From contig JAURHD010000006.1 in assembly GCA_030833445.1 (NCBI GenBank), positions 1 through 64,000 of the forward strand: a stretch of 64,000 nucleotides of DNA, written 5' to 3'. Of this stretch, positions 1 to 64,000 are shown one piece after another; positions within the stretch are counted from its first letter, which is position 1; the number at the start of each line of letters is the position of its first letter. The stretch is from Cephaloticoccus sp. Its GTDB lineage: Bacteria; Verrucomicrobiota; Verrucomicrobiia; Opitutales; Opitutaceae. The translations under genes and the position numbers were made by a program. The notes beneath the pieces were generated by a model that was not told the DNA's origin, ran no database searches, and saw only the letters and a program-made list of their open reading frames with translations.

Positions 1-59
1 CCATCGGCAGCCCGCAGGATGCGGATCTTATCTTCTGTCGTATGTCTTTTACCTTTCAT
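1..59 (-). CDS. IS3-family transposase OrfA, N-terminal end only (runs off the window)
   Basis: The reverse complement reads ATG at 59-57 and then MKGKRHTTEDKIRILRAADG before the window ends. This matches the start of IS3/IS911-type OrfA proteins, whose N-terminal helix-turn-helix binds the element's ends. A Shine-Dalgarno-like AGAAAGGA lies at 75-68, about 8 bases before the ATG, inside a hairpin loop. The rest of the gene lies left of the window, so whether it is intact cannot be told. Confidence 0.75.
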   Translation of the reverse strand, partial: MKGKRHTTEDKIRILRAAD

Positions 60-125
60 GGTCTGGGTCCTTTCTGGATTCCCAGACTAACTCACTCAAT
101 GGCTCAGTTTCCGTAACCCGGACCA
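60..125 (-). mobile_element. IS3-like element: upstream end and leader hairpin
   Basis: This is the non-coding upstream end of the element whose orfA starts at 59. A 7-bp perfect stem (GTCTGGG/CCCAGAC, 61-67 with 81-87) encloses a 13-base loop holding the Shine-Dalgarno sequence. Beyond it, a terminal-repeat-like block (read on the minus strand, TGGTCCGGGTTACGG then AAACTGAGCC) runs to about 125. It shares the TGAGCC core and spacing with the ends at 1976 and 2690. The outer boundary is inferred from that alignment. No target duplication is visible because the other end is outside the window. Confidence 0.6.
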
Positions 126-351
126 AGTGGCTGCGATATGCGGGTGACAACATGGAGGAAGGTTCCAGAATGACCGATGAATGAATGTTAAGGTCCGACC
201 ATTAATCCAACCCGGCCGAATCCCGCGTCCCGTCTGGTGAGCTTATCGTTAAAATGACCGCCGACTGCGTGGTCTACGCGAGACTTCCGAGTGTCCGGGA
301 GAGCGTTCCGGGATCTTGCTTCCGGACATTTTGAGATTTTAGTATCCGCTG

Positions 352-1497
352 ATGCCACCATGCCCATTCCACCTTCAGACAAGCGCCCCGACCTTACCGA
401 AAGCGGTGGCCGCCGGGCTAGATCCCACGGCTGAGCTCGCATTCTTAGAAGAAGTTTATCCGGCAGGAATAGAGCCCGAGCGCCGCACCTGTCTTGAGGG
501 AGCGATCGCCGCGGATCAAGCCGCCCCACTGACCTCGAAGGAACTGACTTGGGCCGGGCGGATTGCGTGGCGCAATAATTCGCGCTGTATCGGCCGTCTC
601 CATTGGCGAAGTCTGATCGTGCGTGATCACCGCGGACTAGAAACCCCGGACGCAATTGCCGAGAGCCTGCGCGAGCATCTCACCTTGGCATAGGGCGACG
701 GTGCCGTGCGTTCCTACCTCACCGTTTTCGCGCCGCCGGAGCGCTGCGGTGGCCCGGCGCCGCGGATTTGGAATTCCCAGCTTTGTGGTTACGCTGGTTA
801 TCGCGGCACTGGCGGCACTATTTTAGGCGATCCCGCTAACACGCCATTTACTGACCTTGCGCTGCAGCTGGGCTGGCAAGGTCCAAAGAACCCAACAGCA
901 TTCGATCTCCTGCCTTGGATCATTTCTGGCCGCGACGGCCAGCCCCAGCTTTTTCCGCTACCGCAAGGGTTGGTCCGGGAGATTCCAATCCACCATCCCG
1001 AGCACAGTTGGTTTGAAGCGCTCGGGTTACGCTGGTATGCTGTCCCCGTTATCACACATATGCGGTTTCGGGCAGCTGGCACCGACTATCCGGCCTCTCC
1101 TTTTAACGGATGGTATATGGGCACCGAAATTGGGTCGCGCAATCTGGGCGACACTCACCGTTACAATCTACTTCCTCTGATCGCAGACAGGCTTGGCCTG
1201 GACCGAAGGACCTCGCGGAGCTTATGGCAGGATCGGGCGTTGCTCGAGCTTAACCAGGCGGTCCTGCATTCCTACGCAGCCGCAGGAGTAAAGATGATCG
1301 ATCACCATACCGCTTCCGAGGAATTCATTAAATTCCGCGATCAGGAAGCGTCCCACGATCGGGCGATATCGGCGCGCTGGGATTGGATCGTGCCGCCGAT
1401 GTCCGCATCTGCCACGCGGGTCTTTCACACTTCAATGAGCGAATTCGCCACCACCCCGGACTTTCATCACCAACCGGCACCCTCCTTTTCGCGATGA
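352..1497 (+). pseudogene. nos: Bacterial nitric oxide synthase oxygenase, interrupted by one in-frame TAG
   Basis: The frame from ATG 352 reads 113 codons, meets TAG at 691-693, then continues in the same frame without shift to TGA at 1495-1497, about 381 codons in all. Both halves match bacterial NOS oxygenase proteins (B. subtilis Nos is about 363 aa), which oxidise L-arginine to NO and citrulline using an external reductase. The haem-ligand cysteine is in RNNSRCIGR (residue 79). The substrate-binding glutamate is in GWYMGTEIGSRNL, and the biopterin/dimer region MIDHHTASEEF and the late motif WIVPPMSASATRVFH are present. The only visible lesion is the stop, just before GAVRSYLTVF. No Shine-Dalgarno is clear. 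It lies between IS remnants, which suggests transfer followed by decay. A second start at 706 could only make a fragment lacking the haem cysteine. Confidence 0.85.
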
Positions 1498-1870
1498 AGA
1501 GGTGAGCGCCCGATGTTTCCACCAGTGGTTTGGTTGAAAACGCGATGAATCCCCGATGCTCGCTGCGACGATGGGAAATTCGATGGATTTGAAGGGTTTC
1601 ATCATGTGTCCGGCTGTTGCTAAAGCCTCGGAGAATCCTCAGTCCGCTCGTGATCTCACCTTTGTTTTCAGAGGAAAGTGAAATTGATCCGCAGTCCTTC
1701 CATCGTGTCGGTATCACCATGGTTGCTGTGCTAATTCGGTCGCAACGAACCAAATCCCGTCAACCATTCCCAGAAATCGCCGATCTCAAGATTACGGGCG
1801 ACTCTGGTTCATCTCTCGGCACCTCCACCATTTTAATACCCCATCGCGCACCCTCGTGCCGATGGCGTGA
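1498..1870. other. Intergenic stretch with no supported gene
   Basis: About 370 bases separate the broken NOS gene from an IS3 remnant. Open frames here (one on the plus strand from 1617, one on the minus strand up to 1753) resemble no family I recognise and look like chance. No tRNA, clear promoter or terminator was found. Confidence 0.5.
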
Positions 1871-1911
1871 CATGCGGATCTTTTGTTCGGTCGTGTATTT
1901 CCCCCTTTCAT
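1871..1911 (-). pseudogene. Degraded start of an IS3-like OrfA
   Basis: Read on the minus strand, an ATG at 1911-1909 is followed by bases that align with the OrfA start at 1-59. After MKG the frame must slip by one base (this copy is one base shorter) to give KYTTEQKIRM, the equivalent of KRHTTEDKIRI. Similarity ends at about 1871, so only the first 14 or so codons remain. Confidence 0.6.
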
Positions 1912-1976
1912 TGTCTGGGTCCTTTCTGATGTCCCAGACTAACGCTTCCCTTGGCTCAAATCCCGCGTCCCCGTCA
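1912..1976 (-). mobile_element. Second IS3-like end, inserted in a tRNA-Leu fragment
   Basis: The same leader hairpin as at 61-87 occurs here (stem 1913-1919 with 1933-1939, loop containing AGAAAGGA on the minus strand). It is followed by a terminal repeat that reads TGACGGGGACGCGGGATTTG then AGCC from 1976 inward. The repeat starts with TGA, as is usual for IS3-family ends. It abuts a tRNA-Leu 3'-half exactly where the T-loop would continue, so the element appears to have inserted into that tRNA copy. Confidence 0.55.
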
Positions 1977-2016
1977 GGGTCGAACCCACAAGACTTGCGT
2001 CGGTAGATTTTGAGTC
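1977..2016 (-). repeat. tRNA-Leu(CAA) fragment A (probable attachment-site scar)
   Basis: Read on the minus strand this begins with the anticodon loop of a leucine tRNA (GACTCAAAATC, anticodon CAA), continues through a variable arm and ends in the T-arm (GTGGGTTCGACCC), where the IS3-like end at 1976 cuts it off. There is no 5' half. It is in the same orientation as fragment B at 3227-3284, so the two form direct repeats around about 1.2 kb. This is the pattern left when an integrative element recombines at a tRNA 3' end. Their variable arms differ, so they came from diverged copies or have decayed. Confidence 0.6.
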
Positions 2017-2288
2017 AGGCTATGCGTCAGGCCGTGACCGCGTGATCGGGAGTCAGTGACCGCGCTAACTTGTTCAGACTGACATGGCTCGTGCCAGTGG
2101 ATAACGAGCTCTCATCCTCGTGAGCACGCGGATAAGCACCGCTTAAGAGGGGAAATCAGCGTGGGAACCCGTGGCGGTTTGCGGCTTCAGAGCGATAATA
2201 GTGGTATGGCGCGAGCCTTCAAAGAACTAACCGTTAACAGTTGACTCTAAAACAGTTGTTGATGTAGATATTATGAACTAAACTAAAA

Positions 2289-2474
2289 ATGCTTACTAAG
2301 TTCACTTTTGCCGATAAATTACTCTTTCTTGCTTCATTCTTGGTCATAATTTTCTCTAAACTGTTATACTGGCAGGGAGATAAAATTGATGCTATTTTTG
2401 TTGGCCTTTGGGCTCCTTCTATTCTCGCGTTCGGAGTCTATTTGAAACTGATAGGATCTTCGAAAGATGAGTGA
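2289..2474 (+). CDS. Small two-helix membrane protein, unknown function
   Basis: This encodes a 61-aa protein with two hydrophobic segments (about residues 11-27 and 36-53), a short charged loop between them and a charged tail ending SSKDE. Base composition is clearly A+T-richer than the chromosome-like genes to the right, which suggests foreign origin. Its stop overlaps the ATG of the next small gene (ATGAGTGA), so the two are probably translated together. No homologue was recognised. It lies between two tRNA-Leu scars, inside a putative small island. Confidence 0.5.
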   Translation: MLTKFTFADKLLFLASFLVIIFSKLLYWQGDKIDAIFVGLWAPSILAFGVYLKLIGSSKDE

Positions 2475-2613
2475 TTATGTCTCCTATTTTGCAGCTTTGA
2501 TTTTTGTGCTATTTGGGATCGCATTTTTTTCGGCCATGCAGGGATTCAAGCGTTTGGGCAAAGACAGCAAATCCGCAACGAGCAAAACCCCTGACCTGAC
2601 CTCGCTATTTTGA
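2467..2613 (+). CDS. Small single-helix membrane protein whose C-terminus comes from a mini-IS
   Basis: A 48-aa frame starts at ATG 2467, overlapping the previous stop by 8 bases. It has one strong hydrophobic segment (about residues 5-23) followed by a basic tail. The last codons (PDLTSLF and the TGA at 2611-2613) lie in the left inverted repeat of the 99-bp mini-element at 2592, so insertion appears to have replaced the original C-terminus. Function is unknown. The overlap with the upstream gene is the main argument that it is real. Confidence 0.4.
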   Translation: MSDYVSYFAALIFVLFGIAFFSAMQGFKRLGKDSKSATSKTPDLTSLF

Positions 2614-2690
2614 GCCACCTTTCATGGTCTGGGTCCTTTCTGGGGCCCAGACTAACATCAAAGGTGGCTCAAAATAGCGAGGTCAGGTCA
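2592..2690 (-). mobile_element. 99-bp miniature IS3 derivative (MITE-like)
   Basis: Near-perfect inverted repeats (2591-2622 and 2660-2691, 32 bp each including one flanking base per side) begin TGACCTGACCTCGC and enclose only 37 bases. Read on the minus strand the order is terminal repeat, the same leader hairpin as in the two other IS3-like ends (stem 2646-2652 with 2627-2633), ATG AAA GGT, then directly the opposite terminal repeat. It is an IS3-like element whose whole transposase was deleted right after the third codon. No direct target repeat is obvious. The long palindrome could also form a strong RNA hairpin. Confidence 0.65.
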
Positions 2691-2820
2691 GACAAGTGGT
2701 TTTCTGCGAAAGCAAAAAATTATGGCAGTTAAGCAATAATAGCTTGGTCTAAAAGCCCGAAAGCTCTACAATCTTCCGACGTGACACATTACGTGTCTTA
2801 ACATAACCCCCAAAAAACAA

Positions 2821-3048
2821 ATGCAGATCATCGACACAATAATCGGAATACTAAAAAAGATCACTGAGCTTGGAGTTGCACTGCTTGCTCTGACTGTTGT
2901 TCTCCAAGTGGTTTTCGGTACACCGGTGCCCTTTATAAACCTCGATGTTGTAGGCAATCTGACAGGCCTTATCACGACGCTGGGCTCTAGTGGATTGGTC
3001 GGCTTAATAGCTGCTGGTGTATTGTATGCGGTTCTGAGCAAGAAGTAA
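2821..3048 (+). CDS. Small hydrophobic two-helix protein, unknown function
   Basis: This is a 75-aa protein. It starts with a short amphipathic segment (MQIIDTIIGILKKI), followed by two hydrophobic stretches (about residues 16-34 and 48-71) joined by a loop containing GTPVPF, and ends in SKK. The gene stands alone, with a clean rho-independent terminator 18 bases after the stop, which supports it being a real transcription unit. Small size, hydrophobicity and island location would fit a holin-like, peptide-toxin or cargo protein, but nothing in the sequence decides this. Confidence 0.55.
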   Translation: MQIIDTIIGILKKITELGVALLALTVVLQVVFGTPVPFINLDVVGNLTGLITTLGSSGLVGLIAAGVLYAVLSKK

Positions 3049-3066
3049 CCCCAGTTTTTTCGCTCC

Positions 3067-3100
3067 AAGGCTGTCGTCGATCCCGACAGCCTTTTTTTTT
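3067..3100 (+). terminator. Rho-independent terminator
   Basis: A perfect 10-bp stem (AAGGCTGTCG / CGACAGCCTT, 3067-3076 with 3084-3093) with a 7-base loop is followed by a run of T to 3100. It lies 18 bases after the 75-aa gene. Confidence 0.9.
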
Positions 3101-3226
3101 ACCCGCCGTGGGCTGAGCAAGTCGCCAGACTAATCCTTTGCTGCCTCACCGCTGCCTCTCTCCCGCCGTTATTCCCGCTGACTGCGCTAACCCCGTCATT
3201 CTGACATAGTCCGAAGGATTTTTAAG

Positions 3227-3284
3227 TGGTGCCCAGGGTGGGGGTCGAACCCGCAAGCCTTTAAAGGGCGGCAGATTTTGAGTC
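3227..3284 (-). repeat. tRNA-Leu(CAA) fragment B, 3' half with CCA
   Basis: On the minus strand this reads from the anticodon loop CTCAAAA (anticodon CAA) through the anticodon 3' stem, a long variable arm, the T-arm (GCGGGTTCGACC) and the acceptor 3' strand CCTGGGCA to an encoded CCA. The 5' half is absent, so it cannot make a tRNA. It is the direct-repeat partner of fragment A at 1977-2016 and probably marks the right edge of an integrated element. The donor full-length tRNA-Leu(CAA) is not in the window. Confidence 0.65.
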
Positions 3285-3362
3285 ACAGCGTTGACACGGG
3301 TTCAGGGCTGGAGGGTCCGCCCCGTAGGGGGCCACCCCATGATGCCGTCTGGGATGCGGGCG

Positions 3363-5459
3363 CTACGGTAGCGCCACAGTTTCGTCACTGAAGCTAATCC
3401 GTTCCATCTGGCGCAGGACATCGCGCCGTCCGGAGCCGCCCTTTCGGGTGACCGTGTAGGTGCTTCCGCTCTTGCTGACGTCGTAGTCGGCATGCTTCCC
3501 GGAATAAACCACCGTGTCGGTGCCAGCACCGCCAGTGAGTGTTGCGTCGGGATCTGTGTCCTGGGCATAGATGGTATCGTCGCCGCCAAATGTTCGAATA
3601 TTGGTGCTGTGATTGCGGTCGCGGATTATCACCGGCGCCTTGAAGCATTTGAGGATATCGAGCCCCGTCGTGATGGAGGCGAAGGCGAACCGCGCATTCA
3701 GGCTCCCGGGCGCCGGAGGGCAGGAGGCGTAGGCCAAAAAATTGCACCGTCCTTCCACGTCTAAATAGGCGATGAAGCGGCAGGGTGAATCAAACACGAT
3801 ACCGTATTTTTTCCCGAGCAACTGCCGCACCTGCTCGTCCCAGGTCCGCCAAGAGTCGCGGAGCACGGGGTACAGTCGTCCGGTGCCATCGTTGATCAGG
3901 ATACAGGGGTTCGAGGTGATGGGGACGACCTTGTAATCCAGATTGTTCGAAAGAAAATAGTTCCGGATTCCGCTGCCATCGAGGTCCCGGCGCTGCATGG
4001 AGTAGTCGACCTCACCGCCCTTGGGATCATAATCGGGATTGAGCTGGTCAGTCTTGTCCACAAACTCCAGCCCGCCACCCTGATTCTGGAACAACTGCAG
4101 CATCGCCAGCCCCTCCGGCCACATCGACGCGGAGGCCAACAGGTCGAGGCGTCCGTCCTGGTTGAAATCATCAGTCCAGAGTCGCGGAACGTGGGTGTTC
4201 CACCGGCCCCACAGGCTGCTGCGGGTCGAATACGCCCCGCGCGCCGAAAAATAGGGCACCAGGGAGGCCGCCGGCGGTTGCAGGACTCCATCCGCATAGT
4301 CAAAAAGTCCGATGGTGAAGAGGTAGCGCTCGGGCGCGCTCGGGTCGAAGTAACCGCTCGCACTGTTGTCACCCACCGCTACCACGGTGGTGCCGTCACC
4401 GCGAAAATCGCCCGCCGTGATGCTCATGCCCCCGCCGGGCACCGGCAGTTCGCGGGGCGCGAGGCTGCCCGAGGCATTCCACGTGTACTGCGGATTGGCC
4501 AGGCCGCGATGGAAGCCCGTGAATACCGGGCTCGTGGAAAAGGACATCGTCGCGAGGGCCGGCCGGCCGGCTATCGGCACCAACTGGGCATCATGCGCCA
4601 TGACTGCATCGTCGACCGCGACGCTCCGGAAGTGCTGGGGAGACTCGCTCAGCCAGACCGTGCTGGGCTTGGCGATGAAGGGGCTTTCGTTGTGGGCGAG
4701 AAACACGACGTCCGTTATCTGGTCGCCGTTGAGGTCGGTGGTGATGACGCTGCCGCCTCCGTTGGTCTTCGCCGAAGCCACATAGCTTGCGGTCGCCATC
4801 TGCAGGTGACCGTCATCGGTCTGGTCGAGCAGCAGCGCTTCTACCGGAGTCGTGTCGGCCGACTGCGGCGCCCCTTCCCAATCAAATCCACTGTAGGACC
4901 AGGCCGTCATGGCGATGCCATCCCTCCGCTCCGGGCCGAGCGGGAATACCGAGTAGAAACCGGTGATAGGGCTGCGCCACTGCCCATCCTGGGGCGCATG
5001 GGCGTCCAAGGGGCTCCAAATGCCTACAATCAGCGTGATGGCCTGAATGTCGTTGGGCGCCACGCTGGTGGAGGTGATGTGAATCTGGAGCGGCGTTGCC
5101 ACACTGGCCCGGGCTGCATCCGTCGCAGTGACCTGCAAGTTGAGTGTGCCCGCGTCATTCCAGTCGGGCGTGCCCGCAAGGCTGTGGGTGCTGGCATCGT
5201 AACTGAGCCAGGCGGGCAGTGATTGCCCCGAATTTGTCGTCACCGCGAAAGTAAGCACATCGCCGTCTGGGTCGCTGAAGGTGTTGCTGGGAATGTAAAA
5301 AACAAATGGAGCGTCCTCGCGTGCCTCCTGGGCCGCGAGCAGGTGCGCCACCACTGGCACCCGGTTGGCGGGTGCCTCCGGAGCCACGGCACGGTCCCCG
5401 CCACAACCCGCCAGCAGCAGCGCGCCAACGAGGACTAGCCCACTGAACCGACCAGACAT
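3363..5459 (-). CDS. Secreted lipoprotein with Ig-like, FG-GAP-like and RTX-like C-terminal regions
   Basis: I start at the ATG at 5459 because a lipoprotein signal (LVGALLLAGC) follows at once; the open frame extends 37 codons further upstream. The 698-aa product has a dystroglycan/cadherin-type domain at about residues 35-130 (FSDPDGDVLTF, LAGTPDWNDAGTL). A long middle part carries calcium-binding FG-GAP/VCBS-like repeats (DLNGDQITDVVF, DFRGDGTTVVAV, DFNQDGRLDLLA, DLDGSGIRNYF). The C-terminus is RTX-like (GGDDTIYAQD, GGAGTDTVVYSG, MERISFSDE). It is probably an outer-membrane-anchored adhesion or integrin-like propeller protein. The neighbouring type II secretion operon could export it, but that is inference. 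Confidence 0.75.
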   Translation of the reverse strand: MSGRFSGLVLVGALLLAGCGGDRAVAPEAPANRVPVVAHLLAAQEAREDAPFVFYIPSNTFSDPDGDVLTFAVTTNSGQSLPAWLSYDASTHSLAGTPDWNDAGTLNLQVTATDAARASVATPLQIHITSTSVAPNDIQAITLIVGIWSPLDAHAPQDGQWRSPITGFYSVFPLGPERRDGIAMTAWSYSGFDWEGAPQSADTTPVEALLLDQTDDGHLQMATASYVASAKTNGGGSVITTDLNGDQITDVVFLAHNESPFIAKPSTVWLSESPQHFRSVAVDDAVMAHDAQLVPIAGRPALATMSFSTSPVFTGFHRGLANPQYTWNASGSLAPRELPVPGGGMSITAGDFRGDGTTVVAVGDNSASGYFDPSAPERYLFTIGLFDYADGVLQPPAASLVPYFSARGAYSTRSSLWGRWNTHVPRLWTDDFNQDGRLDLLASASMWPEGLAMLQLFQNQGGGLEFVDKTDQLNPDYDPKGGEVDYSMQRRDLDGSGIRNYFLSNNLDYKVVPITSNPCILINDGTGRLYPVLRDSWRTWDEQVRQLLGKKYGIVFDSPCRFIAYLDVEGRCNFLAYASCPPAPGSLNARFAFASITTGLDILKCFKAPVIIRDRNHSTNIRTFGGDDTIYAQDTDPDATLTGGAGTDTVVYSGKHADYDVSKSGSTYTVTRKGGSGRRDVLRQMERISFSDETVALP

Positions 5460-5681
5460 GAATGGCCCAGCACCCCTCGAGTGGTTGTGCGGTACGCGTG
5501 CTGACATCGGTGCCTTTTGAGGGCACTTGGGTAAATCGACAATCGGATAATATAGACCCGCGCGAATCATTCGGTGGGCTTGAGCCTTCGGACAATATCC
5601 TCACAGCTACCTACCTGCCCGTAGCTTTTCGGGTCATCTTGCTAACCTAGTCATTCCGGCGGAGTCCCAGCCTCTCACCGC

Positions 5682-5768
<87 letters not shown>

Positions 5769-5957
5769 TTCGGGTCTGCTGAATCTTTAAGTCGAAGCCG
5801 TCGCCGTCAATCACGGGGAGCAGTCTACGTAAAAATCGGCGCGATGGCTACTGATCGAGCAACCGGATGATCTGATTTCAACATCGCCTTCCGGGTGGGC
5901 TCGATTTTAGATTGCCATGACCGGCAGGGTATCTCCCCTAGTTGGCAGACGGTGCGC

Positions 5958-7988
5958 ATGAATCTTCGACGACTTAATTTGACTCAAAAACTGGCTCTGA
6001 TTGCCGCGGTGATTTGGTTACCGATCTCTCTGTCTGCCGCAGGCACCAGCGAGGGAAACGCTTCCGGGGGCATGGGTGACGATGAACTGGTGGGGCAGAT
6101 TGAAATCCCCGGTGGGGACCTGGATACCATCCTCGGGTTAATGGAGCGTTGGACTGGCCGCTCACTGTTGCGTCCGCAGAATTTGCCCACCCTTACCTTG
6201 CCCCTGAATCTCAAAGACAACGTGACCAAGGCCGAGGCCATTCAAGCCATCGAGACCTTGCTTAATCTCAACGGAATTGCCGTCACCCCGCTCGGAGATC
6301 GTTTTCTCAAGGTCACCCCCCTCAGCGCGGCCAAGTCCGAGGCCCCGGAATTGATCGAGGGTTCGGTCCTGACCCTGCCGCCCAGTGGCCGCACGGTCAG
6401 CAAGCTGTTTCAGCTCAATTTTCTTCGCGTGGGTGAATTCATGCCGCAAATTGCCGGGTTGCTCAATCCCGCCGCGGGCAGCCCGCCCGTGGTCTTCGAC
6501 AAGGCCAACGCCGCCCTCGTCACCGATTCGGTCAGCAACCTGCAACGCATCGAGACCCTCATCCAACAGCTGGACCAGCCAATGATGAACGGCCTGAAGC
6601 CAAAGTTTTACACGCTACAATCGGCCAAGGCCAGCGAGGTGGTGAATAAGATGCGCACGATGCTGACCGGTGCCTTGCAGACCCAGCTAGGCACCGCCAC
6701 CAGTTTCAATGCCGATGATCGCACCAACCAGATCGTCCTCATCGCCGACGAGCGCCAGCAGTCGTTTTTTGATGAATTGATTTCCCGACTCGATGTGCGC
6801 GCCGATCCGAATACGCGCAACGAAGTCATCTTTCTTAAGCATGCGGTCGCCAAGGATGTGGCCGATATCCTGAGCACGCTCGTGACTGGCCAAAACAAAA
6901 CCACGGCAAATTCGGGCCAATCCACGGTGCGTCCGGCCGCCCTCACCTCGGCGGGATCCAACGGTAACGCGACACCACCCACGCCTGCGATAGCGACCGT
7001 GTTGCCCCAGCTTGATTTGCAGGACTCCAACCAATTCAGCAGCGTTCTCACAATCTTGCCCGAGGAACGCAGCAACGCGATCGTGATTTCCGGGACCGTC
7101 GATGACTTGCGGCTGATTCAGGATCTGGTCGCCAAGATTGACGTGCTGCTCGCCCAAGTGCGCATCGAGGTCGTGATTGCCGAAGTCACGCTGAGCGATG
7201 ATGCGACGTCCGGCATCAGCCAGTTGGGTCTCCAAGTGAGTGGCGACCGGCTGGTCGGCTTCAGCGGGACGGGGGCGGGGATCGGGGTGACCGATGGAGT
7301 TCTTTCCCGTAATCCCAACACGGGCCGGTTGGATTTGGTCGCCATGATTTCACTGAGCACCACGCCGCGCAAAAACAACATCAACATCCTCTCCGTCCCC
7401 AATATCGTCACGACCCACAACAAGTCGGGTGAGATTTTTGTGGGAGAAAAACGACCGGTGATCAGCAGTTATCTAAGTGATTCCAACGCCAATCAGAATT
7501 TGGGTAGTGGTTACCGTTCGACGGTCAATCAGCAGGACATCGGCATTTCCCTCACGGTGAAACCGCTGATTGGTTTGGATGGATCCGTGCAGCTTGAAAT
7601 CCAACAGGAAGTAAACGACGTCTTGGGCGAGATTATCATCGATGGAAATCCTCAGCCGCGCATCGGCAGCCGTAAAACCGACTCGTTTGTCAGTGTGCAT
7701 AGTGGTGAGGTCATCGTGCTCGGTGGATTGCAGCGGGAGTCGCAGTCCAAGAACAGCAACCGGCTCGGTCCGATTCCAATCATTGGGGATTTGTTGGGTT
7801 CGCGCTCGCGCAGTAAATCGCGCACCGACTTGGTCTTCTTTCTCCGTCCGACGGTGCTGGGTAACAATGAATCCGATAATATCGCCGCCATGAATCAAGT
7901 GGAGCGCATGCCCGAGTCGCAGCGCGCCAAGGTCAAACAGGCACTCGAAGTTACTGACGGGGCCGCCGCCCATGCCGACCGGAACTGA
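5958..7988 (+). CDS. gspD: Type II secretion system secretin GspD
   Basis: The start at ATG 5958 gives a signal peptide (NLTQKLALIAAVIWLPISLSAAG). The open frame has another ATG at 5895, which would spoil it. The 676-aa protein has the N0 domain (about residues 45-125), N1-N3 repeats (about 145-400; LNFLRVGEFMPQIAGLLNP, LQSAKASEVVNKMR, LKHAVAKDVADILSTL) and the secretin core ending in FLRPTVLG. It forms the outer-membrane channel through which folded proteins leave. It is the first gene of gspD-E-F, 190 bases downstream of the tRNA. Length is typical of the family. Confidence 0.93.
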   Translation: MNLRRLNLTQKLALIAAVIWLPISLSAAGTSEGNASGGMGDDELVGQIEIPGGDLDTILGLMERWTGRSLLRPQNLPTLTLPLNLKDNVTKAEAIQAIETLLNLNGIAVTPLGDRFLKVTPLSAAKSEAPELIEGSVLTLPPSGRTVSKLFQLNFLRVGEFMPQIAGLLNPAAGSPPVVFDKANAALVTDSVSNLQRIETLIQQLDQPMMNGLKPKFYTLQSAKASEVVNKMRTMLTGALQTQLGTATSFNADDRTNQIVLIADERQQSFFDELISRLDVRADPNTRNEVIFLKHAVAKDVADILSTLVTGQNKTTANSGQSTVRPAALTSAGSNGNATPPTPAIATVLPQLDLQDSNQFSSVLTILPEERSNAIVISGTVDDLRLIQDLVAKIDVLLAQVRIEVVIAEVTLSDDATSGISQLGLQVSGDRLVGFSGTGAGIGVTDGVLSRNPNTGRLDLVAMISLSTTPRKNNINILSVPNIVTTHNKSGEIFVGEKRPVISSYLSDSNANQNLGSGYRSTVNQQDIGISLTVKPLIGLDGSVQLEIQQEVNDVLGEIIIDGNPQPRIGSRKTDSFVSVHSGEVIVLGGLQRESQSKNSNRLGPIPIIGDLLGSRSRSKSRTDLVFFLRPTVLGNNESDNIAAMNQVERMPESQRAKVKQALEVTDGAAAHADRN

Positions 7989-9660
7989 GGCCATGTCCAC
8001 CGCTTGGTTGGCAAAATTGAGTGCGGCGGCACAACCGGCCGTGCTCGAGGCTCCGCGGGGCGAACGACAGGCCGCTTGGTCCCAGGCGCTTGGGCTAACT
8101 GAAAAGGATGGGTTGGCGGAATTGTCGGCCGTTTCAGGAATTCCCGTGGTAACGGATCTAAAGATAGATGAGGCCGTCCGTCCGTTGATACCGGCTCGCT
8201 TGGCGGCGGATTTTCAGATCGTGCCCCTGCTAATCACCGACGCGGCGGAAACGGAAATTCATTTGGCGACGGGTTGGGTGCCGGATGTGGAAGTGGAGGA
8301 TTGGGTGCACGCGTTTACATCCAAGACTCTTTGCTGGCACTTGGCGGTCGCCGACAAGGTGCAGCAATTGATCCGCGACCATTATGGCGTGGGCGCGGGC
8401 AGTCTGGATATGGCCAATGAGGCCGAGATCACGTTGACGGAGGCACTGGGCGACACGGATGCGGACGAGGATGCCGCCGTGGTGCGCTTCGTGACGGATG
8501 TGATTACACAGGCGATTGAGGATGGCGCGACGGATATTCATTTCGAACCACAGGAAGGTCAGTTGCGCATTCGCTACCGGGTGGACGGACTGCTGGTGCC
8601 CGTGCCATTGCCGGAAAATCTCCTGCGCTTTCAGGATGCGATTATTTCGCGCCTCAAGATCATGGCGCGCCTCAACATTTCCGAGCGTCGCCTGCCGCAG
8701 GATGGCCGCATCAATTTCAAGGCGGGTGGCAACTCGCTCGACATTCGTATTTCCACCATTCCCACCATCTATGCCGAGAGCGTGAGCTTACGATTGCTCA
8801 ATCTACGCCGCGAAGCCTATACGATGGACCGCATTGGGCTCGATGCCGGGGAAAAGGAACGCATCACCGGCGTGTTGGATTCGCCGCACGGCATAGTGCT
8901 GGTCACCGGGCCGACCGGGTCCGGAAAATCCACTTCGCTCAATGCGTTTCTGCGGCAGATCAACTCGACCGATTTGCGCATTGTTACGGTGGAAGACCCG
9001 ATCGAATACGAAGTGCCCGGGGCAAACCAGATTCAGGTTCGGCCGGAAATCGGCCTCAGTTTCGCCAGTGCACTCCGCCACATTTTGCGCCAAGACCCCG
9101 ATGTCATCATGGTGGGTGAGGTCCGCGACCGGGAAACGGCGGATATTGCGATACGCGCCTCCCTGACCGGGCACTTGGTTTTCACCACGCTGCACACCAA
9201 CGATGCCCCGGGCGCGATCACCCGGTTGATCGACATGGGCATCGAACCGTTCCTCATCGCCTCGGCCATTGAGCTGGTGATTGCACAACGACTCGTGCGC
9301 CGGCTTTGCCACCACTGTTCCAAGCCGGAACCGGTCGCTCCGCAAAAATTGCGTGACAACCTCTCAGCCTTGGGCATCGACCAGGCACTGGCCGATGGCG
9401 TAACCAGCCTGCAAGTTCCGGTGGGTTGCGATCATTGTCGCGGCACCGGTTTCCGGGGTCGCATCGGACTCTTTGAGATCCTGCGACCGAATGAAGAGAT
9501 GCATGACCTCATTGTGAAACGCGAATCCACCCGCGCGCTGGCCCGTAGCGCCGCGAAGCACGGCATGCGCAGCTTGGCCGAGTCCGGTTGGATCAAAGCC
9601 CGGGCCGGCGAAACCACGCTCGACGAGATTCTGCGAATTATCAGCGTCAACGATCGCTAA
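7972..9660 (+). CDS. gspE: Type II secretion ATPase GspE
   Basis: A 562-aa cytoplasmic hexameric ATPase. After a T2SSE N-terminal domain it shows Walker A GPTGSGKSTSLNAFL, an Asp box (EDPIEYEV), a Walker B region (DPDVIMVGEVRD), a His box (GHLVFTTLHTND) and the GspE-type zinc-binding C4 element (CHHC at the start, CDHC about 45 residues later). It energises pseudopilus assembly. ATG 7972 overlaps the end of gspD by 17 bases. A second start, ATG 7993 (MSTAWLAKL), lies 4 bases after the gspD stop and is equally possible. Confidence 0.94.
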   Translation: MPTGTEAMSTAWLAKLSAAAQPAVLEAPRGERQAAWSQALGLTEKDGLAELSAVSGIPVVTDLKIDEAVRPLIPARLAADFQIVPLLITDAAETEIHLATGWVPDVEVEDWVHAFTSKTLCWHLAVADKVQQLIRDHYGVGAGSLDMANEAEITLTEALGDTDADEDAAVVRFVTDVITQAIEDGATDIHFEPQEGQLRIRYRVDGLLVPVPLPENLLRFQDAIISRLKIMARLNISERRLPQDGRINFKAGGNSLDIRISTIPTIYAESVSLRLLNLRREAYTMDRIGLDAGEKERITGVLDSPHGIVLVTGPTGSGKSTSLNAFLRQINSTDLRIVTVEDPIEYEVPGANQIQVRPEIGLSFASALRHILRQDPDVIMVGEVRDRETADIAIRASLTGHLVFTTLHTNDAPGAITRLIDMGIEPFLIASAIELVIAQRLVRRLCHHCSKPEPVAPQKLRDNLSALGIDQALADGVTSLQVPVGCDHCRGTGFRGRIGLFEILRPNEEMHDLIVKRESTRALARSAAKHGMRSLAESGWIKARAGETTLDEILRIISVNDR

Positions 9661-9662
9661 CC

Positions 9663-10892
9663 ATGGCAACGTTTGCCTACACCGCCCGTGATACTGCGGG
9701 AAAAACCGTGTCCGCCGCCGTGACGGCCGAGACCCGCAAGGAGGCCCTGCGATTGCTGGCGACCCGTGGTTTGCAAGTGCTCAACTTGTCGGAATCGGCG
9801 ACGACGGGTGCGGTGCTGGCCAGCCCGAAACAATTCAAGAAGTCAGTGATCCGGATGCCGCAATCCCGTGATCTCTTGCCCTTTTTGCAGGCCCTCACGG
9901 AATTGACGACGAGTGGATTGTCGCCGGGAGAAGCCGTGCGCCTGCTCGCCAATCGCATGAAGGAACCGAGGCTGCGCACCCTTTGCGGCTTGCTGTGGGA
10001 CAGTCTCAAGGAAGGGCAGACCTTGTCCCAAGCGATGGAAGCCATCCCGGCCGTGTTTGACGTGCAGGCAGTCAGTCTGGTGCGCGCCGCCGAAGCGACG
10101 GGCAGTCTCAACGAGGTGTTGCTGCGTCTCATCCAACATCACACCGAGCAACGCGAACTGAAACAAAAGCTCACGACCGCGCTGACCTATCCGTTGTTTG
10201 TCGGCATCGTCGCCTTGGGGGTGATCGCGTTCTTTGTCTTCTTCCTGATGCCGCGGCTGCAAGGACTACTGAATTCGCTGGGTGGCAAGCTGCCATTGTC
10301 CACGCAGATCTTGGTCACCGGCTCGGAGCTGTTGGTGCGTTACGGGATTTTCGTGGTGCCGTTGGTCGTCATTGCGGCGGTGTTGGCGTGGCGCTGGCAC
10401 CGGACGGAACGCGGACGGGTGGTCATTGATGAGCAATTGGTCAAACTGCCGTTGATCAAATCCTGGGCGATCGACACCGGGGTGCTGGCCTTTGTGCAAA
10501 CCCTCGCAGTGCTGTTGGAAAATGGCATCAACACCGTCGAGGCCCTGCGGCTCACTGAACGCACCGTGCCCAATCGCACGATCCGGGCGGCCCTCCGTCA
10601 GGCCACGGAACGCGTGATCGAGGGCGACAGTTTGTCGGGTGCGCTCTCCCGCACGGGTTACTTTCCGGATCTGGTTTTGGACCGGCTGGCCGTCGGCGAA
10701 AACACCGGCAAGCTGGCTCCCTGTTTGCGCGACATCGCGCAACATTATGCGACCCGGCACACCCGGCGTTTGCAAAACATGGTCGGCGTGATCGCCAACG
10801 CCGTGTTGTTGTGTGCCTTCGCGTTCGTGGGCTTTCTCGCCTACGCCATCGTGGCCGCCGTGCTGCGGGTCAGCGCGAGTTTCCAGTTCTGA
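9663..10892 (+). CDS. gspF: Type II secretion inner-membrane platform protein GspF
   Basis: The start at ATG 9663 lies 2 bases after the gspE stop and gives the family's usual opening (MATFAYTARDTAGK). The 409-aa protein has two T2SSF domains (about residues 75-195 and 275-395) and transmembrane segments near 175-195, 225-245 and 380-400. It contains repeated glycine-glutamate motifs (TTSGLSPGEAVRLL; LENGINTVEALRL). It links the ATPase to the pseudopilus. It is the last gene of this operon and converges on gspM. Confidence 0.93.
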   Translation: MATFAYTARDTAGKTVSAAVTAETRKEALRLLATRGLQVLNLSESATTGAVLASPKQFKKSVIRMPQSRDLLPFLQALTELTTSGLSPGEAVRLLANRMKEPRLRTLCGLLWDSLKEGQTLSQAMEAIPAVFDVQAVSLVRAAEATGSLNEVLLRLIQHHTEQRELKQKLTTALTYPLFVGIVALGVIAFFVFFLMPRLQGLLNSLGGKLPLSTQILVTGSELLVRYGIFVVPLVVIAAVLAWRWHRTERGRVVIDEQLVKLPLIKSWAIDTGVLAFVQTLAVLLENGINTVEALRLTERTVPNRTIRAALRQATERVIEGDSLSGALSRTGYFPDLVLDRLAVGENTGKLAPCLRDIAQHYATRHTRRLQNMVGVIANAVLLCAFAFVGFLAYAIVAAVLRVSASFQF

Positions 10893-10904
10893 TCCGCCGT
10901 TCAC

Positions 10905-10945
10905 GGATGTATTGGCCGCGGAGACACGGAGACGCGGAGAAAAAC
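10905..10945. repeat. Copy of the CGGAGACACGGAGACGCGGAG intergenic repeat
   Basis: Between the convergent gspF and gspM genes lies a G+C-rich segment (core GGCCGCGGAGACACGGAGAC) of the same family as those at 39799-39863, 41041-41152 and 53161-53294. Only one arm is present here. Confidence 0.5.
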
Positions 10946-10982
10946 TTCGGTTTCTAATCAGTCAAGACGACCGGCCGTGTCG

Positions 10983-11507
10983 TTACTTGGCCGGGGCAAC
11001 CACTTCGACGGAGTAAATCCGGAAGTTGGCGTTGAGCAGACCGGAGTTGGCGCGATCGGTGGCCAGCACACATTGGTCTATCCCGAGATAGGGTGCCCGG
11101 GCGGAAAGTTTTTCGTAGAATTGCAGCAAGGCAGGCAGACCGGCCTGACGGATGTTGACCTGCACACTGTGCAGCGCGAATTGCTCGGTGCGATCGGTGC
11201 GCTGCGAACCCAGGTCAGCATTGAGACCCTTCAGCATGGCATTGAGTGCGGCGAAACTTTGGGCGGAATCCAATGCTTGCGCCGGATCGAGTGAGCGGCC
11301 GGCAGTGGCCACGCGGGCCATGATATCGTCGCGATTGGCCAACCAGAGTTCTTGGGCGGCTTTTTCCTGCTGAGCGGATTGCCAAAGTTGCAGGTGTGCG
11401 CGGCTGCGTCCGAGGAGGGAAGTGCCCCACCAAGCCAGAGCGATTCCGGCGTAGAGCAGAATCAACCAGCGTTCACGCCCCGAGCGCTGCAGAAAGAAAG
11501 CCTTCAT
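10983..11507 (-). CDS. gspM: GspM-like type II secretion protein
   Basis: A 174-aa protein with one N-terminal transmembrane segment (about residues 14-31), a coiled periplasmic stretch and a C-terminal ferredoxin-like part (ALLQFYEKLSARAP). Size, topology and position right after the gspL-like gene fit GspM, an inner-membrane platform subunit. The family is poorly conserved, so the call rests largely on context. Its start overlaps the gspL stop by 4 bases, and it is the last gene of the minus-strand gsp operon. Confidence 0.7.
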   Translation of the reverse strand: MKAFFLQRSGRERWLILLYAGIALAWWGTSLLGRSRAHLQLWQSAQQEKAAQELWLANRDDIMARVATAGRSLDPAQALDSAQSFAALNAMLKGLNADLGSQRTDRTEQFALHSVQVNIRQAGLPALLQFYEKLSARAPYLGIDQCVLATDRANSGLLNANFRIYSVEVVAPAK

Positions 11508-12631
11508 GCGCCTCCTCCCGGTTGATACCAGTTGGGCTTGAAGGTGACCTCCAATTGAAAACTCGTGCGGCCGGCGCGCATGCGGGGATCGCGCAATTCA
11601 ATCTTCTCGATTCCGGGAACCGATTTCAGCGCTTCCTCGTAGGTGCGCAGATCGCCGGCTTCACTGGTCTGGGCCTCGATGCTGAGTTGTGACGGACCAT
11701 TCGTGCTGACCCGCAGGAATTCGACGGAAGCGGGTCGCGGACGATTGACTGCGGCCAACATTTCAAAGGGCCGCAACTGCTGATCGGTCATTTTTTGCAG
11801 TTTGATCGCGAGCACCTGGGCAGATTCGATTTCCTGCACGGCCGAAGCGTTGGCGTCCAATTTACTGCGCTGCGAGGCCAGCAGAGCGCGTCCGCCCAGC
11901 AGGCCGATCTCCACCAACAGACACACGGCCAGCCCTGCGGCCAGCGCGGCAAAGCTGCGCCAGAACAGATTGCTGCGGCGATCCTGGGCCTGTTGAGTCG
12001 CGAGCAAGGTCTTATCCCGAATGTCCACTTGGCCCAAGGCCGTCAGTGGCACGTTGGCCTGATGGGCCTCCCCGATATTCAGCTGCAAGCCAGTCTTGTT
12101 GATCCCGAGCGAGCTGACATGACCTTGAAACGCATTGATCTGGTCGTCGGCCAAGCCAGAGCGACGTTTGAATTCATGGAGCAGTTCCGCCTCGACGCGC
12201 CGGGTCGTTTCCGGAGAGACCTGCCGGGTAAGAATCAATGTGGGTAGTTCCGAGGCTTCATCCCACGCGACCGCTTCGATCACTTGGTCCGTGGCCCGTA
12301 GACTGCCGGTGCCCGCGCGCGAACGGCGCGGCGCGATTCCCCACAGGACAAATTCGGGCAGGACGGCCCGGGCGGTTTCCCACGTCGCCTGTTCTTCGGT
12401 GGTAAAACTGCGGCGGTAGGCCGCATAGACCAACGCATGCCGCCGCGTGTAATCCACGAGGTAACCGTAATACAATTGCTCGAGGGGGAACGGCGCGAGG
12501 GTTTCCAGCGCCAGCTCGACTTGGGGGCCAATGGGGGCATTGGCCGCGAGTCCGATGCGACGCACAAAGAACCGGTCACCCGCGAGCAAGATCACGGGTT
12601 GATTACGGGAAGTGGTGGAGGAAGCCGGCAT
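11504..12631 (-). CDS. gspL: GspL/PilN-like type II secretion protein
   Basis: A 375-aa protein. Residues 1-210 form an actin-like cytoplasmic domain of GspL/PilM type (LALETLAPFPLEQLYYGY). One transmembrane segment follows at about 225-250, then a periplasmic part with a ferredoxin-like fold (STNGPSQLSIEAQTSEAGDL...GIEKIELRDPR). GspL connects the GspE ATPase to the pseudopilus through GspM. It sits 8 bases after gspK and overlaps gspM by 4 bases. Confidence 0.75.
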   Translation of the reverse strand: MPASSTTSRNQPVILLAGDRFFVRRIGLAANAPIGPQVELALETLAPFPLEQLYYGYLVDYTRRHALVYAAYRRSFTTEEQATWETARAVLPEFVLWGIAPRRSRAGTGSLRATDQVIEAVAWDEASELPTLILTRQVSPETTRRVEAELLHEFKRRSGLADDQINAFQGHVSSLGINKTGLQLNIGEAHQANVPLTALGQVDIRDKTLLATQQAQDRRSNLFWRSFAALAAGLAVCLLVEIGLLGGRALLASQRSKLDANASAVQEIESAQVLAIKLQKMTDQQLRPFEMLAAVNRPRPASVEFLRVSTNGPSQLSIEAQTSEAGDLRTYEEALKSVPGIEKIELRDPRMRAGRTSFQLEVTFKPNWYQPGGGA

Positions 12632-12639
12632 CGCTACAA

Positions 12640-13704
12640 TTATTCGCGGTTCTCCCGAATTTCGAGAATGTGAAAAGCAGAGTCGATGCTATTGCGCGTC
12701 CAAGCCCGAGGTTCCGAAGTAGGGGTATCCAGCGCGGTGGCGGCTAGACCAGGGTTCTGATTGCGGCCAACCTGCACATCGGCCGTGAGCAGAAATTTGC
12801 GACCACCCGATTGGGTATTGATATGAATGCGAAACTGAGTGGCGTCCACGCCCGGAACCCCTGCACCGGTGGTTTGATCCAACGGGACCCGGACATCGCT
12901 TAGGGTATAGAACACGGTGGGACCCGTGCGACTGAGCGGGTCACGGGCACCGAGCACTCCGTCGGCATCCAAGCCGAGCGCGGTGATGACATCAGGCGGA
13001 GCCGTATTAAGGTTGGTCTGACTGGCGGGATAAAGGCTAACGGCGTCGCGGAATCTTTGGCCGCGTTCATTCCAGTCGCCGTTTTCATCGCAGAGCACTT
13101 CACGAATGATTGGAAGCAGTCGGAGCTCATCGAACGATTGCAGCGGACGGTGCGGTGGGATCAAGACGGGTGCTTGGTCCAATTCCGGGATCGTGGCATA
13201 GTCCGCGTATTGGGCGGTATAACCGTCGCGAGTCCAAGCCAGGATGCCATCGACTATTTTATCGGCGTCGGAGGAGAGGCAACCGATCCCGGTGAGTAAA
13301 TTTGTCAACGCGGTGGTGTTGAGCTCCGGACCGGCTAGCGAGAGACGACCGGTAAGATCCTCTACTTGCACCGAGGTAACCAAACCAACTGGAGAGGTGT
13401 ATTCGGCATAGTCCAACGGGCTGCCCCAGCCTTGGGCTGGCGCATGCAGGCCGCGATCCGCGGATTCAATGTCTGCCAACACCGCCAAGGTAACTTGCAG
13501 GGCCGAGTAGGCCTCATCGCGCAAGGGTTCCTGCTGACTGTGCCGTGCCTCCGTCAGCAATTCGGTATGGGCGCGGTTGATGAAGTGTGTGAGCAGCAAG
13601 GAAGTGAGTAGGATCAGGCCCAACACAAACAAGATCACCGACCCGCGCTCGCAGTGAATCGTTCTGCTTGGTTCTCGCTGAAAACTGTTTCGCGGGGGAA
13701 TCAT
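12640..13704 (-). CDS. gspK: Minor pseudopilin GspK-like protein
   Basis: A 354-aa protein with a prepilin-like N-terminal hydrophobic helix (CERGSVILFVLGLILLTSLLL, about residues 19-40). The large GspK domain follows, with its helix-hairpin-helix-like stretch (LTNLLTGIGCLSSDADKIVDGILAWTRD) and a later NLNTAPPDVITALGL motif typical of GspK. The usual F-T-L-x-E signal is absent, as in other GspK proteins, which lack Glu5. It caps the pseudopilus tip with GspI and GspJ. The upstream gspJ ends immediately before it. Confidence 0.85.
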   Translation of the reverse strand: MIPPRNSFQREPSRTIHCERGSVILFVLGLILLTSLLLTHFINRAHTELLTEARHSQQEPLRDEAYSALQVTLAVLADIESADRGLHAPAQGWGSPLDYAEYTSPVGLVTSVQVEDLTGRLSLAGPELNTTALTNLLTGIGCLSSDADKIVDGILAWTRDGYTAQYADYATIPELDQAPVLIPPHRPLQSFDELRLLPIIREVLCDENGDWNERGQRFRDAVSLYPASQTNLNTAPPDVITALGLDADGVLGARDPLSRTGPTVFYTLSDVRVPLDQTTGAGVPGVDATQFRIHINTQSGGRKFLLTADVQVGRNQNPGLAATALDTPTSEPRAWTRNSIDSAFHILEIRENRE

Positions 13705-14364
13705 TTAGAACAAGGGAACTCCAATCGGGGCAAGTGGCAGGGTCAGCACCCGCACCGCTGTTTGCTGGTCATGCGTGAATTGCACCACGATTTGCTCGGG
13801 CACCAGCCAGAGATTGCCGCTCGTGCGGCGCAGTCGGGTATCACTGCTCCAGCGCCGCGTGTCGGCATCGTAATAGTTGTAACTGAGTTGGGTGATCAGT
13901 GGTGACACGAGGGTCTCGTGGATCGCGTCTTCGTCCTCTTCCAATTGCGAACGCCAGTAAATGATCAGGCCGTTGCCCGCATCCACCCCAAGGGTGCAGG
14001 TTGTCATCGGTGCCGGTGTGCCGCCCCACTGCAACAAGCGGTCGCCTCCGCTAAGGGTGAAGTTCAAGCCAGTCACAGTGCCGTTGGAAGGAGTGCGGAT
14101 TTCGTGCACCGAAAATGCCTCCGCCGATGCGTTACCTGCCACCGGCAGGGCGGCCCGGCGCAACATCGATTCGAGGTGTAGGGTGACCGCGGCGACGTGC
14201 TGTTCGAACAACCGCTTCTCGCTGCCTTGGCCCCAGATTTCCGTCATGGAAAATACAAAACTCAATAACGCAGCCAGCAGGGTCGCCATCATGGCGATGG
14301 CCACCAGTAACTCGATCAGCGTAAAGCCGGCGCGCGGCGCAACAACAGGCTGCGTCGATTTCAT
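13705..14364 (-). CDS. gspJ: Minor pseudopilin GspJ
   Basis: I start at the ATG at 14364, which overlaps the gspI stop (ATGA) and places the type III signal RAGFTLIELLVAIAMM correctly; the open frame runs 24 codons further upstream. The 219-aa protein has the glycine before F+1 and Glu5 needed for prepilin peptidase processing, one hydrophobic helix and a soluble tail (LNFTLSGGDRLLQWGG). It forms the pseudopilus tip with GspI and GspK. Confidence 0.85.
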   Translation of the reverse strand: MKSTQPVVAPRAGFTLIELLVAIAMMATLLAALLSFVFSMTEIWGQGSEKRLFEQHVAAVTLHLESMLRRAALPVAGNASAEAFSVHEIRTPSNGTVTGLNFTLSGGDRLLQWGGTPAPMTTCTLGVDAGNGLIIYWRSQLEEDEDAIHETLVSPLITQLSYNYYDADTRRWSSDTRLRRTSGNLWLVPEQIVVQFTHDQQTAVRVLTLPLAPIGVPLF

Positions 14365-14813
14365 GGCGCGCGGGTCCTTTCCAATCGTTGGGTGCTTTCC
14401 TGACGCAGACGGTCGCGGTCGCCGGGATCCGACCATGCCGGGCGCAGCAGCATCAGGCGTCCGGTCTTGTTCCAGGCCGATTCACCGCGGTGCGTTACGG
14501 TCAATTCCAAGGCGAACAGATCAGCCAGGTTCGTCGGTTCGATCCGCGCCTCCCAAGCCAGACTGCCACCATCGGGTAGATTGACGGTGCCGCCTTCCTC
14601 CAGGTTGTCCCGATCGGGTTCGCTGAAAACCGCGACCCGGGCGAGATCCCATCCTTGTTCAATCGCGCGTTGTTGATCGCGGGCGCGGTAACCGTTGAGA
14701 ACATTGAGATAGGCGGCTGACAACGCCACCGCAGCCAAGGCAAAGATCGCGAGGCTGACCAATACTTCTACCAAGGTGAAGGCGCGGGATGGTGGATAAG
14801 ATTGCGCCTTCAT
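14361..14813 (-). CDS. gspI: Minor pseudopilin GspI
   Basis: This is a 150-aa prepilin. Starting at ATG 14813 gives an 11-residue leader and the signal SRAFTLVEVLVSLAIFALAA, with Ala instead of Gly before the cleavage site, as in GspG and GspH here. The ATG overlaps the gspH stop (ATGA), and the stop overlaps gspJ, so H-I-J are translationally coupled. The conserved Glu5 is present. Confidence 0.85.
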   Translation of the reverse strand: MKAQSYPPSRAFTLVEVLVSLAIFALAAVALSAAYLNVLNGYRARDQQRAIEQGWDLARVAVFSEPDRDNLEEGGTVNLPDGGSLAWEARIEPTNLADLFALELTVTHRGESAWNKTGRLMLLRPAWSDPGDRDRLRQESTQRLERTRAP

Positions 14814-15301
14814 GGGGTTTTGCTGATCAGCACGGGAGCACAGGTCCATGGATCGATGCGCAGGATCCGGGGAGGTTTATCGCCGGCGGTCAGTTCGGCG
14901 CGGAAAGCGTCGCAGCTGCCGTCGGGATAAAAACGCACACGGGGCAAGGCGTCGGTTTCAAACTGCACGCCGCCGATGAGCCGAGTGGTCGATTTCTCGG
15001 CCGGTAGAAAACGCAGTTTGGTCTGAGGGAGGGGAAGGGCGTCCTGTCCGTCAGGCCAAGACCAGCTGAGCACGGAGGTATCCTCATTGAATTGGAGCGA
15101 GACGATTTCTTCGCGTTCCAAGGCCTGTTGGCGGGCGGAATTTATGGCGGACCAGAAGGTATCATCCGGCCGGGCATCCTTCTTCTGAAAGAAACTGTTC
15201 ATGCCACTGATGAGCACGCTGGAGACCAAGGCCAGCAAGGCGAGGGCCAGCAGCATCTCGATCACGGTAAAAGCTGACCGGCGATGCACAGGGATATCCA
15301 T
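14810..15301 (-). CDS. gspH: Minor pseudopilin GspH
   Basis: A 163-aa prepilin with the signal RSAFTVIEMLLALALLALV at residues 8-26 (Ala at the cleavage site, Glu5 present), then a beta-rich domain. It is placed between gspG and gspI as expected for the minor pseudopilin that starts tip assembly. The start ATG 15301 lies 18 bases after the gspG stop. Confidence 0.83.
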   Translation of the reverse strand: MDIPVHRRSAFTVIEMLLALALLALVSSVLISGMNSFFQKKDARPDDTFWSAINSARQQALEREEIVSLQFNEDTSVLSWSWPDGQDALPLPQTKLRFLPAEKSTTRLIGGVQFETDALPRVRFYPDGSCDAFRAELTAGDKPPRILRIDPWTCAPVLISKTP

Positions 15302-15319
15302 GGCGCGATTGCGCGGTGG

Positions 15320-15757
15320 CTACCAGTTGCCGATATCGTCTTCCGTGCCGGCGGTTTTATCGGGGCCCTTCGAGAACAAATCGTAACTGCTTTTGCTGCG
15401 GGTGGCAGGGTGGGCGTATTGGTAGGGTTCGCCCCACGGATCGGGTGGCAGCTTGTCGCCGTTCAGTTCGACGTAGGGACCGCGCCAGCGTTCCGCGCCA
15501 TTCGACGGTGCGGTAATCAAGGCCTGCAGACCCTCGGCGGTGGTCGGATAATCACCGAGGTCGATTTTGTAACGCACCAGCGAGGTTTTGAGCGAGTCGC
15601 GCACAAAAACGCGCGCCACGGTTTCCTGACTGCTGCCGAAAATCTTGTCCGTATTGGTAATGAGCAGACCGGCCAGCAGGCCGATGATCGCGACGACGAC
15701 GAGAATCTCAATCAGGGTAAAGGCTTGTTGTGCCGTGGAGCGGTAGGCGGATTTCAT
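15320..15757 (-). CDS. gspG: Major pseudopilin GspG
   Basis: Start ATG 15757 (MKSAYRST) gives a 145-aa protein with signal QQAFTLIEILVVVAIIGLLA and the GspG hallmarks DLGDYPTTAEGLQALITAP, GPYVELNGDKLPPDPWGEPYQY and a C-terminal calcium-site region DLFSKGPDKTAGTEDDIGNW. It polymerises into the pseudopilus. The longer open frame (to 15940) would overlap the preceding gene and destroy the leader. Ala replaces Gly at the cleavage site. Confidence 0.95.
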   Translation of the reverse strand: MKSAYRSTAQQAFTLIEILVVVAIIGLLAGLLITNTDKIFGSSQETVARVFVRDSLKTSLVRYKIDLGDYPTTAEGLQALITAPSNGAERWRGPYVELNGDKLPPDPWGEPYQYAHPATRSKSSYDLFSKGPDKTAGTEDDIGNW

Positions 15758-15761
15758 CTGC

Positions 15762-16286
15762 TTATTTGTTTTTGATCGCTTGTTGGCGTAGAGCCCGGCG
15801 GCGCCGGATTTCGTCGGCAATCTTGGCCAGACGTTCCGCTTCATCTGTGGGTGAAACTGATTTTTCCGTGGTGGCGGGAGCTGTGGTTGGTGCCGCCGCC
15901 ACATTGCTTGTGGTCGGGGTGGCCGGCCGTTGTGTGGCACTCAGTGCAAGCACCATGGATTGCCCCTGAAAGTTGACGGTAAGCTGGCGATTCTTGGCAT
16001 CGTAGCTGGTCGGGGTGATGTCGCGGGATGATTTTTGATTCAACCGCAACCATTGGGAACGCGCGTCAGCCGTCGTATGCAGACTAAAATAGTAGGTGTC
16101 GCCCTCCATCATCACGCCGCGAAATTCCACGGGACTGTTGCCGTTATCGGCCGGCCGGCTGGATACGCCACCAAAGGGTGAATTGCTCAACAGTCCTCCC
16201 AGTCCATTATCGGCCGCCTGCAAACCCACCGCCAGCATCAGGCTGGCACCAACAAGCACAAGTAATCTGGGCGATTTTCCGGTCAC
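15762..16286 (-). CDS. GspC-like periplasmic type II secretion protein
   Basis: With a GTG start at 16286 the product is 174 aa, with a hydrophobic N-terminus (RLLVLVGASLMLAVGLQA). A beta-rich domain (VEFRGVMMEGDTYYFSLH) follows, recalling the homology region of GspC or PilP-type proteins. Then come a Pro/Thr/Ala-rich linker and a basic helical tail. The open frame continues upstream to 16418 without a better start. It lies 4 bases before gspG, where a GspC-type subunit linking the secretin to the inner membrane would be expected. Similarity is weak, so this rests mostly on context. Confidence 0.55.
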   Translation of the reverse strand: MTGKSPRLLVLVGASLMLAVGLQAADNGLGGLLSNSPFGGVSSRPADNGNSPVEFRGVMMEGDTYYFSLHTTADARSQWLRLNQKSSRDITPTSYDAKNRQLTVNFQGQSMVLALSATQRPATPTTSNVAAAPTTAPATTEKSVSPTDEAERLAKIADEIRRRRALRQQAIKNK

Positions 16287-16429
16287 AGTGAGGCCAAAAT
16301 GTTTGGGGAGTGCGTCCCGAAGGCAATGCCTAAGCGGTGGGGCATAGAGGGGTCCGGTGGGGTGGTTCAATTTTGCGAACTTTAAATGGACCTTGCGGGC
16401 GCAGGGGACCCCGCCCACGTTGCCGGGTT

Positions 16430-17020
16430 GTGAAAATTGGACTACTCGGCGGGAGCTTTGATCCCGTCCACTTCGGCCATCTGATGGCGGCGCAGGATGC
16501 CTTCGAACAATATGGCCTCGATAAGGTCATCTTTGTGCCGGCCGCCCAGGCTCCGCTCAAACCGCATGAAGTCCAATCCGGCGTGGACGATCGCTTGGCC
16601 ATGCTCAAGGCCTCGGTGGAATGGGACCACCGCTTTGAAATCTCCGATTACGAACTGCGTCAGGGGGGCGTGAACTACACCATCGATTCAGTGCGGCACT
16701 TTTTAAAAAAATACCCCAGCGACAAACTTTACTGGATCATCGGGGGTGACCAGCTGCCGAAACTCCACCTCTGGAACGATATCGCCGAACTGGCCGGATT
16801 GATCGAATTCATCTTTTTGGAACGGCCGGGTCACCCGGTGCGGGATCATCCCGATATCCCCGGCTTGCGGCTGCATCGTTGCGACGGACATTTGCTGGCC
16901 ATCAGTTCCACGGAACTGCGGGACCGGGTCCGCAAGGGCCTTTCCCTGGATTATTTTGTTCCGCACAAGGCGATTGTATATATCCGCGAACATTGCCTCT
17001 ATCACGACAGCAAAGCATGA
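16430..17020 (+). CDS. nadD: Nicotinate-nucleotide adenylyltransferase NadD
   Basis: Transfers AMP to nicotinate mononucleotide in NAD synthesis. Starting at GTG 16430 gives 196 aa beginning VKIGLLGGSFDPVHFGHL, the nucleotidyltransferase HxGH signature. The C-terminal ISSTELRDRVRKGLSLDYFVP is the family's ISST.IR motif. The frame is open upstream to 16337, but that part shows no similarity. It is divergent from the gsp operon (143-base gap) and overlaps rsfS by 4 bases, the conserved nadD-rsfS pairing. Confidence 0.93.
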   Translation: MKIGLLGGSFDPVHFGHLMAAQDAFEQYGLDKVIFVPAAQAPLKPHEVQSGVDDRLAMLKASVEWDHRFEISDYELRQGGVNYTIDSVRHFLKKYPSDKLYWIIGGDQLPKLHLWNDIAELAGLIEFIFLERPGHPVRDHPDIPGLRLHRCDGHLLAISSTELRDRVRKGLSLDYFVPHKAIVYIREHCLYHDSKA

Positions 17021-17529
17021 AAGCCAACCCTTCCGTCACTCTCGAACTAGTTAAGAAATGCTGTCGCGCGCTCGATGACAAAAAAGCCGGCGACATGCGG
17101 GTGCTCGATGTGCGCGAGCAATCGTCCATCACCGACTTCCTGATTGTCGCCACCGGCACTTCGGAACCGCACCTGCGCGCCTTGCGGATCGAGGCCGAGA
17201 AGGTCTTGGACGCCGCCGGGGCCCACATTGTCGGCATGGATGGCCAGCGTGATAGTGGTTGGGTCGTGATCGATGCCTTCGACCTGATGCTGCACATGTT
17301 TTTGGAGGAATCGCGGCAGAACTACCGGCTCGAAAATCTCTGGAAGGACGCGACCGAGCTCAAATTGGCCGATTTGCTGGCTGAGCCCAAAGCGGCACCA
17401 ACCAAGAAGGCGGTGGTGAAAAAGGCTCCCGCCAAGAAAAAGGTGGCCGTCAAAAAGAAGCCGGCCGTGGCCAAGAAGCCTGCGGCCAAAAAGGCTGTGG
17501 TGAAGAAAACGGCGGCCAAGAAAAAATAA
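17017..17529 (+). CDS. rsfS: Ribosome silencing factor RsfS with a histone-H1-like tail
   Basis: Residues 1-118 are a complete RsfS/Iojap domain (VREQSSITDFLIVATGTSEPHLRALRIEAE; GWVVIDAFDLMLHMF; NYRLENLW), which binds ribosomal protein uL14 and blocks subunit joining. Residues from about 127 to 170 are almost only Lys, Ala, Val and Pro in AAKK/VKK-type repeats, like bacterial histone H1-type tails. The usual family length is about 105-130 aa, so the tail is an addition. The tail is translated in frame to TAA at 17527-17529. ATG 17017 overlaps the nadD stop (ATGA). Confidence 0.93.
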   Translation: MKANPSVTLELVKKCCRALDDKKAGDMRVLDVREQSSITDFLIVATGTSEPHLRALRIEAEKVLDAAGAHIVGMDGQRDSGWVVIDAFDLMLHMFLEESRQNYRLENLWKDATELKLADLLAEPKAAPTKKAVVKKAPAKKKVAVKKKPAVAKKPAAKKAVVKKTAAKKK

Positions 17530-17574
17530 GTCGGATTGGACGGCCCAGAGGTCCGGGCCGACCTATTGCCTATT

Positions 17575-18654
17575 TCAGAACGCGTAGCCGATGGAGCTGG
17601 TGATGCGCTGGTCAGTGCGCGACTCCTTGTCGAAGATCGCGTTGTCGTATTCGTATTCGTAGCGCAGGTTGAGTGATATCCGCTCACTCATCTTGCCTTG
17701 GAGCGAGCTGTTGAATCGCACCCGGTAATTCTCGAGTTGGTCGGTGAGCTTGCTGGCTGCGATGTTGGAATTGATCGAGCGCGCCCGGTCGTTGGGGGAA
17801 TAAAGCGCACTGAAGGCCTGGGTGACGGTCAGGCGGCCGTTGATCTTGTAGGCGTAGTCCTGGAAGATTTCGCCGAGGAAATTGACCCCGGGCTCGATGC
17901 CTTCGGCGTCGCGGTATTGCAAGGTCACGCCCGCACCGACGGTGGCCTTGTGTTGTTCACTTTGCAGGATCTGGTAACCCATGCTGCCGTTTTGCTCGAG
18001 GTTCAGGTTGATATTGGTCACGGCGTCGCGGGCGTAGCTGCTCAGGCTCTGGGCAAAGACCTTTTTAGAGATATCATGGCGCCAACGGTAGCTTACGTCC
18101 CGCCGGTCACTGGACACCTTGCCGTTGCTCTCGCCATACAGGTAGCGGGCGACCGCCCGGTAATTGTCCACCCCGTCCTTGAGTTCGGCCTCGAAACGCA
18201 AAGAGTTATTCAGCACCTCGGATCGACCTGATTGGCTGAGAAAGCCGAACTCGATCTTCCCCTTCCAGCGAGTTTCCGGAGGTGGAACCGGCAATGCGGG
18301 GGCTTCCGCCAACTGCTTGGCTGGTTTGGCTGGAGCTCTGGGTTTGGCATTTTTGCTGGTTTGAGGTGGTGGGAGGCCGGTCAGGCTCTCGACTGGGGTA
18401 TCCGGCGAGTCGATTACCGCTGCATCGGCCTCATCGACCACAAAATCGCCAAACATCGCTGATCTGAAGTGAATTTTGCCCTCGGCCCGCAAAATGACGG
18501 TTCCGGTTACGCGATCGCCATTACTCAAGTGTAGTTGGGAAGCTTGGGCGGATATGATTGATGATAAATATAATGCAATCAATAAGATGCATATATATTG
18601 GATGTGGCATTTACGGTTTAATGCGGCTGAGAACGGGATAATTTTCCGAGACAT
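17575..18654 (-). CDS. DUF481 outer-membrane protein
   Basis: Starting at ATG 18654 gives 359 aa with a hydrophobic export signal (about residues 20-40, ending AQAS). A small beta module (LHLSNGDRVTGTVILRAEGKI) and a proline/alanine linker lead to a C-terminal beta-barrel of about 220 residues rich in alternating aromatic residues, ending in Phe (ITSSIGYAF), as outer-membrane barrels do. This is the DUF481/YdiY salt-induced family of unknown function. It is convergent with rsfS and has no operon partner. Confidence 0.8.
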   Translation of the reverse strand: MSRKIIPFSAALNRKCHIQYICILLIALYLSSIISAQASQLHLSNGDRVTGTVILRAEGKIHFRSAMFGDFVVDEADAAVIDSPDTPVESLTGLPPPQTSKNAKPRAPAKPAKQLAEAPALPVPPPETRWKGKIEFGFLSQSGRSEVLNNSLRFEAELKDGVDNYRAVARYLYGESNGKVSSDRRDVSYRWRHDISKKVFAQSLSSYARDAVTNINLNLEQNGSMGYQILQSEQHKATVGAGVTLQYRDAEGIEPGVNFLGEIFQDYAYKINGRLTVTQAFSALYSPNDRARSINSNIAASKLTDQLENYRVRFNSSLQGKMSERISLNLRYEYEYDNAIFDKESRTDQRITSSIGYAF

Positions 18655-18854
18655 TTGAATGGCTTTATCCACCTGAACCAAGGGTCCGGTGATTGCGAAT
18701 GTAAATCATGGTTTTTACTAACTTTCCGCGGTTTGACGGCAGATTCACTCCGGGGTTTCACACCATTTTGACCTTGTCCAGAATAGCCTAATGCCATTCT
18801 CTTTCACAACTGCTCGCTTTTGAGCATCGTTAATAATCCTCATAAATCATCCAC

Positions 18855-19208
<354 letters not shown>

Positions 19209-19234
19209 GCCTGATTTCGCTTACGTTTCTTTCG

Positions 19235-19266
19235 AAAGCCGTCCATGTGAATGGACGGCTTTTTTT
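19235..19266 (+). terminator. Rho-independent terminator of the pilin gene
   Basis: A perfect 12-bp stem (19235-19246 with 19251-19262; AAAGCCGTCCAT) with a GTGA loop is followed by T-residues to 19266. Confidence 0.92.
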
Positions 19267-19271
19267 ATTCC

Positions 19272-21146
19272 ATGATAACTAGCATGATCAGAGATCGTCG
19301 CCTGTGGTTGTTCGGGCTTTGTGGTTTGCTGGCCTTTGTCATCGCCCGTTGGGCCATTCCAACCGGATCGGCGGTGGCGGTGGTGGTCAAATGCGGTTAC
19401 TGGGTGATGCTGCTTAATGCGGTCTTGTTTGGTTGGGCGCTCTGGCGACTGCTGCGCGCCGAATCAGTCACATGGCGACCGGGTAAACGAGATCTCTGGG
19501 CACTGATACTTGTTTTGGCGGTAGGGAGCATGTGGCAGGCCCATGAAGAGCGGGGTTTCAAGATATTGGCGGATGAGGTGCTTCTGCTCGGGACCTCCAT
19601 GGATCTACACTACGAACGTGAGCCAACGTATCCCATACGGGCCACTGATGTGCAGGGCCCTTTTCAGGTGCTGCAGGGGGTCTTGGACAAACGCCCATTC
19701 TTTTTCCCTTTTCTGGTTTCACTGGTCCATGATCTAACGGGTTACCGCCCGACAAACCCGTTCTATGTCAATGTCGTCCTCGGGTTCATTTTCTTGGGTC
19801 TGATCTATGTCATTGCCACCAAGATTTCCGGGACGCGCTGGGCCGGCAGTCTGGCGGTGCTGCTGTTCGGCGGATTGCCACTCATGGCGCAGCAGGCCGC
19901 GGGCGGTGGGTTCGAATTGCTCAACCTGGTCATGCTCCTGGCGGTGCTTTGGTTGGCCTGTCGGTATGCGGAACGCCCCGATACGGCATCGATGACTGCG
20001 TTGTGTTTGGCCGTCGTCCTCCTCGCGCAAACCCGTTACGAATCAGCGCTGTTTATCCTCCCAGTAGGTGGGCTGGTGATCTGGGGGTGGACCCGATTAG
20101 GCAAAATTATTCTGCCCGGATCGGTCTGGCTGACGCCGTTATTTCTGATGCCCTACGTATTGCAGAACCGACAATTTGATACCAACTCCAGTTTGTGGGA
20201 ATTGGCCGGGCAGGGTAGTGGGGCCACTACACCCTTTTCCCTTTCCTATCTCCCGGATAACCTCGGTCATGCGCTGGCGTTTTTCTTCGATACCTCGGGC
20301 CACCAACCCAATTCAATATTCTTTGCGGTCGTGGGCTTGGTCGCGCTGCCACTTTTTGGGATTTGGATGATGCGGATTTTGCGCTCCGCCCGGGAGAACT
20401 CGCCTACGGATGTCGCGGTGGCGGTCTTTGGGCTGGGTTTGCTCGCGGTGAACTTGCTCTTCATGGCCTATTTCTGGGGTCAGTTTGATCATCCTGTGAT
20501 CCGCCGTCTGAGCCTGTCACTTCACCTCGGCATGGTGTTGGCCATCTGTATCGTGATTTCACGCTGGGTGCGCTGGCGGCCGGTCTGGTCGGTCGCTTGT
20601 GCCGCGACCGTGATTGCCCTGTTTGTGCAGGGACTCCCGGCCATGGCCAAGCGGTCTTATGAAAGAGACTATACGCCGGGGGTCGAGATGGCATGGCGCG
20701 CCGATTTTATGAGCCGACAGTCGGAGAATGATTTCCTTTTCATCGATCAGGACTCGGTGTTCTGGATTACCCAGCATGTTGCCGCGACGCCGATCAAACA
20801 GGCCCAGTTGCGGCGGGAGGGTCTGGCCTATCATCTGCGCAATCACAGTTTTTCGGCCATGTATGTTTTTCAGCGATTCACCGTCGATGAAGCGACCGGC
20901 CGACTGACGATCGATCCGGAGGATGATCTGGGGCCGGGGTTTGTTTTTCAGCCGGTGGAAGATCGTCGCATTGCCACCTTGTTGATCGGCCGAATCAGTA
21001 AAATTACGGCGATCGAAGATGAAGCGGGTCAAATAAGTCGCGCGGTGGATTTTGTGGAACTAGCGACTGAACCTCCACTCACCAGTGAGCAGTTGGACAA
21101 GGCCAAGGCGCAATATCTGGAGAACTGGATCAAGCAATTGCCCTGA
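19272..21146 (+). CDS. GT-C membrane glycosyltransferase (PMT/ArnT-like), paralogue 1
   Basis: A 624-aa protein with about 11 transmembrane segments followed by a periplasmic tail of about 150 residues. The first large periplasmic loop carries the acidic pair expected for the catalytic base of GT39/GT83-type enzymes (ILADEVLLLGT). These enzymes move a sugar from a lipid-phosphate donor to a periplasmic acceptor. Start ATG 19272 (MITSMIRDRR) is chosen because the earlier ATG at 19251 lies in the pilin terminator. It shares many motifs with the next gene (LDKRPFFF, LVHDLTG, LLNLVMLLAV, AQTRYES, LWEL), so the two are paralogues. It starts a four-gene run with 2-base or overlapping junctions. Confidence 0.75.
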   Translation: MITSMIRDRRLWLFGLCGLLAFVIARWAIPTGSAVAVVVKCGYWVMLLNAVLFGWALWRLLRAESVTWRPGKRDLWALILVLAVGSMWQAHEERGFKILADEVLLLGTSMDLHYEREPTYPIRATDVQGPFQVLQGVLDKRPFFFPFLVSLVHDLTGYRPTNPFYVNVVLGFIFLGLIYVIATKISGTRWAGSLAVLLFGGLPLMAQQAAGGGFELLNLVMLLAVLWLACRYAERPDTASMTALCLAVVLLAQTRYESALFILPVGGLVIWGWTRLGKIILPGSVWLTPLFLMPYVLQNRQFDTNSSLWELAGQGSGATTPFSLSYLPDNLGHALAFFFDTSGHQPNSIFFAVVGLVALPLFGIWMMRILRSARENSPTDVAVAVFGLGLLAVNLLFMAYFWGQFDHPVIRRLSLSLHLGMVLAICIVISRWVRWRPVWSVACAATVIALFVQGLPAMAKRSYERDYTPGVEMAWRADFMSRQSENDFLFIDQDSVFWITQHVAATPIKQAQLRREGLAYHLRNHSFSAMYVFQRFTVDEATGRLTIDPEDDLGPGFVFQPVEDRRIATLLIGRISKITAIEDEAGQISRAVDFVELATEPPLTSEQLDKAKAQYLENWIKQLP

Positions 21147-21148
21147 CC

Positions 21149-22978
21149 ATGGGTGAATCTCCAGAAGCCAATCGGCCACCCTCTGGCCGCCTTGTTCCCG
21201 GGCGTCTTCCGGTCAGGTTGATTTTGTTCGGGGTGGTGGCATTACTCGCGGCGGCCGCCGGTTTTTTGGTCTTCAGTGTAAACGAAGCCCGTATCTTCGT
21301 GCAGCGCTTCGGATATTACACCATCGCCGGCACCTCTGTCTGGGCCGTGCTGGCTTGGGCCCGTATCTATCCCGACTGGCGGCGCAGTTGGGATAAATTA
21401 ACCCGACGCGAAATTTGGTCCGCCGTCGGAATCATCCTCGGGCTTACCTTGGTGGCGGTTATCACGGTGCCCTACACCTACAAGGTGCTTTACGACGAGT
21501 TTGTGCTGCAGGCTACTGCTTGGAGCATACATCAGGCCCGCATTGTGGGTGCGATGGTGCGGGGTTATGATATTGGCGGCGTGTTCACGACCCTGCAGAC
21601 CTACCTCGATAAGCGGCCGTTATTCTTCACCTATTTGGTTTCCCTGCTGCACGATCTGACCGGTCCTCGCACGGCCAATGCCTTTATCCTAAACACGGCG
21701 TTGATGCCGGTCGCGCTGGGCATGGTGTATCTTTTTGCCCGGCGATTAGTGTCACATCTTGCCGCGCTGGCTGCCGTCGTAGCCTTTGGGGCCTTTTCGC
21801 AGTTGGCACAAAACGCCACCGGTTCGGGAATGGAAATGCTCAATCTGGTCATGCTCTTGGGGGTGATGCATCTGGGCGCTTGGTATCTGGAAGAGCCCGA
21901 TGATGCACGTTTGAGCGCGTTTCTCTTGGGCACGATCCTTTTGGCGCAAACGCGTTATGAGTCGGGGCTCTACGTCGCGCCGGCGGCGTTGATCGTGTTG
22001 GAAGGGTGGCGTCGCCGCGGACGAATGATCCTGCCGGTGGCCGCAATGTTAGCCCCCGCTCTCCTCATCCCTTACGCCCTGCACAACACCTACCTCTCGG
22101 GTTCGCCACTCTTGTGGGAACTGCGCGAGGGTGAAGCCACCCGTTTCAGTCCGGTTTATCTGACCGACAATCTGATACATGCCTTCCGCTTTTTCTTCAG
22201 CTTCACGGGCAAGTTGACGAATTCGTGGTGGCTGGGTCTGGCCGGTCTGCCGGCGTTTGGCTGGGCATTGTGGACGGCCTGCCGCCATGCGAAACGTTGG
22301 CGTCAAATCACCGCCAGCCAGATGAGTCTGGTCATCTTCGGCGCGGCGATTGCCGCCAACCTCGGTTTGTTGATGTTCTATTACTGGGGTCAGTTGGATG
22401 ACTCGATTGTCTCGCGCTTGAGTCTGCCGTTTTCCGCCTTGTGTGCCCTTTGCATAGCTTGGGCCATCATGCGATTTCCTGCCATCTGGCAAAATCGAGC
22501 CGCGCAATTTGCCGTGGGTGGCGCCCTGTTATCCTATCTGACTTCCGGACTACTCGCGAACGGGACGCATTGGAGTTTGAATCTGCAAGCCCGCGAGATT
22601 GCCTGGGAATTGGCAGTTGTGCAGCAACAACCACCGCAGCCCCGGTTGATCCTGACCAATAAATCCGCGCTCATCTGGCTGACCAACGAGATCTCATCGA
22701 TTCAGATTGTGCGAGCCCGTCAGCGCACAGAAGCCATTCGGTATCATCTGAGGCAACACACTTTTGGCGAGGTTCTGGTAATGCAAAACTATCGACCGGT
22801 TGGACCGGATGGAGGCTTCCAACTGGATCCATTGGATCGTCTGCCGGACAACTTTGTGCTGGAGCCAGTTCTCGAACGTCGTTTCGGCACGCACATCGCC
22901 CGGATCAGCCGGGTAAAGGAATTGCAGCCCAACCCCGTCACGGCCTTGTCCGAGGATAGCCCCCTGCCACCGTCATGA
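21149..22978 (+). CDS. GT-C membrane glycosyltransferase (PMT/ArnT-like), paralogue 2
   Basis: A 609-aa integral membrane protein with the same layout as the preceding gene. Shared motifs run in the same order: VLYDEFVLQAT with the putative catalytic Asp-Glu, LDKRPLFFTYLVSLLHDLTG, MLNLVMLLGV, AQTRYESGLYV, LLWELREGE and RYHLRQHTF. The two must come from a duplication, since diverged. The ATG is 2 bases after the previous stop, and its own stop overlaps the next ATG (ATGA). Donor and acceptor are unknown. Confidence 0.75.
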   Translation: MGESPEANRPPSGRLVPGRLPVRLILFGVVALLAAAAGFLVFSVNEARIFVQRFGYYTIAGTSVWAVLAWARIYPDWRRSWDKLTRREIWSAVGIILGLTLVAVITVPYTYKVLYDEFVLQATAWSIHQARIVGAMVRGYDIGGVFTTLQTYLDKRPLFFTYLVSLLHDLTGPRTANAFILNTALMPVALGMVYLFARRLVSHLAALAAVVAFGAFSQLAQNATGSGMEMLNLVMLLGVMHLGAWYLEEPDDARLSAFLLGTILLAQTRYESGLYVAPAALIVLEGWRRRGRMILPVAAMLAPALLIPYALHNTYLSGSPLLWELREGEATRFSPVYLTDNLIHAFRFFFSFTGKLTNSWWLGLAGLPAFGWALWTACRHAKRWRQITASQMSLVIFGAAIAANLGLLMFYYWGQLDDSIVSRLSLPFSALCALCIAWAIMRFPAIWQNRAAQFAVGGALLSYLTSGLLANGTHWSLNLQAREIAWELAVVQQQPPQPRLILTNKSALIWLTNEISSIQIVRARQRTEAIRYHLRQHTFGEVLVMQNYRPVGPDGGFQLDPLDRLPDNFVLEPVLERRFGTHIARISRVKELQPNPVTALSEDSPLPPS

Positions 22979-24219
22979 CACTGGCACCGGTTGCATCCGC
23001 GTCGCGCTACCGCCTCATTTTTTTGGCTGTGCTAATGGCTGTTTATGGTGGGTTGGCCATCTGGCCTGATATAATGACCGTGTTCGGAGTCGGCAAACTG
23101 GACATCTGGTTTCGTGACACGCATGCGATGCTGGCCGCCAGTGATTCCGCCCAGGCAGGCTATGACCCCTTCGTGAAAAATCCTTACGACCTGTCCCATG
23201 AACGGCACATCTACTCGGATTGGTGGTATCTGCTGGGGCGGATGGGCTTGGACCGCGATGATTACCTTTGGGTTGGATTCGGAGTAGTGCTGGCATTTTG
23301 GTTGGCGGTCGTGGCGGTGCTACCACTGCATACCCGCCGGGATTTGTGGTGGTCATTGGCGTTGTGTCTTTCACCGCCGTTTTGGCTGGCGGTGAACCGG
23401 GCCAATCCGGACCTGCTGGCGTTTGCGCTTTTGACTCTGACCGTGCCGTTGCTGATGCACCACCGTCTAGGGATGCGATTACTATCGCCTTGGCCAGTGG
23501 CATTGGCCACGGGACTTAAATATTTCCCTATTCTTGGTGGAATCATCCTGCTACGGCCGAGTGGTTCGCGACGGGAAAATTGGCTCCGCGCCGGTGTCAT
23601 TCTGGTTCTTGGCGGTTTACTGGTCTGGTCGCTTTGGGATGACGTGCAAAACTACCTCGACGTCTCGTGGGTCGCGCACGGTCAATTTATTTTTGGGGCG
23701 ATGGCAACCCCGGCGAATTATGGCTGGGTCATGGACTCATGGTTGATGTTGGGCCGCGTGACGGGAATTGGGCTGGTGGTGATATGCGTGGTCCTGCCTT
23801 CGACGATTCGCCCGGTCGATATCCGCGAGGTGGAAATGAGCCGACTCTATGCGCTGATGGGGGCGGCCTTGCTGGCGGGTAATTTCTTTCTGACCATCGG
23901 CTATTTTTACAAGGTCGTGTTTGCCGTCTGGTTGCTACCTGCCTGCTTCGATTTGCAACAGCAGCAAGATCCGCTCGCAAAGCAGGCGAAATGGTTCCTA
24001 GGCGCTCTCATCGCGATGGTATGGTTGGAACCGATCATGCGGGCCAGTGATGTTTTCTGGGCGGATGCGGTCGAACAAAGCGGGTTGGTGGCGGTGCGTC
24101 GTGGAACCGCGGTGATGGCTAACGTGCTGGGCTGGGTGGCCATGGTTCCTGCGGTCAGAATCATGGGGGGTTATTTGCGGCAATTTTGGTCACGGCCAGC
24201 GGAAGGAGCATTGCCATGA
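22975..24219 (+). CDS. GT87-like (DUF2029) membrane glycosyltransferase
   Basis: A 414-aa protein with about 10 transmembrane segments. The early periplasmic loop DTHAMLAASDSAQAGYDPFV with the motif GxDP-x3-NPxD recalls GT87/PimE-type mannosyltransferases that use polyprenyl-phosphate sugars. The motif NRANPDLLAF and the patch ATGLKYFPILGG also fit the family. It starts inside the previous stop (ATGA) and overlaps the next gene, so all four genes are coupled. It is a relative of the next gene. Confidence 0.65.
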   Translation: MTLAPVASASRYRLIFLAVLMAVYGGLAIWPDIMTVFGVGKLDIWFRDTHAMLAASDSAQAGYDPFVKNPYDLSHERHIYSDWWYLLGRMGLDRDDYLWVGFGVVLAFWLAVVAVLPLHTRRDLWWSLALCLSPPFWLAVNRANPDLLAFALLTLTVPLLMHHRLGMRLLSPWPVALATGLKYFPILGGIILLRPSGSRRENWLRAGVILVLGGLLVWSLWDDVQNYLDVSWVAHGQFIFGAMATPANYGWVMDSWLMLGRVTGIGLVVICVVLPSTIRPVDIREVEMSRLYALMGAALLAGNFFLTIGYFYKVVFAVWLLPACFDLQQQQDPLAKQAKWFLGALIAMVWLEPIMRASDVFWADAVEQSGLVAVRRGTAVMANVLGWVAMVPAVRIMGGYLRQFWSRPAEGALP

Positions 24220-25445
24220 ACTTGGTGTCCGATGGCAGGCGGTGGGTGGGGTGCTGGTCGCTCCTAACCGCAGGTCTGGTGCTGGTGATCTTTACGGGTG
24301 GAATTGTTTTTCCAGCCGTTTTTCACTTGATCGGAATTAACCCGCTCAAGCCGATTTTCTCTGATCTGATCGCGATCCTCGCGGCCGGTGAGGCTCATAT
24401 CAGTGGGATGGATCCCTATGCGCACAATCCCTTGGATCCATTCAACCGGCCCCATGTATATGGACCTTGGTGGCTGGTGGTCGGTAATCTGGGTTTGGTG
24501 CGGGCGGATGCGTGGTGGCTTGGTTTGTTATTGGCCGGGACATTTCTGTTTGCCGCCGTAAAGGTGCTCTCGCCCTCGAGTCGGGCGGGGTGGTTGATGG
24601 CGGTCGCACTCTTGGTATCGCCACCGGTCATGCTGGCACTGGAGCGCGGCAATAACGACTTGGTGATCTTTATTCTCCTGGTGGCAGCGGTTTGGGCGGC
24701 AACGAGAAAAACGATCACCGGGTCATTCGTTGGCGGTGGCTTGGTGGTGTTGGCCGCGGCGTTGAAACTATATCCCTTGGCGGTGTTGCCGGCCATGGCC
24801 AGCCGGGCTACTTCACGAGTGCGTGCACTTGGATTTGTAGGACTGACCTTACAGGCCTGTCTCGTGGTCGTGGCCGGATCATGGACAGTCTATCAAAAGG
24901 TCATGGCCATGGCTCCGGAGCCCATGACGATATTCGGATATGGCGCGAAATTGACCTACTATGTCTTGCTGACGATTCCGGATCAGCGTGTGTGGTTTTT
25001 ATTGGGCGGAGCGCCTACGCTGCTGGCGATCCTGTGGACATGCTGGCTCTGGCGCCGAAACTACTGGGATATTTTGCCCGTCACCGGGTTTACGGCCGGA
25101 GTTTATTTGGCGGGAGCCCTGTCGTGGAGTCTGTGCTACGTGAGCACGATAAATTTCCCCTACCGGATGATCCTGCTGCTCTTACCGGCCCGACTTTGGC
25201 TAAAATGTGCCGATGCCATTCCGGTGCGCTGGCAGTGGAGTATGGCGGTGCTGTTGGTCTGGACTCCGTGTTTCAAGGAGCACCTGCTGGTGTTGAGTCC
25301 GGATGAAAGCAGCTTTACCGGATCGTTTGCCACTTGGATGGTGCTGGGCGCAGAGCATGCCCTCGCGCTGGGGCTCACGGTTAGTCTCGGCTTGGTGATG
25401 CTCGGCTGGTTATGGCGCCGATTCTGCCCGCCCACCGGCATCTAA
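24216..25445 (+). CDS. GT87-like (DUF2029) membrane glycosyltransferase, second copy
   Basis: Start ATG 24216 overlaps the previous stop and has a good Shine-Dalgarno (GGAAGGA at about 24201). The 409-aa product has about 10 transmembrane segments and the same loop pattern as its upstream neighbour (SDLIAILAAGEAHISGMDPYAHNPLD; LERGNNDLVIF; LAAALKLYPLAVLP). It looks like a second duplicate pair after the two GT-C proteins. Its TAA is directly followed by the stop of the convergent gene, with no base between. Confidence 0.65.
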   Translation: MNLVSDGRRWVGCWSLLTAGLVLVIFTGGIVFPAVFHLIGINPLKPIFSDLIAILAAGEAHISGMDPYAHNPLDPFNRPHVYGPWWLVVGNLGLVRADAWWLGLLLAGTFLFAAVKVLSPSSRAGWLMAVALLVSPPVMLALERGNNDLVIFILLVAAVWAATRKTITGSFVGGGLVVLAAALKLYPLAVLPAMASRATSRVRALGFVGLTLQACLVVVAGSWTVYQKVMAMAPEPMTIFGYGAKLTYYVLLTIPDQRVWFLLGGAPTLLAILWTCWLWRRNYWDILPVTGFTAGVYLAGALSWSLCYVSTINFPYRMILLLLPARLWLKCADAIPVRWQWSMAVLLVWTPCFKEHLLVLSPDESSFTGSFATWMVLGAEHALALGLTVSLGLVMLGWLWRRFCPPTGI

Positions 25446-27413
25446 TCAACGGCGGTTCACGTCTGATTGCCATGGCGCGTTTAACGCGATCGAAACCTCG
25501 TCGTCGGACAGACGATAGATGAAGACCGAATGAGCCGCGATCGCGTCGGGTTGTCGCTGTTCCAAAAAGTGACACAGGCGACCGAAGCGCAGTTGGGCGA
25601 AGGTATGTAGCTTTTCCGGTGAGGCCGGGGTATCCGTTAATTCATCCGCCAGTTGCCGGTAGGTTTTTTCGTAATCCGCATTCCATGGACCGCGCACCTC
25701 GGTATACACGCGATGCAACATGGTGGCGCTGATGCAATACAGTCCACCAGTCAACGGAGGTAGGGTGAGGCGTCGCGTGTGATCAAAGTAGACATCGCCG
25801 ATGCGCACGGCGTTCAGTTCGAAGCGCTCGGGTTCATCAGAGCCAAAGTAGGACAGATAAACCTGCTCGTCCCCGCGGTTACTCTCCAACCATGCCTTGA
25901 GATCAGGCAGACCCTGACCCCAGTCGAGCGAGCTATCCACGAAATACCGATGGCCGTTGTCGGGTCCACCGGCGAGTTCATTGAAATAGGTGAGGTAGTG
26001 CGGCCGCACCCGCCACGATTCGATGGCGTGCCACCATAACAACCCCAGGACGACTCCCAACCAGAGGCTTCTCCGTTTGCGTTCGAACAATGTGCCGACC
26101 GCGCCGATCAAAACAAAAAGGACCGGATATATGGGCAGCAGGTGACGTTGGCCGATGTTGAGATGACTCGTAATCGCAAACAGGCCATAGATGCTGATGA
26201 ATCCGATCAGTGGTGTAAGTTGGTAGCCTTGGCGTGCGCGCTGATTGACCGGCAGCAGGGCGAAGGCGATACTTGCCGCCAGCAACAGGCCGAGGAATGG
26301 GAGTGTCGACTTCAGGGTGAAGGCGACCGGAAAAAACTCCCACCAACCGGTGGTGTGGTATTCTCCGGCGAAATAGGCCAGACGACTGCGGGCGTGATAA
26401 TCCGTGAAGGCGAGTCCGTAAAGATAGGCCTCCGGCAATAATCGGTGATCTCGGGCCCAACCGACGAAGTGCTGCACGGGACCGGCGGTGAATTTCGGCG
26501 GATCTGCTGAGGATTGGTCATTGATGGACCAGTAGGGAGTCGTAGCCGGTGACTCCATCAGCATCACTGACCATGGCCGGGTGAATTTCGTCGGAGCCTG
26601 CTCACTGGCGGCATAGCGGAATCCGTAGGCGCTCCAGATCATCGCCACACTCAGGAAGACGCTGGCGGCTCCCGCGGCGAGCAACAGCCAGATGCGAGAA
26701 GATCCCAGTTTGAGTCCGCTCCTCTGCCGCCACTGCCACGGCAATACGGCCGGATTTAGTAAGCGCACCAGCAGGATCAATGCGGCAATCGGCACAAAGA
26801 GCGCCGCAGAATATTTCGCCAGGGCCAGCAGACCCAACGCCGCCCCCGCTGCGACGATACGCCCGATGGTCACCCGATGACTCAGTCGCCACCATGTCAG
26901 TAATACCAACATGAAACCGAGCGCGGCGGCCACGTCGGATGTGATCAATCCACTATGTGCCAATAGCGTGGGACTGAAAACCGCGGCCCCAAGTGAAATC
27001 AATCCGCCGGTTGGACCAAACAGGGTCCGCGACCAACCATAGATCACCGCCATCAAGGCAATACCGAGTAGGACAATCATACTGCGGCCGGCTAACAGCA
27101 ACCCCGCCGTATCATGGCCGTAACGAAAGAACAGTTCACGACCCAACCACCATACATCGGCATCCTGATTCGCAGGTTCCTCCAAGGCCGGGAAGTGGGT
27201 GGAAGCAAACAGCAGCGGCAGGGCCGCCCAGCGTTGAGGGAAGTTGCCGTTTTCCGGCTGCAACAGGTAGGTGTCGTTCAGCCAATAACTGTAGCCCGCA
27301 GTCAGGTGCGCAGTTTCATCAAAGGTCACACCGACGCGCGGTGACACGCTCAAGGCCATCCACCCAAATAGGACCAGCAGGGAAAGCGGGACGATGCGGC
27401 GCAGAGCGAACAT
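25446..27413 (-). CDS. GT39/PMT-like membrane glycosyltransferase
   Basis: A 655-aa protein (from ATG 27413; the frame opens at 27443) with about 11 transmembrane segments. Its N-terminal GVTFDETAHLTAGYSYW carries the catalytic-type Asp-Glu of GT-C enzymes, followed by QPENGNFPQRWAALPLL. A long soluble C-terminus contains YFVDSSLDWGQGLPDLKAWLESN, a motif common in bacterial phospholipid-carrier glycosyltransferase relatives. It is divergent from the methyltransferase at 27466, with a 52-base gap that must hold both promoters. Confidence 0.72.
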   Translation of the reverse strand: MFALRRIVPLSLLVLFGWMALSVSPRVGVTFDETAHLTAGYSYWLNDTYLLQPENGNFPQRWAALPLLFASTHFPALEEPANQDADVWWLGRELFFRYGHDTAGLLLAGRSMIVLLGIALMAVIYGWSRTLFGPTGGLISLGAAVFSPTLLAHSGLITSDVAAALGFMLVLLTWWRLSHRVTIGRIVAAGAALGLLALAKYSAALFVPIAALILLVRLLNPAVLPWQWRQRSGLKLGSSRIWLLLAAGAASVFLSVAMIWSAYGFRYAASEQAPTKFTRPWSVMLMESPATTPYWSINDQSSADPPKFTAGPVQHFVGWARDHRLLPEAYLYGLAFTDYHARSRLAYFAGEYHTTGWWEFFPVAFTLKSTLPFLGLLLAASIAFALLPVNQRARQGYQLTPLIGFISIYGLFAITSHLNIGQRHLLPIYPVLFVLIGAVGTLFERKRRSLWLGVVLGLLWWHAIESWRVRPHYLTYFNELAGGPDNGHRYFVDSSLDWGQGLPDLKAWLESNRGDEQVYLSYFGSDEPERFELNAVRIGDVYFDHTRRLTLPPLTGGLYCISATMLHRVYTEVRGPWNADYEKTYRQLADELTDTPASPEKLHTFAQLRFGRLCHFLEQRQPDAIAAHSVFIYRLSDDEVSIALNAPWQSDVNRR

Positions 27414-27465
27414 TGGCGTGGACACAGCTTTCGCCCCACGCAAAATTCGTCAACACGCAGAACGC

Positions 27466-28203
27466 ATGGATGCCGCCGAATATACGAACCTTACCCGGGT
27501 GGAGGAAAAACATTGGTATTATGCCGGTAAACGCGAGTTGGTCCGGCGTTGGCTGCAGCGTGTTGGTGCCTTGCGGACCGATCATGTGCTGCTCGATTGC
27601 GGAGCAGGCACCGGAAGATTCGCCAAGGAAATGGAAGCTGACTGCAAGGTGCTGGTGCTGGATGACCACGAAGAATCCCTGCGGTTGTTGCGTGAGAAGT
27701 TTTCCCCGGAACAGGTGATCGCCCTGACCGGTGGCGATGTCCCTTTGCCCGATGCCTCGGTGGATATCATCACCGCGCTCGATGTGTTGGAACACGTGGA
27801 ACACGATGCCGCCGCGGTGAAGGGCTTTCAGCGCCTGCTCAAACCGGGCGGCTTCGCGTTGGTGACCGTGCCGGCCGGCATGGCCCTGTGGAGCGACTGG
27901 GATGTATCCTTGCATCATTACCGGCGGTATTCGCGTCCGGAAATACGGGCACTATTTCCCAATGAACAGTGGGACATCATTTACCTGAACTACACCAACA
28001 TCCTCGCCTATCCGGTGGCGTGGTTGTTGCGGCGGCTCAGAAAACAAAAGCCGGCCGGCGAGAGGCAGAATCGCATGGAGGACAAAATCCCCCCCGCGTG
28101 GCTTAATGGCCTGTTGCGCCGGATCTTTGTCGGCATGGCTTTCTGGCGAATCCCGTTTCCCTTTGGGCTGAGCCTGTTGTTGCTGGCCCGCCGCAAAGCC
28201 TGA
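27466..28203 (+). CDS. Class I SAM-dependent methyltransferase
   Basis: A 245-aa protein starting at ATG 27466 (MDAAEYTNLTRVEEKHWYYAGKR), a start typical of methyltransferases found with glycan genes. The SAM-binding motif I is LLDCGAGTGRFAKEM, motif II is around LVLDDHEES, and the DVLEHVEHDAAAVKGFQRLLKPGG stretch is characteristic. A hydrophobic C-terminus (GLSLLLLARR) may bind the membrane. It probably methylates a lipid-linked saccharide or carrier made by the surrounding enzymes. Confidence 0.8.
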   Translation: MDAAEYTNLTRVEEKHWYYAGKRELVRRWLQRVGALRTDHVLLDCGAGTGRFAKEMEADCKVLVLDDHEESLRLLREKFSPEQVIALTGGDVPLPDASVDIITALDVLEHVEHDAAAVKGFQRLLKPGGFALVTVPAGMALWSDWDVSLHHYRRYSRPEIRALFPNEQWDIIYLNYTNILAYPVAWLLRRLRKQKPAGERQNRMEDKIPPAWLNGLLRRIFVGMAFWRIPFPFGLSLLLLARRKA

Positions 28204-28208
28204 TTGCG

Positions 28209-30404
28209 TTATTCGTTGAACAACAGGGCGTCGAGTGGCTCGCCCTTGGCGTTTAGTAACAGGACTTCGATGATTTCGAGTTTTGGCAGGCGCCGTCCGG
28301 GTGGCAGGGTGATCTCGATGCGGTTGATGCCGGACAGCTTGGTCGGAGCCGTGGCAATTACCTCAGGTCCGATGGACTGATTGGTGGCATCAATTTGCGT
28401 GATGCTGACGGCAGTGTGCTCTGAAAGCGTGAGGTGATCCACAGGACTGTAGGGATGAAAGAGGCCGCGGATTTCAATGGAAGCGATTTCACCTTTGGCG
28501 TTGGTAGTCAGTCTCAGTTTGGCGGAGGTTTCTTCCTGAATCAATTCCGCCACGGAGAGTGGCGCAACGGTGCGATCATTCTTTACCCAAAACTCAAAAG
28601 TGTTCACTCGAAAAACCGGGGTGAAGTTTTGCAGCAGATAGCGCTGCAAGTTGCTCCGGGGTGGGTAGCCCTTGAAGACGAGATAGTTGATCAGGTAACT
28701 CTGCACGACGAGCACCGGGTGCTCGTCGTTTTCCAATTGATCAATGATCTCCTGCTGCTGCGTTTCGCTGAGCAAAGAAAACCAGTGGGTGACATTGGCC
28801 TGAGTCGGCGTGGGGAGTTCCGTCCAAATGTTCAGACTGAACATCCCGGGATAGCTGAATAGCATGTCGCCGTGCTGCCGAATGTTCTTGTTGAGGATGC
28901 GATACAAGCTGGTCATGTCATCCGACAATCGCAGATCGGATGCGCCGGTCAGCCCGATTGGTTGACCAATGAAATAACGCTGATGGCTCACGTAACCCAG
29001 ACTCCACAGGGTCGCGGCACAACCCAGCCCCAAGGTGAGCACCCCGGATGACCACACCGCCCGACTCCATGAACCCGCCTTCTCGGCCCAGAATTGCAGG
29101 GCTTCAAAACAGCCCACCACGGCAAGTGGCACCCATAAAAATGCGCCCCAACCCATCTGACTGCCGGCCACCGGATAGGCATGCAAGGTTTGCCAAATGA
29201 AAACCCACGCCAGCCACACGCGCGCATGCAGGCTCGGGGAGCGGGCGTTGGCGTGCAATGGCACCGCCATCAACCACGCAAAGACCGAACCATATTGGAA
29301 TGAGAAGAAGGTCAGGCTGTTTTCGATGCTTCGCGAGGAGATGAACAGGAAAATGCCGCCGACCACCAAACGCAGACCGGCCAGCAAGTGAGCCCGCCAC
29401 CGCCAGTTGCGCAGCTGCAGCCACCACGCGCATCCCGCCATCGCGATGGCCAACCAAGAAACTGCCTCCGGCCAATTGACCGGATGGGCGTAGGCGACCG
29501 GTTGCTGCATCGGTGCCGCCACCACGCCATGCCACAACATCGCCAGACTCGTGCCGCGCCACCAGGTCAAGCCAAGCACGATTTCAGTGACGATGGCCGC
29601 GGTGCCGATAAAATATTGCCAGGAAAGCCAGCCGAACAACGACTGACGTTGATGCTGGAGCACTGGCACCAGTGACAAGGCCGCACACGAAAAGCTCAGC
29701 GCAAAGACGGCGACCCAAGGTGTGGGCCACAGCCGTTGCATCAACCACAGGGGTAGCAACAGGCTGCCGATGGCACAGAGCCAGACGCTCGCGCGCGAAA
29801 GTTTGGGCAAGGGGCCGTTGATCGCCAGCCAACTGCCGGCCGCAATCAGAAAGAATGCCCCGACATTGATCTTGGTGAGCAACATCGTCGCCCCGATCAG
29901 ACCGCACAGGGCGGCAAAACTGCGCTTTTGTCCGCGTTCCAGCAAAATGGATCCGACGACGGCACCCACGGCGGACAACATGGCCAATAAGCCACCGGGA
30001 TGGATCGGCTCGTTGATCATGATCAACAGACAGCCGAAAGTGAGGATCATCCCCCCGCAGGCTGCGAGTCCGCAGCGGGTTTGACGCCACACAAACAATC
30101 CGGCGAGGCCGGATGCACCGATCCAATAGACGAGGGTTATCAGCCGACCAGTTTCATTGTTGAACACCAAACCGAATAAACGATGCAACCCATCGTAGAA
30201 GGTAAAAAGAAACGGACCGTATTGACTGTAGACGGTGGTGTAGAGTCCGCCACTTTCGAAGTAGTTGTGCAGCGACCACAGCACATAACCCTCGTCGTCA
30301 TACACCATGAATTGGGTGAATAACAACCAGTAGCCGACCATCGCCAGAGCCGCGAGGGTGACTGCTACCGCCAGTAAGCGCAGGGGGTTTTTATTCAAAA
30401 CCAA
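28209..30404 (-). CDS. Large GT-C-type membrane glycosyltransferase
   Basis: A 731-aa protein with about 12 transmembrane segments, and the acidic cluster MVYDDEGYVLWSLHNYFESGGLY in the first periplasmic loop. That is the usual GT-C catalytic loop in EpsG/ArnT-like proteins. The C-terminal 200 residues are soluble and beta-rich (LRLTTNAKGEIASIEIRGLF). It overlaps the upstream GT2 gene by 14 bases, which indicates one transcript 32804 to 28209. Confidence 0.65.
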   Translation of the reverse strand: MVLNKNPLRLLAVAVTLAALAMVGYWLLFTQFMVYDDEGYVLWSLHNYFESGGLYTTVYSQYGPFLFTFYDGLHRLFGLVFNNETGRLITLVYWIGASGLAGLFVWRQTRCGLAACGGMILTFGCLLIMINEPIHPGGLLAMLSAVGAVVGSILLERGQKRSFAALCGLIGATMLLTKINVGAFFLIAAGSWLAINGPLPKLSRASVWLCAIGSLLLPLWLMQRLWPTPWVAVFALSFSCAALSLVPVLQHQRQSLFGWLSWQYFIGTAAIVTEIVLGLTWWRGTSLAMLWHGVVAAPMQQPVAYAHPVNWPEAVSWLAIAMAGCAWWLQLRNWRWRAHLLAGLRLVVGGIFLFISSRSIENSLTFFSFQYGSVFAWLMAVPLHANARSPSLHARVWLAWVFIWQTLHAYPVAGSQMGWGAFLWVPLAVVGCFEALQFWAEKAGSWSRAVWSSGVLTLGLGCAATLWSLGYVSHQRYFIGQPIGLTGASDLRLSDDMTSLYRILNKNIRQHGDMLFSYPGMFSLNIWTELPTPTQANVTHWFSLLSETQQQEIIDQLENDEHPVLVVQSYLINYLVFKGYPPRSNLQRYLLQNFTPVFRVNTFEFWVKNDRTVAPLSVAELIQEETSAKLRLTTNAKGEIASIEIRGLFHPYSPVDHLTLSEHTAVSITQIDATNQSIGPEVIATAPTKLSGINRIEITLPPGRRLPKLEIIEVLLLNAKGEPLDALLFNE

Positions 30405-31332
30405 TACGTTGCTTGATGATGTAATTGGGCCGGCGCTTCACTTCGTCATAGACCCGTCCCAGGTATTCGCCCAGCACCCCGATCCCAATCAACTGCACGC
30501 CGCCGATAAATAACACCAGCGTGACCAGCGTGGTGAAACCGACCTGCGCGATTTCGTTCCCCATCAAGCGGCGCACAATAAAAAACACCCCCACGGCAAA
30601 ACCCATGGTGGCGACGAATACGCCGCAGATGGTCAACAGTCGCAGGGGTAATCGCGAAAAACTGAAGATCCCGTCAAACGCATAACGCACGAGGCGCGTA
30701 AAACTCTGGCCGGGTTCACCGGCCGCCCGTTCCTTGCGATCGTAAAATACTTCGGCCCGCTCAAAACCCAGCCAACTGCGCAGACCGGGGAAGAACCGGT
30801 GCGATTCGGGCAGTTGCTGGAAAGCGCTGACGGCCGCCTTGTCCAACAGGCCGAAGGTGCCCGTGTTGCGTTCGATCGGCAGGTCCACCAGACGACTGAA
30901 CACGCGGTGAAAGAGATCAAAGCCCAAGCGGCGCAACCCACTTTCTGCCCGGGTCCGACGCACTGCCAACACGACTGATCCACCTGACTGCCATTTGGCC
31001 ACGAGTTCGGGAATGATTTCCGGGGGATCCTGCAAATCCGCATCCATCGTCACTACCGCATCAAACTCCGAGCAGTGATCCAATCCCGCCATCAAGGCGG
31101 ACTGGAATCCGAAATTTCGCGACAGCGCGAGCAGTCGAAACCGTTGGTCTTGCGCGCAGTGCGTTTGGATCATCGCCGCGGTTTGATCGCGACTGCCGTC
31201 ATCGATCAGAATGACGCTCCATGCGATTCCGGGCTGGGTATCAAAGATGGCGGTCAGCCGTCGAAACAGTTCCGGCAGAACGGCCGTCTCATTGAAAGCG
31301 GGGATGACGAGTGCGACCTTGGGTGAGCTCAC
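30391..31332 (-). CDS. GT2 polyprenyl-phosphate glycosyltransferase (GtrB/ArnC-like)
   Basis: A 313-aa protein. The N-terminal GT-A domain has ALVIPAFNE, ILIDDGSRDQT, the MDADLQDPPE motif (metal and sugar-nucleotide binding) and NFGFQSALMAGLDH. Two C-terminal transmembrane segments follow (about residues 230-255 and 265-290), ending in GEYLGRVYDEVKRRPNYII, the hallmark of the GtrB/dolichol-phosphate family. It charges a polyprenyl phosphate with one sugar, the donor for the neighbouring GT-C enzymes. Its ATG overlaps the upstream stop. Confidence 0.88.
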   Translation of the reverse strand: MSSPKVALVIPAFNETAVLPELFRRLTAIFDTQPGIAWSVILIDDGSRDQTAAMIQTHCAQDQRFRLLALSRNFGFQSALMAGLDHCSEFDAVVTMDADLQDPPEIIPELVAKWQSGGSVVLAVRRTRAESGLRRLGFDLFHRVFSRLVDLPIERNTGTFGLLDKAAVSAFQQLPESHRFFPGLRSWLGFERAEVFYDRKERAAGEPGQSFTRLVRYAFDGIFSFSRLPLRLLTICGVFVATMGFAVGVFFIVRRLMGNEIAQVGFTTLVTLVLFIGGVQLIGIGVLGEYLGRVYDEVKRRPNYIIKQRIGFE

Positions 31333-32804
31333 TGGCGGTGGAGATTGAATATGAACCGGTAGGACTGAAAGATTCTTCTTAGGGATTCCGTGGCGTCCAT
31401 TGGAGGATCTCCCACGAATCGTATTGCCACATCAAATGGTCGGACTGGGCTAGTTTGACGGCGACCCCCCCCACACTGCATTTTGGCATTTGGAAAAGCC
31501 ATGGCATGGAAGTGCTCCGGGAGGTGGGCGCGGGCTTGGGTGACTGAGACTGGATGGTCCGTGATGAAACGGACATATAGGCCATCTTCCGCGTGATAAA
31601 ACCGGTGGTCACCAAAATAGGTGACCAAGGGGTTCCACGGCAGCCATATTTGATGAGGTAGGGACGCTTGGATTTCGATGGCTTGTTCAACATTTTGGGT
31701 GGCGGGGTGCATCGGCGCCCGATCAGCCGTCACGATGCGCGCACAGATCACACTGGCGACAGCAATACTCATCAAAGGAAGGTAAAATTGGCGGAAGCGT
31801 TCGGCCGCCCACGCCATGAAGATCAGGGTCAAAGGAATCACGACGTAGTGAAATCCTTGCAGATTATTGGTGCTGCCGCCGGTGGAGAGCAGGCCGAAGA
31901 TCCCCAACGGCAAGCTGGTGAACCACGCCAGGAGCGGCAGACTCAGGGCATGATGCGGGGATCGTAATTTTCCTCTGAACACACAAACGGCCAGCAATGG
32001 CAGGCCCCATTGAACCACGAGGATCGGTGCCAGTTCACGCAATCGACCCCCTCCATCCTCAAACATGGGCAGGTTGGCCGCGATGCCCACGGTGCCAAAC
32101 CAAAGCCCATGCAGACCAAATTGACCAATCGCGATGGCTGCGACTACGACACCGCATGCGAAGGTCCGGCCCAGGTGCAGTGCACTGGTTTTCCATCCAC
32201 TGGCCCAAACGAGCCAGAGTAACTGAGCGACCAGCAGACCCAACGTGTTTTGTTTGCAGCCCAACGCCAGGGCCGTGGCGAAGGCGGCCAGCCATGCACG
32301 TCTGCCGCCGCCAGCCGGGTTGCCCGTCACCAGCCATAGATTAGCGAGCAATCCGAGCGCGATTGCCGGATTGTCCGCCTGTAAAAATCGAAACGTGTGA
32401 TCCGGCCACAAGGCGATGACGGCTGCCAACGTCAGCCAGCGCTGGGTGCGGGTTGTCCCCGTGATGGGCCAGCAGAAGCAGGTCAGGCTGATGGCTATCA
32501 GGGTGATGGTCAGGTTCAGGCCATCGGCGATTAGCAGGGCTGACACGGGATTCGTGCCCAACACCGCCGGACTCCACAACCACAAGGGCACGGGACCATA
32601 CATCCAGGTCGTGATGACCCCGGTCCCGGGCAATGTATAGACGGGTTCCCCCATCGCCGCCATGAACGTCGGCACGAGCCGAATGTCATTCCAACTCGTA
32701 TCTGGAAAGCGGCAGAAATTTATCCAAAGCCAAAACGCGCTGACCATCACCGCCAGCCCGACCCAGAAAAACGTAGACCAACGCATCCGGGGCGATGCGT
32801 GCAT
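31329..32804 (-). CDS. Polytopic membrane protein, probable GT-C glycosyltransferase
   Basis: A 491-aa protein with about 11 transmembrane segments and a soluble tail of about 110 residues. The first periplasmic loop (FPDTSWNDIRLVPTFMAAMGEPVYTLPGTG) has the layout of GT-C enzymes but only an Asn-Asp pair where Asp-Glu is usual. It lies 3 bases downstream of the GT2 gene that ends at 32808 and overlaps the next gene, so it belongs to the same operon. Specific substrate is unknown. Confidence 0.55.
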   Translation of the reverse strand: MHASPRMRWSTFFWVGLAVMVSAFWLWINFCRFPDTSWNDIRLVPTFMAAMGEPVYTLPGTGVITTWMYGPVPLWLWSPAVLGTNPVSALLIADGLNLTITLIAISLTCFCWPITGTTRTQRWLTLAAVIALWPDHTFRFLQADNPAIALGLLANLWLVTGNPAGGGRRAWLAAFATALALGCKQNTLGLLVAQLLWLVWASGWKTSALHLGRTFACGVVVAAIAIGQFGLHGLWFGTVGIAANLPMFEDGGGRLRELAPILVVQWGLPLLAVCVFRGKLRSPHHALSLPLLAWFTSLPLGIFGLLSTGGSTNNLQGFHYVVIPLTLIFMAWAAERFRQFYLPLMSIAVASVICARIVTADRAPMHPATQNVEQAIEIQASLPHQIWLPWNPLVTYFGDHRFYHAEDGLYVRFITDHPVSVTQARAHLPEHFHAMAFPNAKMQCGGGRRQTSPVRPFDVAIRFVGDPPMDATESLRRIFQSYRFIFNLHRQ

Positions 32805-32807
32805 GGC

Positions 32808-33497
32808 TCAGCGGAAGAGGTTGTATTTGAAGATGGCGTAGAGCGCGCGGAAGCCGTCCCGCCAGCCGATCTTTTTGCCTTCCTCGTAGGTGCGGCCGTA
32901 GTAGCTGATGCCGACTTCATAGATCGGCACCCCCAACCGGGCGACCTTGGCGGTGATCTCAGGTTCAAAGCCGAACCGGTCTTCCTCGATGGTGATTCGT
33001 TGCAGCACTTCCCGGCGGAAGACCTTGTAGCAGGTTTCCATGTCTGTGACATTCAGGTTGGTCAGCATGTTGGAACAGAGGGTCAGAAATTTGTTGCCCA
33101 CCATGTGCCAGAAATAAACCACGCGATGGGCATCGCCTCCGCTGAAACGCGAGCCAAACACCACGTCGGCTTTGCCGTCGATGATGGGCTTGAGCAACTT
33201 CGGGTATTCGGTCGGATCGTATTCCAAATCTGCGTCCTGAATGATGACGACATCGCCGGTCGCGGCGGCAAACCCGGTGCGCAAGGCGGCCCCTTTGCCC
33301 TGGTTGGTTTCATGATAAATGATCTGGTCCACCAGCGGGGTGATCTGGGTGCGCAGCACATCGCGGGTGCCGTCGCGGGAACAATCATCCACGATGATAA
33401 TTTCTTTGTCCTTGATGGCAGAGGCTCGCACTCGGTCCACCAAGGTGCGGATAGTCTGGGCCTCGTTATAGCAGGGAATCACGATGGATAGCTTCAT
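32808..33497 (-). CDS. GT2 glycosyltransferase, dolichol-phosphate mannose synthase-like
   Basis: ATG 33497 ([19 protein letters not shown]) gives 229 aa; the open frame extends 32 codons further but would overlap the divergent gene. Motifs are [38 protein letters not shown], the QDADLEYDP metal site and VFGSRFSG, all typical of DPM1-like enzymes. It lacks C-terminal membrane helices, unlike the GtrB-type gene at 30391. It heads the minus-strand operon 33497-28209. Confidence 0.88.
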
Positions 33498-33607
33498 GCG
33501 CGTCGAGGCACGATACTTTTGAGGCGGATGAACGGAAGACTTTTCCGGTGTCGGTCTCGTCCAGTGCGGGATTGACGCAACTGCGAGCCCCACCGCAGGC
33601 TGACGGA

Positions 33608-34303
33608 ATGAAGTCAGAGAGACCCAATAATCGCCGGTTGAAACTCGCCGTGGTGGCCGCGGTTGCGCTCTGCTTTCTGGCGGCGGCTGGCTGGTGGTAT
33701 CAGTCCCAAGGTGGCGATTTGTCGACGCTCAAGGAGCGTATGATCGCCCAAATTAGGGAGTTGGGTCCGGCCAAGTTTTTCGTGCTCATGGCCGTGCTGC
33801 CAGCCTTGGGCTGTCCCATGACGTTTTTCACCCTCCCGGCGGGTTCGGTGTTTGCTCCCGTTATCGGCATGCCGCTGGTGCTGGTGCTGGTCTGGTTGAG
33901 CATCGCGGTCAACCTGACCCTGACCTACTGGCTTTCGCGCTATCTGCTGCGGCCCTGGTTGGTCCGGCTTTGCAACTGGCTGGGTTATTCGCTGCCACAG
34001 GTTGCTGAGGAAAATGAACGTGGTTTGGTCATCTTGGTGCGCGTGACGCCGGGGCCGCCTTACGTGCTGCAAAGTTATCTGCTCGGCTTGGCCGGCATCC
34101 GTTTCTTCACCTATTTCTTCATCTCTTGGATCATCTCGTCGCTCTACGCCTGCGCGTTCGTCATATTTGGCGATGCCCTGATGCAGGGCCGTGGCAAGAT
34201 GGTCCTGATATCCGTGGGTTTGTTTGTCGTTTTGACCTTCGGGGTGCAGTTGCTGCGCCGCCGCTACGCCCGCAAGAAAATCACCAATGAGCAAGCCGGC
34301 TGA
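33608..34303 (+). CDS. TVP38/TMEM64 (DedA superfamily) membrane protein
   Basis: A 231-aa protein from ATG 33608 with an N-terminal helix, then a VTT-type domain (SNARE-associated) with segments around residues 20-40, 60-110, 150-200 and 205-225. Motifs include [38 protein letters not shown] and FGDAL. These proteins act in lipid transport or membrane homeostasis. It overlaps xseA by 17 bases. Confidence 0.78.
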
Positions 34304-35573
34304 AATTAAATTGGAGAGTGGCGATGAGCGCGTCGCTTCTGTGGGCGAGTTTACGCGCCGGATCAAGGTCCTGCTGGAAACCGGCATTCGCCCAGGTTGG
34401 GTGCGGGGCGAAGTTTCCAATTTGCGCCAGCAGGCGAGCGGACATGTCTATTTTTCTTTAAAGGACAGCGAGGCCCAGCTCTCTGCCGTGATGTTTCGCG
34501 GTGACGCGGCCCGTCAAAGCCTCAAGTTGCGTGACGGACAACAAGTGTTGGTTTACGGCGAAATCAACGTTTACGAAGTGCGCGGCTCGTATCAGTTGAT
34601 CGTGCGCGTGGTGGTCGAGGATGGCGTGGGCCGACTGCAGCAGGAGTTTGAAGCGCTGAAACAGAAACTCGCTGACGAAGGGCTGTTTGATCCGGCGAAG
34701 AAAAAACCGCTACCGGAAATGCCGGCCACGGTGGGGTTCATCACGTCACCGACCGGCGCGGCCGTGCAGGATTTTTTGCGGATTCTGATCCGACGCGGCT
34801 GGCGTGGTCGCGTGGTGATCCTGCCGGCCAAGGTGCAGGGCGAGGGCGCGGCGGATGAAATCGCCGCGATGCTTCAGCAGGCGGAAGTGCTGGGCATCTT
34901 TGATCTGTTGGTGATCGGCCGGGGTGGCGGCAGTCTCGAGGATTTATGGGCGTTCAACGAAGAACCTTTGGTCCGCGCGGTCGCGGCCTGCACCGTGCCG
35001 GTCATTTCCGCCGTCGGTCACGAGATTGATTTTACGTTATCGGACTTTGTGGCGGATGTGCGTGCGGAGACGCCGAGCGCGGCCGCGGAGCTGATCTCGA
35101 GTCATTTTGTGGAAGCCCTGGAACGGGTGGAGCAGGCGGCCTTGGATCTGCGCGCCCACTTGGAAGACACGGTGGAGCAGTCCCGGGAACGTCTGGATCA
35201 CGCCCGCAGCCGGTTGCGACTCCTCAGCCCGAACGGTCAGATCGAGCAGGGCTTTCTGCGCTTGGATGACAGTGCCAACCGCTTGGTCGCGGCCTTGCGG
35301 TCCAACATACAGGAACGGCGGCATCAATTGGCGGCAGCCCGCTCTGAATTGGTGCGCCTTTCGCCCGAGATTCGCATCCAAAACGAGTCACAGCGCCTGC
35401 TCTCGCTGTGGAAACGGCTGCAATCGGTGAGTCCGACCTCCGTGCTGCAACGGGGCTTTGCGATTGTGCGCGATGCGGACGGCAATCCGGTGCCGCGGCG
35501 GGCCGGTCTGCAGCCGGGACAATCGCTCCAGGCGGAGTTTGGTGACGGCACATTGCCGGTGAGGGTGGAATAA
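34287..35573 (+). CDS. xseA: Exodeoxyribonuclease VII large subunit
   Basis: A 428-aa protein of normal family length. It has an OB-fold at about residues 15-110 (GWVRGEVSNLRQQASGHVYFSLKD), the catalytic domain with VGFITSPTGAAVQDFL, LLVIGRGGGSLEDLWAFNEE, VISAVGHEIDFTLSDFVADVRAETPSAAAEL, then a coiled coil and a C-terminal segment with SVLQRGFAIVRDADG. It degrades single-stranded DNA with XseB. No xseB lies next to it; a regulated methionine sulfoxide reductase follows instead. Confidence 0.95.
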   Translation: MSKPAEIKLESGDERVASVGEFTRRIKVLLETGIRPGWVRGEVSNLRQQASGHVYFSLKDSEAQLSAVMFRGDAARQSLKLRDGQQVLVYGEINVYEVRGSYQLIVRVVVEDGVGRLQQEFEALKQKLADEGLFDPAKKKPLPEMPATVGFITSPTGAAVQDFLRILIRRGWRGRVVILPAKVQGEGAADEIAAMLQQAEVLGIFDLLVIGRGGGSLEDLWAFNEEPLVRAVAACTVPVISAVGHEIDFTLSDFVADVRAETPSAAAELISSHFVEALERVEQAALDLRAHLEDTVEQSRERLDHARSRLRLLSPNGQIEQGFLRLDDSANRLVAALRSNIQERRHQLAAARSELVRLSPEIRIQNESQRLLSLWKRLQSVSPTSVLQRGFAIVRDADGNPVPRRAGLQPGQSLQAEFGDGTLPVRVE

Positions 35574-35602
35574 AACCGAAAGTTGATTACTCTTAGGTGG
35601 GT

Positions 35603-36214
35603 ATGAAGACACGAAACACGATCCTGACCCTCGCCCTGACGTTGGTCGCCGTCGGCACCCTCTTTTCCGCCACTATGAAAGACAGCAAAACTCCCGCCGC
35701 CAAAGACGCCCTCGAATGCGCCCCCGGTGAACTTTCCGCCTGCGGGCTCCCGTCCAATGTCGTCATCGACATGAGCAAGGCAAAGGTGCAGCGCACCGAG
35801 GCCGAATGGCGCCAGCGGCTCACCCCACTGCAGTATCATGTGGCGCGCGATCAGGGCACCGAACCGCCTTTCCGCAACGCCTTCTGGGACAAGCATGACG
35901 ATGGCGTCTATTTTTGCGTGGGCTGCGACACGCCGCTTTTCGATAGTGCGACCAAGTTCGAGAGCGGCACCGGCTGGCCGAGTTTCTACAAGCCGATCGA
36001 GCGCTCATTTGTCGGTGTCGAGCGAGATGTGAGTCTCGGCATGATCCGCGATGAAGTGCACTGCACCGTCTGCGGGAGCCATCTTGGGCATGTCTTCGAC
36101 GACGTGCCGCGCAAGAAAGGCCGGCGCTATTGCATCAACTCCGCCTCGCTGCGCTTCATGCCCCGCGCGAATTACGACGCGTGGGTCGCCCAGGGCAGTG
36201 TAGCGAGCAAGTGA
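35603..36214 (+). CDS. msrB: Exported methionine-R-sulfoxide reductase MsrB
   Basis: A 203-aa protein. After a signal peptide ([19 protein letters not shown]) and a spacer of about 40 residues comes a complete MsrB domain: [18 protein letters not shown], zinc-binding CVGC and CTVC pairs, [16 protein letters not shown], and the catalytic Cys in [13 protein letters not shown]. It repairs oxidised methionine in the envelope. Start ATG 35603 follows AGGTGG; a GTG two codons earlier is also possible. A hairpin follows the stop. Confidence 0.92.
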
Positions 36215-36215
36215 A

Positions 36216-36250
36216 ATTGTAGGGCGGGGTCCGCGACCCCGCTCTACAAT
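36216..36250. repeat. Palindromic repeat after msrB (possible bidirectional terminator)
   Basis: A 16-base inverted repeat with one G-T pair (ATTGTAGGGCGGGGTC, 36216-36231, and its partner 36235-36250) and a CGC loop lies directly after the msrB stop and 20 bases before the end of the convergent lipoprotein gene. There is no T-run. It resembles a dispersed palindrome (REP-like) more than a classical terminator. Confidence 0.6.
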
Positions 36251-36269
36251 TCTACAAGGGTGAATGGAT

Positions 36270-36791
36270 TCACTTCCCCACGCCCGGCGGGGTAGAAACG
36301 GGTGCCGGTCCGCTGGGATAGATGCCGGCGGCGGCCATCCCGGCGGTGTGAATGTGCTCGAAGCGGCGGTCCGACATGGGATTGCCGGCCAGCATGTCGT
36401 CAGCGGGCAGACGAAGGTGCTGCTTGAGGGTGGCATCCAACACCTTGTCGTCAAAAAAGAGCACCTGCAGTTTGGTCGGCTCGTAACGCGAAACCGACCA
36501 CGTCTCGGCCACGGCTTCGGTGGGATAAAACCGGGTGTAGGTCCAGACCGTGACCGGTCCGTCCTTGCTCTTCTTGGTCTCGATTTTCGACGGTTTGCCG
36601 AGCGAAAGATAAACCATGTCTGACGTGTAACCAATATCCAGCGCGCCGGTCCGGATGGCCTGCTGTTGCTCGGGGGCGAGGGCCGCATAAGTGGCGGGTT
36701 TTTCCTGAATACGGGCGGAGACGCCGGTCTCACAGCCGGCCAAGAGCAGGGCCGCGAACGTCGTCAATACAAGGGGCAGGGCAGGTTTCAT
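36270..36791 (-). CDS. Lipoprotein, SmpA/OmlA-like small beta fold, unknown role
   Basis: A 173-aa protein with a lipoprotein signal (MKPALPLVLTTFAALLLAGC). An N-terminal helix (LAPEQQQAIRTGALDIGYTSDMVYLSLGKPSKI) is followed by a strand that matches the G-M-x-x-x-x-V-x-x-x-x-G-x-P type start of BamE/SmpA-like domains. A Pro-rich C-terminus (GPAPVSTPPGVGK) ends it. Role unknown; it could be a cell-envelope assembly or stress lipoprotein. It is convergent with msrB. Confidence 0.65.
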   Translation of the reverse strand: MKPALPLVLTTFAALLLAGCETGVSARIQEKPATYAALAPEQQQAIRTGALDIGYTSDMVYLSLGKPSKIETKKSKDGPVTVWTYTRFYPTEAVAETWSVSRYEPTKLQVLFFDDKVLDATLKQHLRLPADDMLAGNPMSDRRFEHIHTAGMAAAGIYPSGPAPVSTPPGVGK

Positions 36792-36957
36792 GGGATTCCT
36801 TGGTTGAATGGTGAGCCGGAATACCGGCCGTTATATCTTAGACGCTATACCGAACAAAAATAGTTACAAGCGGGACGAGATAGTTGTTTCCGGCTGGAGG
36901 ATGCACGGTCGGTATCAGTCCGCTACCTCGGCAAATTGGTCGGCAAACAGGCGAAGC

Positions 36958-36964
36958 GTTAGGC
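36958..36964 (-). other. Possible last attC half-site (R'' core GCCTAAC) of the cassette array
   Basis: On the minus strand GCCTAAC occurs 50 bases after the end of the 65-aa cassette gene. It differs by one base from GCCCAAC, the partner expected for cassette 4, which starts with GTTGGGC at 37352. No matching second half or strong stem was seen to its left, so the array probably ends here in a truncated site. Apart from this, 36792-36957 holds no recognisable feature. Confidence 0.35.
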
Positions 36965-37013
36965 GATGAAAAACCCCGTGCGAGCGATTTGGTATCCGCT
37001 AGCGCAACCTGAC

Positions 37014-37211
37014 TTACTTCTCGGACTTCCCGCCGTTCGTCAGATTCTGGCGTTGCTGATTTTTCCTGGCCATCGCCACACCCACCACGAACAAGCTGCA
37101 ACCCACGGCAACCAACGCACCGTTATCGTTACTAAAAACCGATGCGAGGTTTAACGCGGCCCCCGCGATTATCAGGATGATAGAGGGGGCTTGTTTTTTA
37201 ATATTCTCCAT
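37014..37211 (-). CDS. Cassette 4 product: 65-aa two-helix membrane protein
   Basis: This small protein has two hydrophobic segments (about residues 9-26 and 31-49), a short NDNG loop and a basic hydrophilic tail (RKNQQRQNLTNGGKSEK). No homologue was recognised. It is on the same strand as the other cassette genes and follows attC1. About 135 bases separate the attC1 core from its ATG, unusually long for a cassette and containing only a hairpin near 37277-37316. Confidence 0.5.
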   Translation of the reverse strand: MENIKKQAPSIILIIAGAALNLASVFSNDNGALVAVGCSLFVVGVAMARKNQQRQNLTNGGKSEK

Positions 37212-37345
37212 CGAGGGACTGGCCTGGGTGGATTCTATAGTGGCCGTTATCCAGCAAGTCCATCGTTAATGAGGGCGGCGCACACCCAAGGCTGCCGTCA
37301 GCATATCGATGGGGTGTGCTTCCTGCGATGCAGTCATTTTTCTGA

Positions 37346-37412
37346 GCCCAACGTTTAGTGATGAGCCATGGCGGGGCGAAGCCCCGACATTGGCTCTGGC
37401 CGATTGTTAGGC
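37346..37412 (-). other. attC site 1 (integron cassette recombination site), 67 bp
   Basis: Read on the minus strand it runs from R'' GCCTAAC (37412-37406) to R' GTTGGGC (37352-37346). The inside folds as an imperfect hairpin: GAGCCA/TGGCTC outer arms and CGGGGC/GCCCCG inner arms around GAA. The stop codon of the cassette 3 gene lies inside R''. R'' is the exact complement of the R' at the start of cassette 3 (GTTAGGC at attC2). Confidence 0.85.
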
Positions 37413-37751
37413 TCTTTCATTCTTCATAGCCTGCATCGCAATTCTTCCGTCATCGATAATATTCTCTGTCTCGCCCTCGGCCACTCCGATTCTAAAACCC
37501 TCGAACTCGGGCATGAGCAGCAACTCTTCCAACAGCGCTTTGCAGCGCTCATAAGCCACTTTCTTTTCTTCGCCGAGAAACTTCACGGTGAGTCCGCTAT
37601 GCCATACCTGGACATCCTCGTCCTCGAGCTGGGCTATGATGCCACGCACCTTGGGCATCGAAGCATCGGTGAACCCCCAATCGCTGGACCCAAACTGAAT
37701 AACCCGCAGCTTCTGGGCGGGTGAAGGAGCAGCTTTGCGAAAAAACGACAT
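37407..37751 (-). CDS. Cassette 3 product: 114-aa cytoplasmic protein of unknown function
   Basis: A soluble mixed alpha/beta protein (KLRVIQFGSSDWGFTDASMPKVRGIIAQLEDEDVQVWHSGL, then a Lys/Glu-rich helix and FRIGVAEGETENIIDDGRIAMQ). I recognise no family. The gene fills its cassette. Its ATG is 8 bases from attC2, and its TAA lies within the attC1 core, as is common for integron cassettes. Confidence 0.65.
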   Translation of the reverse strand: MSFFRKAAPSPAQKLRVIQFGSSDWGFTDASMPKVRGIIAQLEDEDVQVWHSGLTVKFLGEEKKVAYERCKALLEELLLMPEFEGFRIGVAEGETENIIDDGRIAMQAMKNERA

Positions 37752-37758
37752 GTCTTTT

Positions 37759-37832
37759 GCCTAACGATTTAGCTGAGCCGCGAGCGCCGACGCGGAGCGG
37801 CGGTGCTCGTTGGCTCGGGCGACTTGTTAGCC
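37759..37832 (-). other. attC site 2, 74 bp
   Basis: Minus-strand R'' GGCTAAC (37832-37826) and R' GTTAGGC (37765-37759) bound a long imperfect palindrome (GAGCC...GGCTC, CGAGC...GCTCG, GCCG...CGGC). R'' is the exact complement of GTTAGCC, the R' that starts cassette 2 at attC3. Confidence 0.88.
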
Positions 37833-37848
37833 TATGGTTTCTGTATCT

Positions 37849-38055
37849 TCACAGCGATAGTAGTGCGCCGAATCCAAGTCCGAAAAGAATTGTGCCGAGG
37901 ATCACGTAAAACGCCCGAGCACCCTTGGCTCCGAAAGCTTTCTCCACAATCACTGCGCGAAAGTTCTCCCGGGACGCTTCCCAATCGAATATCGCGACCT
38001 TGAGAGAAAAGAACGCTCCGTAGAAACAGACGACGGCCGCGGCGATGGTGGGCAT
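37849..38055 (-). CDS. Cassette 2 product: 68-aa membrane protein
   Basis: A small protein with hydrophobic segments at about residues 3-20 and 48-67 separated by a charged stretch (WEASRENFRAVIVEKAFGAKG). Function unknown. ATG 38055 lies 7 bases inside the cassette from attC3, and its stop lies 16 bases before the attC2 core. Confidence 0.6.
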   Translation of the reverse strand: MPTIAAAVVCFYGAFFSLKVAIFDWEASRENFRAVIVEKAFGAKGARAFYVILGTILFGLGFGALLSL

Positions 38056-38062
38056 CTTGCTT

Positions 38063-38130
38063 GGCTAACGATTTAGCTCAGCCGCTCGGGCCGTGCAACG
38101 GCCCGAGTTGGCTGCGGCGACTGGATGGGC
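38063..38130 (-). other. attC site 3, 68 bp, with an altered R'' core
   Basis: On the minus strand R'' is GCCCATC (38130-38124) and R' is GTTAGCC (38069-38063). Between them lies a strong stem (CTCGGGCCGT with ACGGCCCGAG around GCA; outer arms GCCGC/AGCC with GGCT/GCGGC). R'' has ATC in place of the consensus AAC, but the start of cassette 1 (GATGGGC, 38461-38455) carries the matching change, so the pair still complements exactly. Confidence 0.8.
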
Positions 38131-38137
38131 ACTTTCT

Positions 38138-38449
38138 TCATATACCCATGACCGCCTCCCAGCCGGGGCCATTCGAAAAAGCCGAAGCGCCCCACGCAAA
38201 TAGCGGAAGGGCTGATGCGCCTAGGTAGATCGCGGCCTCTCTCCACTTCGTCTTGATCGACGCGGAAACCGCGAAACCGACTGAAACCAACGAGGTGACG
38301 AAGAAGGCCAGTGAGGCAAACATCTGAATAGCAGCCAACGGGGCGAGAAGATCGATCGAGGCTCCGAACAAACGAGCAGCACATCCAGGGAGGACGATGA
38401 TCGCCGTCACGACGACGAGCACGAAAACATAACGATTCCCGATCTTCAT
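38138..38449 (-). CDS. Cassette 1 product: 103-aa membrane protein
   Basis: Starts MKIGNRYVFVLVVVTAIIVLPGCAARLFG, which could be a lipoprotein signal (LPGC) or a first membrane helix. Further hydrophobic segments lie at about residues 30-62 and 71-88. No family recognised. The ATG is 6 bases from the cassette boundary core at 38455-38461, and the stop is 7 bases before attC3. Confidence 0.6.
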   Translation of the reverse strand: MKIGNRYVFVLVVVTAIIVLPGCAARLFGASIDLLAPLAAIQMFASLAFFVTSLVSVGFAVSASIKTKWREAAIYLGASALPLFAWGASAFSNGPGWEAVMGI

Positions 38450-38454
38450 AGTTT

Positions 38455-38461
38455 GCCCATC
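38455..38461 (-). other. Start boundary of cassette 1 (core GATGGGC)
   Basis: This heptamer is the exact complement of the R'' core GCCCATC at the end of cassette 1, which fixes the cassette as about 337 bp. No attC-type hairpin precedes it. This may be the attI-proximal end, a decayed attC or a secondary insertion site. No integrase gene is present on either side within the window. Confidence 0.55.
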
Positions 38462-38554
38462 AGTGTTATTCGGCCTTACTCGAAAGCCTTAGTGGAGTGG
38501 GTAACATAGACTCGGGAACTACGATAAAGCGTTGATTGGCACGATATGGGTTTT

Positions 38555-38607
38555 CTGGGTAAGGCATTTGTCGGGTGCGGTAGGCTCCTGCTAAAGCCTT
38601 ACCCAGT
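38555..38607. repeat. Inverted repeat TGGGTAAGGC...GCCTTACCCA
   Basis: Two 10-base arms about 30 bases apart lie 20 bases past the end of the Gfo/Idh/MocA gene. They could form a weak terminator for that minus-strand gene, although no T-run follows. GTTGGGC at 38606-38612 next to it also looks like an attC core, but no full site could be built. Confidence 0.35.
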
Positions 38608-38625
38608 TGGGCATTTGTCTTGTTC

Positions 38626-39783
38626 TTACGCCTTCGGAAACTTCACCCACTTCGCGCCGAGCTTGGAACTCTTCACCACGGTCTCGATGAAGGCCATGCC
38701 GTAGACGCCGTCCTCGATGGTCGGGAAATCCAAATCCTTCGGTTGCTTCTTGCCGGTGACCTCGGCCTCGATGGCGCGGAAGACTTCGAGGTAGATGTTG
38801 GCGAAGGCTTCCAAATAGCCCTCGGGGTGACCAAAGGGAATGCGGGTGAACTTTTTGCCGTGGTCGGAAATGTAGTCGTTGCCGCGGCGCCAGATTTCGC
38901 GGGGCCGGTCGGCGTATTTGACCACGAGTTCGTTGGGGAACTCCTGCCGCCATTCGATACCGGCCTTGGTGCCGTAGACACGGATGTTGAGCATGTTCTC
39001 GTCGCCGATGCAGATTTGCGAGGAGTGCAGCACGCCCTTGGCGCCGCCCTTGTAGCGGACGAGCACGTTGCCGTCGTCATCGAGTTTGCGGCCTTTGACG
39101 AAGGTGGTGAGATCGGCGCAAAGCGTGTCGATTTCCAATCCGGTGATGTAGCGCGCGAGATTTTCCGCGTGCGTGCCGATGTCGCCCATGCAGCCGGCGG
39201 CGCCGCTGCGCTTGGGGTCGGTGCGCCACGAGGCCTGCTTCTGGTCGGAGGCTTCGAGGAAGGTGGAGAGCCAGCCCTGCGGATACTCCACGACGACCTT
39301 GCGAAGGTTGCCGAGCTTGCCCTTTTGCACGAACTCGCGGGCCTGCTTGACCATCACGTTGCCGGTGTAGTTGTGGGTCAGCACGAACACCTTCTTGGAT
39401 TTCTTAACGATGGTGCGGAGCTTCTTGGCCTCGGCCAGATCGAAGGTGGCGGGCTTGTCGAGCACCACGTTGAAGCCAGCCTCGAGAAACAGTTTGGCCG
39501 GCGGGAAGTGCTGGTGGTTCGGCGTGACGATGACGACGAAGTCGAGTCGCTTGTCCGCGGGCATCGCGGCCTCGGCCTTGGCCATTTCAGCGTAAGACCC
39601 ATAGGCGCGGTCGGGGGAGACGAGGAGGTCCTTCGCGGAATCCTTGGAGCGTTGCGGGTCGGAGGAAAAGGCACCGGCGACGAGCTCGGCTTTGCCATCC
39701 ATGTGGGCGGCGATGCGATGCACGGCGCCGATAAACGCGCCGCGGCCGCCGCCGATCATGCCAAAACGTAGTTTTCTGTTCAT
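38626..39783 (-). CDS. Gfo/Idh/MocA-family oxidoreductase
   Basis: A 385-aa NAD(P)-dependent sugar dehydrogenase family member. The Rossmann start is [19 protein letters not shown], the cofactor-domain motif is [14 protein letters not shown] (the conserved E/D-K-P), and the catalytic region contains [22 protein letters not shown] with the conserved D-x-x-x-H. No signal peptide. It lies upstream of the cassette array and downstream of a TIM-barrel isomerase on the same strand. Such pairs usually act in oxidation and epimerisation of unusual sugars or inositols. Confidence 0.88.
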
Positions 39784-39798
39784 AGGTGTTTAAAAATT

Positions 39799-39863
39799 GG
39801 CCGCGGAGGCGCGGAGACACGGAGCGAAATCATGCGGTTCTCCGTGTCTTGGTGTCTCCGTAG
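39799..39863. repeat. Inverted copy of the GGAGACACGGAG repeat
   Basis: The segment GGCCGCGGAGGCGCGGAGAC-ACGGAG at the left and its imperfect complement CTCCGTGTCTTGGTGTCTCC at the right enclose about 14 bases. It fills the 89-base gap between two genes and belongs to the repeat family seen at 41041 and 53161. Confidence 0.6.
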
Positions 39864-39872
39864 CAATGATCG

Positions 39873-40916
39873 TTACTGATTTTTCTTGTCGAACGCGGCG
39901 TCGAAGGCCAGCGAGCTGGAAGGGAAGTCGACTTGGCGAACAAAGGCCGCCGCCTCGGTGCCGCCGTGCACGCGGTCCATGCGAATGTCTTCCCACTCGA
40001 CGGAGAGCGGACCGGCATAGCCGATGTCATTCAGCGCAACGATGATGTCCTCAAACTTGATGTCACCGTGGCCGAGGGAACGGAAATCCCAGTAGCGGCG
40101 CGCATCGCCGAATCCAACGTGGCCGCCGAAGACGCCGACGGAGCCGTCCCCGTGGCCCCACCATACATCCTTCATGTGGACGTGATAGATGCGGTCGGCA
40201 AAGGTGCGAATGAACTTCACGTAATCCACGCCTTGGTATCCGAGGTGGGATGGATCGTAGTTGAAACCGAAACGCTTGTGGCCCTTGACCGCGGCGATGG
40301 CCTGCTGCGAGGAGGCGATGTCGAAGGCGATCTCGGTCGGGTGCACCTCGAGGCCGAAGTTGACGTTCAATTGATCGAAGGCCTCGAGGATCGGGCCGAA
40401 GCGCTGGCCGAAGTCGGCGAAACCTTTGTCCCAATATTCCTGCGAGGTCGGGGGAAACGCGTAAAGGGAATGCCAGATGGACGAACCGGTGAAGCCGTTG
40501 ACCACGGCGGGGAAGTCATCGCGGTTTTTGCGGCCGGGTTTGGCGTCGAAGAATTTCCGCGCGGCCTTGCCGGCGGTGATCATTTTCTTCGCCGCGCGTT
40601 TGCGCACACCCTCGGGTTTGCCATCACCCCAGACGTCGGGCGGCAGGATGGCTTGGTGGCGTTCGTCGATGTTGTCGCAGATGGCCTGACCGACGAGATG
40701 ACTGGAGATCGCGTAGCAAGTGAGCCCATGGTCCTTCAGCAGCGCCCACTTGTCGTTCACATATTTCTTCGACTTGGCGGCGGCATCGACATCAAAGTGA
40801 TCGCCCCAGCAGGCGAGTTCGACCCCATCGTAGCCCATCGATTTGACGAGCGGGGCCAGTTTTTCGAGCGGCAGATCGGCCCATTGGCCGGTGAACAGGG
40901 TAACAGGTCTTGGCAT
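39873..40916 (-). CDS. Sugar phosphate isomerase/epimerase (xylose isomerase-like TIM barrel)
   Basis: Starting at ATG 40916 ([42 protein letters not shown]) gives 347 aa; the open frame extends upstream without similarity. It belongs to the AP_endonuc_2 family, with metal-ligand candidates in [40 protein letters not shown] and LSVEWEDIR (Glu, Asp/His, His, Glu). Larger than most members. Probably acts with the Gfo/Idh/MocA protein 89 bases downstream. Confidence 0.87.
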
Positions 40917-41040
40917 AAGTTTTGGGGATGAAAGTTTGGCCGGCGCGACGCGACGGCAGGGTCCTACTGTTCTTGCGCAAAGCCGCGCTGTCGCAAGTGC
41001 TTTGTGTGGCATCTCGGAGAAAACGGTCGAGGAGGGTATC

Positions 41041-41152
41041 ACGCTGAGACGCGGAGGCACAGAGAATGAATAAGGATCAATTGGGTGAACCTCTCAAAGA
41101 GTCGTCTTGAGGAGAGGTTTGTCTCTGCGCCTCCGCGTCTCTGCGTGAGATC
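41041..41152. repeat. Long inverted repeat with GAGACGCGGAGGCACAGAG arms
   Basis: ACGCTGAGACGCGGAGGCAC (from 41041) pairs imperfectly with CTCTGCGCCTCCGCGTCTCT (ending about 41152), with about 60 bases between. It lies between two same-strand genes. The same family occurs at 39799 and 53161. Confidence 0.6.
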
Positions 41153-41167
41153 AACCCAACATTCGAA

Positions 41168-42172
41168 TCACGTCGCGTCGTCGTAGGCCTTGGGCGTGAC
41201 GAGTCCGGCCAGTGGTTCGCCTTTGGAGTAGGCTTGGAGATTACGCAGCACGTGTTCCCCGGCATCGACATAGCGATCAAGCGTCGGTCCGGCGACATGC
41301 GGGGTCACACTCACATTGCGCAGTCCGCGCCAAGGGCTGTCCACCGGCAACGGTTCCTGCACGAAGACATCCAAACCGACCCGCAGATTGCCTTCGCGCG
41401 CCACGCGCACCAAGGCGTCCTCATCGGTGATACCGGCGCGGGCGACATTGACGAAGACGCCACCGGGGCGAATCGAGCGCAGGTGTTTTTCCGTGACCGT
41501 GCCTGCGGTAAACGGATTGAGCGGGGCCAATTCGATGATCACATCATTGTCGGCAAAGAGGGATTCGAGGGATGCGGCGGGAGACGCTCCCGTGGATTTA
41601 GCCGCCGCCGCATCGAAGTCGGGCGCCAGGACCGACACGGTGCAATCAAACGGCCGCAGCAGTTTGAGGAATTCCCGGGCGACGGCACCGTAGCCATGCA
41701 CACCGACGCGGCGGTTGAAAAGGGACTTCACTTGCTCCCAGCCATCGCGCCAGCCCTTTTCCAAATGAATCTGATAGGTCCACTCCGTGGCGCGGCGCAA
41801 ACTGGCCAGCGTATGAAAGAGGGCGCACTCGGCGACCGTGCGGCTGATGATCGAACCCCAGTTGGTCACGATAAACCCATCCACCAATTGCTGTCGTGTG
41901 ACCAAGCGGCGCACCGAACCGGTCAGGTAGCACATGTAACGCAGATTCGACGGCAAGGGATCAGGCAGAGGTTGCGTGTTCCAGCAACCGAGGAGGACCT
42001 CGGGATTGATCCGCTCCAGTTCCACGGCGAATGCCTCGCGGGACATGCCGGTTGGATCGATCAACTGAAACTTCGGGCTGAGTTTTGTAACCTGCTCAAA
42101 CAAGCCGTTCGGCAGAAAATGCTCTTTTTCGAAAGGGGTGAGGACCGCGAGGAGGGAGGTGATGGCGGGCAT
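41168..42172 (-). CDS. D-isomer-specific 2-hydroxyacid dehydrogenase
   Basis: Start ATG 42172 (MPAITSLLAVLTPFEKEHF) gives 334 aa, normal for the family. The NAD-binding motif is VGVHGYGAVAREFLKLL (GxGxxA-like). Catalytic Arg is expected in FVNVARAGITDEDAL, Glu in VGLDVFVQEPLP, and His in VTPHVAGPT. It interconverts a 2-oxo acid with a D-2-hydroxyacid, plausibly feeding or draining the glycerate kinase at 44239. It is 7 bases downstream of the NamZ-like gene. Confidence 0.88.
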   Translation of the reverse strand: MPAITSLLAVLTPFEKEHFLPNGLFEQVTKLSPKFQLIDPTGMSREAFAVELERINPEVLLGCWNTQPLPDPLPSNLRYMCYLTGSVRRLVTRQQLVDGFIVTNWGSIISRTVAECALFHTLASLRRATEWTYQIHLEKGWRDGWEQVKSLFNRRVGVHGYGAVAREFLKLLRPFDCTVSVLAPDFDAAAAKSTGASPAASLESLFADNDVIIELAPLNPFTAGTVTEKHLRSIRPGGVFVNVARAGITDEDALVRVAREGNLRVGLDVFVQEPLPVDSPWRGLRNVSVTPHVAGPTLDRYVDAGEHVLRNLQAYSKGEPLAGLVTPKAYDDAT

Positions 42173-42179
42173 GGGCGGA

Positions 42180-43571
42180 TCAATAATAAAGCCAGTATTT
42201 GCGGGTTTGTTGCTGGTAGATTTTCGCCTTCGCCTCCCAGTCTTTGATAAAGGCTTCGACGTTGACTCGGGCGCCATCGCGCTTGATGGCATCGTAAAAT
42301 TCAGTCGAGCCCATGTGCTTCATGAAGCCGTTGATGGAAGTGCCGGAGGAATAAACGAAAGGATTCTGGCCCTCGTATTTGCAGGCGAGCCGCATGAGAT
42401 GGAAACTCAACTCAGTCGGGCGCCAGTCCTGGTAGTCGTTAACCTCAATGTAGAGTCCCGTCACCGGTTTGCCGTCACGATTGGGCACACTTACGCGGCG
42501 GAAATTCAGGCCCGGGATGTTAAGCGCGCGCAGTTCCCGCTCGAGCAAGGTGTCACTGATCTTGGGATGAGAGATGCCGCGGAACGGATAACTGGTGCCG
42601 AGCCCGTGACTGAATCCGGTGAGATAAGTGCCGAGCCCGGTCATGGGGTAGCCGATCACGGAGGCAAAGTCTTGGATATACGGCGAAGTGGGCACCCATT
42701 TCAGACCGGTCTCCGGCCAACGCATGCTGCGGCGCCAGCCCCGCATCGAGATGATGGTGAGTTTCCCGCGCAGGCGGTTGGCCTCGGAAATATTGAGCGC
42801 CTTCGGCACCTGCATGATGCCGGGCGCCTCCTTGGCCATGCGGGCGAGTTCGCCGATGGTGAGGCCGTGCACATACGGCACCCGAAAAGCCCCGACATAA
42901 CTTTTCCACTGCGCATCCAGCGGGGGACCGTCGACCTTGAGTCCACCCAACGGATTGGGCCGGTCGAGCACGATGACCTCGACGTTGTTTTCAAAACAGG
43001 CGCCCAGCGTGTAGAGCATGGCACTGATGAAAGTGTAACTGCGTGTGCCGACATCCTGCAGGTCGATCACCATCGCATCCAACCCGGTGAGCATCTTTTT
43101 CGTGGGCTTGCGGAAATTACCGTAGAGGGAATAGACAGGTAACTTGGTGCGCGGATCGATGACATCTTCGATGGGAATCTCCGCCTTCTGGTTACCGTAG
43201 ATGCCGTGCTCAGGACCGAACAAAGCGACGAGGTTGACCCCGGGGGCCCGGCGCAGGACATCGATCGTGCTGACACCTTGGCGGTTAACACCGGCGGGAT
43301 GCGTGAGAAGGCCGACGCGTTTGCCGCGCAATTCCTTGAAGCCACCGACCTCCAACACGTCGATGCCGAGCATGACGGGATAAGGCATGGCATTCGCCGG
43401 GTTGGGATTGAGCACCGGGGCCGGACCAGCGGGCAGGGTGGCCGGTCGCTTGGGCGCAGTAGCGGTAGGTCGCGTCGGCGCTTGGCTGGAACTGCAGCCG
43501 AGCATGCCGACCAACAATACGAAAAGCGGGAGAATATTGTTCAGGGGCGAAAGGCGCAGGTTTCCGGACAT
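42180..43571 (-). CDS. DUF1343 lipoprotein, exo-beta-N-acetylmuramidase NamZ-like
   Basis: A 463-aa protein with a lipoprotein signal (FVLLVGMLGCSS) and a Pro/Ala linker, then the NamZ domain: KRVGLLTHPAGVNRQG, FGPEHGIYG, PVYSLYG, MVIDLQDVGTRSYTFISAM, VIVLDRPNPLGG, GLGTSYPFRGISHP. NamZ enzymes release N-acetylmuramic acid from non-reducing ends of peptidoglycan fragments, so this one may recycle wall material. It follows the DUF2062 gene by 9 bases. Confidence 0.88.
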   Translation of the reverse strand: MSGNLRLSPLNNILPLFVLLVGMLGCSSSQAPTRPTATAPKRPATLPAGPAPVLNPNPANAMPYPVMLGIDVLEVGGFKELRGKRVGLLTHPAGVNRQGVSTIDVLRRAPGVNLVALFGPEHGIYGNQKAEIPIEDVIDPRTKLPVYSLYGNFRKPTKKMLTGLDAMVIDLQDVGTRSYTFISAMLYTLGACFENNVEVIVLDRPNPLGGLKVDGPPLDAQWKSYVGAFRVPYVHGLTIGELARMAKEAPGIMQVPKALNISEANRLRGKLTIISMRGWRRSMRWPETGLKWVPTSPYIQDFASVIGYPMTGLGTYLTGFSHGLGTSYPFRGISHPKISDTLLERELRALNIPGLNFRRVSVPNRDGKPVTGLYIEVNDYQDWRPTELSFHLMRLACKYEGQNPFVYSSGTSINGFMKHMGSTEFYDAIKRDGARVNVEAFIKDWEAKAKIYQQQTRKYWLYY

Positions 43572-43580
43572 GAGCAGGAG

Positions 43581-44246
43581 TTACTTTGGCGGGCCGGTCG
43601 GTTCCGTCGAGCGGGAACCTCGTCGCATGTGCAAATGTTTCGGACCAAAGCGCTCGGCGAGGATTCGCCACGAAACATCGAGCAAGATGCCTAGCAGGGT
43701 GCCGACTATGGCGCCGCCGATGACCAGTGCATTGATTGCACTGCCAACGCGCCGGCTCCAATGCATCTCGGGTCCTGACGTCGGTTTGACCTGACTGCCG
43801 TCAAATTCCGTCACCACGGTCGGTCCCCCAATGGCATCTATGTCTTCTTCGACTTCGATGGTGTCGCCAAACCCGGACCATACGATGACACTTTTGCCCA
43901 GCTGATAGGTCGCGTAATAAATCGGCGTCGCGGTCACGGGGTTGGTGATGAATTGCAGACCGCCCAGCACCATGAAATTGGCACGCAGCAGCAGGGCCAG
44001 AATGAAGGCCGAAGGCAATTGCACGCCGAGAATGGGCATGACCGACAAAATTGAACCCGCGTAAAACGCCGGCCTCAGATGGGGCATCCGGAAGGACCAG
44101 AGATAGGATCGCTTGCGCGCTACCTCGGCGAAGCGGCCGAAAATCGGGTAACGATGGAGGGCGGCCCGGCGCGGAATGAAGCGCAGCACCTGTTTCCAGA
44201 GGCGGAAACGGGCATGGCGGTCCTTGCGGGAGTTTTCATCAGGCAT
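43581..44246 (-). CDS. DUF2062 membrane protein
   Basis: Starting at ATG 44246 (MPDENSRK) gives 221 aa. A basic N-terminus (LWKQVLRFIPRRAALHRY) precedes the DUF2062 core with hydrophobic segments (FYAGSILSVMPILGVQLPSAFILALLLRANFMVLGGLQFITNPVTATPIYY). A soluble loop and a last helix (INALVIGGAIVGTLLGILL) follow. Function unknown. It overlaps the glycerate kinase stop by 8 bases, so the two are co-transcribed. Confidence 0.78.
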   Translation of the reverse strand: MPDENSRKDRHARFRLWKQVLRFIPRRAALHRYPIFGRFAEVARKRSYLWSFRMPHLRPAFYAGSILSVMPILGVQLPSAFILALLLRANFMVLGGLQFITNPVTATPIYYATYQLGKSVIVWSGFGDTIEVEEDIDAIGGPTVVTEFDGSQVKPTSGPEMHWSRRVGSAINALVIGGAIVGTLLGILLDVSWRILAERFGPKHLHMRRGSRSTEPTGPPK

Positions 44247-45414
44247 CGGGGGAAAAGGTGGCGGAGATCGACTCACTTAGCAAACGGGATGCGGCCGGCA
44301 GCGCTTCGGCCAACGGCATGGTTGCCGGGGTGATGGGATGCAGATTCAAGCCGGCTTCACCTATGTCCGGCAGATCGATCCGTCCGGCAAAGACATGCAC
44401 GGTTTTGCCCAATCCCACGGCTCGAGTAGCCAAGGCACCTGGTCCTTTGCCATTGAGGGAGCTGGTGTCGAAGCTGCCTTCACCGGTAATGACGAGATCG
44501 GCCTGTGCGAGATGGGTGTCCAAATCGAGCCACGCTGAAACAAGTTCGTTGCCGGACAAGAGTTGGGCGTCAGCCGCAGTCATCAGCCCAAAGGCAATGC
44601 CACCGGCCGCCCCGGCTCCCGGTGTGGTCATCGTGTCCGGCGATTTGCCGAGGTGCGCGCATAGCAAGGTGGCGAGCCGTGCGCTTTTGGCTTCGAGTTT
44701 GGGCAGGTCCTCCGCGCGCAGGCCTTTTTGCGGACCGTAGATGGCGGCAGCGCCATTGGGTCCTAGCAACGGATTGGCCACGTCACAGGCGATGCGGATC
44801 GGCGGAGTGGCCGGATCGATGGTTGATGCCAGCTTTACGATCCGGGGCCAAGTTTGAGGGACGGGTGGCGTGACCGATTGGTTTTGCGCATCGTGTAATT
44901 GGAGTCCCATGGCGTTGAGCGCGCCGAGGCCCAGATCGTTCGTCGCACTGCCACCGACGCCGAGCAAGATGGCGGCAGCCCCCTGACTACGGGCAAATTG
45001 GATGAGCTCACCGGTGCCTAGGGTGGTGGTTTGCCACGGATCGCGTTCATCACTTGCGAGCAATGCGAGTCCACTGGCCGTGGCCATTTCGATCAACGCG
45101 ATAGAGGCATCTGTGGGTATATCCGGCGGCAAACTCAGAATTTCACGCGCCGCGGAGGGAATGTTTTTTAACTGCACCAGACCGATGCTGGGCTCGACGG
45201 GTTGGCCACGCGGACCCGTGACGGTGCACCGATGCATTTGCCCGTGGCTGGTTTGAGTCAGGATAGCCGCGAAGCCTTCGCCGCCATCGGTCAACGGACA
45301 TTGCTGGATGCTCCATGCTGGTTTTAGCGCGGCCAGCGCAGTCGCCGCCGTCTCACAAGCGGCCGGGGCCGTGAGTGAGTCTTTGAATTTATCAAAGGCG
45401 ATGAGGACGCGCAT
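44239..45414 (-). CDS. Glycerate kinase (GarK/GlxK family)
   Basis: Phosphorylates D-glycerate. Start ATG 45414 (MRVLIAFDKFKDSLTA) gives 391 aa, the normal length. Motifs are CPLTDGGEGFAAIL, LIEMATASGLALL, TLGTGELIQFA, ILLGVGGSATNDLGLGALNAMG, and the C-terminal DLVITGEGSFDTSSLNGKGP and VHVFAGRI. The substrate may come from 2-hydroxy-3-oxopropionate or hydroxypyruvate made by neighbouring dehydrogenases. It heads an operon running to about 41168. Confidence 0.93.
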   Translation of the reverse strand: MRVLIAFDKFKDSLTAPAACETAATALAALKPAWSIQQCPLTDGGEGFAAILTQTSHGQMHRCTVTGPRGQPVEPSIGLVQLKNIPSAAREILSLPPDIPTDASIALIEMATASGLALLASDERDPWQTTTLGTGELIQFARSQGAAAILLGVGGSATNDLGLGALNAMGLQLHDAQNQSVTPPVPQTWPRIVKLASTIDPATPPIRIACDVANPLLGPNGAAAIYGPQKGLRAEDLPKLEAKSARLATLLCAHLGKSPDTMTTPGAGAAGGIAFGLMTAADAQLLSGNELVSAWLDLDTHLAQADLVITGEGSFDTSSLNGKGPGALATRAVGLGKTVHVFAGRIDLPDIGEAGLNLHPITPATMPLAEALPAASRLLSESISATFSPDA

Positions 45415-45479
45415 GGGTGAATTGAAACGAAAACCTCCGGGCAGACGGAGGCGAGCGTTTTGCGTGTGAATCAATCCGC

Positions 45480-45513
45480 GCAAAGAAAAGCGGAGTCCCG
45501 TGGGACTCCGCTT
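45480..45513 (-). terminator. Rho-independent terminator of the isomerase gene
   Basis: A perfect 12-bp stem (AAGCGGAGTCCC, 45488-45499 with 45502-45513) with a two-base loop is followed on the minus strand by TTTTCTTTG. It lies 22 bases past the stop at 45536. Confidence 0.88.
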
Positions 45514-45535
45514 GAAGTTGGCAGACCTACCAAAA

Positions 45536-47164
45536 TCAGAACTTGGATCCGTTGGCCTTGGTGCCGCAGAGCGAAACTTGGATGCCGAGTTCCGCGGCCA
45601 ATGCGGCCTTGGTGTAGAGAGCAAGATCGGCGGCGGCAGCGGATTTGGCGTAGGCTACCTGGATATGGTTCGCCTTGTGGCGGGCCATCAACTGGTCGCG
45701 GGTCACGCCGTAAGTCACGGCGTGCATGATCGGCCATTGCTCGGTCGTCTCTTTCCAGCGGCGCTCGGTTTCGGCCGCGGGGAGGCTGATGGCCTTGGCC
45801 CGACCGAGATCCATCTTGAGTTTGCCGCCTTCCACAAAGATGCGGCTCCAGATGATCTCGCCCGGTTTGGCGATACCGCGCACGGTGCCGCCGCCGAGGC
45901 GGAAATACATCTTGGGCTGACGCATGGAATCGGTGCCGGCGTAACCGTTGACATGATGCTCCGGCGGGGCGCTGCCCGAAATCAGGAACACCCAGACGTA
46001 GTCCTTGGTGGTGCCGCTTTGATCGGTGTCGCCCCAGCGCAAATCGTGCAGGGTGTTTTCGACCGGTTGGCCGAGTAACTTGTGCACGCGATTGGTCAGC
46101 AAACCATCAAGGCCGGCGCATTCGTCGACTTCGTTGAAGTGAGTCATCGGTTCGCCCGCGCGGATGACCTTACCGGCGGCGTTCTTGACCGGCGGACGAT
46201 CAGAGTTGTTGAGGATGCCCTCGACCAGATCGGAGGCGGGCAGCAAGTCCTTGAGGCCCTGCTGGTATTGGATGCCGATGGTTTCGCAGCCAAACTCATC
46301 GGCGATGCGCAGGGCGGCGACGTAGGTTTTGCACTGCCAGAGCACCTGTTCCTTGGTCAGCTCGTTTTCCGGGTCTGTGCCGAAGTGGAACTTCATGCCC
46401 TTGGCCTTGAGCCAATTGAACACTGCATTGCCCTCGGCGTCGCTCACCTGGGTCGCGCCGTAGTAAAGGGCGGACTGGGAAAGGCGTTCCTTGTAGACGC
46501 CGCACGAAAAGAGCAGTTCGTCCGGAATGATGGCGTTATACATGCCCATGCAACCCTCGTCAAAAATGCCCATGATCGATTTGCGCAGGCGCAGATCGGC
46601 GGCGACTTTTTTGGCGATGGTTTTGGCCTTGGCGGGGACGGTGCAGCGGCCGAGCGGCTTGACGTGGGTAACCGGGTGCTTGATGACGCCGGACTTCAAC
46701 CAAGTGGCCAGATTGCCGAGGAAAAAGTCATCGGTGAAATCACGGCTCCAAAGCGTGGAGTAGTTCACGCCCGCCTTGGTCAATGAACCGTTGAGATTAA
46801 GCATGCCGACCAAACCGGGTGCGCTGCCCGACCAATTGGCGACGGTGAGAATCGGGGCCTGATGCGAGATGAGGCCGTGCAGGATGTGGTGCGAATATTG
46901 CCACACCGCTTCGGCGACGATCAGTGGCGTCTGCGGGTCGATGCCGGCAAAGATCTCCATACCTTCCTTTTGGGAGCCGATGAAGCCGTGCTTCAACTTG
47001 GCCTTGTAGGGATGGGCGCGGACCAGCTTGTAGCCGAGTTTGGCCACCGCGGAGGTGAGTTGCTTTTCCATCGCCTTTTGGAAGGCCCAGGTGGCTTCGT
47101 TGGCGGATTGGCGCAGATCACCGTTGGCGATCAGCAGAATGGTTTTGGCGGAGGGCTTTTTCAT
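45536..47164 (-). CDS. L-fucose/arabinose isomerase-family protein
   Basis: A 542-aa cytoplasmic protein of the L-fucose isomerase superfamily. Recognisable parts are [20 protein letters not shown] at the start, [44 protein letters not shown], and [20 protein letters not shown] with candidate metal-binding acids. [23 protein letters not shown] also fits. Exact sugar unknown; FucI itself is about 590 aa. A divergent AraC-type gene 211 bases away is the likely regulator. It forms a single-gene unit. Confidence 0.85.
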
Positions 47165-47375
47165 TTGGATAGGATAATTAGGGAGTGGGACTTCATCAGG
47201 ACTGTAGCCGGCCTCGCTGAGGCCGCACCGGGGGCGGCGACCCCCGCCATATTAGGCAAGTGACGCGCAGGGTTGGGTAGGTGGTGGGGTTGGGGCTAGA
47301 TAATATCGGCCCAGATGATCCGGGCGGTTGGTTGGGGAGAAAGGTGCATTATGCACTGGCGGAGACGCTTTCGGA

Positions 47376-48275
47376 ATGGATAGTTTGCGGAAAGGCATGG
47401 ATAAAATCGGCATAACCCGGCAGCGGCTGCTCTCCCAGCAGGTCACGGGCACGCGTTACTTCTTTCTGAATCTCACCCCGCATGGGGGCGGTCAGTTGCG
47501 GCCGGCGCTCGGCGGACGTGAGCACTGTAATCCCGAGTATGCCGTGGACCGCGACGACTATGCCTATGAGGGGCTGGAGTATGTGGCTGAGGGAACTGGT
47601 TGGGTGGAATTGGATGGGGTGCAGCATCCACTCGCGCCCGGCACGGTGTTCGCCTACGGCAAGAAAACGCGATGCGTGATCCGGACTAATCCGAATCAAC
47701 CGATGGTGAAATATTTTGTCTGTCTGGCCGGGACTGGGGCCGCGGCACGGTTGCAACGCGCCGGGGTCAGGCCGGGCGAAATGCGGGTGCTCGCGGTGCA
47801 CGCGGAAATGCGCGGATTGTTCGAAGACCTGATCCACGAAGGGCAGCGACCGGGCAAATTGGCGCGGGCTTTAGCGGCTACGCGACTGGAGCTCTTACTG
47901 CTGAAGGTCGAGGAACACATCGCGCACGGTCCGCGGCAGGATGACCCGGCGCGCGAACGCTTCTTGCGCTGCAAGTCGATGATTGATGAACGGGCGCAGA
48001 AATTGACCACCCTGGAGGATGTGGCGGCGGCCGTCGGGTTGGAGGTTTCCAGTGTTTGCCGGTTGTTCCGGCGGTTCCACGACCGCAGTCCCTACCGATA
48101 TTTATTGCAGCGCAAGATGACGCTGGCGGCGGAGGACTTGGTGGAAAATGGCGGCTTGGTGAAAGAGGTGGCGCAACGCGTCGGCTTCAGCGACCCGTTT
48201 CATTTCTCGCGTTGTTTCAAAGCGGTGCACGGGGTGGCGCCCCGTGATCTGTTGCGCTACCGGCGAACCGAATGA
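47376..48275 (+). CDS. AraC-family transcriptional regulator
   Basis: A 299-aa protein from ATG 47376 (an ATG at 47328 and one at 47397 are alternatives). The N-terminal cupin sensor has GLEYVAEGTGWVELDGVQHPLAPGTVFAYG. Two C-terminal helix-turn-helix units follow: KLTTLEDVAAAVGLEVSSVCRLFRRFHDRSPYRYL and LVKEVAQRVGFSDPFHFSRCFKAVHGVAPRDL. It probably senses a sugar and controls the divergent isomerase gene. Confidence 0.92.
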   Translation: MDSLRKGMDKIGITRQRLLSQQVTGTRYFFLNLTPHGGGQLRPALGGREHCNPEYAVDRDDYAYEGLEYVAEGTGWVELDGVQHPLAPGTVFAYGKKTRCVIRTNPNQPMVKYFVCLAGTGAAARLQRAGVRPGEMRVLAVHAEMRGLFEDLIHEGQRPGKLARALAATRLELLLLKVEEHIAHGPRQDDPARERFLRCKSMIDERAQKLTTLEDVAAAVGLEVSSVCRLFRRFHDRSPYRYLLQRKMTLAAEDLVENGGLVKEVAQRVGFSDPFHFSRCFKAVHGVAPRDLLRYRRTE

Positions 48276-48337
48276 GGACAGGTTTAGGCGATAATTGAAG
48301 ATGGCAGGGTGGGAGGTTAGGTCCCCCTGCACGCCAT

Positions 48338-48361
48338 GACGGGCACAGGGACGTGCCCGTC
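48338..48361. repeat. Palindrome GACGGGCAC...GTGCCCGTC
   Basis: A perfect 9-bp inverted repeat with a 6-base loop lies between the ends of the convergent AraC and BON genes. No T-run is attached. It may act as a bidirectional transcription stop or be a dispersed repeat. Confidence 0.5.
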
Positions 48362-48409
48362 CACCATCAATCAATGCCCTGATAACGATACAGGTGCTAT
48401 CGGCCAATA

Positions 48410-48907
48410 TTACGACCCGGCAACGATGAGGTCGGAGGTTACTGCGCTCACGCCATCTGTATCGAGGGACAAGGCGATGGCCTTGCCAATCAAGTCAGGC
48501 GAATTTACGAAGCCCTTCAGTGTCACGTCATGGTCCTTGACGTCTATATTGATAGCCCAAGCCGACAGGTCGGCATCGAGCACGAACTTGGCCTTGATGA
48601 CCGCGAGGATACGCGCGTCAGAAATGGCTCCCACGGCTGAAGCGGATTTCTGGCGGACGACCTGCCCGGTTTTATCGAGATCGGCCTTGATATCGGCGGG
48701 AGTCAGGTGCCACTCCACCAGTTTATCCGCAACGGAATCCTTCACGGTAACCGCCGCCGTTTTGGTTTGATCGACCATCCGCGTGGTTGCATCGCGGGCC
48801 TGCTCACGTAGAGGGGTGGTGGTCGGCGGATGGCGTTCCACGTAGATGCCCATGCCCACGATGTCGGCCAAGGCGCCGAGGAGGAAGAAGAGGAGAGCGG
48901 TTTTCAT
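48410..48907 (-). CDS. BON-domain envelope protein
   Basis: A 165-aa protein with an N-terminal membrane anchor or signal ([21 protein letters not shown]). A helical linker ([30 protein letters not shown]) leads to one BON domain (about residues 97-162: [44 protein letters not shown]). BON domains bind phospholipid and occur in OsmY-type stress proteins. Confidence 0.85.
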
Positions 48908-49002
48908 GCTGTGTTTATGACCGGTGGGACGGACATTGGTTCACCCAGGCCCCAGCAATTTGTTTTGAATGCCGTCGCCGGCATTGTTTGGCTCCTGCTC
49001 CT

Positions 49003-49785
49003 ATGGCCCAGAAATCAGCCCTTGTTACCGGAGCATCACGCGGCATTGGCCGTGGCATCGCGATTGAACTCGCCCGCGCGGGCTACCGCGTAGCGATCAA
49101 CTACGCCGGCAATGCGGCGGCGGCGGCCGAGGCGCTCAAGCTGGTGCAGGAGGCGGGCAGTGACGGCTTCATCGTGCAGGGCGACGTGGCGGTGGCGGCC
49201 GACCGGGAACGCTTGATCGCTGAGACGGTGGAGAAATTCGGCCGACTGGATCTGCTGGTGAACAACGCCGGCGTGGCCCCGAATGTGCGGGCCGATTTGC
49301 TGGATGCGGGCGAGGAGAGCTTTGACCGCCTGTTCGGCATCAACCTCAAAGGCCCCTTTTTCCTCACGCAACTCGCGGCGAAGCAGATGCTCAAGCAAAC
49401 GCAGGATGCCGAGGGGTTTCGCGGCCGGATCGTTAATATCACTTCCATTTCGGTCTACACATCGTCGATCAATCGCGGCGACTACTGCATGGTGAAAGCT
49501 GGGCTCGCGATGATGACCAAGCTGTTCGCCGACCGGCTCGGTAACGACGGCATCAATGTTTACGAGATTCGCCCGGGCGTCATTGCCACCGACATGACCG
49601 GTGGGGTGAAGGAGAAATACGACAAGCTGATCATCCAAGACGAGCGCGGCATCACGCCGATCCGGCGCTGGGGCACCCCGAACGACATCGGTCGGGCGGT
49701 CCGCGCGATCGCCGAGGACCGGTTCCCATTCTCCACCGGCGCGTGCTTCGACGTCGACGGCGGATTCCACCTGCATCGGTTGTAA
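49003..49785 (+). CDS. Short-chain dehydrogenase/reductase, 3-oxoacyl-ACP reductase-like
   Basis: A 260-aa [25 protein letters not shown] (TGxxxGxG cofactor site), LLVNNAG, Ser of the [11 protein letters not shown] stretch and the catalytic YCMVK (YxxxK) as active site, and [12 protein letters not shown]. The start ATG 49003 is chosen because it begins the conserved strand directly; a longer open frame upstream shows no similarity. Name by family only; likely substrates also include sugars, and the motif [15 protein letters not shown] ends it. Confidence 0.87.
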
Positions 49786-49803
49786 GATCGTCCTGGTATC
49801 ACC

Positions 49804-50805
49804 ATGCTCCTGACGAGCCAGTCGGGTTTTGAATCTATGCTGGCGCAGGAGCTGGTGGCCACCGGTGCGTCCGTTACGGCCCAGGGGCCGGGTTGGGTTT
49901 TGGCGGAGGGTGTGACCGGCGATCTGGCCTTTGCGCATTTAAGTTTGGCCGACCCGATTGAGATCAAGGGTGAATCCGTGAACGGCTTGGCGAAGGCGAT
50001 CGCGGATTATTATCTGCAAGGCAACCAAGGTAAACGCATCGAAGGCCCGTGGCCGTGTGTGTTTGCCGGACCGGCAGAATTGGTCGGATTGGGTCGGCGC
50101 ATCAATGCGGTGGAAGCGGCCACCGGGGAAATCGTGCGGAAACGCCTTTCGCGGGTTGCCAAACTGGCCGTGGACGATGTGCCGCGCGGCGTGAGCGAAG
50201 CGGAGGGATTGTATGTGTGGTTCACCGATTTTGGGTGCGCCCAAGTGGCGCGAAAAATCAGCGTCAACGGCCCGCGTCGGATGGCGGATGATGATCTCGC
50301 ACCCTCGCGCAGTTATTTGAAAGTGGAGGAGGCCTACGTCGTCCTCGGACAAGAACCGGCCCAAGGCGAGACCGTGGTCGATTTGGGCGCGGCCCCGGGT
50401 GGCTGGAGTTACAGTGCGGCCAAACGCGGTGCCCAGGTTATCGCCATCGACAATGGTCCGCTGAAGGGCGGGGCACTGAATCATGCGCAAATCGAGCACC
50501 GGCTCGAAGACGCCTTTCGATTTTCACCACCAGCGGGCATCACTTACGACTGGCTGTTTTGCGACATGGTCGAGGAACCGCATCACGTGCTGCGGCACAT
50601 TATCGAGCCGTGGCTGGCGAACGGTTGGTGCCGGCAGTTTGTGGTGAATCTGAAGTTTGGCCGCGTCGATGCAGTTGCCCTGCTGGAAGAACTGCGGTCG
50701 GTCGATTCACCGCTCAGCAAATACGCTCCAGGCACGCGCATTCGGCACCTATATCATGACCGGGAAGAGTTTACCTTGGTGGGGCGGGTGCAGGGCCCTG
50801 AATAA
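49804..50805 (+). CDS. rlmM: RlmM-like 23S rRNA 2'-O-ribose methyltransferase
   Basis: A 333-aa protein with an N-terminal THUMP-like part, then an FtsJ-type methyltransferase domain: LKVEEAYVVLGQEPAQGETVVDLGAAPGGWSYSAAKRGAQVIAIDNGPLKG, DWLFCDMVEEP, FVVNLKFGR and TRIRHLYHDREEFTLVG. The K-D-K-E catalytic set (Lys in LKVEEA, Asp in CDMVEEP, Lys in NLKFG, Glu in REEFT) is visible. RlmM methylates C2498 of 23S rRNA. It follows the SDR gene by 18 bases. Confidence 0.9.
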   Translation: MLLTSQSGFESMLAQELVATGASVTAQGPGWVLAEGVTGDLAFAHLSLADPIEIKGESVNGLAKAIADYYLQGNQGKRIEGPWPCVFAGPAELVGLGRRINAVEAATGEIVRKRLSRVAKLAVDDVPRGVSEAEGLYVWFTDFGCAQVARKISVNGPRRMADDDLAPSRSYLKVEEAYVVLGQEPAQGETVVDLGAAPGGWSYSAAKRGAQVIAIDNGPLKGGALNHAQIEHRLEDAFRFSPPAGITYDWLFCDMVEEPHHVLRHIIEPWLANGWCRQFVVNLKFGRVDAVALLEELRSVDSPLSKYAPGTRIRHLYHDREEFTLVGRVQGPE

Positions 50806-50871
50806 TACCCGATTTTATCGGGAAACACGTGGACAGGCCGGGGTCTGAGGGGGTTAAATTCCCCTCCTCTT

Positions 50872-51411
50872 ATGAAACTGACCGCATTGAAACGACTCCT
50901 GATCGCTGGCCTTTTCGCCCTCGGTCTCACGGTGATGGCTACGGCTAATCCCGCCCTCGCCGGCCATTGGCAGCTGGACACCACCCAAAGCACCGCGCTC
51001 GACGGTTGGAACAAGATGGATCTGACCATCGGCCTCGACGGCTCCAAGGTATCCGTGGATTACCGCATGCAGTGGCGCGCGACCGTGCACGAAGCCACCA
51101 ATGTGTTCGATACCGACACCCCGGTGGCACTTGATGAATTCTTCCGCGTCGAACAACGCCACATGGCGGTCTACCCCGCCAAGCATGGCGTGACCAAGGC
51201 GGTCGCGAAATGGATTGATGGCGACAAGACCCTGTTGACCGAGGCGCTGACTCCCGTGGAGGTATCACAGGGCGATGTCATGATGCGCATCACGACCGAG
51301 TATCGCGTCAGCGAAACCGGTGACCGCCTGACGGTCATCGAACTGCATTCGAGCCGCAATCGTCCGCTGGTTTATGTATTCAACAAAGTGACCGGGGAGG
51401 ACGCCAAATGA
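50872..51411 (+). CDS. Exported protein of unknown function, partner of the GxGYxYP protein
   Basis: A 179-aa protein with a signal peptide (LLIAGLFALGLTVMATANPALA), then a beta-rich domain beginning GHWQLDTTQSTALDGWNKMDLTIGLDGSKVSVDYRMQW and ending LTVIELHSSRNRPLVYVFNKV. Short alternating strands suggest a lipocalin-like or jelly-roll fold, but no family is recognised. Its last codons overlap the next start (ATGA), so the two proteins are made together and may form a complex. Confidence 0.65.
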   Translation: MKLTALKRLLIAGLFALGLTVMATANPALAGHWQLDTTQSTALDGWNKMDLTIGLDGSKVSVDYRMQWRATVHEATNVFDTDTPVALDEFFRVEQRHMAVYPAKHGVTKAVAKWIDGDKTLLTEALTPVEVSQGDVMMRITTEYRVSETGDRLTVIELHSSRNRPLVYVFNKVTGEDAK

Positions 51412-53090
51412 ACCTTATCAAACGTTACATCACGCTCGCTGCCATGGTAGCGATGCTAGGCACCACAACGGTGTTTGCCGCGGAGCAACCCGAGTCGGGC
51501 AAGAACTACGGCGTCGATGCGTGGTTCATCCACTTCGATCTCGATTGGAATGTGAACGGGGGGTTACCCGAAAAGGCGCTGCTCGTCAGCCTGCAGGGGC
51601 TGGCCAATCGCAACGCCCCGCAGCTCTACATCGTGCACCCGCCGGAATTCCAGTGGGAGATCACGGGTCCGCTGTTTGACTTTTACCAGCGCAAGCATGG
51701 CGTGAAATTTCATGAGCTGCAGTCGGCCGACGCAGCGCTCACGCAGTTCAAGGATGTCGCCAAGGGCTACGTCGTTTGGGACAAAAATGTCGGCGCTTCC
51801 CTCAACGTCGCATTCACCATCGCTGGCGTCGAGGACGTGGTGGTGGTTTCCGAGGAACTCATTCCGCTCGTCGAGCAACACGGTCTGAAACAATTTGACG
51901 ACCTGCGCGGCCGCTACACCGGCAAGACCGATGCGGAGATTTATCAGGACGCCTACAACAAATACTGGGATCGTTGCGCCAAGGATCGTGTGATGCTGAT
52001 GGGAGGCAATCATGGTGCCGTGCGCATGCCGGGGATGGCCGACTGGGGCGTCGAACAGAAGATGTTCTTCCACGACCTCTCCGCCAATCTCAACAACCCG
52101 GCCCACCAGGCCGAGCTCGCGTTGACCCGTCGGATATTTTCCGAATTGGAACCCGGCGGCTATGTCTTCGGCTGGCACTCCTACGGCAAGGACACGGAAG
52201 AGCAATATACGACGCTGCTCTCGATGTATGGACTGCGTATGGAGGGGCTGCACAACCTGCCCAACCTGAGCTTCAACAACCAGTTTACCTTCACGCCTGG
52301 GTTCAAGTTCACCAACAACCACAGTATGCCGCTCGACGCCAAACTGATGGCCGAAGAGAAGGTTTACATCTCCTTCGTGCAGTCCGACTCGATCGGTATC
52401 GGCGTGTGGACCAAGCCCGGACGCGGCAAGCTGCCCTTTGGCTGGCAGGTGACCATGAACTGGACCGAGTTCTCACCAGCGGCGCTCGAGTATTTTCACG
52501 AATCGGCCACGCCCAACGACTACTTCATTGGCGGTCTGTCCGGCCCGGGCTACATGTATCCCAACAGCATTCCGGCTGATCGATTCCCGATCCTGATGAA
52601 GCGTGCCCGCGAACTCATGGCGCTGCTCGACGAGCACATCATGGAGATCATGGACAACACCGCCGCCGACGGCAACGTGGGCAACACCGACCTGACGAAG
52701 GAAACGGTGGACGCCTACTACCGTGAGTTCCCGGATGTCATCGGGTTCATCAATGGATACGGTCCGGCCCGCACCCGAGATTTGCGCGATACGCGCCCGA
52801 TGATTTCCTACGAATACTACATCGATCCGCGTCGTCCTCGTGATCAAGTAGCAGCCGATCTCAACGAACTGATCGCGCTGAACTCCAAGCGGCCATACTA
52901 TCTGCTGGTGCACGTGCGTGAATCGAACGACGTCAACAGCCTCGTTGAGATCACAAAGCAGCTGGAAGGTCCGATTGAAATCGTCCCGATCGACCGTTTC
53001 CTCAAGCTCGCCGCAAGCAAGAAAACCTACACGACGCGCTATCAGGATCCCGAGGATCCGAAGCACTTCGAGGGCTTCCCGAAGGAGTAA
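51408..53090 (+). CDS. Secreted GxGYxYP-domain putative glycoside hydrolase
   Basis: A 560-aa protein with a signal peptide ending VFAAE. It has the GxGYxYP family N-terminal region (GGLPEKALLVSLQGLANRNAPQLYI), the name-giving motif GLSGPGYMYPN at about residues 379-389, and the C-terminal stretch RPYYLLVHVRESNDVNSLVEITKQL. Members often lie near carbohydrate-use genes and are thought to act on glycans, but few are characterised. It starts within the previous gene's stop and is followed by a strong terminator. Confidence 0.88.
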   Translation: MNLIKRYITLAAMVAMLGTTTVFAAEQPESGKNYGVDAWFIHFDLDWNVNGGLPEKALLVSLQGLANRNAPQLYIVHPPEFQWEITGPLFDFYQRKHGVKFHELQSADAALTQFKDVAKGYVVWDKNVGASLNVAFTIAGVEDVVVVSEELIPLVEQHGLKQFDDLRGRYTGKTDAEIYQDAYNKYWDRCAKDRVMLMGGNHGAVRMPGMADWGVEQKMFFHDLSANLNNPAHQAELALTRRIFSELEPGGYVFGWHSYGKDTEEQYTTLLSMYGLRMEGLHNLPNLSFNNQFTFTPGFKFTNNHSMPLDAKLMAEEKVYISFVQSDSIGIGVWTKPGRGKLPFGWQVTMNWTEFSPAALEYFHESATPNDYFIGGLSGPGYMYPNSIPADRFPILMKRARELMALLDEHIMEIMDNTAADGNVGNTDLTKETVDAYYREFPDVIGFINGYGPARTRDLRDTRPMISYEYYIDPRRPRDQVAADLNELIALNSKRPYYLLVHVRESNDVNSLVEITKQLEGPIEIVPIDRFLKLAASKKTYTTRYQDPEDPKHFEGFPKE

Positions 53091-53117
53091 ACCCGGAGAA
53101 GCAGAGCAGTGCTTTCA

Positions 53118-53146
53118 CGCCCGGCCGGTATCGGCCGGGCGTTTTT
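53118..53146 (+). terminator. Rho-independent terminator
   Basis: A perfect 10-bp stem (CGCCCGGCCG, 53118-53127 with 53132-53141) and four-base loop, followed by five T, lies 28 bases after the GxGYxYP gene. Confidence 0.92.
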
Positions 53147-53160
53147 GTTTGATCAATGAG

Positions 53161-53294
53161 TCTCACGCAGAGGCGCTGAGAGGCTGAGGATAATTCAGAA
53201 ACCAGATAACCATGTGCCAATTGTCCCTAGTTTTTATGGCATCTGAATTTTCGACCTCCTGGGTTTTCTCTGCGCCTTTGCGTCTCTGCGTGAG
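53161..53294. repeat. Long inverted repeat with TCACGCAGAGGCGCTGAGAG arms
   Basis: TCTCACGCAGAGGCGCTGAG at 53161 and TCTGCGCCTTTGCGTCTCTG ending at about 53294 are imperfect complements about 80 bases apart, with an unremarkable A+T-richer centre. They are the same family as those at 41041-41152 and 39799-39863. No gene is seen in the gap 53147-53320. Confidence 0.6.
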
Positions 53295-53320
53295 CCCTTC
53301 GCGTTCAGCACAGATGGTTC

Positions 53321-54112
53321 ATGCGTTTCTGTTCTGGCGTGGCTGCAGGAATTCGACTCGGCTGGCCGCTGTTGAAACCCAAGGAACTCACCATATGCGG
53401 ACTGGCGGCCGTGCGCGCGCGATTTGACCGGGATCCGGCGTCGATTCAGCGCCTGTTCTTTGACGCACCCACCGGCCGCAAGATCGGTCCACTCTGCAAG
53501 GCGTTGGCTGCGGCTCGAAAAGTGTATCGCTGTGTGGAGTCTGCGGAGTTGGCCAAGATATCCGGTTCCATTCATCACAGTGGCATTGTGGCGGTGGTCA
53601 CCGCTCCGGCGTTGCAGAGTCCGGGACCTGCCGAGTTGAAGCAGTGGGTGGCTCGTCGGCAGCCGCTGTTAATTCTCGATCGCATCGGGAATGCTCACAA
53701 CCTCGGCGCCTTGGTGCGCACCGCTGCGCATTTGGGCGTTGATCTGATTGTCATTGCCGATGCACCTGAGTCAGCACGGCCGAACGATGCCGCTTACCGT
53801 GTGGCGGAGGGAGGGATGGAGCAGGTGACGGTTTGGGCGGCCCGTGACTTGGTGCGTTTGATCAAGGACCTGCGGGCCAGTGGTTACACCGTGATTGCCG
53901 CGGCGACCCGCGGTGGACACCCCGGTAAGGCCGCTCCGGCCAATCAACTCTCGGCCTTGGTCATGGGTAACGAGGAGCATGGCATTGCGCCGTCCGTCCT
54001 GGCGGCCTGCACGGCGGCGGTTACTATACCCGGCACAGGCAAAGTAGAATCGCTTAATGTTTCCGTGGCTGGCGCAATCCTGATGTGGGAACTGTTCGGA
54101 CGGAAACGCTAG
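53321..54112 (+). CDS. TrmH/SpoU-family RNA 2'-O-methyltransferase
   Basis: A 263-aa protein with a substrate-binding N-terminus (PKELTICGLAAVRARFDRDPASIQRLFF) and a SPOUT catalytic domain. Motif 1 is LILDRIGNAHNLGALVRTAAHLGVD, motif 2 is LSALVMGNEEHGI and motif 3 is VTIPGTGKVESLNVSVAGAILMWEL. These knotted enzymes methylate rRNA or tRNA. The start is not clear; the first 21 residues look unconserved. Its stop overlaps the stop of the convergent methyltransferase by 4 bases. Confidence 0.85.
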   Translation: MRFCSGVAAGIRLGWPLLKPKELTICGLAAVRARFDRDPASIQRLFFDAPTGRKIGPLCKALAAARKVYRCVESAELAKISGSIHHSGIVAVVTAPALQSPGPAELKQWVARRQPLLILDRIGNAHNLGALVRTAAHLGVDLIVIADAPESARPNDAAYRVAEGGMEQVTVWAARDLVRLIKDLRASGYTVIAAATRGGHPGKAAPANQLSALVMGNEEHGIAPSVLAACTAAVTIPGTGKVESLNVSVAGAILMWELFGRKR

Positions 54113-54972
54113 GCTTTGTGACCAAGCAGATTCGCGAGCCAACCACCGCTGGTTTTATTTGATTTCGCCGGTAACGGGAGCTCAGGCACCCCGAGGATGG
54201 GTTCAAAGTGACCGGCCTTTTTGTAGAGAATGACGATGTCCTGCATGCCCCAAGCTTCTTCGAGATAGGCCCGCATGATTATAGCGGGATAGCGCTGCAA
54301 CACCCGCATGAGCCACTCAGGGGAGGAGAGGGTCAGGCCGTAATCCTCTTCCGGAGTGCTCTCGAAATAACGCTGATAGGCGAAACCGGTTTGGCTGAAT
54401 TCTTTGATCAAGGCGGGTTTATCAATGTTCTCGGCAATATTGCGCTGCCCTCGGGCGAGCAGACTGGAAACCGTGCGGCCTTGGGTGCTGAAAATCAGGA
54501 CGCCACATTCCTTGGTCCAGCGGATGAAACAATCGAGAGCGGCCAGCCAACGTTCCTGCGGCAAGTGGGTGAGTAAGGAACCGACCCAGATCAGATCGAA
54601 CTGAGCATCGAAGGGCAGTTTGCGCAGATCCTTCTCGGAATAAACCGGGACGGCGCCGAATTCTTTTGCGCAAAAATCCACCCCGTCACGCTCCAAGTCG
54701 CAGCCGGTGATTTTGGCGTAATGATACTCGGCGCGCAACCAGCGCAGCACGCGCCCGTAACCGCAGGGCAGGTCGAGAATCTCCGGATAGTGCGGCTTGT
54801 CGCAAAGTTGACCGGAAAACTTCACCAATTCCAGTGCCCGACGACCGATGTCGAAATACTGTTCCTCTAGACCTGGCGCGACCATTCCGTCACGCGGGGA
54901 AATAGTGCGGGAAGGATGCAGCTGGCTGAAGTCGAAGAGCGGGGGCATGCGATACTCAAGCTGTCGAGACAT
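54109..54972 (-). CDS. Class I SAM-dependent methyltransferase, unknown substrate
   Basis: About 287 aa from ATG 54972 (other ATGs at 54987 and 54948). The SAM motif I is EILDLPCGYGRVLRWLRAEY and motif II TGCDLERDGVDFC. The stretch FDLIWVGSLLTHLPQERWLAALDCFIRWTKECGVLIFSTQG fits methyltransferase type 11/25, followed by a C-terminal helical region found in glycan-associated methyltransferases. It has no obvious operon partner and converges on the TrmH-like gene. Confidence 0.78.
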   Translation of the reverse strand: MSRQLEYRMPPLFDFSQLHPSRTISPRDGMVAPGLEEQYFDIGRRALELVKFSGQLCDKPHYPEILDLPCGYGRVLRWLRAEYHYAKITGCDLERDGVDFCAKEFGAVPVYSEKDLRKLPFDAQFDLIWVGSLLTHLPQERWLAALDCFIRWTKECGVLIFSTQGRTVSSLLARGQRNIAENIDKPALIKEFSQTGFAYQRYFESTPEEDYGLTLSSPEWLMRVLQRYPAIIMRAYLEEAWGMQDIVILYKKAGHFEPILGVPELPLPAKSNKTSGGWLANLLGHKA

Positions 54973-55006
54973 TGCCGCCCAGAGCAAGCGGAGACTACCC
55001 GTGGAA

Positions 55007-56152
55007 TTATTTCACCGGCCACAGGGTGCCGGCCTGCGGGGCCGGTCCGGCGATTTCCACGTTTCCCTTGAAAGTGCTGTTGGCAAGAATGCGGTAAACT
55101 TGGTTGGGGTTATCCGCGACACTGAAACTCGAATTACTCGGCCCGAAGTCGCGAGTGATGGTGCAATAATACACCAGGTTGTATTCGAGTGGTGTGGATG
55201 CGCGCTGTTTGTTCCAACTCAGGGTAATCGGGGGAAAATTGTGCCACGCGCCCACGGCAATCACGCATTCCTGCAGCAGGTTCGCCTTGGCCGATGGATT
55301 TTCAAATCGTAAATCCATGTTGAAACGTGAATTGGTGATCACGTTGTAATGGTTAGACTGGCCGGCGTAGTCGCTCGTGTAGATGAGATGATTGACATGG
55401 TTAACGACCATACCGGTCAGCAGGCAATGATCAGCGCCACGTAATAGTATGCTCCCTGAAACTTCGTCCTTGTAGTAGGTCCCGTCGATTTCGACGCCAT
55501 CGACGGTGATATGATTCGAGGATTCAAGGATCAGTGGATGATTGCCGGAATCGCGCAATGTGCAGCCTGTGATCCAACAGTTAAAGGATCCGGAAAAGCG
55601 CACGAGCACCACGTGGAAATCATCCTGGGCAAATGGGGTGCTGTCGACCGCAGCCCGTTTATTGCCGGTGGTTACAGGCGCCGATTGGCTGTGATCAAAA
55701 ACGATGGTGAGATTTTCAATGCCCGAATTATTCACCCCTTCCAGCAACAACGCCGTGGTCCAAGGGCTATAGCCTGATGCATCGGGCTTGGTGGGCCTCT
55801 TTCCCCGAAGGTTTACCACTAATTGGACTTGCCCGGGGAAATCGGCCCGAAGCGTCACCTCGTGGGCGAATTTGAGTGGCTGCGTGATTTGATAAATACC
55901 CGGAGTCAGGGTGATGACCTGTTCCGGGATGGCCACGGCCGCGGCCAGATCGTCGCCCGGTTGCAAACGCACTTGTTTCAGCAGGTGGGTTTCCGTCAGA
56001 TTTTTCAGCAGGACTCCGGCTTGGGCCCATTCCTGCATATTGGGATAAGCCGGATCCAATAAATCATTGTGGTAGGTGCGATTTTGCGGCGCCGCCAAGC
56101 AGCTGACTGTGCAAACTACCAAAAGAATACTAAATCTGACAAATCTGATCAT
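55007..56152 (-). CDS. Secreted right-handed beta-helix protein
   Basis: A 381-aa protein with a signal peptide (FSILLVVCTVSCLA). An N-terminal cap (ITLTPGIYQITQPLKF) is followed by regular beta-helix rungs with Asn and small residues (NSGIENLTIVF, FNCWITGCTLRDSGNHPLILESSNHITVDGVEIDGTY, CLLTGMVVNHVNH). The fold is that of pectate lyase/polysaccharide lyase and Pfam beta_helix proteins. Catalytic residues cannot be assigned. It probably binds or cleaves polysaccharide outside the cell. Confidence 0.75.
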   Translation of the reverse strand: MIRFVRFSILLVVCTVSCLAAPQNRTYHNDLLDPAYPNMQEWAQAGVLLKNLTETHLLKQVRLQPGDDLAAAVAIPEQVITLTPGIYQITQPLKFAHEVTLRADFPGQVQLVVNLRGKRPTKPDASGYSPWTTALLLEGVNNSGIENLTIVFDHSQSAPVTTGNKRAAVDSTPFAQDDFHVVLVRFSGSFNCWITGCTLRDSGNHPLILESSNHITVDGVEIDGTYYKDEVSGSILLRGADHCLLTGMVVNHVNHLIYTSDYAGQSNHYNVITNSRFNMDLRFENPSAKANLLQECVIAVGAWHNFPPITLSWNKQRASTPLEYNLVYYCTITRDFGPSNSSFSVADNPNQVYRILANSTFKGNVEIAGPAPQAGTLWPVK

Positions 56153-56308
56153 AATCTAAGCCTGAATGGACTAGGTGTATATGGTAAATCAGTCCCTTAT
56201 ATACAAGCATCGGTCATGCAAAGTTCATAGCTTTTCAAAAATACACGCTGTGCGGTGATGTATCCCTTTGCCTCGCGTGATATCTGGGCCTTGTGTCATA
56301 AATCAATT

Positions 56309-57721
56309 ATGACAATGCTTTCCAATCACGAACCAGAACCATCCCCATCCCCCGGGAATACCTGTTTCGACTGGCCCTTGGCCTATGAGGCTGAGGCGCT
56401 GCTCTACGGTTACATCGAGAGATTCCTGCTCCGACACTCAACCGCCCGGCGGTTGGCCACACGCATGCAGGAAGAGACGGGCACGGAATTTTACGAGTGG
56501 GTCGATCATCTCACGATGTCGCCCGAGCATCGCACTGAATTGGAAGCGGCCGGCTTGCAGGTGGAAGACACTGCGGCGCCTGCCGGAGTGGTGGTCATGC
56601 ATCATCCCAAAGCGATGATGCCGCGCGTGCTGCTGTGTGCCGGGGGTAGTCTGGAAGGACTTTCTCAGCGACTGGCCATCAAGCCGGAAATCCTGGCTGA
56701 TTTTGTCGCGAAGCAGGGCCTGGACGCCACCCTCGAGGGCAAGACCGGAGCACGTTTACGAAAGGTATTGATTGCCGAGGAAGCGGGCCTTCGTTTCGAG
56801 GCGGTGGAGCGGTTCGGCTATCGCGGGTTCATGCTGGAGGAACCGGCGGCGGGTTTTGCGGCGGCCGTGCGCGAAGTTCAGGAACTGTTTGCCACCCGGC
56901 GGCGCGATTTTGCCGATGATGCCGAGGGCGTGCGGCATGCCTTTGCCGTATTGGCCCAAGCCTTGACCTTGGTGCCGCGCGATGTGGCGTGTGAATTGTT
57001 CTTCGCGGAGGAACGCCGGTTCTGGGAATTGCGCAATCATGCCGCGCGCGTGCAAAAACAACGGCAGGACAAGCTCGGGCTGGGCTGGGGCAATCATGAT
57101 CACCATACCTACCGGTGTTCGCGCCGCTTGTTTCCCGACTTGGTTGGATTTCTCCAAAAACTCGGACTGCAAAAACGCGAACGGTTTTACGCCGGGTCCG
57201 AGGCCGGGTGGGGGGCGCAGGTGATGGAATCGCCGACCGTGGGTATAGTGGTTTTCGCCGATGTCGATTTGCAGCCGAATGAAGTCGATGAGGACTATGC
57301 CGATCAGACGCTACCCGCGACGGAGTCACTTGGCACGGTCGGTCTTTGGTGTGAACTGCACGGGGACAGCTTCCTGCAGGCGGGCATGCACCACCTCGAA
57401 GCGCGTTTCGATTTCACCCGCTTGCGGGAGCAACTTGCCGAGGCCGGGGTTGGCACCATGAAACCGTTTTCTGATTTTCCGTTTCTCAAGCAGGCCTTTA
57501 CCGAAGGTGAGCGCTGGCCAGTGAATCCGGCCAGGATTGAGCGCCTGAGTCAGGCCGGGTTGATTACCGCGGCGCAGGCCGAAACGTTTCGCCGGGACGG
57601 CGCGATTGGCAGCCATCTGGAAAACCTGCAACGCAAGGGCGGTTACAAGGGATTTAATCAACAGGCGGTCAGCGTGATTATCGCCGAAACTGATCCACGT
57701 CGGTCCCCGGCTGCCTCCTGA
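56309..57721 (+). CDS. Uncharacterised protein, putative VOC-like metalloenzyme of the lysine operon
   Basis: Start ATG 56309 (MTMLSNHEPE) gives 470 aa; the frame opens at 56255. No signal peptide. The N-terminal half is helical. A segment at about residues 255-362 shows possible metal ligands: NHDHHTYRCSRRLFPDLVGFLQKLGL, AGSEAGWGAQVMESP, GLWCELHGDSF and AGMHHLEARFDF. The strand-helix-strand order with histidine/glutamate ends recalls vicinal-oxygen-chelate folds. DUF1338 enzymes (2-oxoadipate dioxygenase/decarboxylase HglS) share that fold and fit the pathway, but sequence similarity is not obvious. It is followed within 26 bases by a lysine-type dehydrogenase and then an ALDH7-like gene. 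Function is inferred only from context. Confidence 0.55.
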   Translation: MTMLSNHEPEPSPSPGNTCFDWPLAYEAEALLYGYIERFLLRHSTARRLATRMQEETGTEFYEWVDHLTMSPEHRTELEAAGLQVEDTAAPAGVVVMHHPKAMMPRVLLCAGGSLEGLSQRLAIKPEILADFVAKQGLDATLEGKTGARLRKVLIAEEAGLRFEAVERFGYRGFMLEEPAAGFAAAVREVQELFATRRRDFADDAEGVRHAFAVLAQALTLVPRDVACELFFAEERRFWELRNHAARVQKQRQDKLGLGWGNHDHHTYRCSRRLFPDLVGFLQKLGLQKRERFYAGSEAGWGAQVMESPTVGIVVFADVDLQPNEVDEDYADQTLPATESLGTVGLWCELHGDSFLQAGMHHLEARFDFTRLREQLAEAGVGTMKPFSDFPFLKQAFTEGERWPVNPARIERLSQAGLITAAQAETFRRDGAIGSHLENLQRKGGYKGFNQQAVSVIIAETDPRRSPAAS

Positions 57722-57747
57722 AATTTTTCCCATTAACCCCATACCCT

Positions 57748-58836
57748 ATGAAGATCGGAATCGTCGGTGCCGGCAAAGTCGGTGCCACTATCGCCACCCT
57801 GTTGGAATCCTGCAAATTCTGCAAATCGGTCACGCTGGCCGATGCCCGCGCCGACATTGACCTGAAGGGACTGCGCAAATCCAAGTTAGCCGTTGTGGAT
57901 GTAACGGATGCCGCCCAACTCGCGAAATTCATCGGCAGCGTCGACGCCCTGGTCAGTGCCGCCCCTTATTTTTTGAACAAAGGCATCGCGGAGGTATGCG
58001 CCAAGCTGGGCGTATCGTATTTTGACCTGACCGAGGATGTGGTGACCACCAACTTTGTCCGCCAGCTGGCCGCCAAGAAAGGCAACCGCGCCACCTTCAT
58101 GCCGCAGTGCGGCCTGGCCCCGGGTGCGATTAATATCGTGGGGGGATCCCTCGCCTCATCCCTCACGGCGGTGCGACATTGTGAAATGCGGGTCGGGGCC
58201 CTGCCGGACAATGCCAGCAACCAGATGAAATATTATCTGAGTTGGAGCACGGCCGGTTTGATCAACGAATATTGTCAGGTCGGCGAAGCGCTCTATGCCG
58301 GCAAGCCCGTGACGACGATGCCGTTGGACGGGATGGAACGCATCACAATCGACGGCACGGAATACGAGGCCTTCAACACCTCGGGTGGAGTTGCCACCAT
58401 GTGCGAAACCTTCGCCGGTAAGGTGCAGGACTTGAACTACAAGACCATGCGCTATCCGGGTCACCGCGACTTGATGAAGTTCCTGCTGATCGATTTGAAC
58501 CTGGCCCCGCGACAGGAATTGGTGACGCAGATTTTTGATCAAGAAGTCCCGCAGACCGAATCGGATGTGGTGATCTTCTACGTCAGCGTGATCGGGACGG
58601 CCAAGGATGGCCGGCTCAAGCAGCGCAGTTTCATCAAGAAGATGCGCGGAGACACGGTGAAAGGGCGCAAGCTCAACGCGATCCAGCTGACCACGGCCGC
58701 CGGGGTTTGCGCCGTGCTCGAACTTTACGCCCAAGGCCGGTTCAAGCCCGGTTTCGTCAAACAAGAATCCGTTGCGCTGCAGGATTTCCTTGGCACCCGC
58801 TGGGGCGGCCGGGTTTACGGCGGCGTGAAATACTGA
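57748..58836 (+). CDS. Saccharopine dehydrogenase-family protein, probable lysine 6-dehydrogenase
   Basis: A 362-aa protein with an N-terminal Rossmann domain (MKIGIVGAGKVGATIATLLES; LVSAAPYFLNKGIAEVC). The saccharopine-dehydrogenase C-terminal domain follows (MPQCGLAPGAINIVGG; YLSWSTAGLINEY; DGTEYEAFNTSGGVATMCETF; TMRYPGHRDLMKFLL). This fits lysine 6-dehydrogenase, which makes 2-aminoadipate 6-semialdehyde from lysine, or a carboxynorspermidine/saccharopine dehydrogenase. The aldehyde dehydrogenase 12 bases downstream favours the first. Cytoplasmic. Confidence 0.82.
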   Translation: MKIGIVGAGKVGATIATLLESCKFCKSVTLADARADIDLKGLRKSKLAVVDVTDAAQLAKFIGSVDALVSAAPYFLNKGIAEVCAKLGVSYFDLTEDVVTTNFVRQLAAKKGNRATFMPQCGLAPGAINIVGGSLASSLTAVRHCEMRVGALPDNASNQMKYYLSWSTAGLINEYCQVGEALYAGKPVTTMPLDGMERITIDGTEYEAFNTSGGVATMCETFAGKVQDLNYKTMRYPGHRDLMKFLLIDLNLAPRQELVTQIFDQEVPQTESDVVIFYVSVIGTAKDGRLKQRSFIKKMRGDTVKGRKLNAIQLTTAAGVCAVLELYAQGRFKPGFVKQESVALQDFLGTRWGGRVYGGVKY

Positions 58837-58847
58837 AAGTATTCATC

Positions 58848-60395
58848 ATGCCCGCCAAAAAATCTCCCACCTCAGTCGCCAAAGTGGCTATGACTATCTT
58901 CCGTCAACTCGGCCTGAGTCGCACCGCCATCAATGCCGGTGTCTTTGCAGGCACTTGGTCGGGTCATGGTCCGGTCATTGCCAAGCACTCGCCTATCGAT
59001 GGGTCGTTGCTCGGCCGCGTGGCGACCGCCTCCAAGTCGGATTATGCAGTGGTGGTCAAAACCGCGCAAAAGGCCTTTCCGACTTGGCGGGATTTACCCG
59101 GACCAAAACGAGGTGAGGTTGTGCGCCAACTCGGCATGGCCCTGCGCGAATTGAAAGTGCCTTTGGCGCGTTTGGTGTCGCTCGAAGCCGGTAAGATCCT
59201 CGCGGAAGGAGAGGGTGAGGTGCAGGAGATGATCGACATCTGTGATTTCGCCGTGGGTATCTCGCGCCAGTTGCACGGTCTCACGATTGCCACCGAACGC
59301 CCGGGTCACCGCATGATGGAAACGTGGCATCCGCTTGGTGTCGTCGGCATCATCTCGGCCTTTAACTTTCCGGTGGCGGTTTGGTCATGGAACAGCGCGC
59401 TGGCGGCGGTTTGCGGCGACACAACCTTGTGGAAGCCTTCGGAAAAAACACCGCTGACCGCCATTGCGTGCATCAAAATTGCCGAGCGGGTATGTCGAAA
59501 TTGCGGGGTGGATCCGGCGATCTTCTCCTTGGCCGTGGGCGATGGCCCGAGTGTCGGCGAATTGATGACCAAGGATGATCGCCTGCCCTTGATCTCCGCC
59601 ACGGGTTCGACCCGGATGGGACGCCGGGTGGGAGAAGTGGTGGCGCAGCGATTCGGTCGCTCGCTGCTCGAACTGGGCGGCAACAATGCGATCATAGTCA
59701 CGCCTTCGGCGGATCTCAAACTCGCCCAGACGGGAATCCTTTTTGGGGCAGTGGGCACCGCGGGTCAGCGTTGCACCAGCACACGTCGACTCATCGTGCA
59801 CGAATCGGTCAAAGCGAAACTGGTGCAATCCTTGGTCAAGGGATACCGGCAGGTGAAAATCGGGAATCCACTTCAGCCGGGAACGTTGATGGGGCCGCTG
59901 ATTGACCCAATGGCCGTTAAGCAAATGCAGCAGTCGGTCGCCGCCGCGCGCGCCGCGGGCGGCAAGGTGCTCTATGGCGGCGAGCGTCTGCGCGGCAACT
60001 ATGTAAAACCCTGCATTGTCGAGGCGCAGAATGATTGGCCGGTGGTGCAGGCGGAAACCTTTGCGCCAATTCTCTATGTGATGAGCTATCGCACCTTGGA
60101 TCAGGCCATCGCGATGCAGAATGCCGTGCCGCAGGGACTGAGCTCAGCGATCTTCACCAATGAACTGCGGGAAGCGGAAACTTTCCTCGCCGCCCGCGGC
60201 AGTGACTGCGGCATCGCCAATGTGAATATCGGCACCAGTGGCGCGGAAATCGGCGGCGCGTTTGGCGGCGAAAAGGAAACCGGGGGCGGCCGTGAAAGTG
60301 GCAGCGACGCTTGGAAGGCCTACATGCGCCGACAAACGGCCACGATTAACTATTCGAAAGATCTGCCGTTGGCTCAGGGGATAAAGTTTGGTTGA
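58848..60395 (+). CDS. ALDH7-type aldehyde dehydrogenase (aminoadipate semialdehyde dehydrogenase-like)
   Basis: A 515-aa protein from ATG 58848 (MPAKKSPTSVAKV). Typical ALDH features are GIISAFNFPVAVWSWNSALAAVCGDTTLWKPSEKTPL, ISATGSTRMGR, the glutamate in LLELGGNNAII and the catalytic cysteine in VGTAGQRCTSTRR. The C-terminal GTSGAEIGGAFGGEKETGGGRESGSDAWKAYMRRQT is the ALDH7/antiquitin signature. These enzymes oxidise 2-aminoadipate 6-semialdehyde to 2-aminoadipate in lysine degradation. It follows the dehydrogenase gene by 11 bases. The upstream reading frame was rejected. Confidence 0.88.
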   Translation: MPAKKSPTSVAKVAMTIFRQLGLSRTAINAGVFAGTWSGHGPVIAKHSPIDGSLLGRVATASKSDYAVVVKTAQKAFPTWRDLPGPKRGEVVRQLGMALRELKVPLARLVSLEAGKILAEGEGEVQEMIDICDFAVGISRQLHGLTIATERPGHRMMETWHPLGVVGIISAFNFPVAVWSWNSALAAVCGDTTLWKPSEKTPLTAIACIKIAERVCRNCGVDPAIFSLAVGDGPSVGELMTKDDRLPLISATGSTRMGRRVGEVVAQRFGRSLLELGGNNAIIVTPSADLKLAQTGILFGAVGTAGQRCTSTRRLIVHESVKAKLVQSLVKGYRQVKIGNPLQPGTLMGPLIDPMAVKQMQQSVAAARAAGGKVLYGGERLRGNYVKPCIVEAQNDWPVVQAETFAPILYVMSYRTLDQAIAMQNAVPQGLSSAIFTNELREAETFLAARGSDCGIANVNIGTSGAEIGGAFGGEKETGGGRESGSDAWKAYMRRQTATINYSKDLPLAQGIKFG

Positions 60396-60460
60396 TTGCT
60401 GTTGGTCATTTGCATATTGCGATTGCCTGAGGCCACGCCGGCCACAGCCTATATCTTTCT

Positions 60461-60913
60461 ATGTGCTCCCGTCATTGGTTCTATTGCTTTCTCGTCTGTA
60501 TCGTTGCTTGCACGTTTTCGTCGGCCCAACCTGGCGATACAGATCATAAGGAGGAGCCGGTGACCGAGTTGGGTCAATGGATGGATCGCATGAACAGTGC
60601 GTTTCGCAAACTGCGCCGACAGGCCGACAATGCCGCCCTCAATCCTTCCTCGATCGAGTTGGTCGCCATCATGCAGGAATCCGCGGCCAAGGCACTGGAA
60701 CTGACCCCTGAAAAAACCGAGGACCTGCCGGAAGGAGAGCGGGCAAAATTTGTCGAGCGTTACCGCGAAGAACTGGGCAAATTGATCACGCAGTTGAAGG
60801 AGCTTGAAGCCGCTTTTCGGGCGGACGACAACGCCTTGGCCTTGCAGCAAATCCGTGCCCTCGGTGCAGCCCGTAAGCACGGGCACGAAGAATTCCAAAA
60901 AGACCAGAACTGA
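60461..60913 (+). CDS. Cytochrome b562-like periplasmic protein
   Basis: A 150-aa protein with a signal peptide (LVCIVACTFSSAQ). A four-helix bundle begins LGQWMDRMNSAFRKLRRQADN and ends LGAARKHGHEEFQKDQN. In cytochrome b562 the haem iron is bound by a Met in the first helix and a His in the last, here Met41 or Met44 and His140 or His142. Length and helix spacing fit. Likely a small periplasmic electron carrier, though some members lack haem. Its stop lies 8 bases before the end of convergent cysE. Confidence 0.75.
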   Translation: MCSRHWFYCFLVCIVACTFSSAQPGDTDHKEEPVTELGQWMDRMNSAFRKLRRQADNAALNPSSIELVAIMQESAAKALELTPEKTEDLPEGERAKFVERYREELGKLITQLKELEAAFRADDNALALQQIRALGAARKHGHEEFQKDQN

Positions 60914-60920
60914 TCGAAAC

Positions 60921-61823
60921 TCAGATCACCCAGTCGTTTTGATCCGCGTCTTCGTGTTGGTCCTTGTTCAGGACTTTCAGGCTCTGTTCCTGTATCAAGA
61001 CGAGTGAACGTTTTGGCACGGACTGGGTGACGAAGACATTGCCGGCGATAGTGGAACCCGCGCCGATCACCGTGTCGGCGCCCATGATTGTCGTGCTGGC
61101 ATACACCGTGACCTTGTCCTCGATCGAAGGGTGGCGTTTCTGGCCTTTCAAGGCCTGGCCTCCAGCGGTAGAGCGGGCAATCAGGGCGACCCCTTGATAA
61201 AGTTTTACGTGCGAGCCGATTTCCGAGGTCTCGCCGATCACAACGCCCGTGCCATGATCAATGAAGAAGTGATCGCCGATTTTGGCGCCCGGATGCAGAT
61301 CGGAGCCCGTGCGTTCATGGCCATATTCCGTCAACATGCGCGGCAACAGCGGCACGCCGAGCGTGTAGAGCACATGGGCAAAACGCTGCAGGGAAATCGA
61401 GAGCACGCACGGGTAAGCGAGGATGATTTCCTCAATGCTGCCGGCGGCCGGATCGCCTTCAAACGCGGCATCGACGTCGGTCTTGATGATCTTACGCAGT
61501 TCGGGCAACCGGTCGAGGGTGGCCATCGTGAGTTCTTGGGCGCGTTGGGCCGCATTCTTGTCCTTGGCGAAGCGCAGGCTCTTTTCGATCTCGGTGCGCA
61601 GCCGAAGATCAACCCGGCGGAGCAGATCCTCGACGAGATGCGGCACCTCGTGCTTGGTGAGCCCGGTCGCTTCAAAGAAGCCCGGGAAAATCAAATGCAT
61701 GTAGTCGGACGCCAGCTGCTGCACCGAGTCCTGCGTCGGCAAATTAACACCGTCGAGGTGGTTGATGCCGCCATCTTGCTCGTAGGAGTCGAGCAGGGCC
61801 TGCTTGATGTCGTCGAGGTTCAC
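60921..61823 (-). CDS. cysE: Serine O-acetyltransferase CysE
   Basis: Makes O-acetylserine from serine and acetyl-CoA. The 300-aa protein has a helical N-terminus and a left-handed beta-helix: GSDLHPGAKIGDHFFIDHGTGVVIGETSEIGSHVKLYQGVALI, then KRHPSIEDKVTVYASTTIMGADTVIGAGSTIAGNVFVTQSVP. The catalytic Asp/His pair is in HPGAKIGDHFFIDHGTG. It resembles the longer SATase type found in several phyla. Its substrate is used by CysK, encoded 115 bases upstream. Confidence 0.93.
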   Translation of the reverse strand: MNLDDIKQALLDSYEQDGGINHLDGVNLPTQDSVQQLASDYMHLIFPGFFEATGLTKHEVPHLVEDLLRRVDLRLRTEIEKSLRFAKDKNAAQRAQELTMATLDRLPELRKIIKTDVDAAFEGDPAAGSIEEIILAYPCVLSISLQRFAHVLYTLGVPLLPRMLTEYGHERTGSDLHPGAKIGDHFFIDHGTGVVIGETSEIGSHVKLYQGVALIARSTAGGQALKGQKRHPSIEDKVTVYASTTIMGADTVIGAGSTIAGNVFVTQSVPKRSLVLIQEQSLKVLNKDQHEDADQNDWVI

Positions 61824-61886
61824 AGAATTGCGGAATATGGGGTGAGCGGATGATTTCGCAACCCGCGGTTGTGTTTTAAAACCGAC

Positions 61887-61915
61887 ATAAAAAAGGCGCG
61901 GGGTTGCCGCGCCTT
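61887..61915 (-). terminator. Rho-independent terminator of cysK
   Basis: A perfect 9-bp stem (AAGGCGCGG, 61893-61901, with 61907-61915) and a five-base loop are followed on the minus strand by a T-run (61892-61887). It separates cysK from cysE, so cysE probably has its own promoter. Confidence 0.88.
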
Positions 61916-61938
61916 GTCGTTATAGGATCACAAACGGA

Positions 61939-62889
61939 TCACGAGGTGACTTCGAGGCGGGCTTTCTCGGCCAGGGCGGTCGAGAGGTAGCGTTCGCCGA
62001 AGCTGCAGGCGACCGTGACGATGTTCTTGCCCGCGAACTCGGGCCGCTTGGCGACTTGGATCGCCGACCAGATGTTGGCGCCGGTGGAAATACCACCGAG
62101 AATGCCGTCCTGCAGGGCGACTTGGCGGGCAGTTTCGAAGGCGTCGTCGTTGGAGACCTGAATCACCTCGTCGATGATGTCGGTGTTGCAATTCTTCGGG
62201 ATGAAACCGGCGCCGATGCCCTGGATCTTGTGCGGACCGGGCTTGCCTCCGGAGATGACCGGACTCGCGGTGGGCTCGACGGCGAAGGTCTTGATCGCCT
62301 TGCGCGACTTGATGACTTCGGAAACGCCCGTGATGGTGCCGCCGGTGCCGACGCCTGCGACGAAGGCATCGATCTTGCCACCTGTAGCGGCCCAGATTTC
62401 CTCAGCCGTGGTCTTGCGGTGAATCTCGGGATTGGCGGGATTCTCAAATTGTTGCGGCATGAAACCCTTGTCGCCGTGCGTAGCGACAATCTCGTTGGCT
62501 TTGGCAATAGCGCCCTTCATGCCCTCGGCGCCGGGGGTGAGGACGATCTCGGCGCCGAGCATGCGCAGAAGCACGCGGCGTTCCTGCGACATCGTCTCGG
62601 GCATCGTGAGGATCAGTTTGTAGCCGCGGGAAGCGCAGACAAAGGCGAGAGCGATGCCGGTGTTACCGGAGGTCGGCTCGACGATGACCGTGTCGGGCTT
62701 GATTTTTCCGGCCGCTTCGCCGGCTTCGATCATGGCTTTGCCGATACGATCCTTGACGCTGGCGAGGGGGTTGAAGAACTCGGCTTTGACGTAGATGTTC
62801 GCGTTCAGACCGGTGGCGATCCGGTTCAGTTTGATGAGCGGGGTATTGCCGATGGTCGCGACAACGTCGTTAAAGATAAGTGAGGACAT
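61939..62889 (-). CDS. cysK: Cysteine synthase A (O-acetylserine sulfhydrylase)
   Basis: A 316-aa pyridoxal-phosphate enzyme. It has [13 protein letters not shown], the PLP lysine in [20 protein letters not shown], the substrate loop [37 protein letters not shown], the phosphate-binding [11 protein letters not shown] and [11 protein letters not shown]. It makes cysteine from O-acetylserine and sulfide. An Rrf2-type gene lies 92 bases upstream on the same strand. The C-terminal end SFGERYLST is typical. Confidence 0.96.
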
Positions 62890-62981
62890 AAAGAATATGA
62901 AGTATTGAAACGGTTAGCGGTCAAGTCCGGTGCACAAATTCTGTGTCATCGAACGGAGGGGTGAATGGGTTGGTTTTGGGG

Positions 62982-63395
62982 TTAGATATGATACATTTCC
63001 GCGGAATCTTTGACCACGAAAGTATCCAAGGTGTAACTCTTTGCCTTCTCATCGAGGGTGGCACGAATGGCTTCCCAGATTTCCTTCATCCGGCGACCGC
63101 TGCGGCCCTCATGATTGCTGCTGAACTCGACGAGTTCGCCGTCGATGACTTTCATAATATCATACAGCGAAATCTGTTCTGCCGGCCGAGCGAGGGCGTA
63201 ACCTCCTTGGATCCCGCGCTTGCTGATCAGCAAACCGCCGTTGCGCAATTCACCGAGAATCTGGGCCAGGAAATTGGGAGGCACAGCCTCGGTTTTGGCC
63301 AAATGGTCGATTTGGGCGAGTTCGCCGGTGCCATGAAGGCGGGCCATTTCCGCCATAACCCGGCAGGCATAATCGACTTTAACGGAAATCTTCAC
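62982..63395 (-). CDS. Rrf2-family transcriptional regulator without iron-sulfur cysteines (CymR-like)
   Basis: A 137-aa protein: the helix-turn-helix region is MKISVKVDYACRVMAEMARL...LAQIDHLAKTEAVPPNFLAQILGELRNGGLLISKRGIQGGYALARP, the standard Rrf2 core, and SLYDIMKVIDGELVEF follows. The three cysteines that hold the cluster in IscR are absent from the expected C-terminal loop. Cluster-free members such as CymR control cysteine synthesis and can bind CysK. The neighbouring cysK and cysE support that role. It is divergent from the isomerase gene at 63496 with a 100-base gap. Confidence 0.88.
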   Translation of the reverse strand: MKISVKVDYACRVMAEMARLHGTGELAQIDHLAKTEAVPPNFLAQILGELRNGGLLISKRGIQGGYALARPAEQISLYDIMKVIDGELVEFSSNHEGRSGRRMKEIWEAIRATLDEKAKSYTLDTFVVKDSAEMYHI

Positions 63396-63495
63396 TGAAC
63401 AACTAAAGTAGGAGTTATGGGTTCGTCGGCAATCACATTTGCAGGCGGTTTTGGCTTTCGCCTCGCCCCGGCTTCGCGTTCAGTCACCGCACCCC

Positions 63496-64000
63496 ATGAC
63501 ACCCCCGCTCAAGATTGGACTATTTGGGATCGGCCTGGATGCCTATTGGCCCCAGTTCGTTGGATTAAAGGAACGGCTTGAAGGCTACGTCGATCGTGTC
63601 GCGACAAAACTGGGTCGCGAAGGGGTCGAGGTCATCAATCTGGGTTTGGTGGATAATCCAGATCGCGCTTTTGCGGCAGGTCGGGAATTTCGTCAGGCGG
63701 ATGTGGATGTGATTTTCCTCTACGTCACAACCTATGCGTTATCATCCACGGTGTTGCCCGTCGTTCAACGCGCGAAGGTCCCGGTGATCATCCTGAATCT
63801 GCAGCCGGCGGCGGCGATCGACTACGCCGCGTTCAACCGGATGGGAGATCGCACCAAGATGACGGGTGAGTGGCTGGCGCATTGCGCGGCCTGCCCGGTG
63901 CCTGAGATCGCCAACGTCTTCAAGCGCGCCGGCATCACGTTTCATCAAATCACCGGCACCCTGGAGGACGATCCGCAGTGCTGGAACGAAGTGGATGCCT
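63496..64000 (+). CDS. L-fucose/L-arabinose isomerase-family protein, 5' part only
   Basis: The frame opens at ATG 63496 (MTPPLKIGLFGIGLDAYWPQF) and runs off the window after 168 codons. The opening, GRQFRQADVDVIFLY-like stretch (here EFRQADVDVIFLYVTTYALSST), VPVIILNLQPAAAIDY, GEWLAHCAACPVPEIANVFKRAGI and ITGTLEDDP match the N-terminal half of arabinose isomerase-type proteins common in this group. The sugar cannot be told without the rest. Confidence 0.8.
   Translation, partial: MTPPLKIGLFGIGLDAYWPQFVGLKERLEGYVDRVATKLGREGVEVINLGLVDNPDRAFAAGREFRQADVDVIFLYVTTYALSSTVLPVVQRAKVPVIILNLQPAAAIDYAAFNRMGDRTKMTGEWLAHCAACPVPEIANVFKRAGITFHQITGTLEDDPQCWNEVDA

Follow-up and report, generated by a model that had tools for sequence, protein, structure and literature searches.

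The analysed stretch, referred to as the window, comprises 64,000 nucleotides of a Cephaloticoccus sp. assembly (GCA_030833445.1, contig JAURHD010000006.1, positions 1 to 64,000, forward strand), which is a 72-contig draft. Near its left end, the window carries the frame of a bacterial nitric oxide synthase (NOS) oxygenase that is divided by one amber codon. The following features make up the gene:

352–1497, forward strand: NOS oxygenase frame with one amber codon (380 sense codons, an internal TAG and a terminal stop)
352–690, forward strand: N-terminal part, 113 aa, with RCIGR and a Cys aligned to the haem-ligand column
586–588, forward strand: Cys79 codon, assigned from sequence and alignment
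691–693, forward strand: in-frame TAG at codon 114, in a variable column that holds nine different residues in the 93 other NOS rows
694–1497, forward strand: C-terminal part, 267-aa open frame, which contains Glu259; first listed start GTG 706
1126–1128, forward strand: Glu259 codon within GWYMGTEIG, assigned from sequence and alignment

The whole 352–1497 stretch, with the TAG inside, matches profile PF02898 over positions 30–360 of 362 (422.3 bits, E 1.1e-126; curated cut-off 22.7 bits). The separate parts score 60.7 bits (352–690) and 345.5 bits (694–1494), and the remaining two forward frames over the stretch contain 12 and 10 stops. The TAG is the sole internal stop and the sole lesion, which confirms the first-pass annotation of a NOS gene broken by a single amber codon. 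In an alignment with 93 other NOS rows, 61 columns are near-invariant (at least 97%), and the window protein departs from none of them. This alignment excludes the window copies (L001, L020, L022, L031 and L038), a spurious match (L002), two contig-end pieces (L018 and L019) and one row with a broken frame (L046). An N-terminal CPFH motif (Cys-X2-His; 361–372), which is common to L039 and L040, is a candidate for a possible metal-binding end.

Both key columns are occupied in the window NOS, by Cys79, which we take to be the haem ligand, and by Glu259, which is presumably part of the substrate site. The TAG falls between these residues, and no uninterrupted chain carries both; the locus was accordingly classed as a family pseudogene, not as an enzyme. 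We presume from NOS biochemistry that neither truncated product would make NO. In sequence, the N or C part matches the solved bacterial NOS oxygenases (1m7z, 1mjt and 2flq), with which the window gene shares an oxygenase domain alone. The solved proteins are intact, in contrast to the broken window copy. The available part of one report describes bacterial NOS as mostly oxygenase-only (PMC3701330).

An intact copy in relatives, which the first-pass annotation had proposed to look for, was found in the Kiruna bin-10736 MAG (L039). This orthologue encodes 381 aa in a CDS of 1146 nt. It agrees with the window gene in length, start and the 61 near-invariant columns, and the two are 88% identical in amino acids and 88.7% in nucleotides, with no indel in the coding region. 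They differ in the stop at codon 114 of the window gene and in their flanks, since DNA similarity is confined to window positions 296–1543. NOS matches over the cut-off were identified in 17 of 387 genomes of the phylum, including seven in the family of the window (the window genome is counted in both figures). The internal stop occurs in the window alone; all 15 other complete matches are free of stops, a count that omits genome G190, where NOS is present only as contig-end pieces. None of the eight other same-genus genomes, three of which are less than 90% complete, has a NOS match over the cut-off. A match of 22.1 bits in genome G001 (L002) lies under the cut-off and was rejected because it runs antisense to a transposase-like 405-aa ORF. 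A related NOS at positions 1–1052 of RGVP01000199.1 (L046; 72% aa identity) is without residues ~126–149 and has a changed frame; it looks like another NOS that broke independently, unless the assembly is at fault there.

In the NOS tree, a quick tree without bootstrap in which some row pairs are identical, the window NOS pairs with L039 (SH-aLRT 100) inside a 14-row Verrucomicrobiota clade (99). This clade is nested with weaker support (87) in a 31-row clade of the same phylum, and two further phylum rows (L004 and L057) lie outside it on long branches. Contrary to what had been supposed, NOS is not unexpected in this group: the phylum-wide matches, the 31-row clade and published Opitutae MAGs all place it there. 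The proposed tree yielded a close sister and gave no sign of a distant origin.

The divergence of the two NOS genes (dS 0.31, dN 0.061) was compared with that of markers from the same genome pair. GspE (66.4% aa/65.5% nt), XseA (71.2/69.5) and CysK (62.8/66.6) are far less similar, with dS of 0.96–1.77; the CysK match in the genome of L039 may be a paralogue, since members of the genus share 86–90% aa. Misbinning of the L039 contig was excluded as the cause of this contrast, because UxaC on that very contig is only 70% identical in nucleotides to another contig of the window genome (G000). The higher nucleotide identity of NOS (against 65.5–69.5% in the markers) and its absence, at the cut-off, from the eight other same-genus genomes indicate that the gene moved laterally after the two lineages split, in either direction or into both from a third. 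Of the import that the first-pass annotation had suggested, the lateral signal stands, and the comparisons place the source in the same family or close to it rather than in a distant group. The codon use of NOS, also named earlier as a check, is atypical for the window: its score of 0.012 lies below those of all 37 window ORFs (0.071–0.304), which were hand-picked by eye, and its GC3 is 0.62, compared with 0.63–0.85 in the same picked ORFs.

Mobile-element ends lie near the gene, as had been noticed, together with a tRNA further to the right:

1–113 (upper limit approximate), reverse strand: 5´ end of an IS3-family element (orfA start), which reads leftwards off the contig and is continued in L038 1–78
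1872–1965, reverse strand: decayed 5´ end from an IS of this type, 79–82% identical to the copy at 1–113
2591–2691, no strand assigned: 101-bp IS deletion derivative forming a MITE-like hairpin; two 36-nt arms correspond to the IS ends, and the interior is deleted
5682–5767, reverse strand: tRNA-Leu(taa), at the end of a gene order conserved with genus members

A fuller copy of the IS (L021) comprises orfA with HTH_Tnp_1 and orfB with rve domains. The IS 5´ end was matched at 18 places in the genome, many of them at contig ends; the assembly thus breaks at this repeat. A check for a composite transposon found only the two 5´ ends, both on the reverse strand; the contig end truncates the first, and the second has decayed. 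The genome of L039 (G412) has no match to the IS, and the IS is thus not established as the carrier of NOS. NOS is present in 14 plasmid and two phage records; each is less than 60% identical to the window NOS, and hence no vehicle was found among them. A 26-base stretch of the window NOS gave no match in viral contigs. To the left of tRNA-Leu, NOS included, no DNA shared with genus members was found. A tRNA-linked island was considered and rejected, as no tRNA-end repeat was found on the left and relatives have ordinary genes there. The one long gene on that side encodes an Ig/FG-GAP-type protein, not an integrase. What the analysis establishes at the tRNA is a break in gene order and no more.

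The first-pass annotation had considered a sequencing error likely. An error of sequencing or assembly in an intact gene would agree with the draft state of the genome, the lack of any other lesion, the full set of near-invariant residues and the purifying selection described below. Against this, contig JAURFH010000327.1 (L038) from another MAG, SFB_3D_100_87, is identical to window 1–2944 at 2944 of 2944 bases, including the TAG, and reaches 78 bases further left than the window start (coverage 6.6 in its title). A random error is unlikely to recur in two assemblies, and the amber is probably genuine. L038 may not be strictly independent, as it may derive from the same sample, population or reads as the window, and the independence of the reads is unproven. 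Overall, an error is very unlikely. L038 was rejected as proof of a same-species copy, because the rest of its genome (G411) belongs to another species. G411 is without the window gsp operon, its best match to GspE is 48%, and window 2945–12000 has no long high-identity match in it. The L038 contig is therefore either misbinned in G411 or recently shared. Live and dead alleles might also occur together in the population, as a recent lesion would allow. The presence of the TAG in both assemblies speaks against such a polymorphic amber, which we rate as less probable again.

Between the window NOS and L039, dN/dS is 0.196 overall, 0.287 upstream of the TAG and 0.166 downstream. With changes polarised against 10 outgroup rows, of which two are identical, the window branch carries 14 replacements and 24 synonymous changes and the L039 branch 7 and 18 (Fisher p 0.59). 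Relative to the L039 baseline, the data speak against neutral evolution over at least 20% of the window branch (P ≤ 0.048); the branch counts are small, and the 7/18 baseline is noisy. The substitutions still bear the mark of purifying selection, which suggests that the inactivation came late or that the gene is still constrained; the data fit both.

Constraint on both sides of the TAG, together with a GTG at 706, 12 nt past the stop, could point to a tolerated amber. Low readthrough, or two chains produced by reinitiation at GTG 706, would supply a little working NOS and would explain the absence of further decay. However, all 15 other complete NOS genes of the phylum lack an internal stop, and no obvious Shine-Dalgarno sequence precedes 706 by eye. 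Neither of the two signs of amber recoding, a CTA suppressor tRNA or disuse of TAG as a stop, was found in the window genome. None of its 42 tRNA genes (RF00005, named with ARAGORN), an incomplete draft set without tRNA-Ile, has a CTA anticodon, and TAG is the terminal stop of three of the 37 picked ORFs. The first-pass remark that nothing supports readthrough agrees with this tRNA set, and we regard a functional readthrough or two-chain enzyme as the least probable reading.

The locus is very probably an Opitutae NOS gene that was laterally exchanged and later lost its function. A NOS oxygenase gene would have been exchanged between the window lineage and another Opitutae lineage, and a single nonsense mutation would then have inactivated the window copy. 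The TAG divides the presumed haem-ligand Cys in the N-terminal part from the remaining haem pocket and the substrate site in the C-terminal part. We infer both the loss of function and its recency; the single lesion and the retained purifying selection make a very recent pseudogene, as first annotated, the likeliest reading. Against it, selection that stayed purifying until now would also be expected of a gene still in use, through readthrough or a polymorphic stop.

Neither the NOS family nor its occurrence in this group is new; what the window adds is an inactivated copy. The available part of one study on freshwater Opitutae credits Opitutae-Tous-C4FEB with a NOS gene, which it describes as shared with other MAGs of that work, and mentions no broken copy (PMC5673642). 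The available part of another names no verrucomicrobial NOS (PMC9500659), and a limited literature search found no published account of a pseudogenised bacterial NOS. The locus would offer a clear snapshot of a NOS gene that moved between two members of a family and was later lost, in keeping with the patchy occurrence of NOS among bacteria. As gene gain and loss go, the case is ordinary, and alone it leaves the view of the enzyme unchanged.

A different architecture was observed in G190, a genome of the same family, where a NOS oxygenase domain forms the last part of an open frame of 884 aa truncated by the contig end (L203, 3–2654, reverse strand). A limited literature search found no published Sorangium-type NOS with a cyclic nucleotide-binding domain. 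Ahead of NOS in the G190 frame come cyclic-nucleotide-binding stretches and a BFD-like [2Fe-2S] domain, along with a region that matches an FAD-binding domain weakly. This fusion resembles the Sorangium NOS, which has an N-terminal 2Fe2S reductase according to the available part of PMC3701330, but it differs in carrying cNMP domains.

Follow-up and report, generated by a model that had tools for sequence, protein, structure and literature searches.

A gene-cassette array in a Cephaloticoccus genome that is probably a chromosomal integron without its integrase

A short array of gene cassettes in the genome of Cephaloticoccus sp. (GCA_030833445.1) is very likely what remains of an Opitutaceae chromosomal integron from which the integrase gene has been lost. 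The stretch analysed here, called the window, comprises bases 1-64000 of the 166,597-bp contig C66, part of an assembly of 2.92 Mb in 72 contigs that is 97.75% complete. The array is found in a region flanked by gfo and msrB, between gfo and the lipoprotein/msrB genes. It retains an attI site, recognised by homology, and a leader hairpin, which favours the loss of intI over other routes to an array of this type and marks it as a decayed integron, not a bare cluster of attC sites. Its elements are the following:

38553-38608, minus strand: predicted leader hairpin (covariance model R3), between the attI site and the start of the presumably lost intI
38455-38488, minus strand: putative attI site, with a small inverted repeat GGCTTTCGAGTAAGGCC, the conserved AATAACACTG and the R box G/ATGGGC
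38069-38460, minus strand: cassette 1, start core GATGGGC being the complement of the end core GCCCATC
38138-38449, minus strand: ORF of cassette 1, 103 aa, membrane-like, no family
38063-38130, minus strand: attC site 3 (of cassette 1), matched by models R1 and R2 and included in training; fold z -4.2
37765-38068, minus strand: cassette 2, cores GTTAGCC/GGCTAAC, an exact pair
37849-38055, minus strand: ORF of cassette 2, 68 aa, Imm17-like membrane protein (E 4.8e-5, slightly under the Pfam cut-off)
37759-37832, minus strand: attC site 2 (of cassette 2), with a near-identical copy elsewhere in the source genome (G000:C55:183705-183778)
37352-37764, minus strand: cassette 3, cores GTTAGGC/GCCTAAC, an exact pair
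37407-37751, minus strand: ORF of cassette 3, 114 aa, no family; ferredoxin-like in a single-sequence structure model (pLDDT 68)
37346-37412, minus strand: attC site 1 (of cassette 3), matched by R1 (E 1.2e-5) and outside R1 training
36958-37351, minus strand: possible degraded fourth cassette (uncertain), with a 65-aa membrane ORF (37014-37211) and a lone GCCTAAC (36958-36964)

The three attC sites, spaced 230-346 bp apart, had been located in a sequence-only reading of the window; their places proved correct, and covariance models accept all three. That reading also put the ATGs 6-8 bases inside the cassettes, and they do lie inside, at a distance of 5-7 bases; the stop codon that it saw within a core is the TAA of the 37407-37751 gene, which falls in GCCTAAC. 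As for the gene products, a Pfam/NCBIfam search assigned no family to the protein of cassette 1. For that of cassette 3, a fold search returned generic ferredoxin-like matches only and a PDB sequence search nothing useful, with relatives in none of the 149 other genomes of the family and none in a scan of GTDB contigs, plasmids and viral contigs. No cassette protein of the window was matched at any compared locus of other genomes, PADLOC gave no match, and the plasmids and phages searched held no DNA similar to the array. These small genes enlarge the pool of orphan mobile genes. In the possible fourth cassette, the start core GTTGGGC and the end core mismatch at one base, and neither R1 nor R2 detects an attC site. 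The neighbouring lipoprotein gene (36270-36791) was dropped as a synteny anchor on account of its many copies, the family having as many as eight paralogues in one Opitutaceae genome.

The identity of the attC sites is supported by folding, covariance models and the cassette boundaries. The fold z-scores, from site 37346 to site 38063, are -3.4, -3.2 and -4.2. Model R1, which was trained on two sites of the window (37759 and 38063) plus the near-copy on contig C55, recovered the left-out site 37346-37412 when the 64 kb were searched, and also matched C22:80844-80913 in the source genome. A second model, R2, built from 73 matches in the family, scores the sites of the window at 51-75 bits and finds six attC sites (one of them weak) on three contigs of the source genome, so that, beyond what the sequence-only reading could see, attC sites occur on two other contigs. 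In both the models and the folding, the R and L boxes form stems, the spacers are unpaired and some bases are extrahelical, as expected of attC; Rfam holds no match for these sites. Among 64 distinct attC sites, 91% of the stem cells are paired against 72% after shuffling, with 213 double changes against 75; as the alignment was fitted to R1 and takes in a few opposite-strand and duplicate matches, these numbers lean towards the R1 structure, and even so the slid controls collapse.

In an integron array, complementary core halves belong to one cassette, not to one attC copy. The exact complementarity between start and end cores reported in the sequence-only reading holds for the three cassettes of the window, each of them a small gene whose start core complements the R'' core of its attC at 7/7 bases. 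When the window and related loci are taken together (69 cassettes, a few loci being counted twice through two collections), the two cores are perfect 7/7 complements in 57, including the three of the window, compared with 15/69 for the two cores of one attC copy. Shuffled start/end pairs give a mean of 11.9 perfect pairs in 69, with a maximum of 24 in 20,000 shuffles.

The array starts, on the minus strand, at the junction of AATAACACTG and ATGGGC, with the inverted repeat just before it. In the complete integrons of G006 (a member of the same genus), G012 and G013, the same AATAACACTG block separates intI from the first cassette, and G021 has a variant of it. Since the block occupies this position next to an intact intI, it is taken to be attI, and 38455-38488 is assigned as the attI of the window by homology to these intI-linked sites. 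After the conserved G the sequence differs between sites and matches the complement of the end core carried by the first cassette, as integration at attI predicts. The attI pattern has 125 matches, distributed over 59 of the 150 genomes of the family; nearly all of the 24 exact matches that carry a name come from Opitutaceae, Opitutae or Verrucomicrobiota, and the reversed pattern, used as a control, gave no match among the genomes listed. With up to six copies per genome, attI outnumbers intI genes. Where enough upstream sequence was present (48 attI loci), intI is intact at 8, a remnant of 34-113 residues at 5 and not recognisable at 35, and for this reason loss in place fits only if such loss has been very common. 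The source genome has a second attI block, followed by a single lipoprotein-like cassette with its attC, whose start and end cores are one base apart (L013:1017-1570, corresponding to G000:C22:80361-80913).

The leader hairpin is situated 83 bp upstream of attI in the window, an arrangement shared with intact integrons, where the hairpin lies close to the start codon of intI. In the window, it is the stop codon of gfo that is found 17 bp from the hairpin, about where intI would begin. The stem covaries, and 30 of the 74 family matches of model R3, whose training set includes the window, are followed by an exact attI at a distance of 75-140 bp, roughly two thirds of these 30 being outside the training set; several of the remaining matches are accompanied by an attI with one mismatch or by an intact intI where one is expected. 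The match to L125 is found at the same offset (E 3.5e-6). Part of the stem sequence is repeated in the inverted repeat of attI, so alternative pairings are possible. Rfam contains no family for this hairpin, no promoter or terminator was predicted when the leader was scanned for them, and the portion of the literature covered by our searches holds no description of an Opitutaceae attI or of the leader hairpin. Further copies of this hairpin, which in Opitutaceae integrons stands directly before attI and beside the intI start, are located at L119:1591-1646, L120:1591-1646 and L125:1364-1419.

Comparison with congeners, which are different species and not strains, shows the presence or absence of the insert and the turnover of cassettes at one site. 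In G001 (gfo 95% identical), gfo and msrB are separated by 121 bp with no insert. In G002 (gfo 89%), the interval consists of an intI leader with the first intI codons, attI and one unrelated cassette-like ORF, its attC being broken as judged by eye. Fixed synteny in relatives, which according to the sequence-only reading would have spoken against a cassette array, is therefore not what these genomes show. The gfo-attI spacer of G002 aligns with the intI leader of G006, first intI codons included, at a score of 90 (shuffle maximum 28). Aligned directly to the leaders of G002 and G006, the spacer of the window is equalled by 15 and 34 of 500 shuffles, which is not significant, so that it is through attI and the R3 hairpin that this spacer is linked to the intI leader. 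In the stretches compared, G005-G008 keep GT-DedA-xseA-msrB with no adjoining gfo, which makes them uninformative about the site.

The intI gene that a complete integron would carry is absent from the window, as the sequence-only reading had it, and the TIGR02249 profile finds none in the rest of the source genome (assembly 97.75% complete), where it matches only Xer-type proteins far under the cut-off and one short weak stretch. As this genome combines clustered attC sites with Xer recombinases and no integron integrase, the label of CALIN (cluster of attC sites lacking an integrase; PMC9024848), proposed in the same reading, is descriptively apt. IntI proteins over the TIGR02249 cut-off are present in 10 of the 38 genomes sampled, among them the congener G006, which has two, each reading away from an attC array. 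Remnants of intI stand beside attI at five loci; the window itself has no surviving fragment.

According to the reading that we prefer, intI would once have stood beside gfo, reading away from the cassettes, and IntI would have joined circular gene cassettes to attI, recombining just after the G of the R box and leaving each integrated cassette flanked by complementary core halves. The gene would later have been deleted in place, both in the source lineage and in G002. What persists between gfo and the lipoprotein/msrB genes would be the leader hairpin, the attI site and no fewer than three cassettes, in an array presumably immobile now, save where an integrase acts on it in trans.

Other explanations have to be weighed against this one. 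All the repeats are GC-rich hairpins 3' of genes, and could have been ordinary intergenic palindromes, of the terminator or REP-like type, between unrelated small genes. This is extremely improbable: the core test (57/69 against a shuffle mean of 11.9) excludes chance palindromes, the core and the L box covary, and sites of this kind occur in the complete integrons of a congener. According to a review, CALINs can arise through intI loss, off-target insertion or rearrangement (PMC8618304), and the second of these deserves attention, given the 35 of 48 attI-like loci without intI: an IntI encoded elsewhere would have put the cassettes into a secondary, attG-like site beside gfo. The source genome even offers a candidate on contig C55 (L002:1069-1566), where a diacylglycerol kinase gene (dgkA) forms a cassette that seems to be set inside the end of another gene, with its start core, GATGGGC at L002:1069, lying in the 3' end of that gene and matching the end core GCCCATC of the cassette, and with no attI-like block; off-target insertion may thus also have occurred in this genome. 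A weak further attC is located at C55:184019-184148. Secondary sites of this type are not known to carry more than a minimal core. The site of the window, on the contrary, has an extended attI block and a leader 83 bp upstream, beyond what a chance secondary site would offer and hardly the target unrelated to attI that such insertions have, and G002 retains the start codons of intI at the same locus, all of which renders off-target insertion very unlikely here.

Alternatively, attI and leader may have been dispersed as a module, copied or cassette-borne, providing several landing pads for one IntI acting in trans. The excess of attI copies over intI genes would agree with this, as would an intI-less copy in G013 that shares 72% identity with the intI-linked one over 231 bp. 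However, the former copy (L121) retains a 35-aa N-terminal remnant of intI and must once have had the gene; at several more of the loci without intI, leader sequence is shared with intI-bearing ones, and no mobilising gene was seen, so that we regard dispersal as unlikely. A more speculative reading, which we hold to be rather doubtful, is that attI and the covarying leader hairpin 75-140 bp upstream constitute a compound landing site in Opitutaceae, the leader regulating cassette or intI expression or helping IntI to dock, and that this module persists, perhaps functional, at many intI-less loci with the integrase supplied in trans. If so, one genome would hold several separate cassette landing pads.

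CALINs, the loss of intI and integrons in Verrucomicrobiota are already known. With its small array of at least two attC sites in a genome without intI, the window resembles a CALIN, and differs from it in keeping attI and leader, on which the definition is silent and which make an origin by intI loss arguable. The integron remnant of Treponema phagedenis (PMC3607928) also has attC sites but no intI, and the relatives of its lineage possess complete integrons; in the window, however, attI is recognised and the former place of intI is located, and in intact Opitutaceae relatives intI reads away from the array, unlike in Treponema. The complete integrons of G006, G012, G013 and G021 share the attC family, attI block and array orientation, and differ in retaining IntI over the TIGR02249 cut-off. 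Sites called attG are named in PMC12901181. Insertions at secondary sites of this sort likewise leave cassettes with no adjoining intI, and differ from the window by the extended attI block and leader of the latter. The statement of the sequence-only reading that integron arrays are little described in this phylum is only partly right, given that a review records integrons in Verrucomicrobiota (PMC8618304) and that R1 matches attC-like sites in 19 of the 38 relatives that were sampled.

The window illustrates one route to CALINs, with the former place of intI, the attI site and, among congeners, a counterpart lacking the insert all identified. The less expected part, and the one worth following, is the attI conserved across the family with its covarying leader. 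As attI is usually hard to recognise, block and leader provide a sequence handle on it across Opitutaceae, by which intI loss and cassette turnover become traceable locus by locus. Two of the genomes compared provide further observations on such arrays. The complete genome G011, with no IntI match at E 1e-30 or better, has two large attC arrays (G011:C1:3326286-3334760 and 3909392-3912808), an attI block at 3907848 belonging to one of them. In G006, a complete integron contains a near-identical cassette twice (L089:10187-11827, contig C2), the product of a recent duplication.
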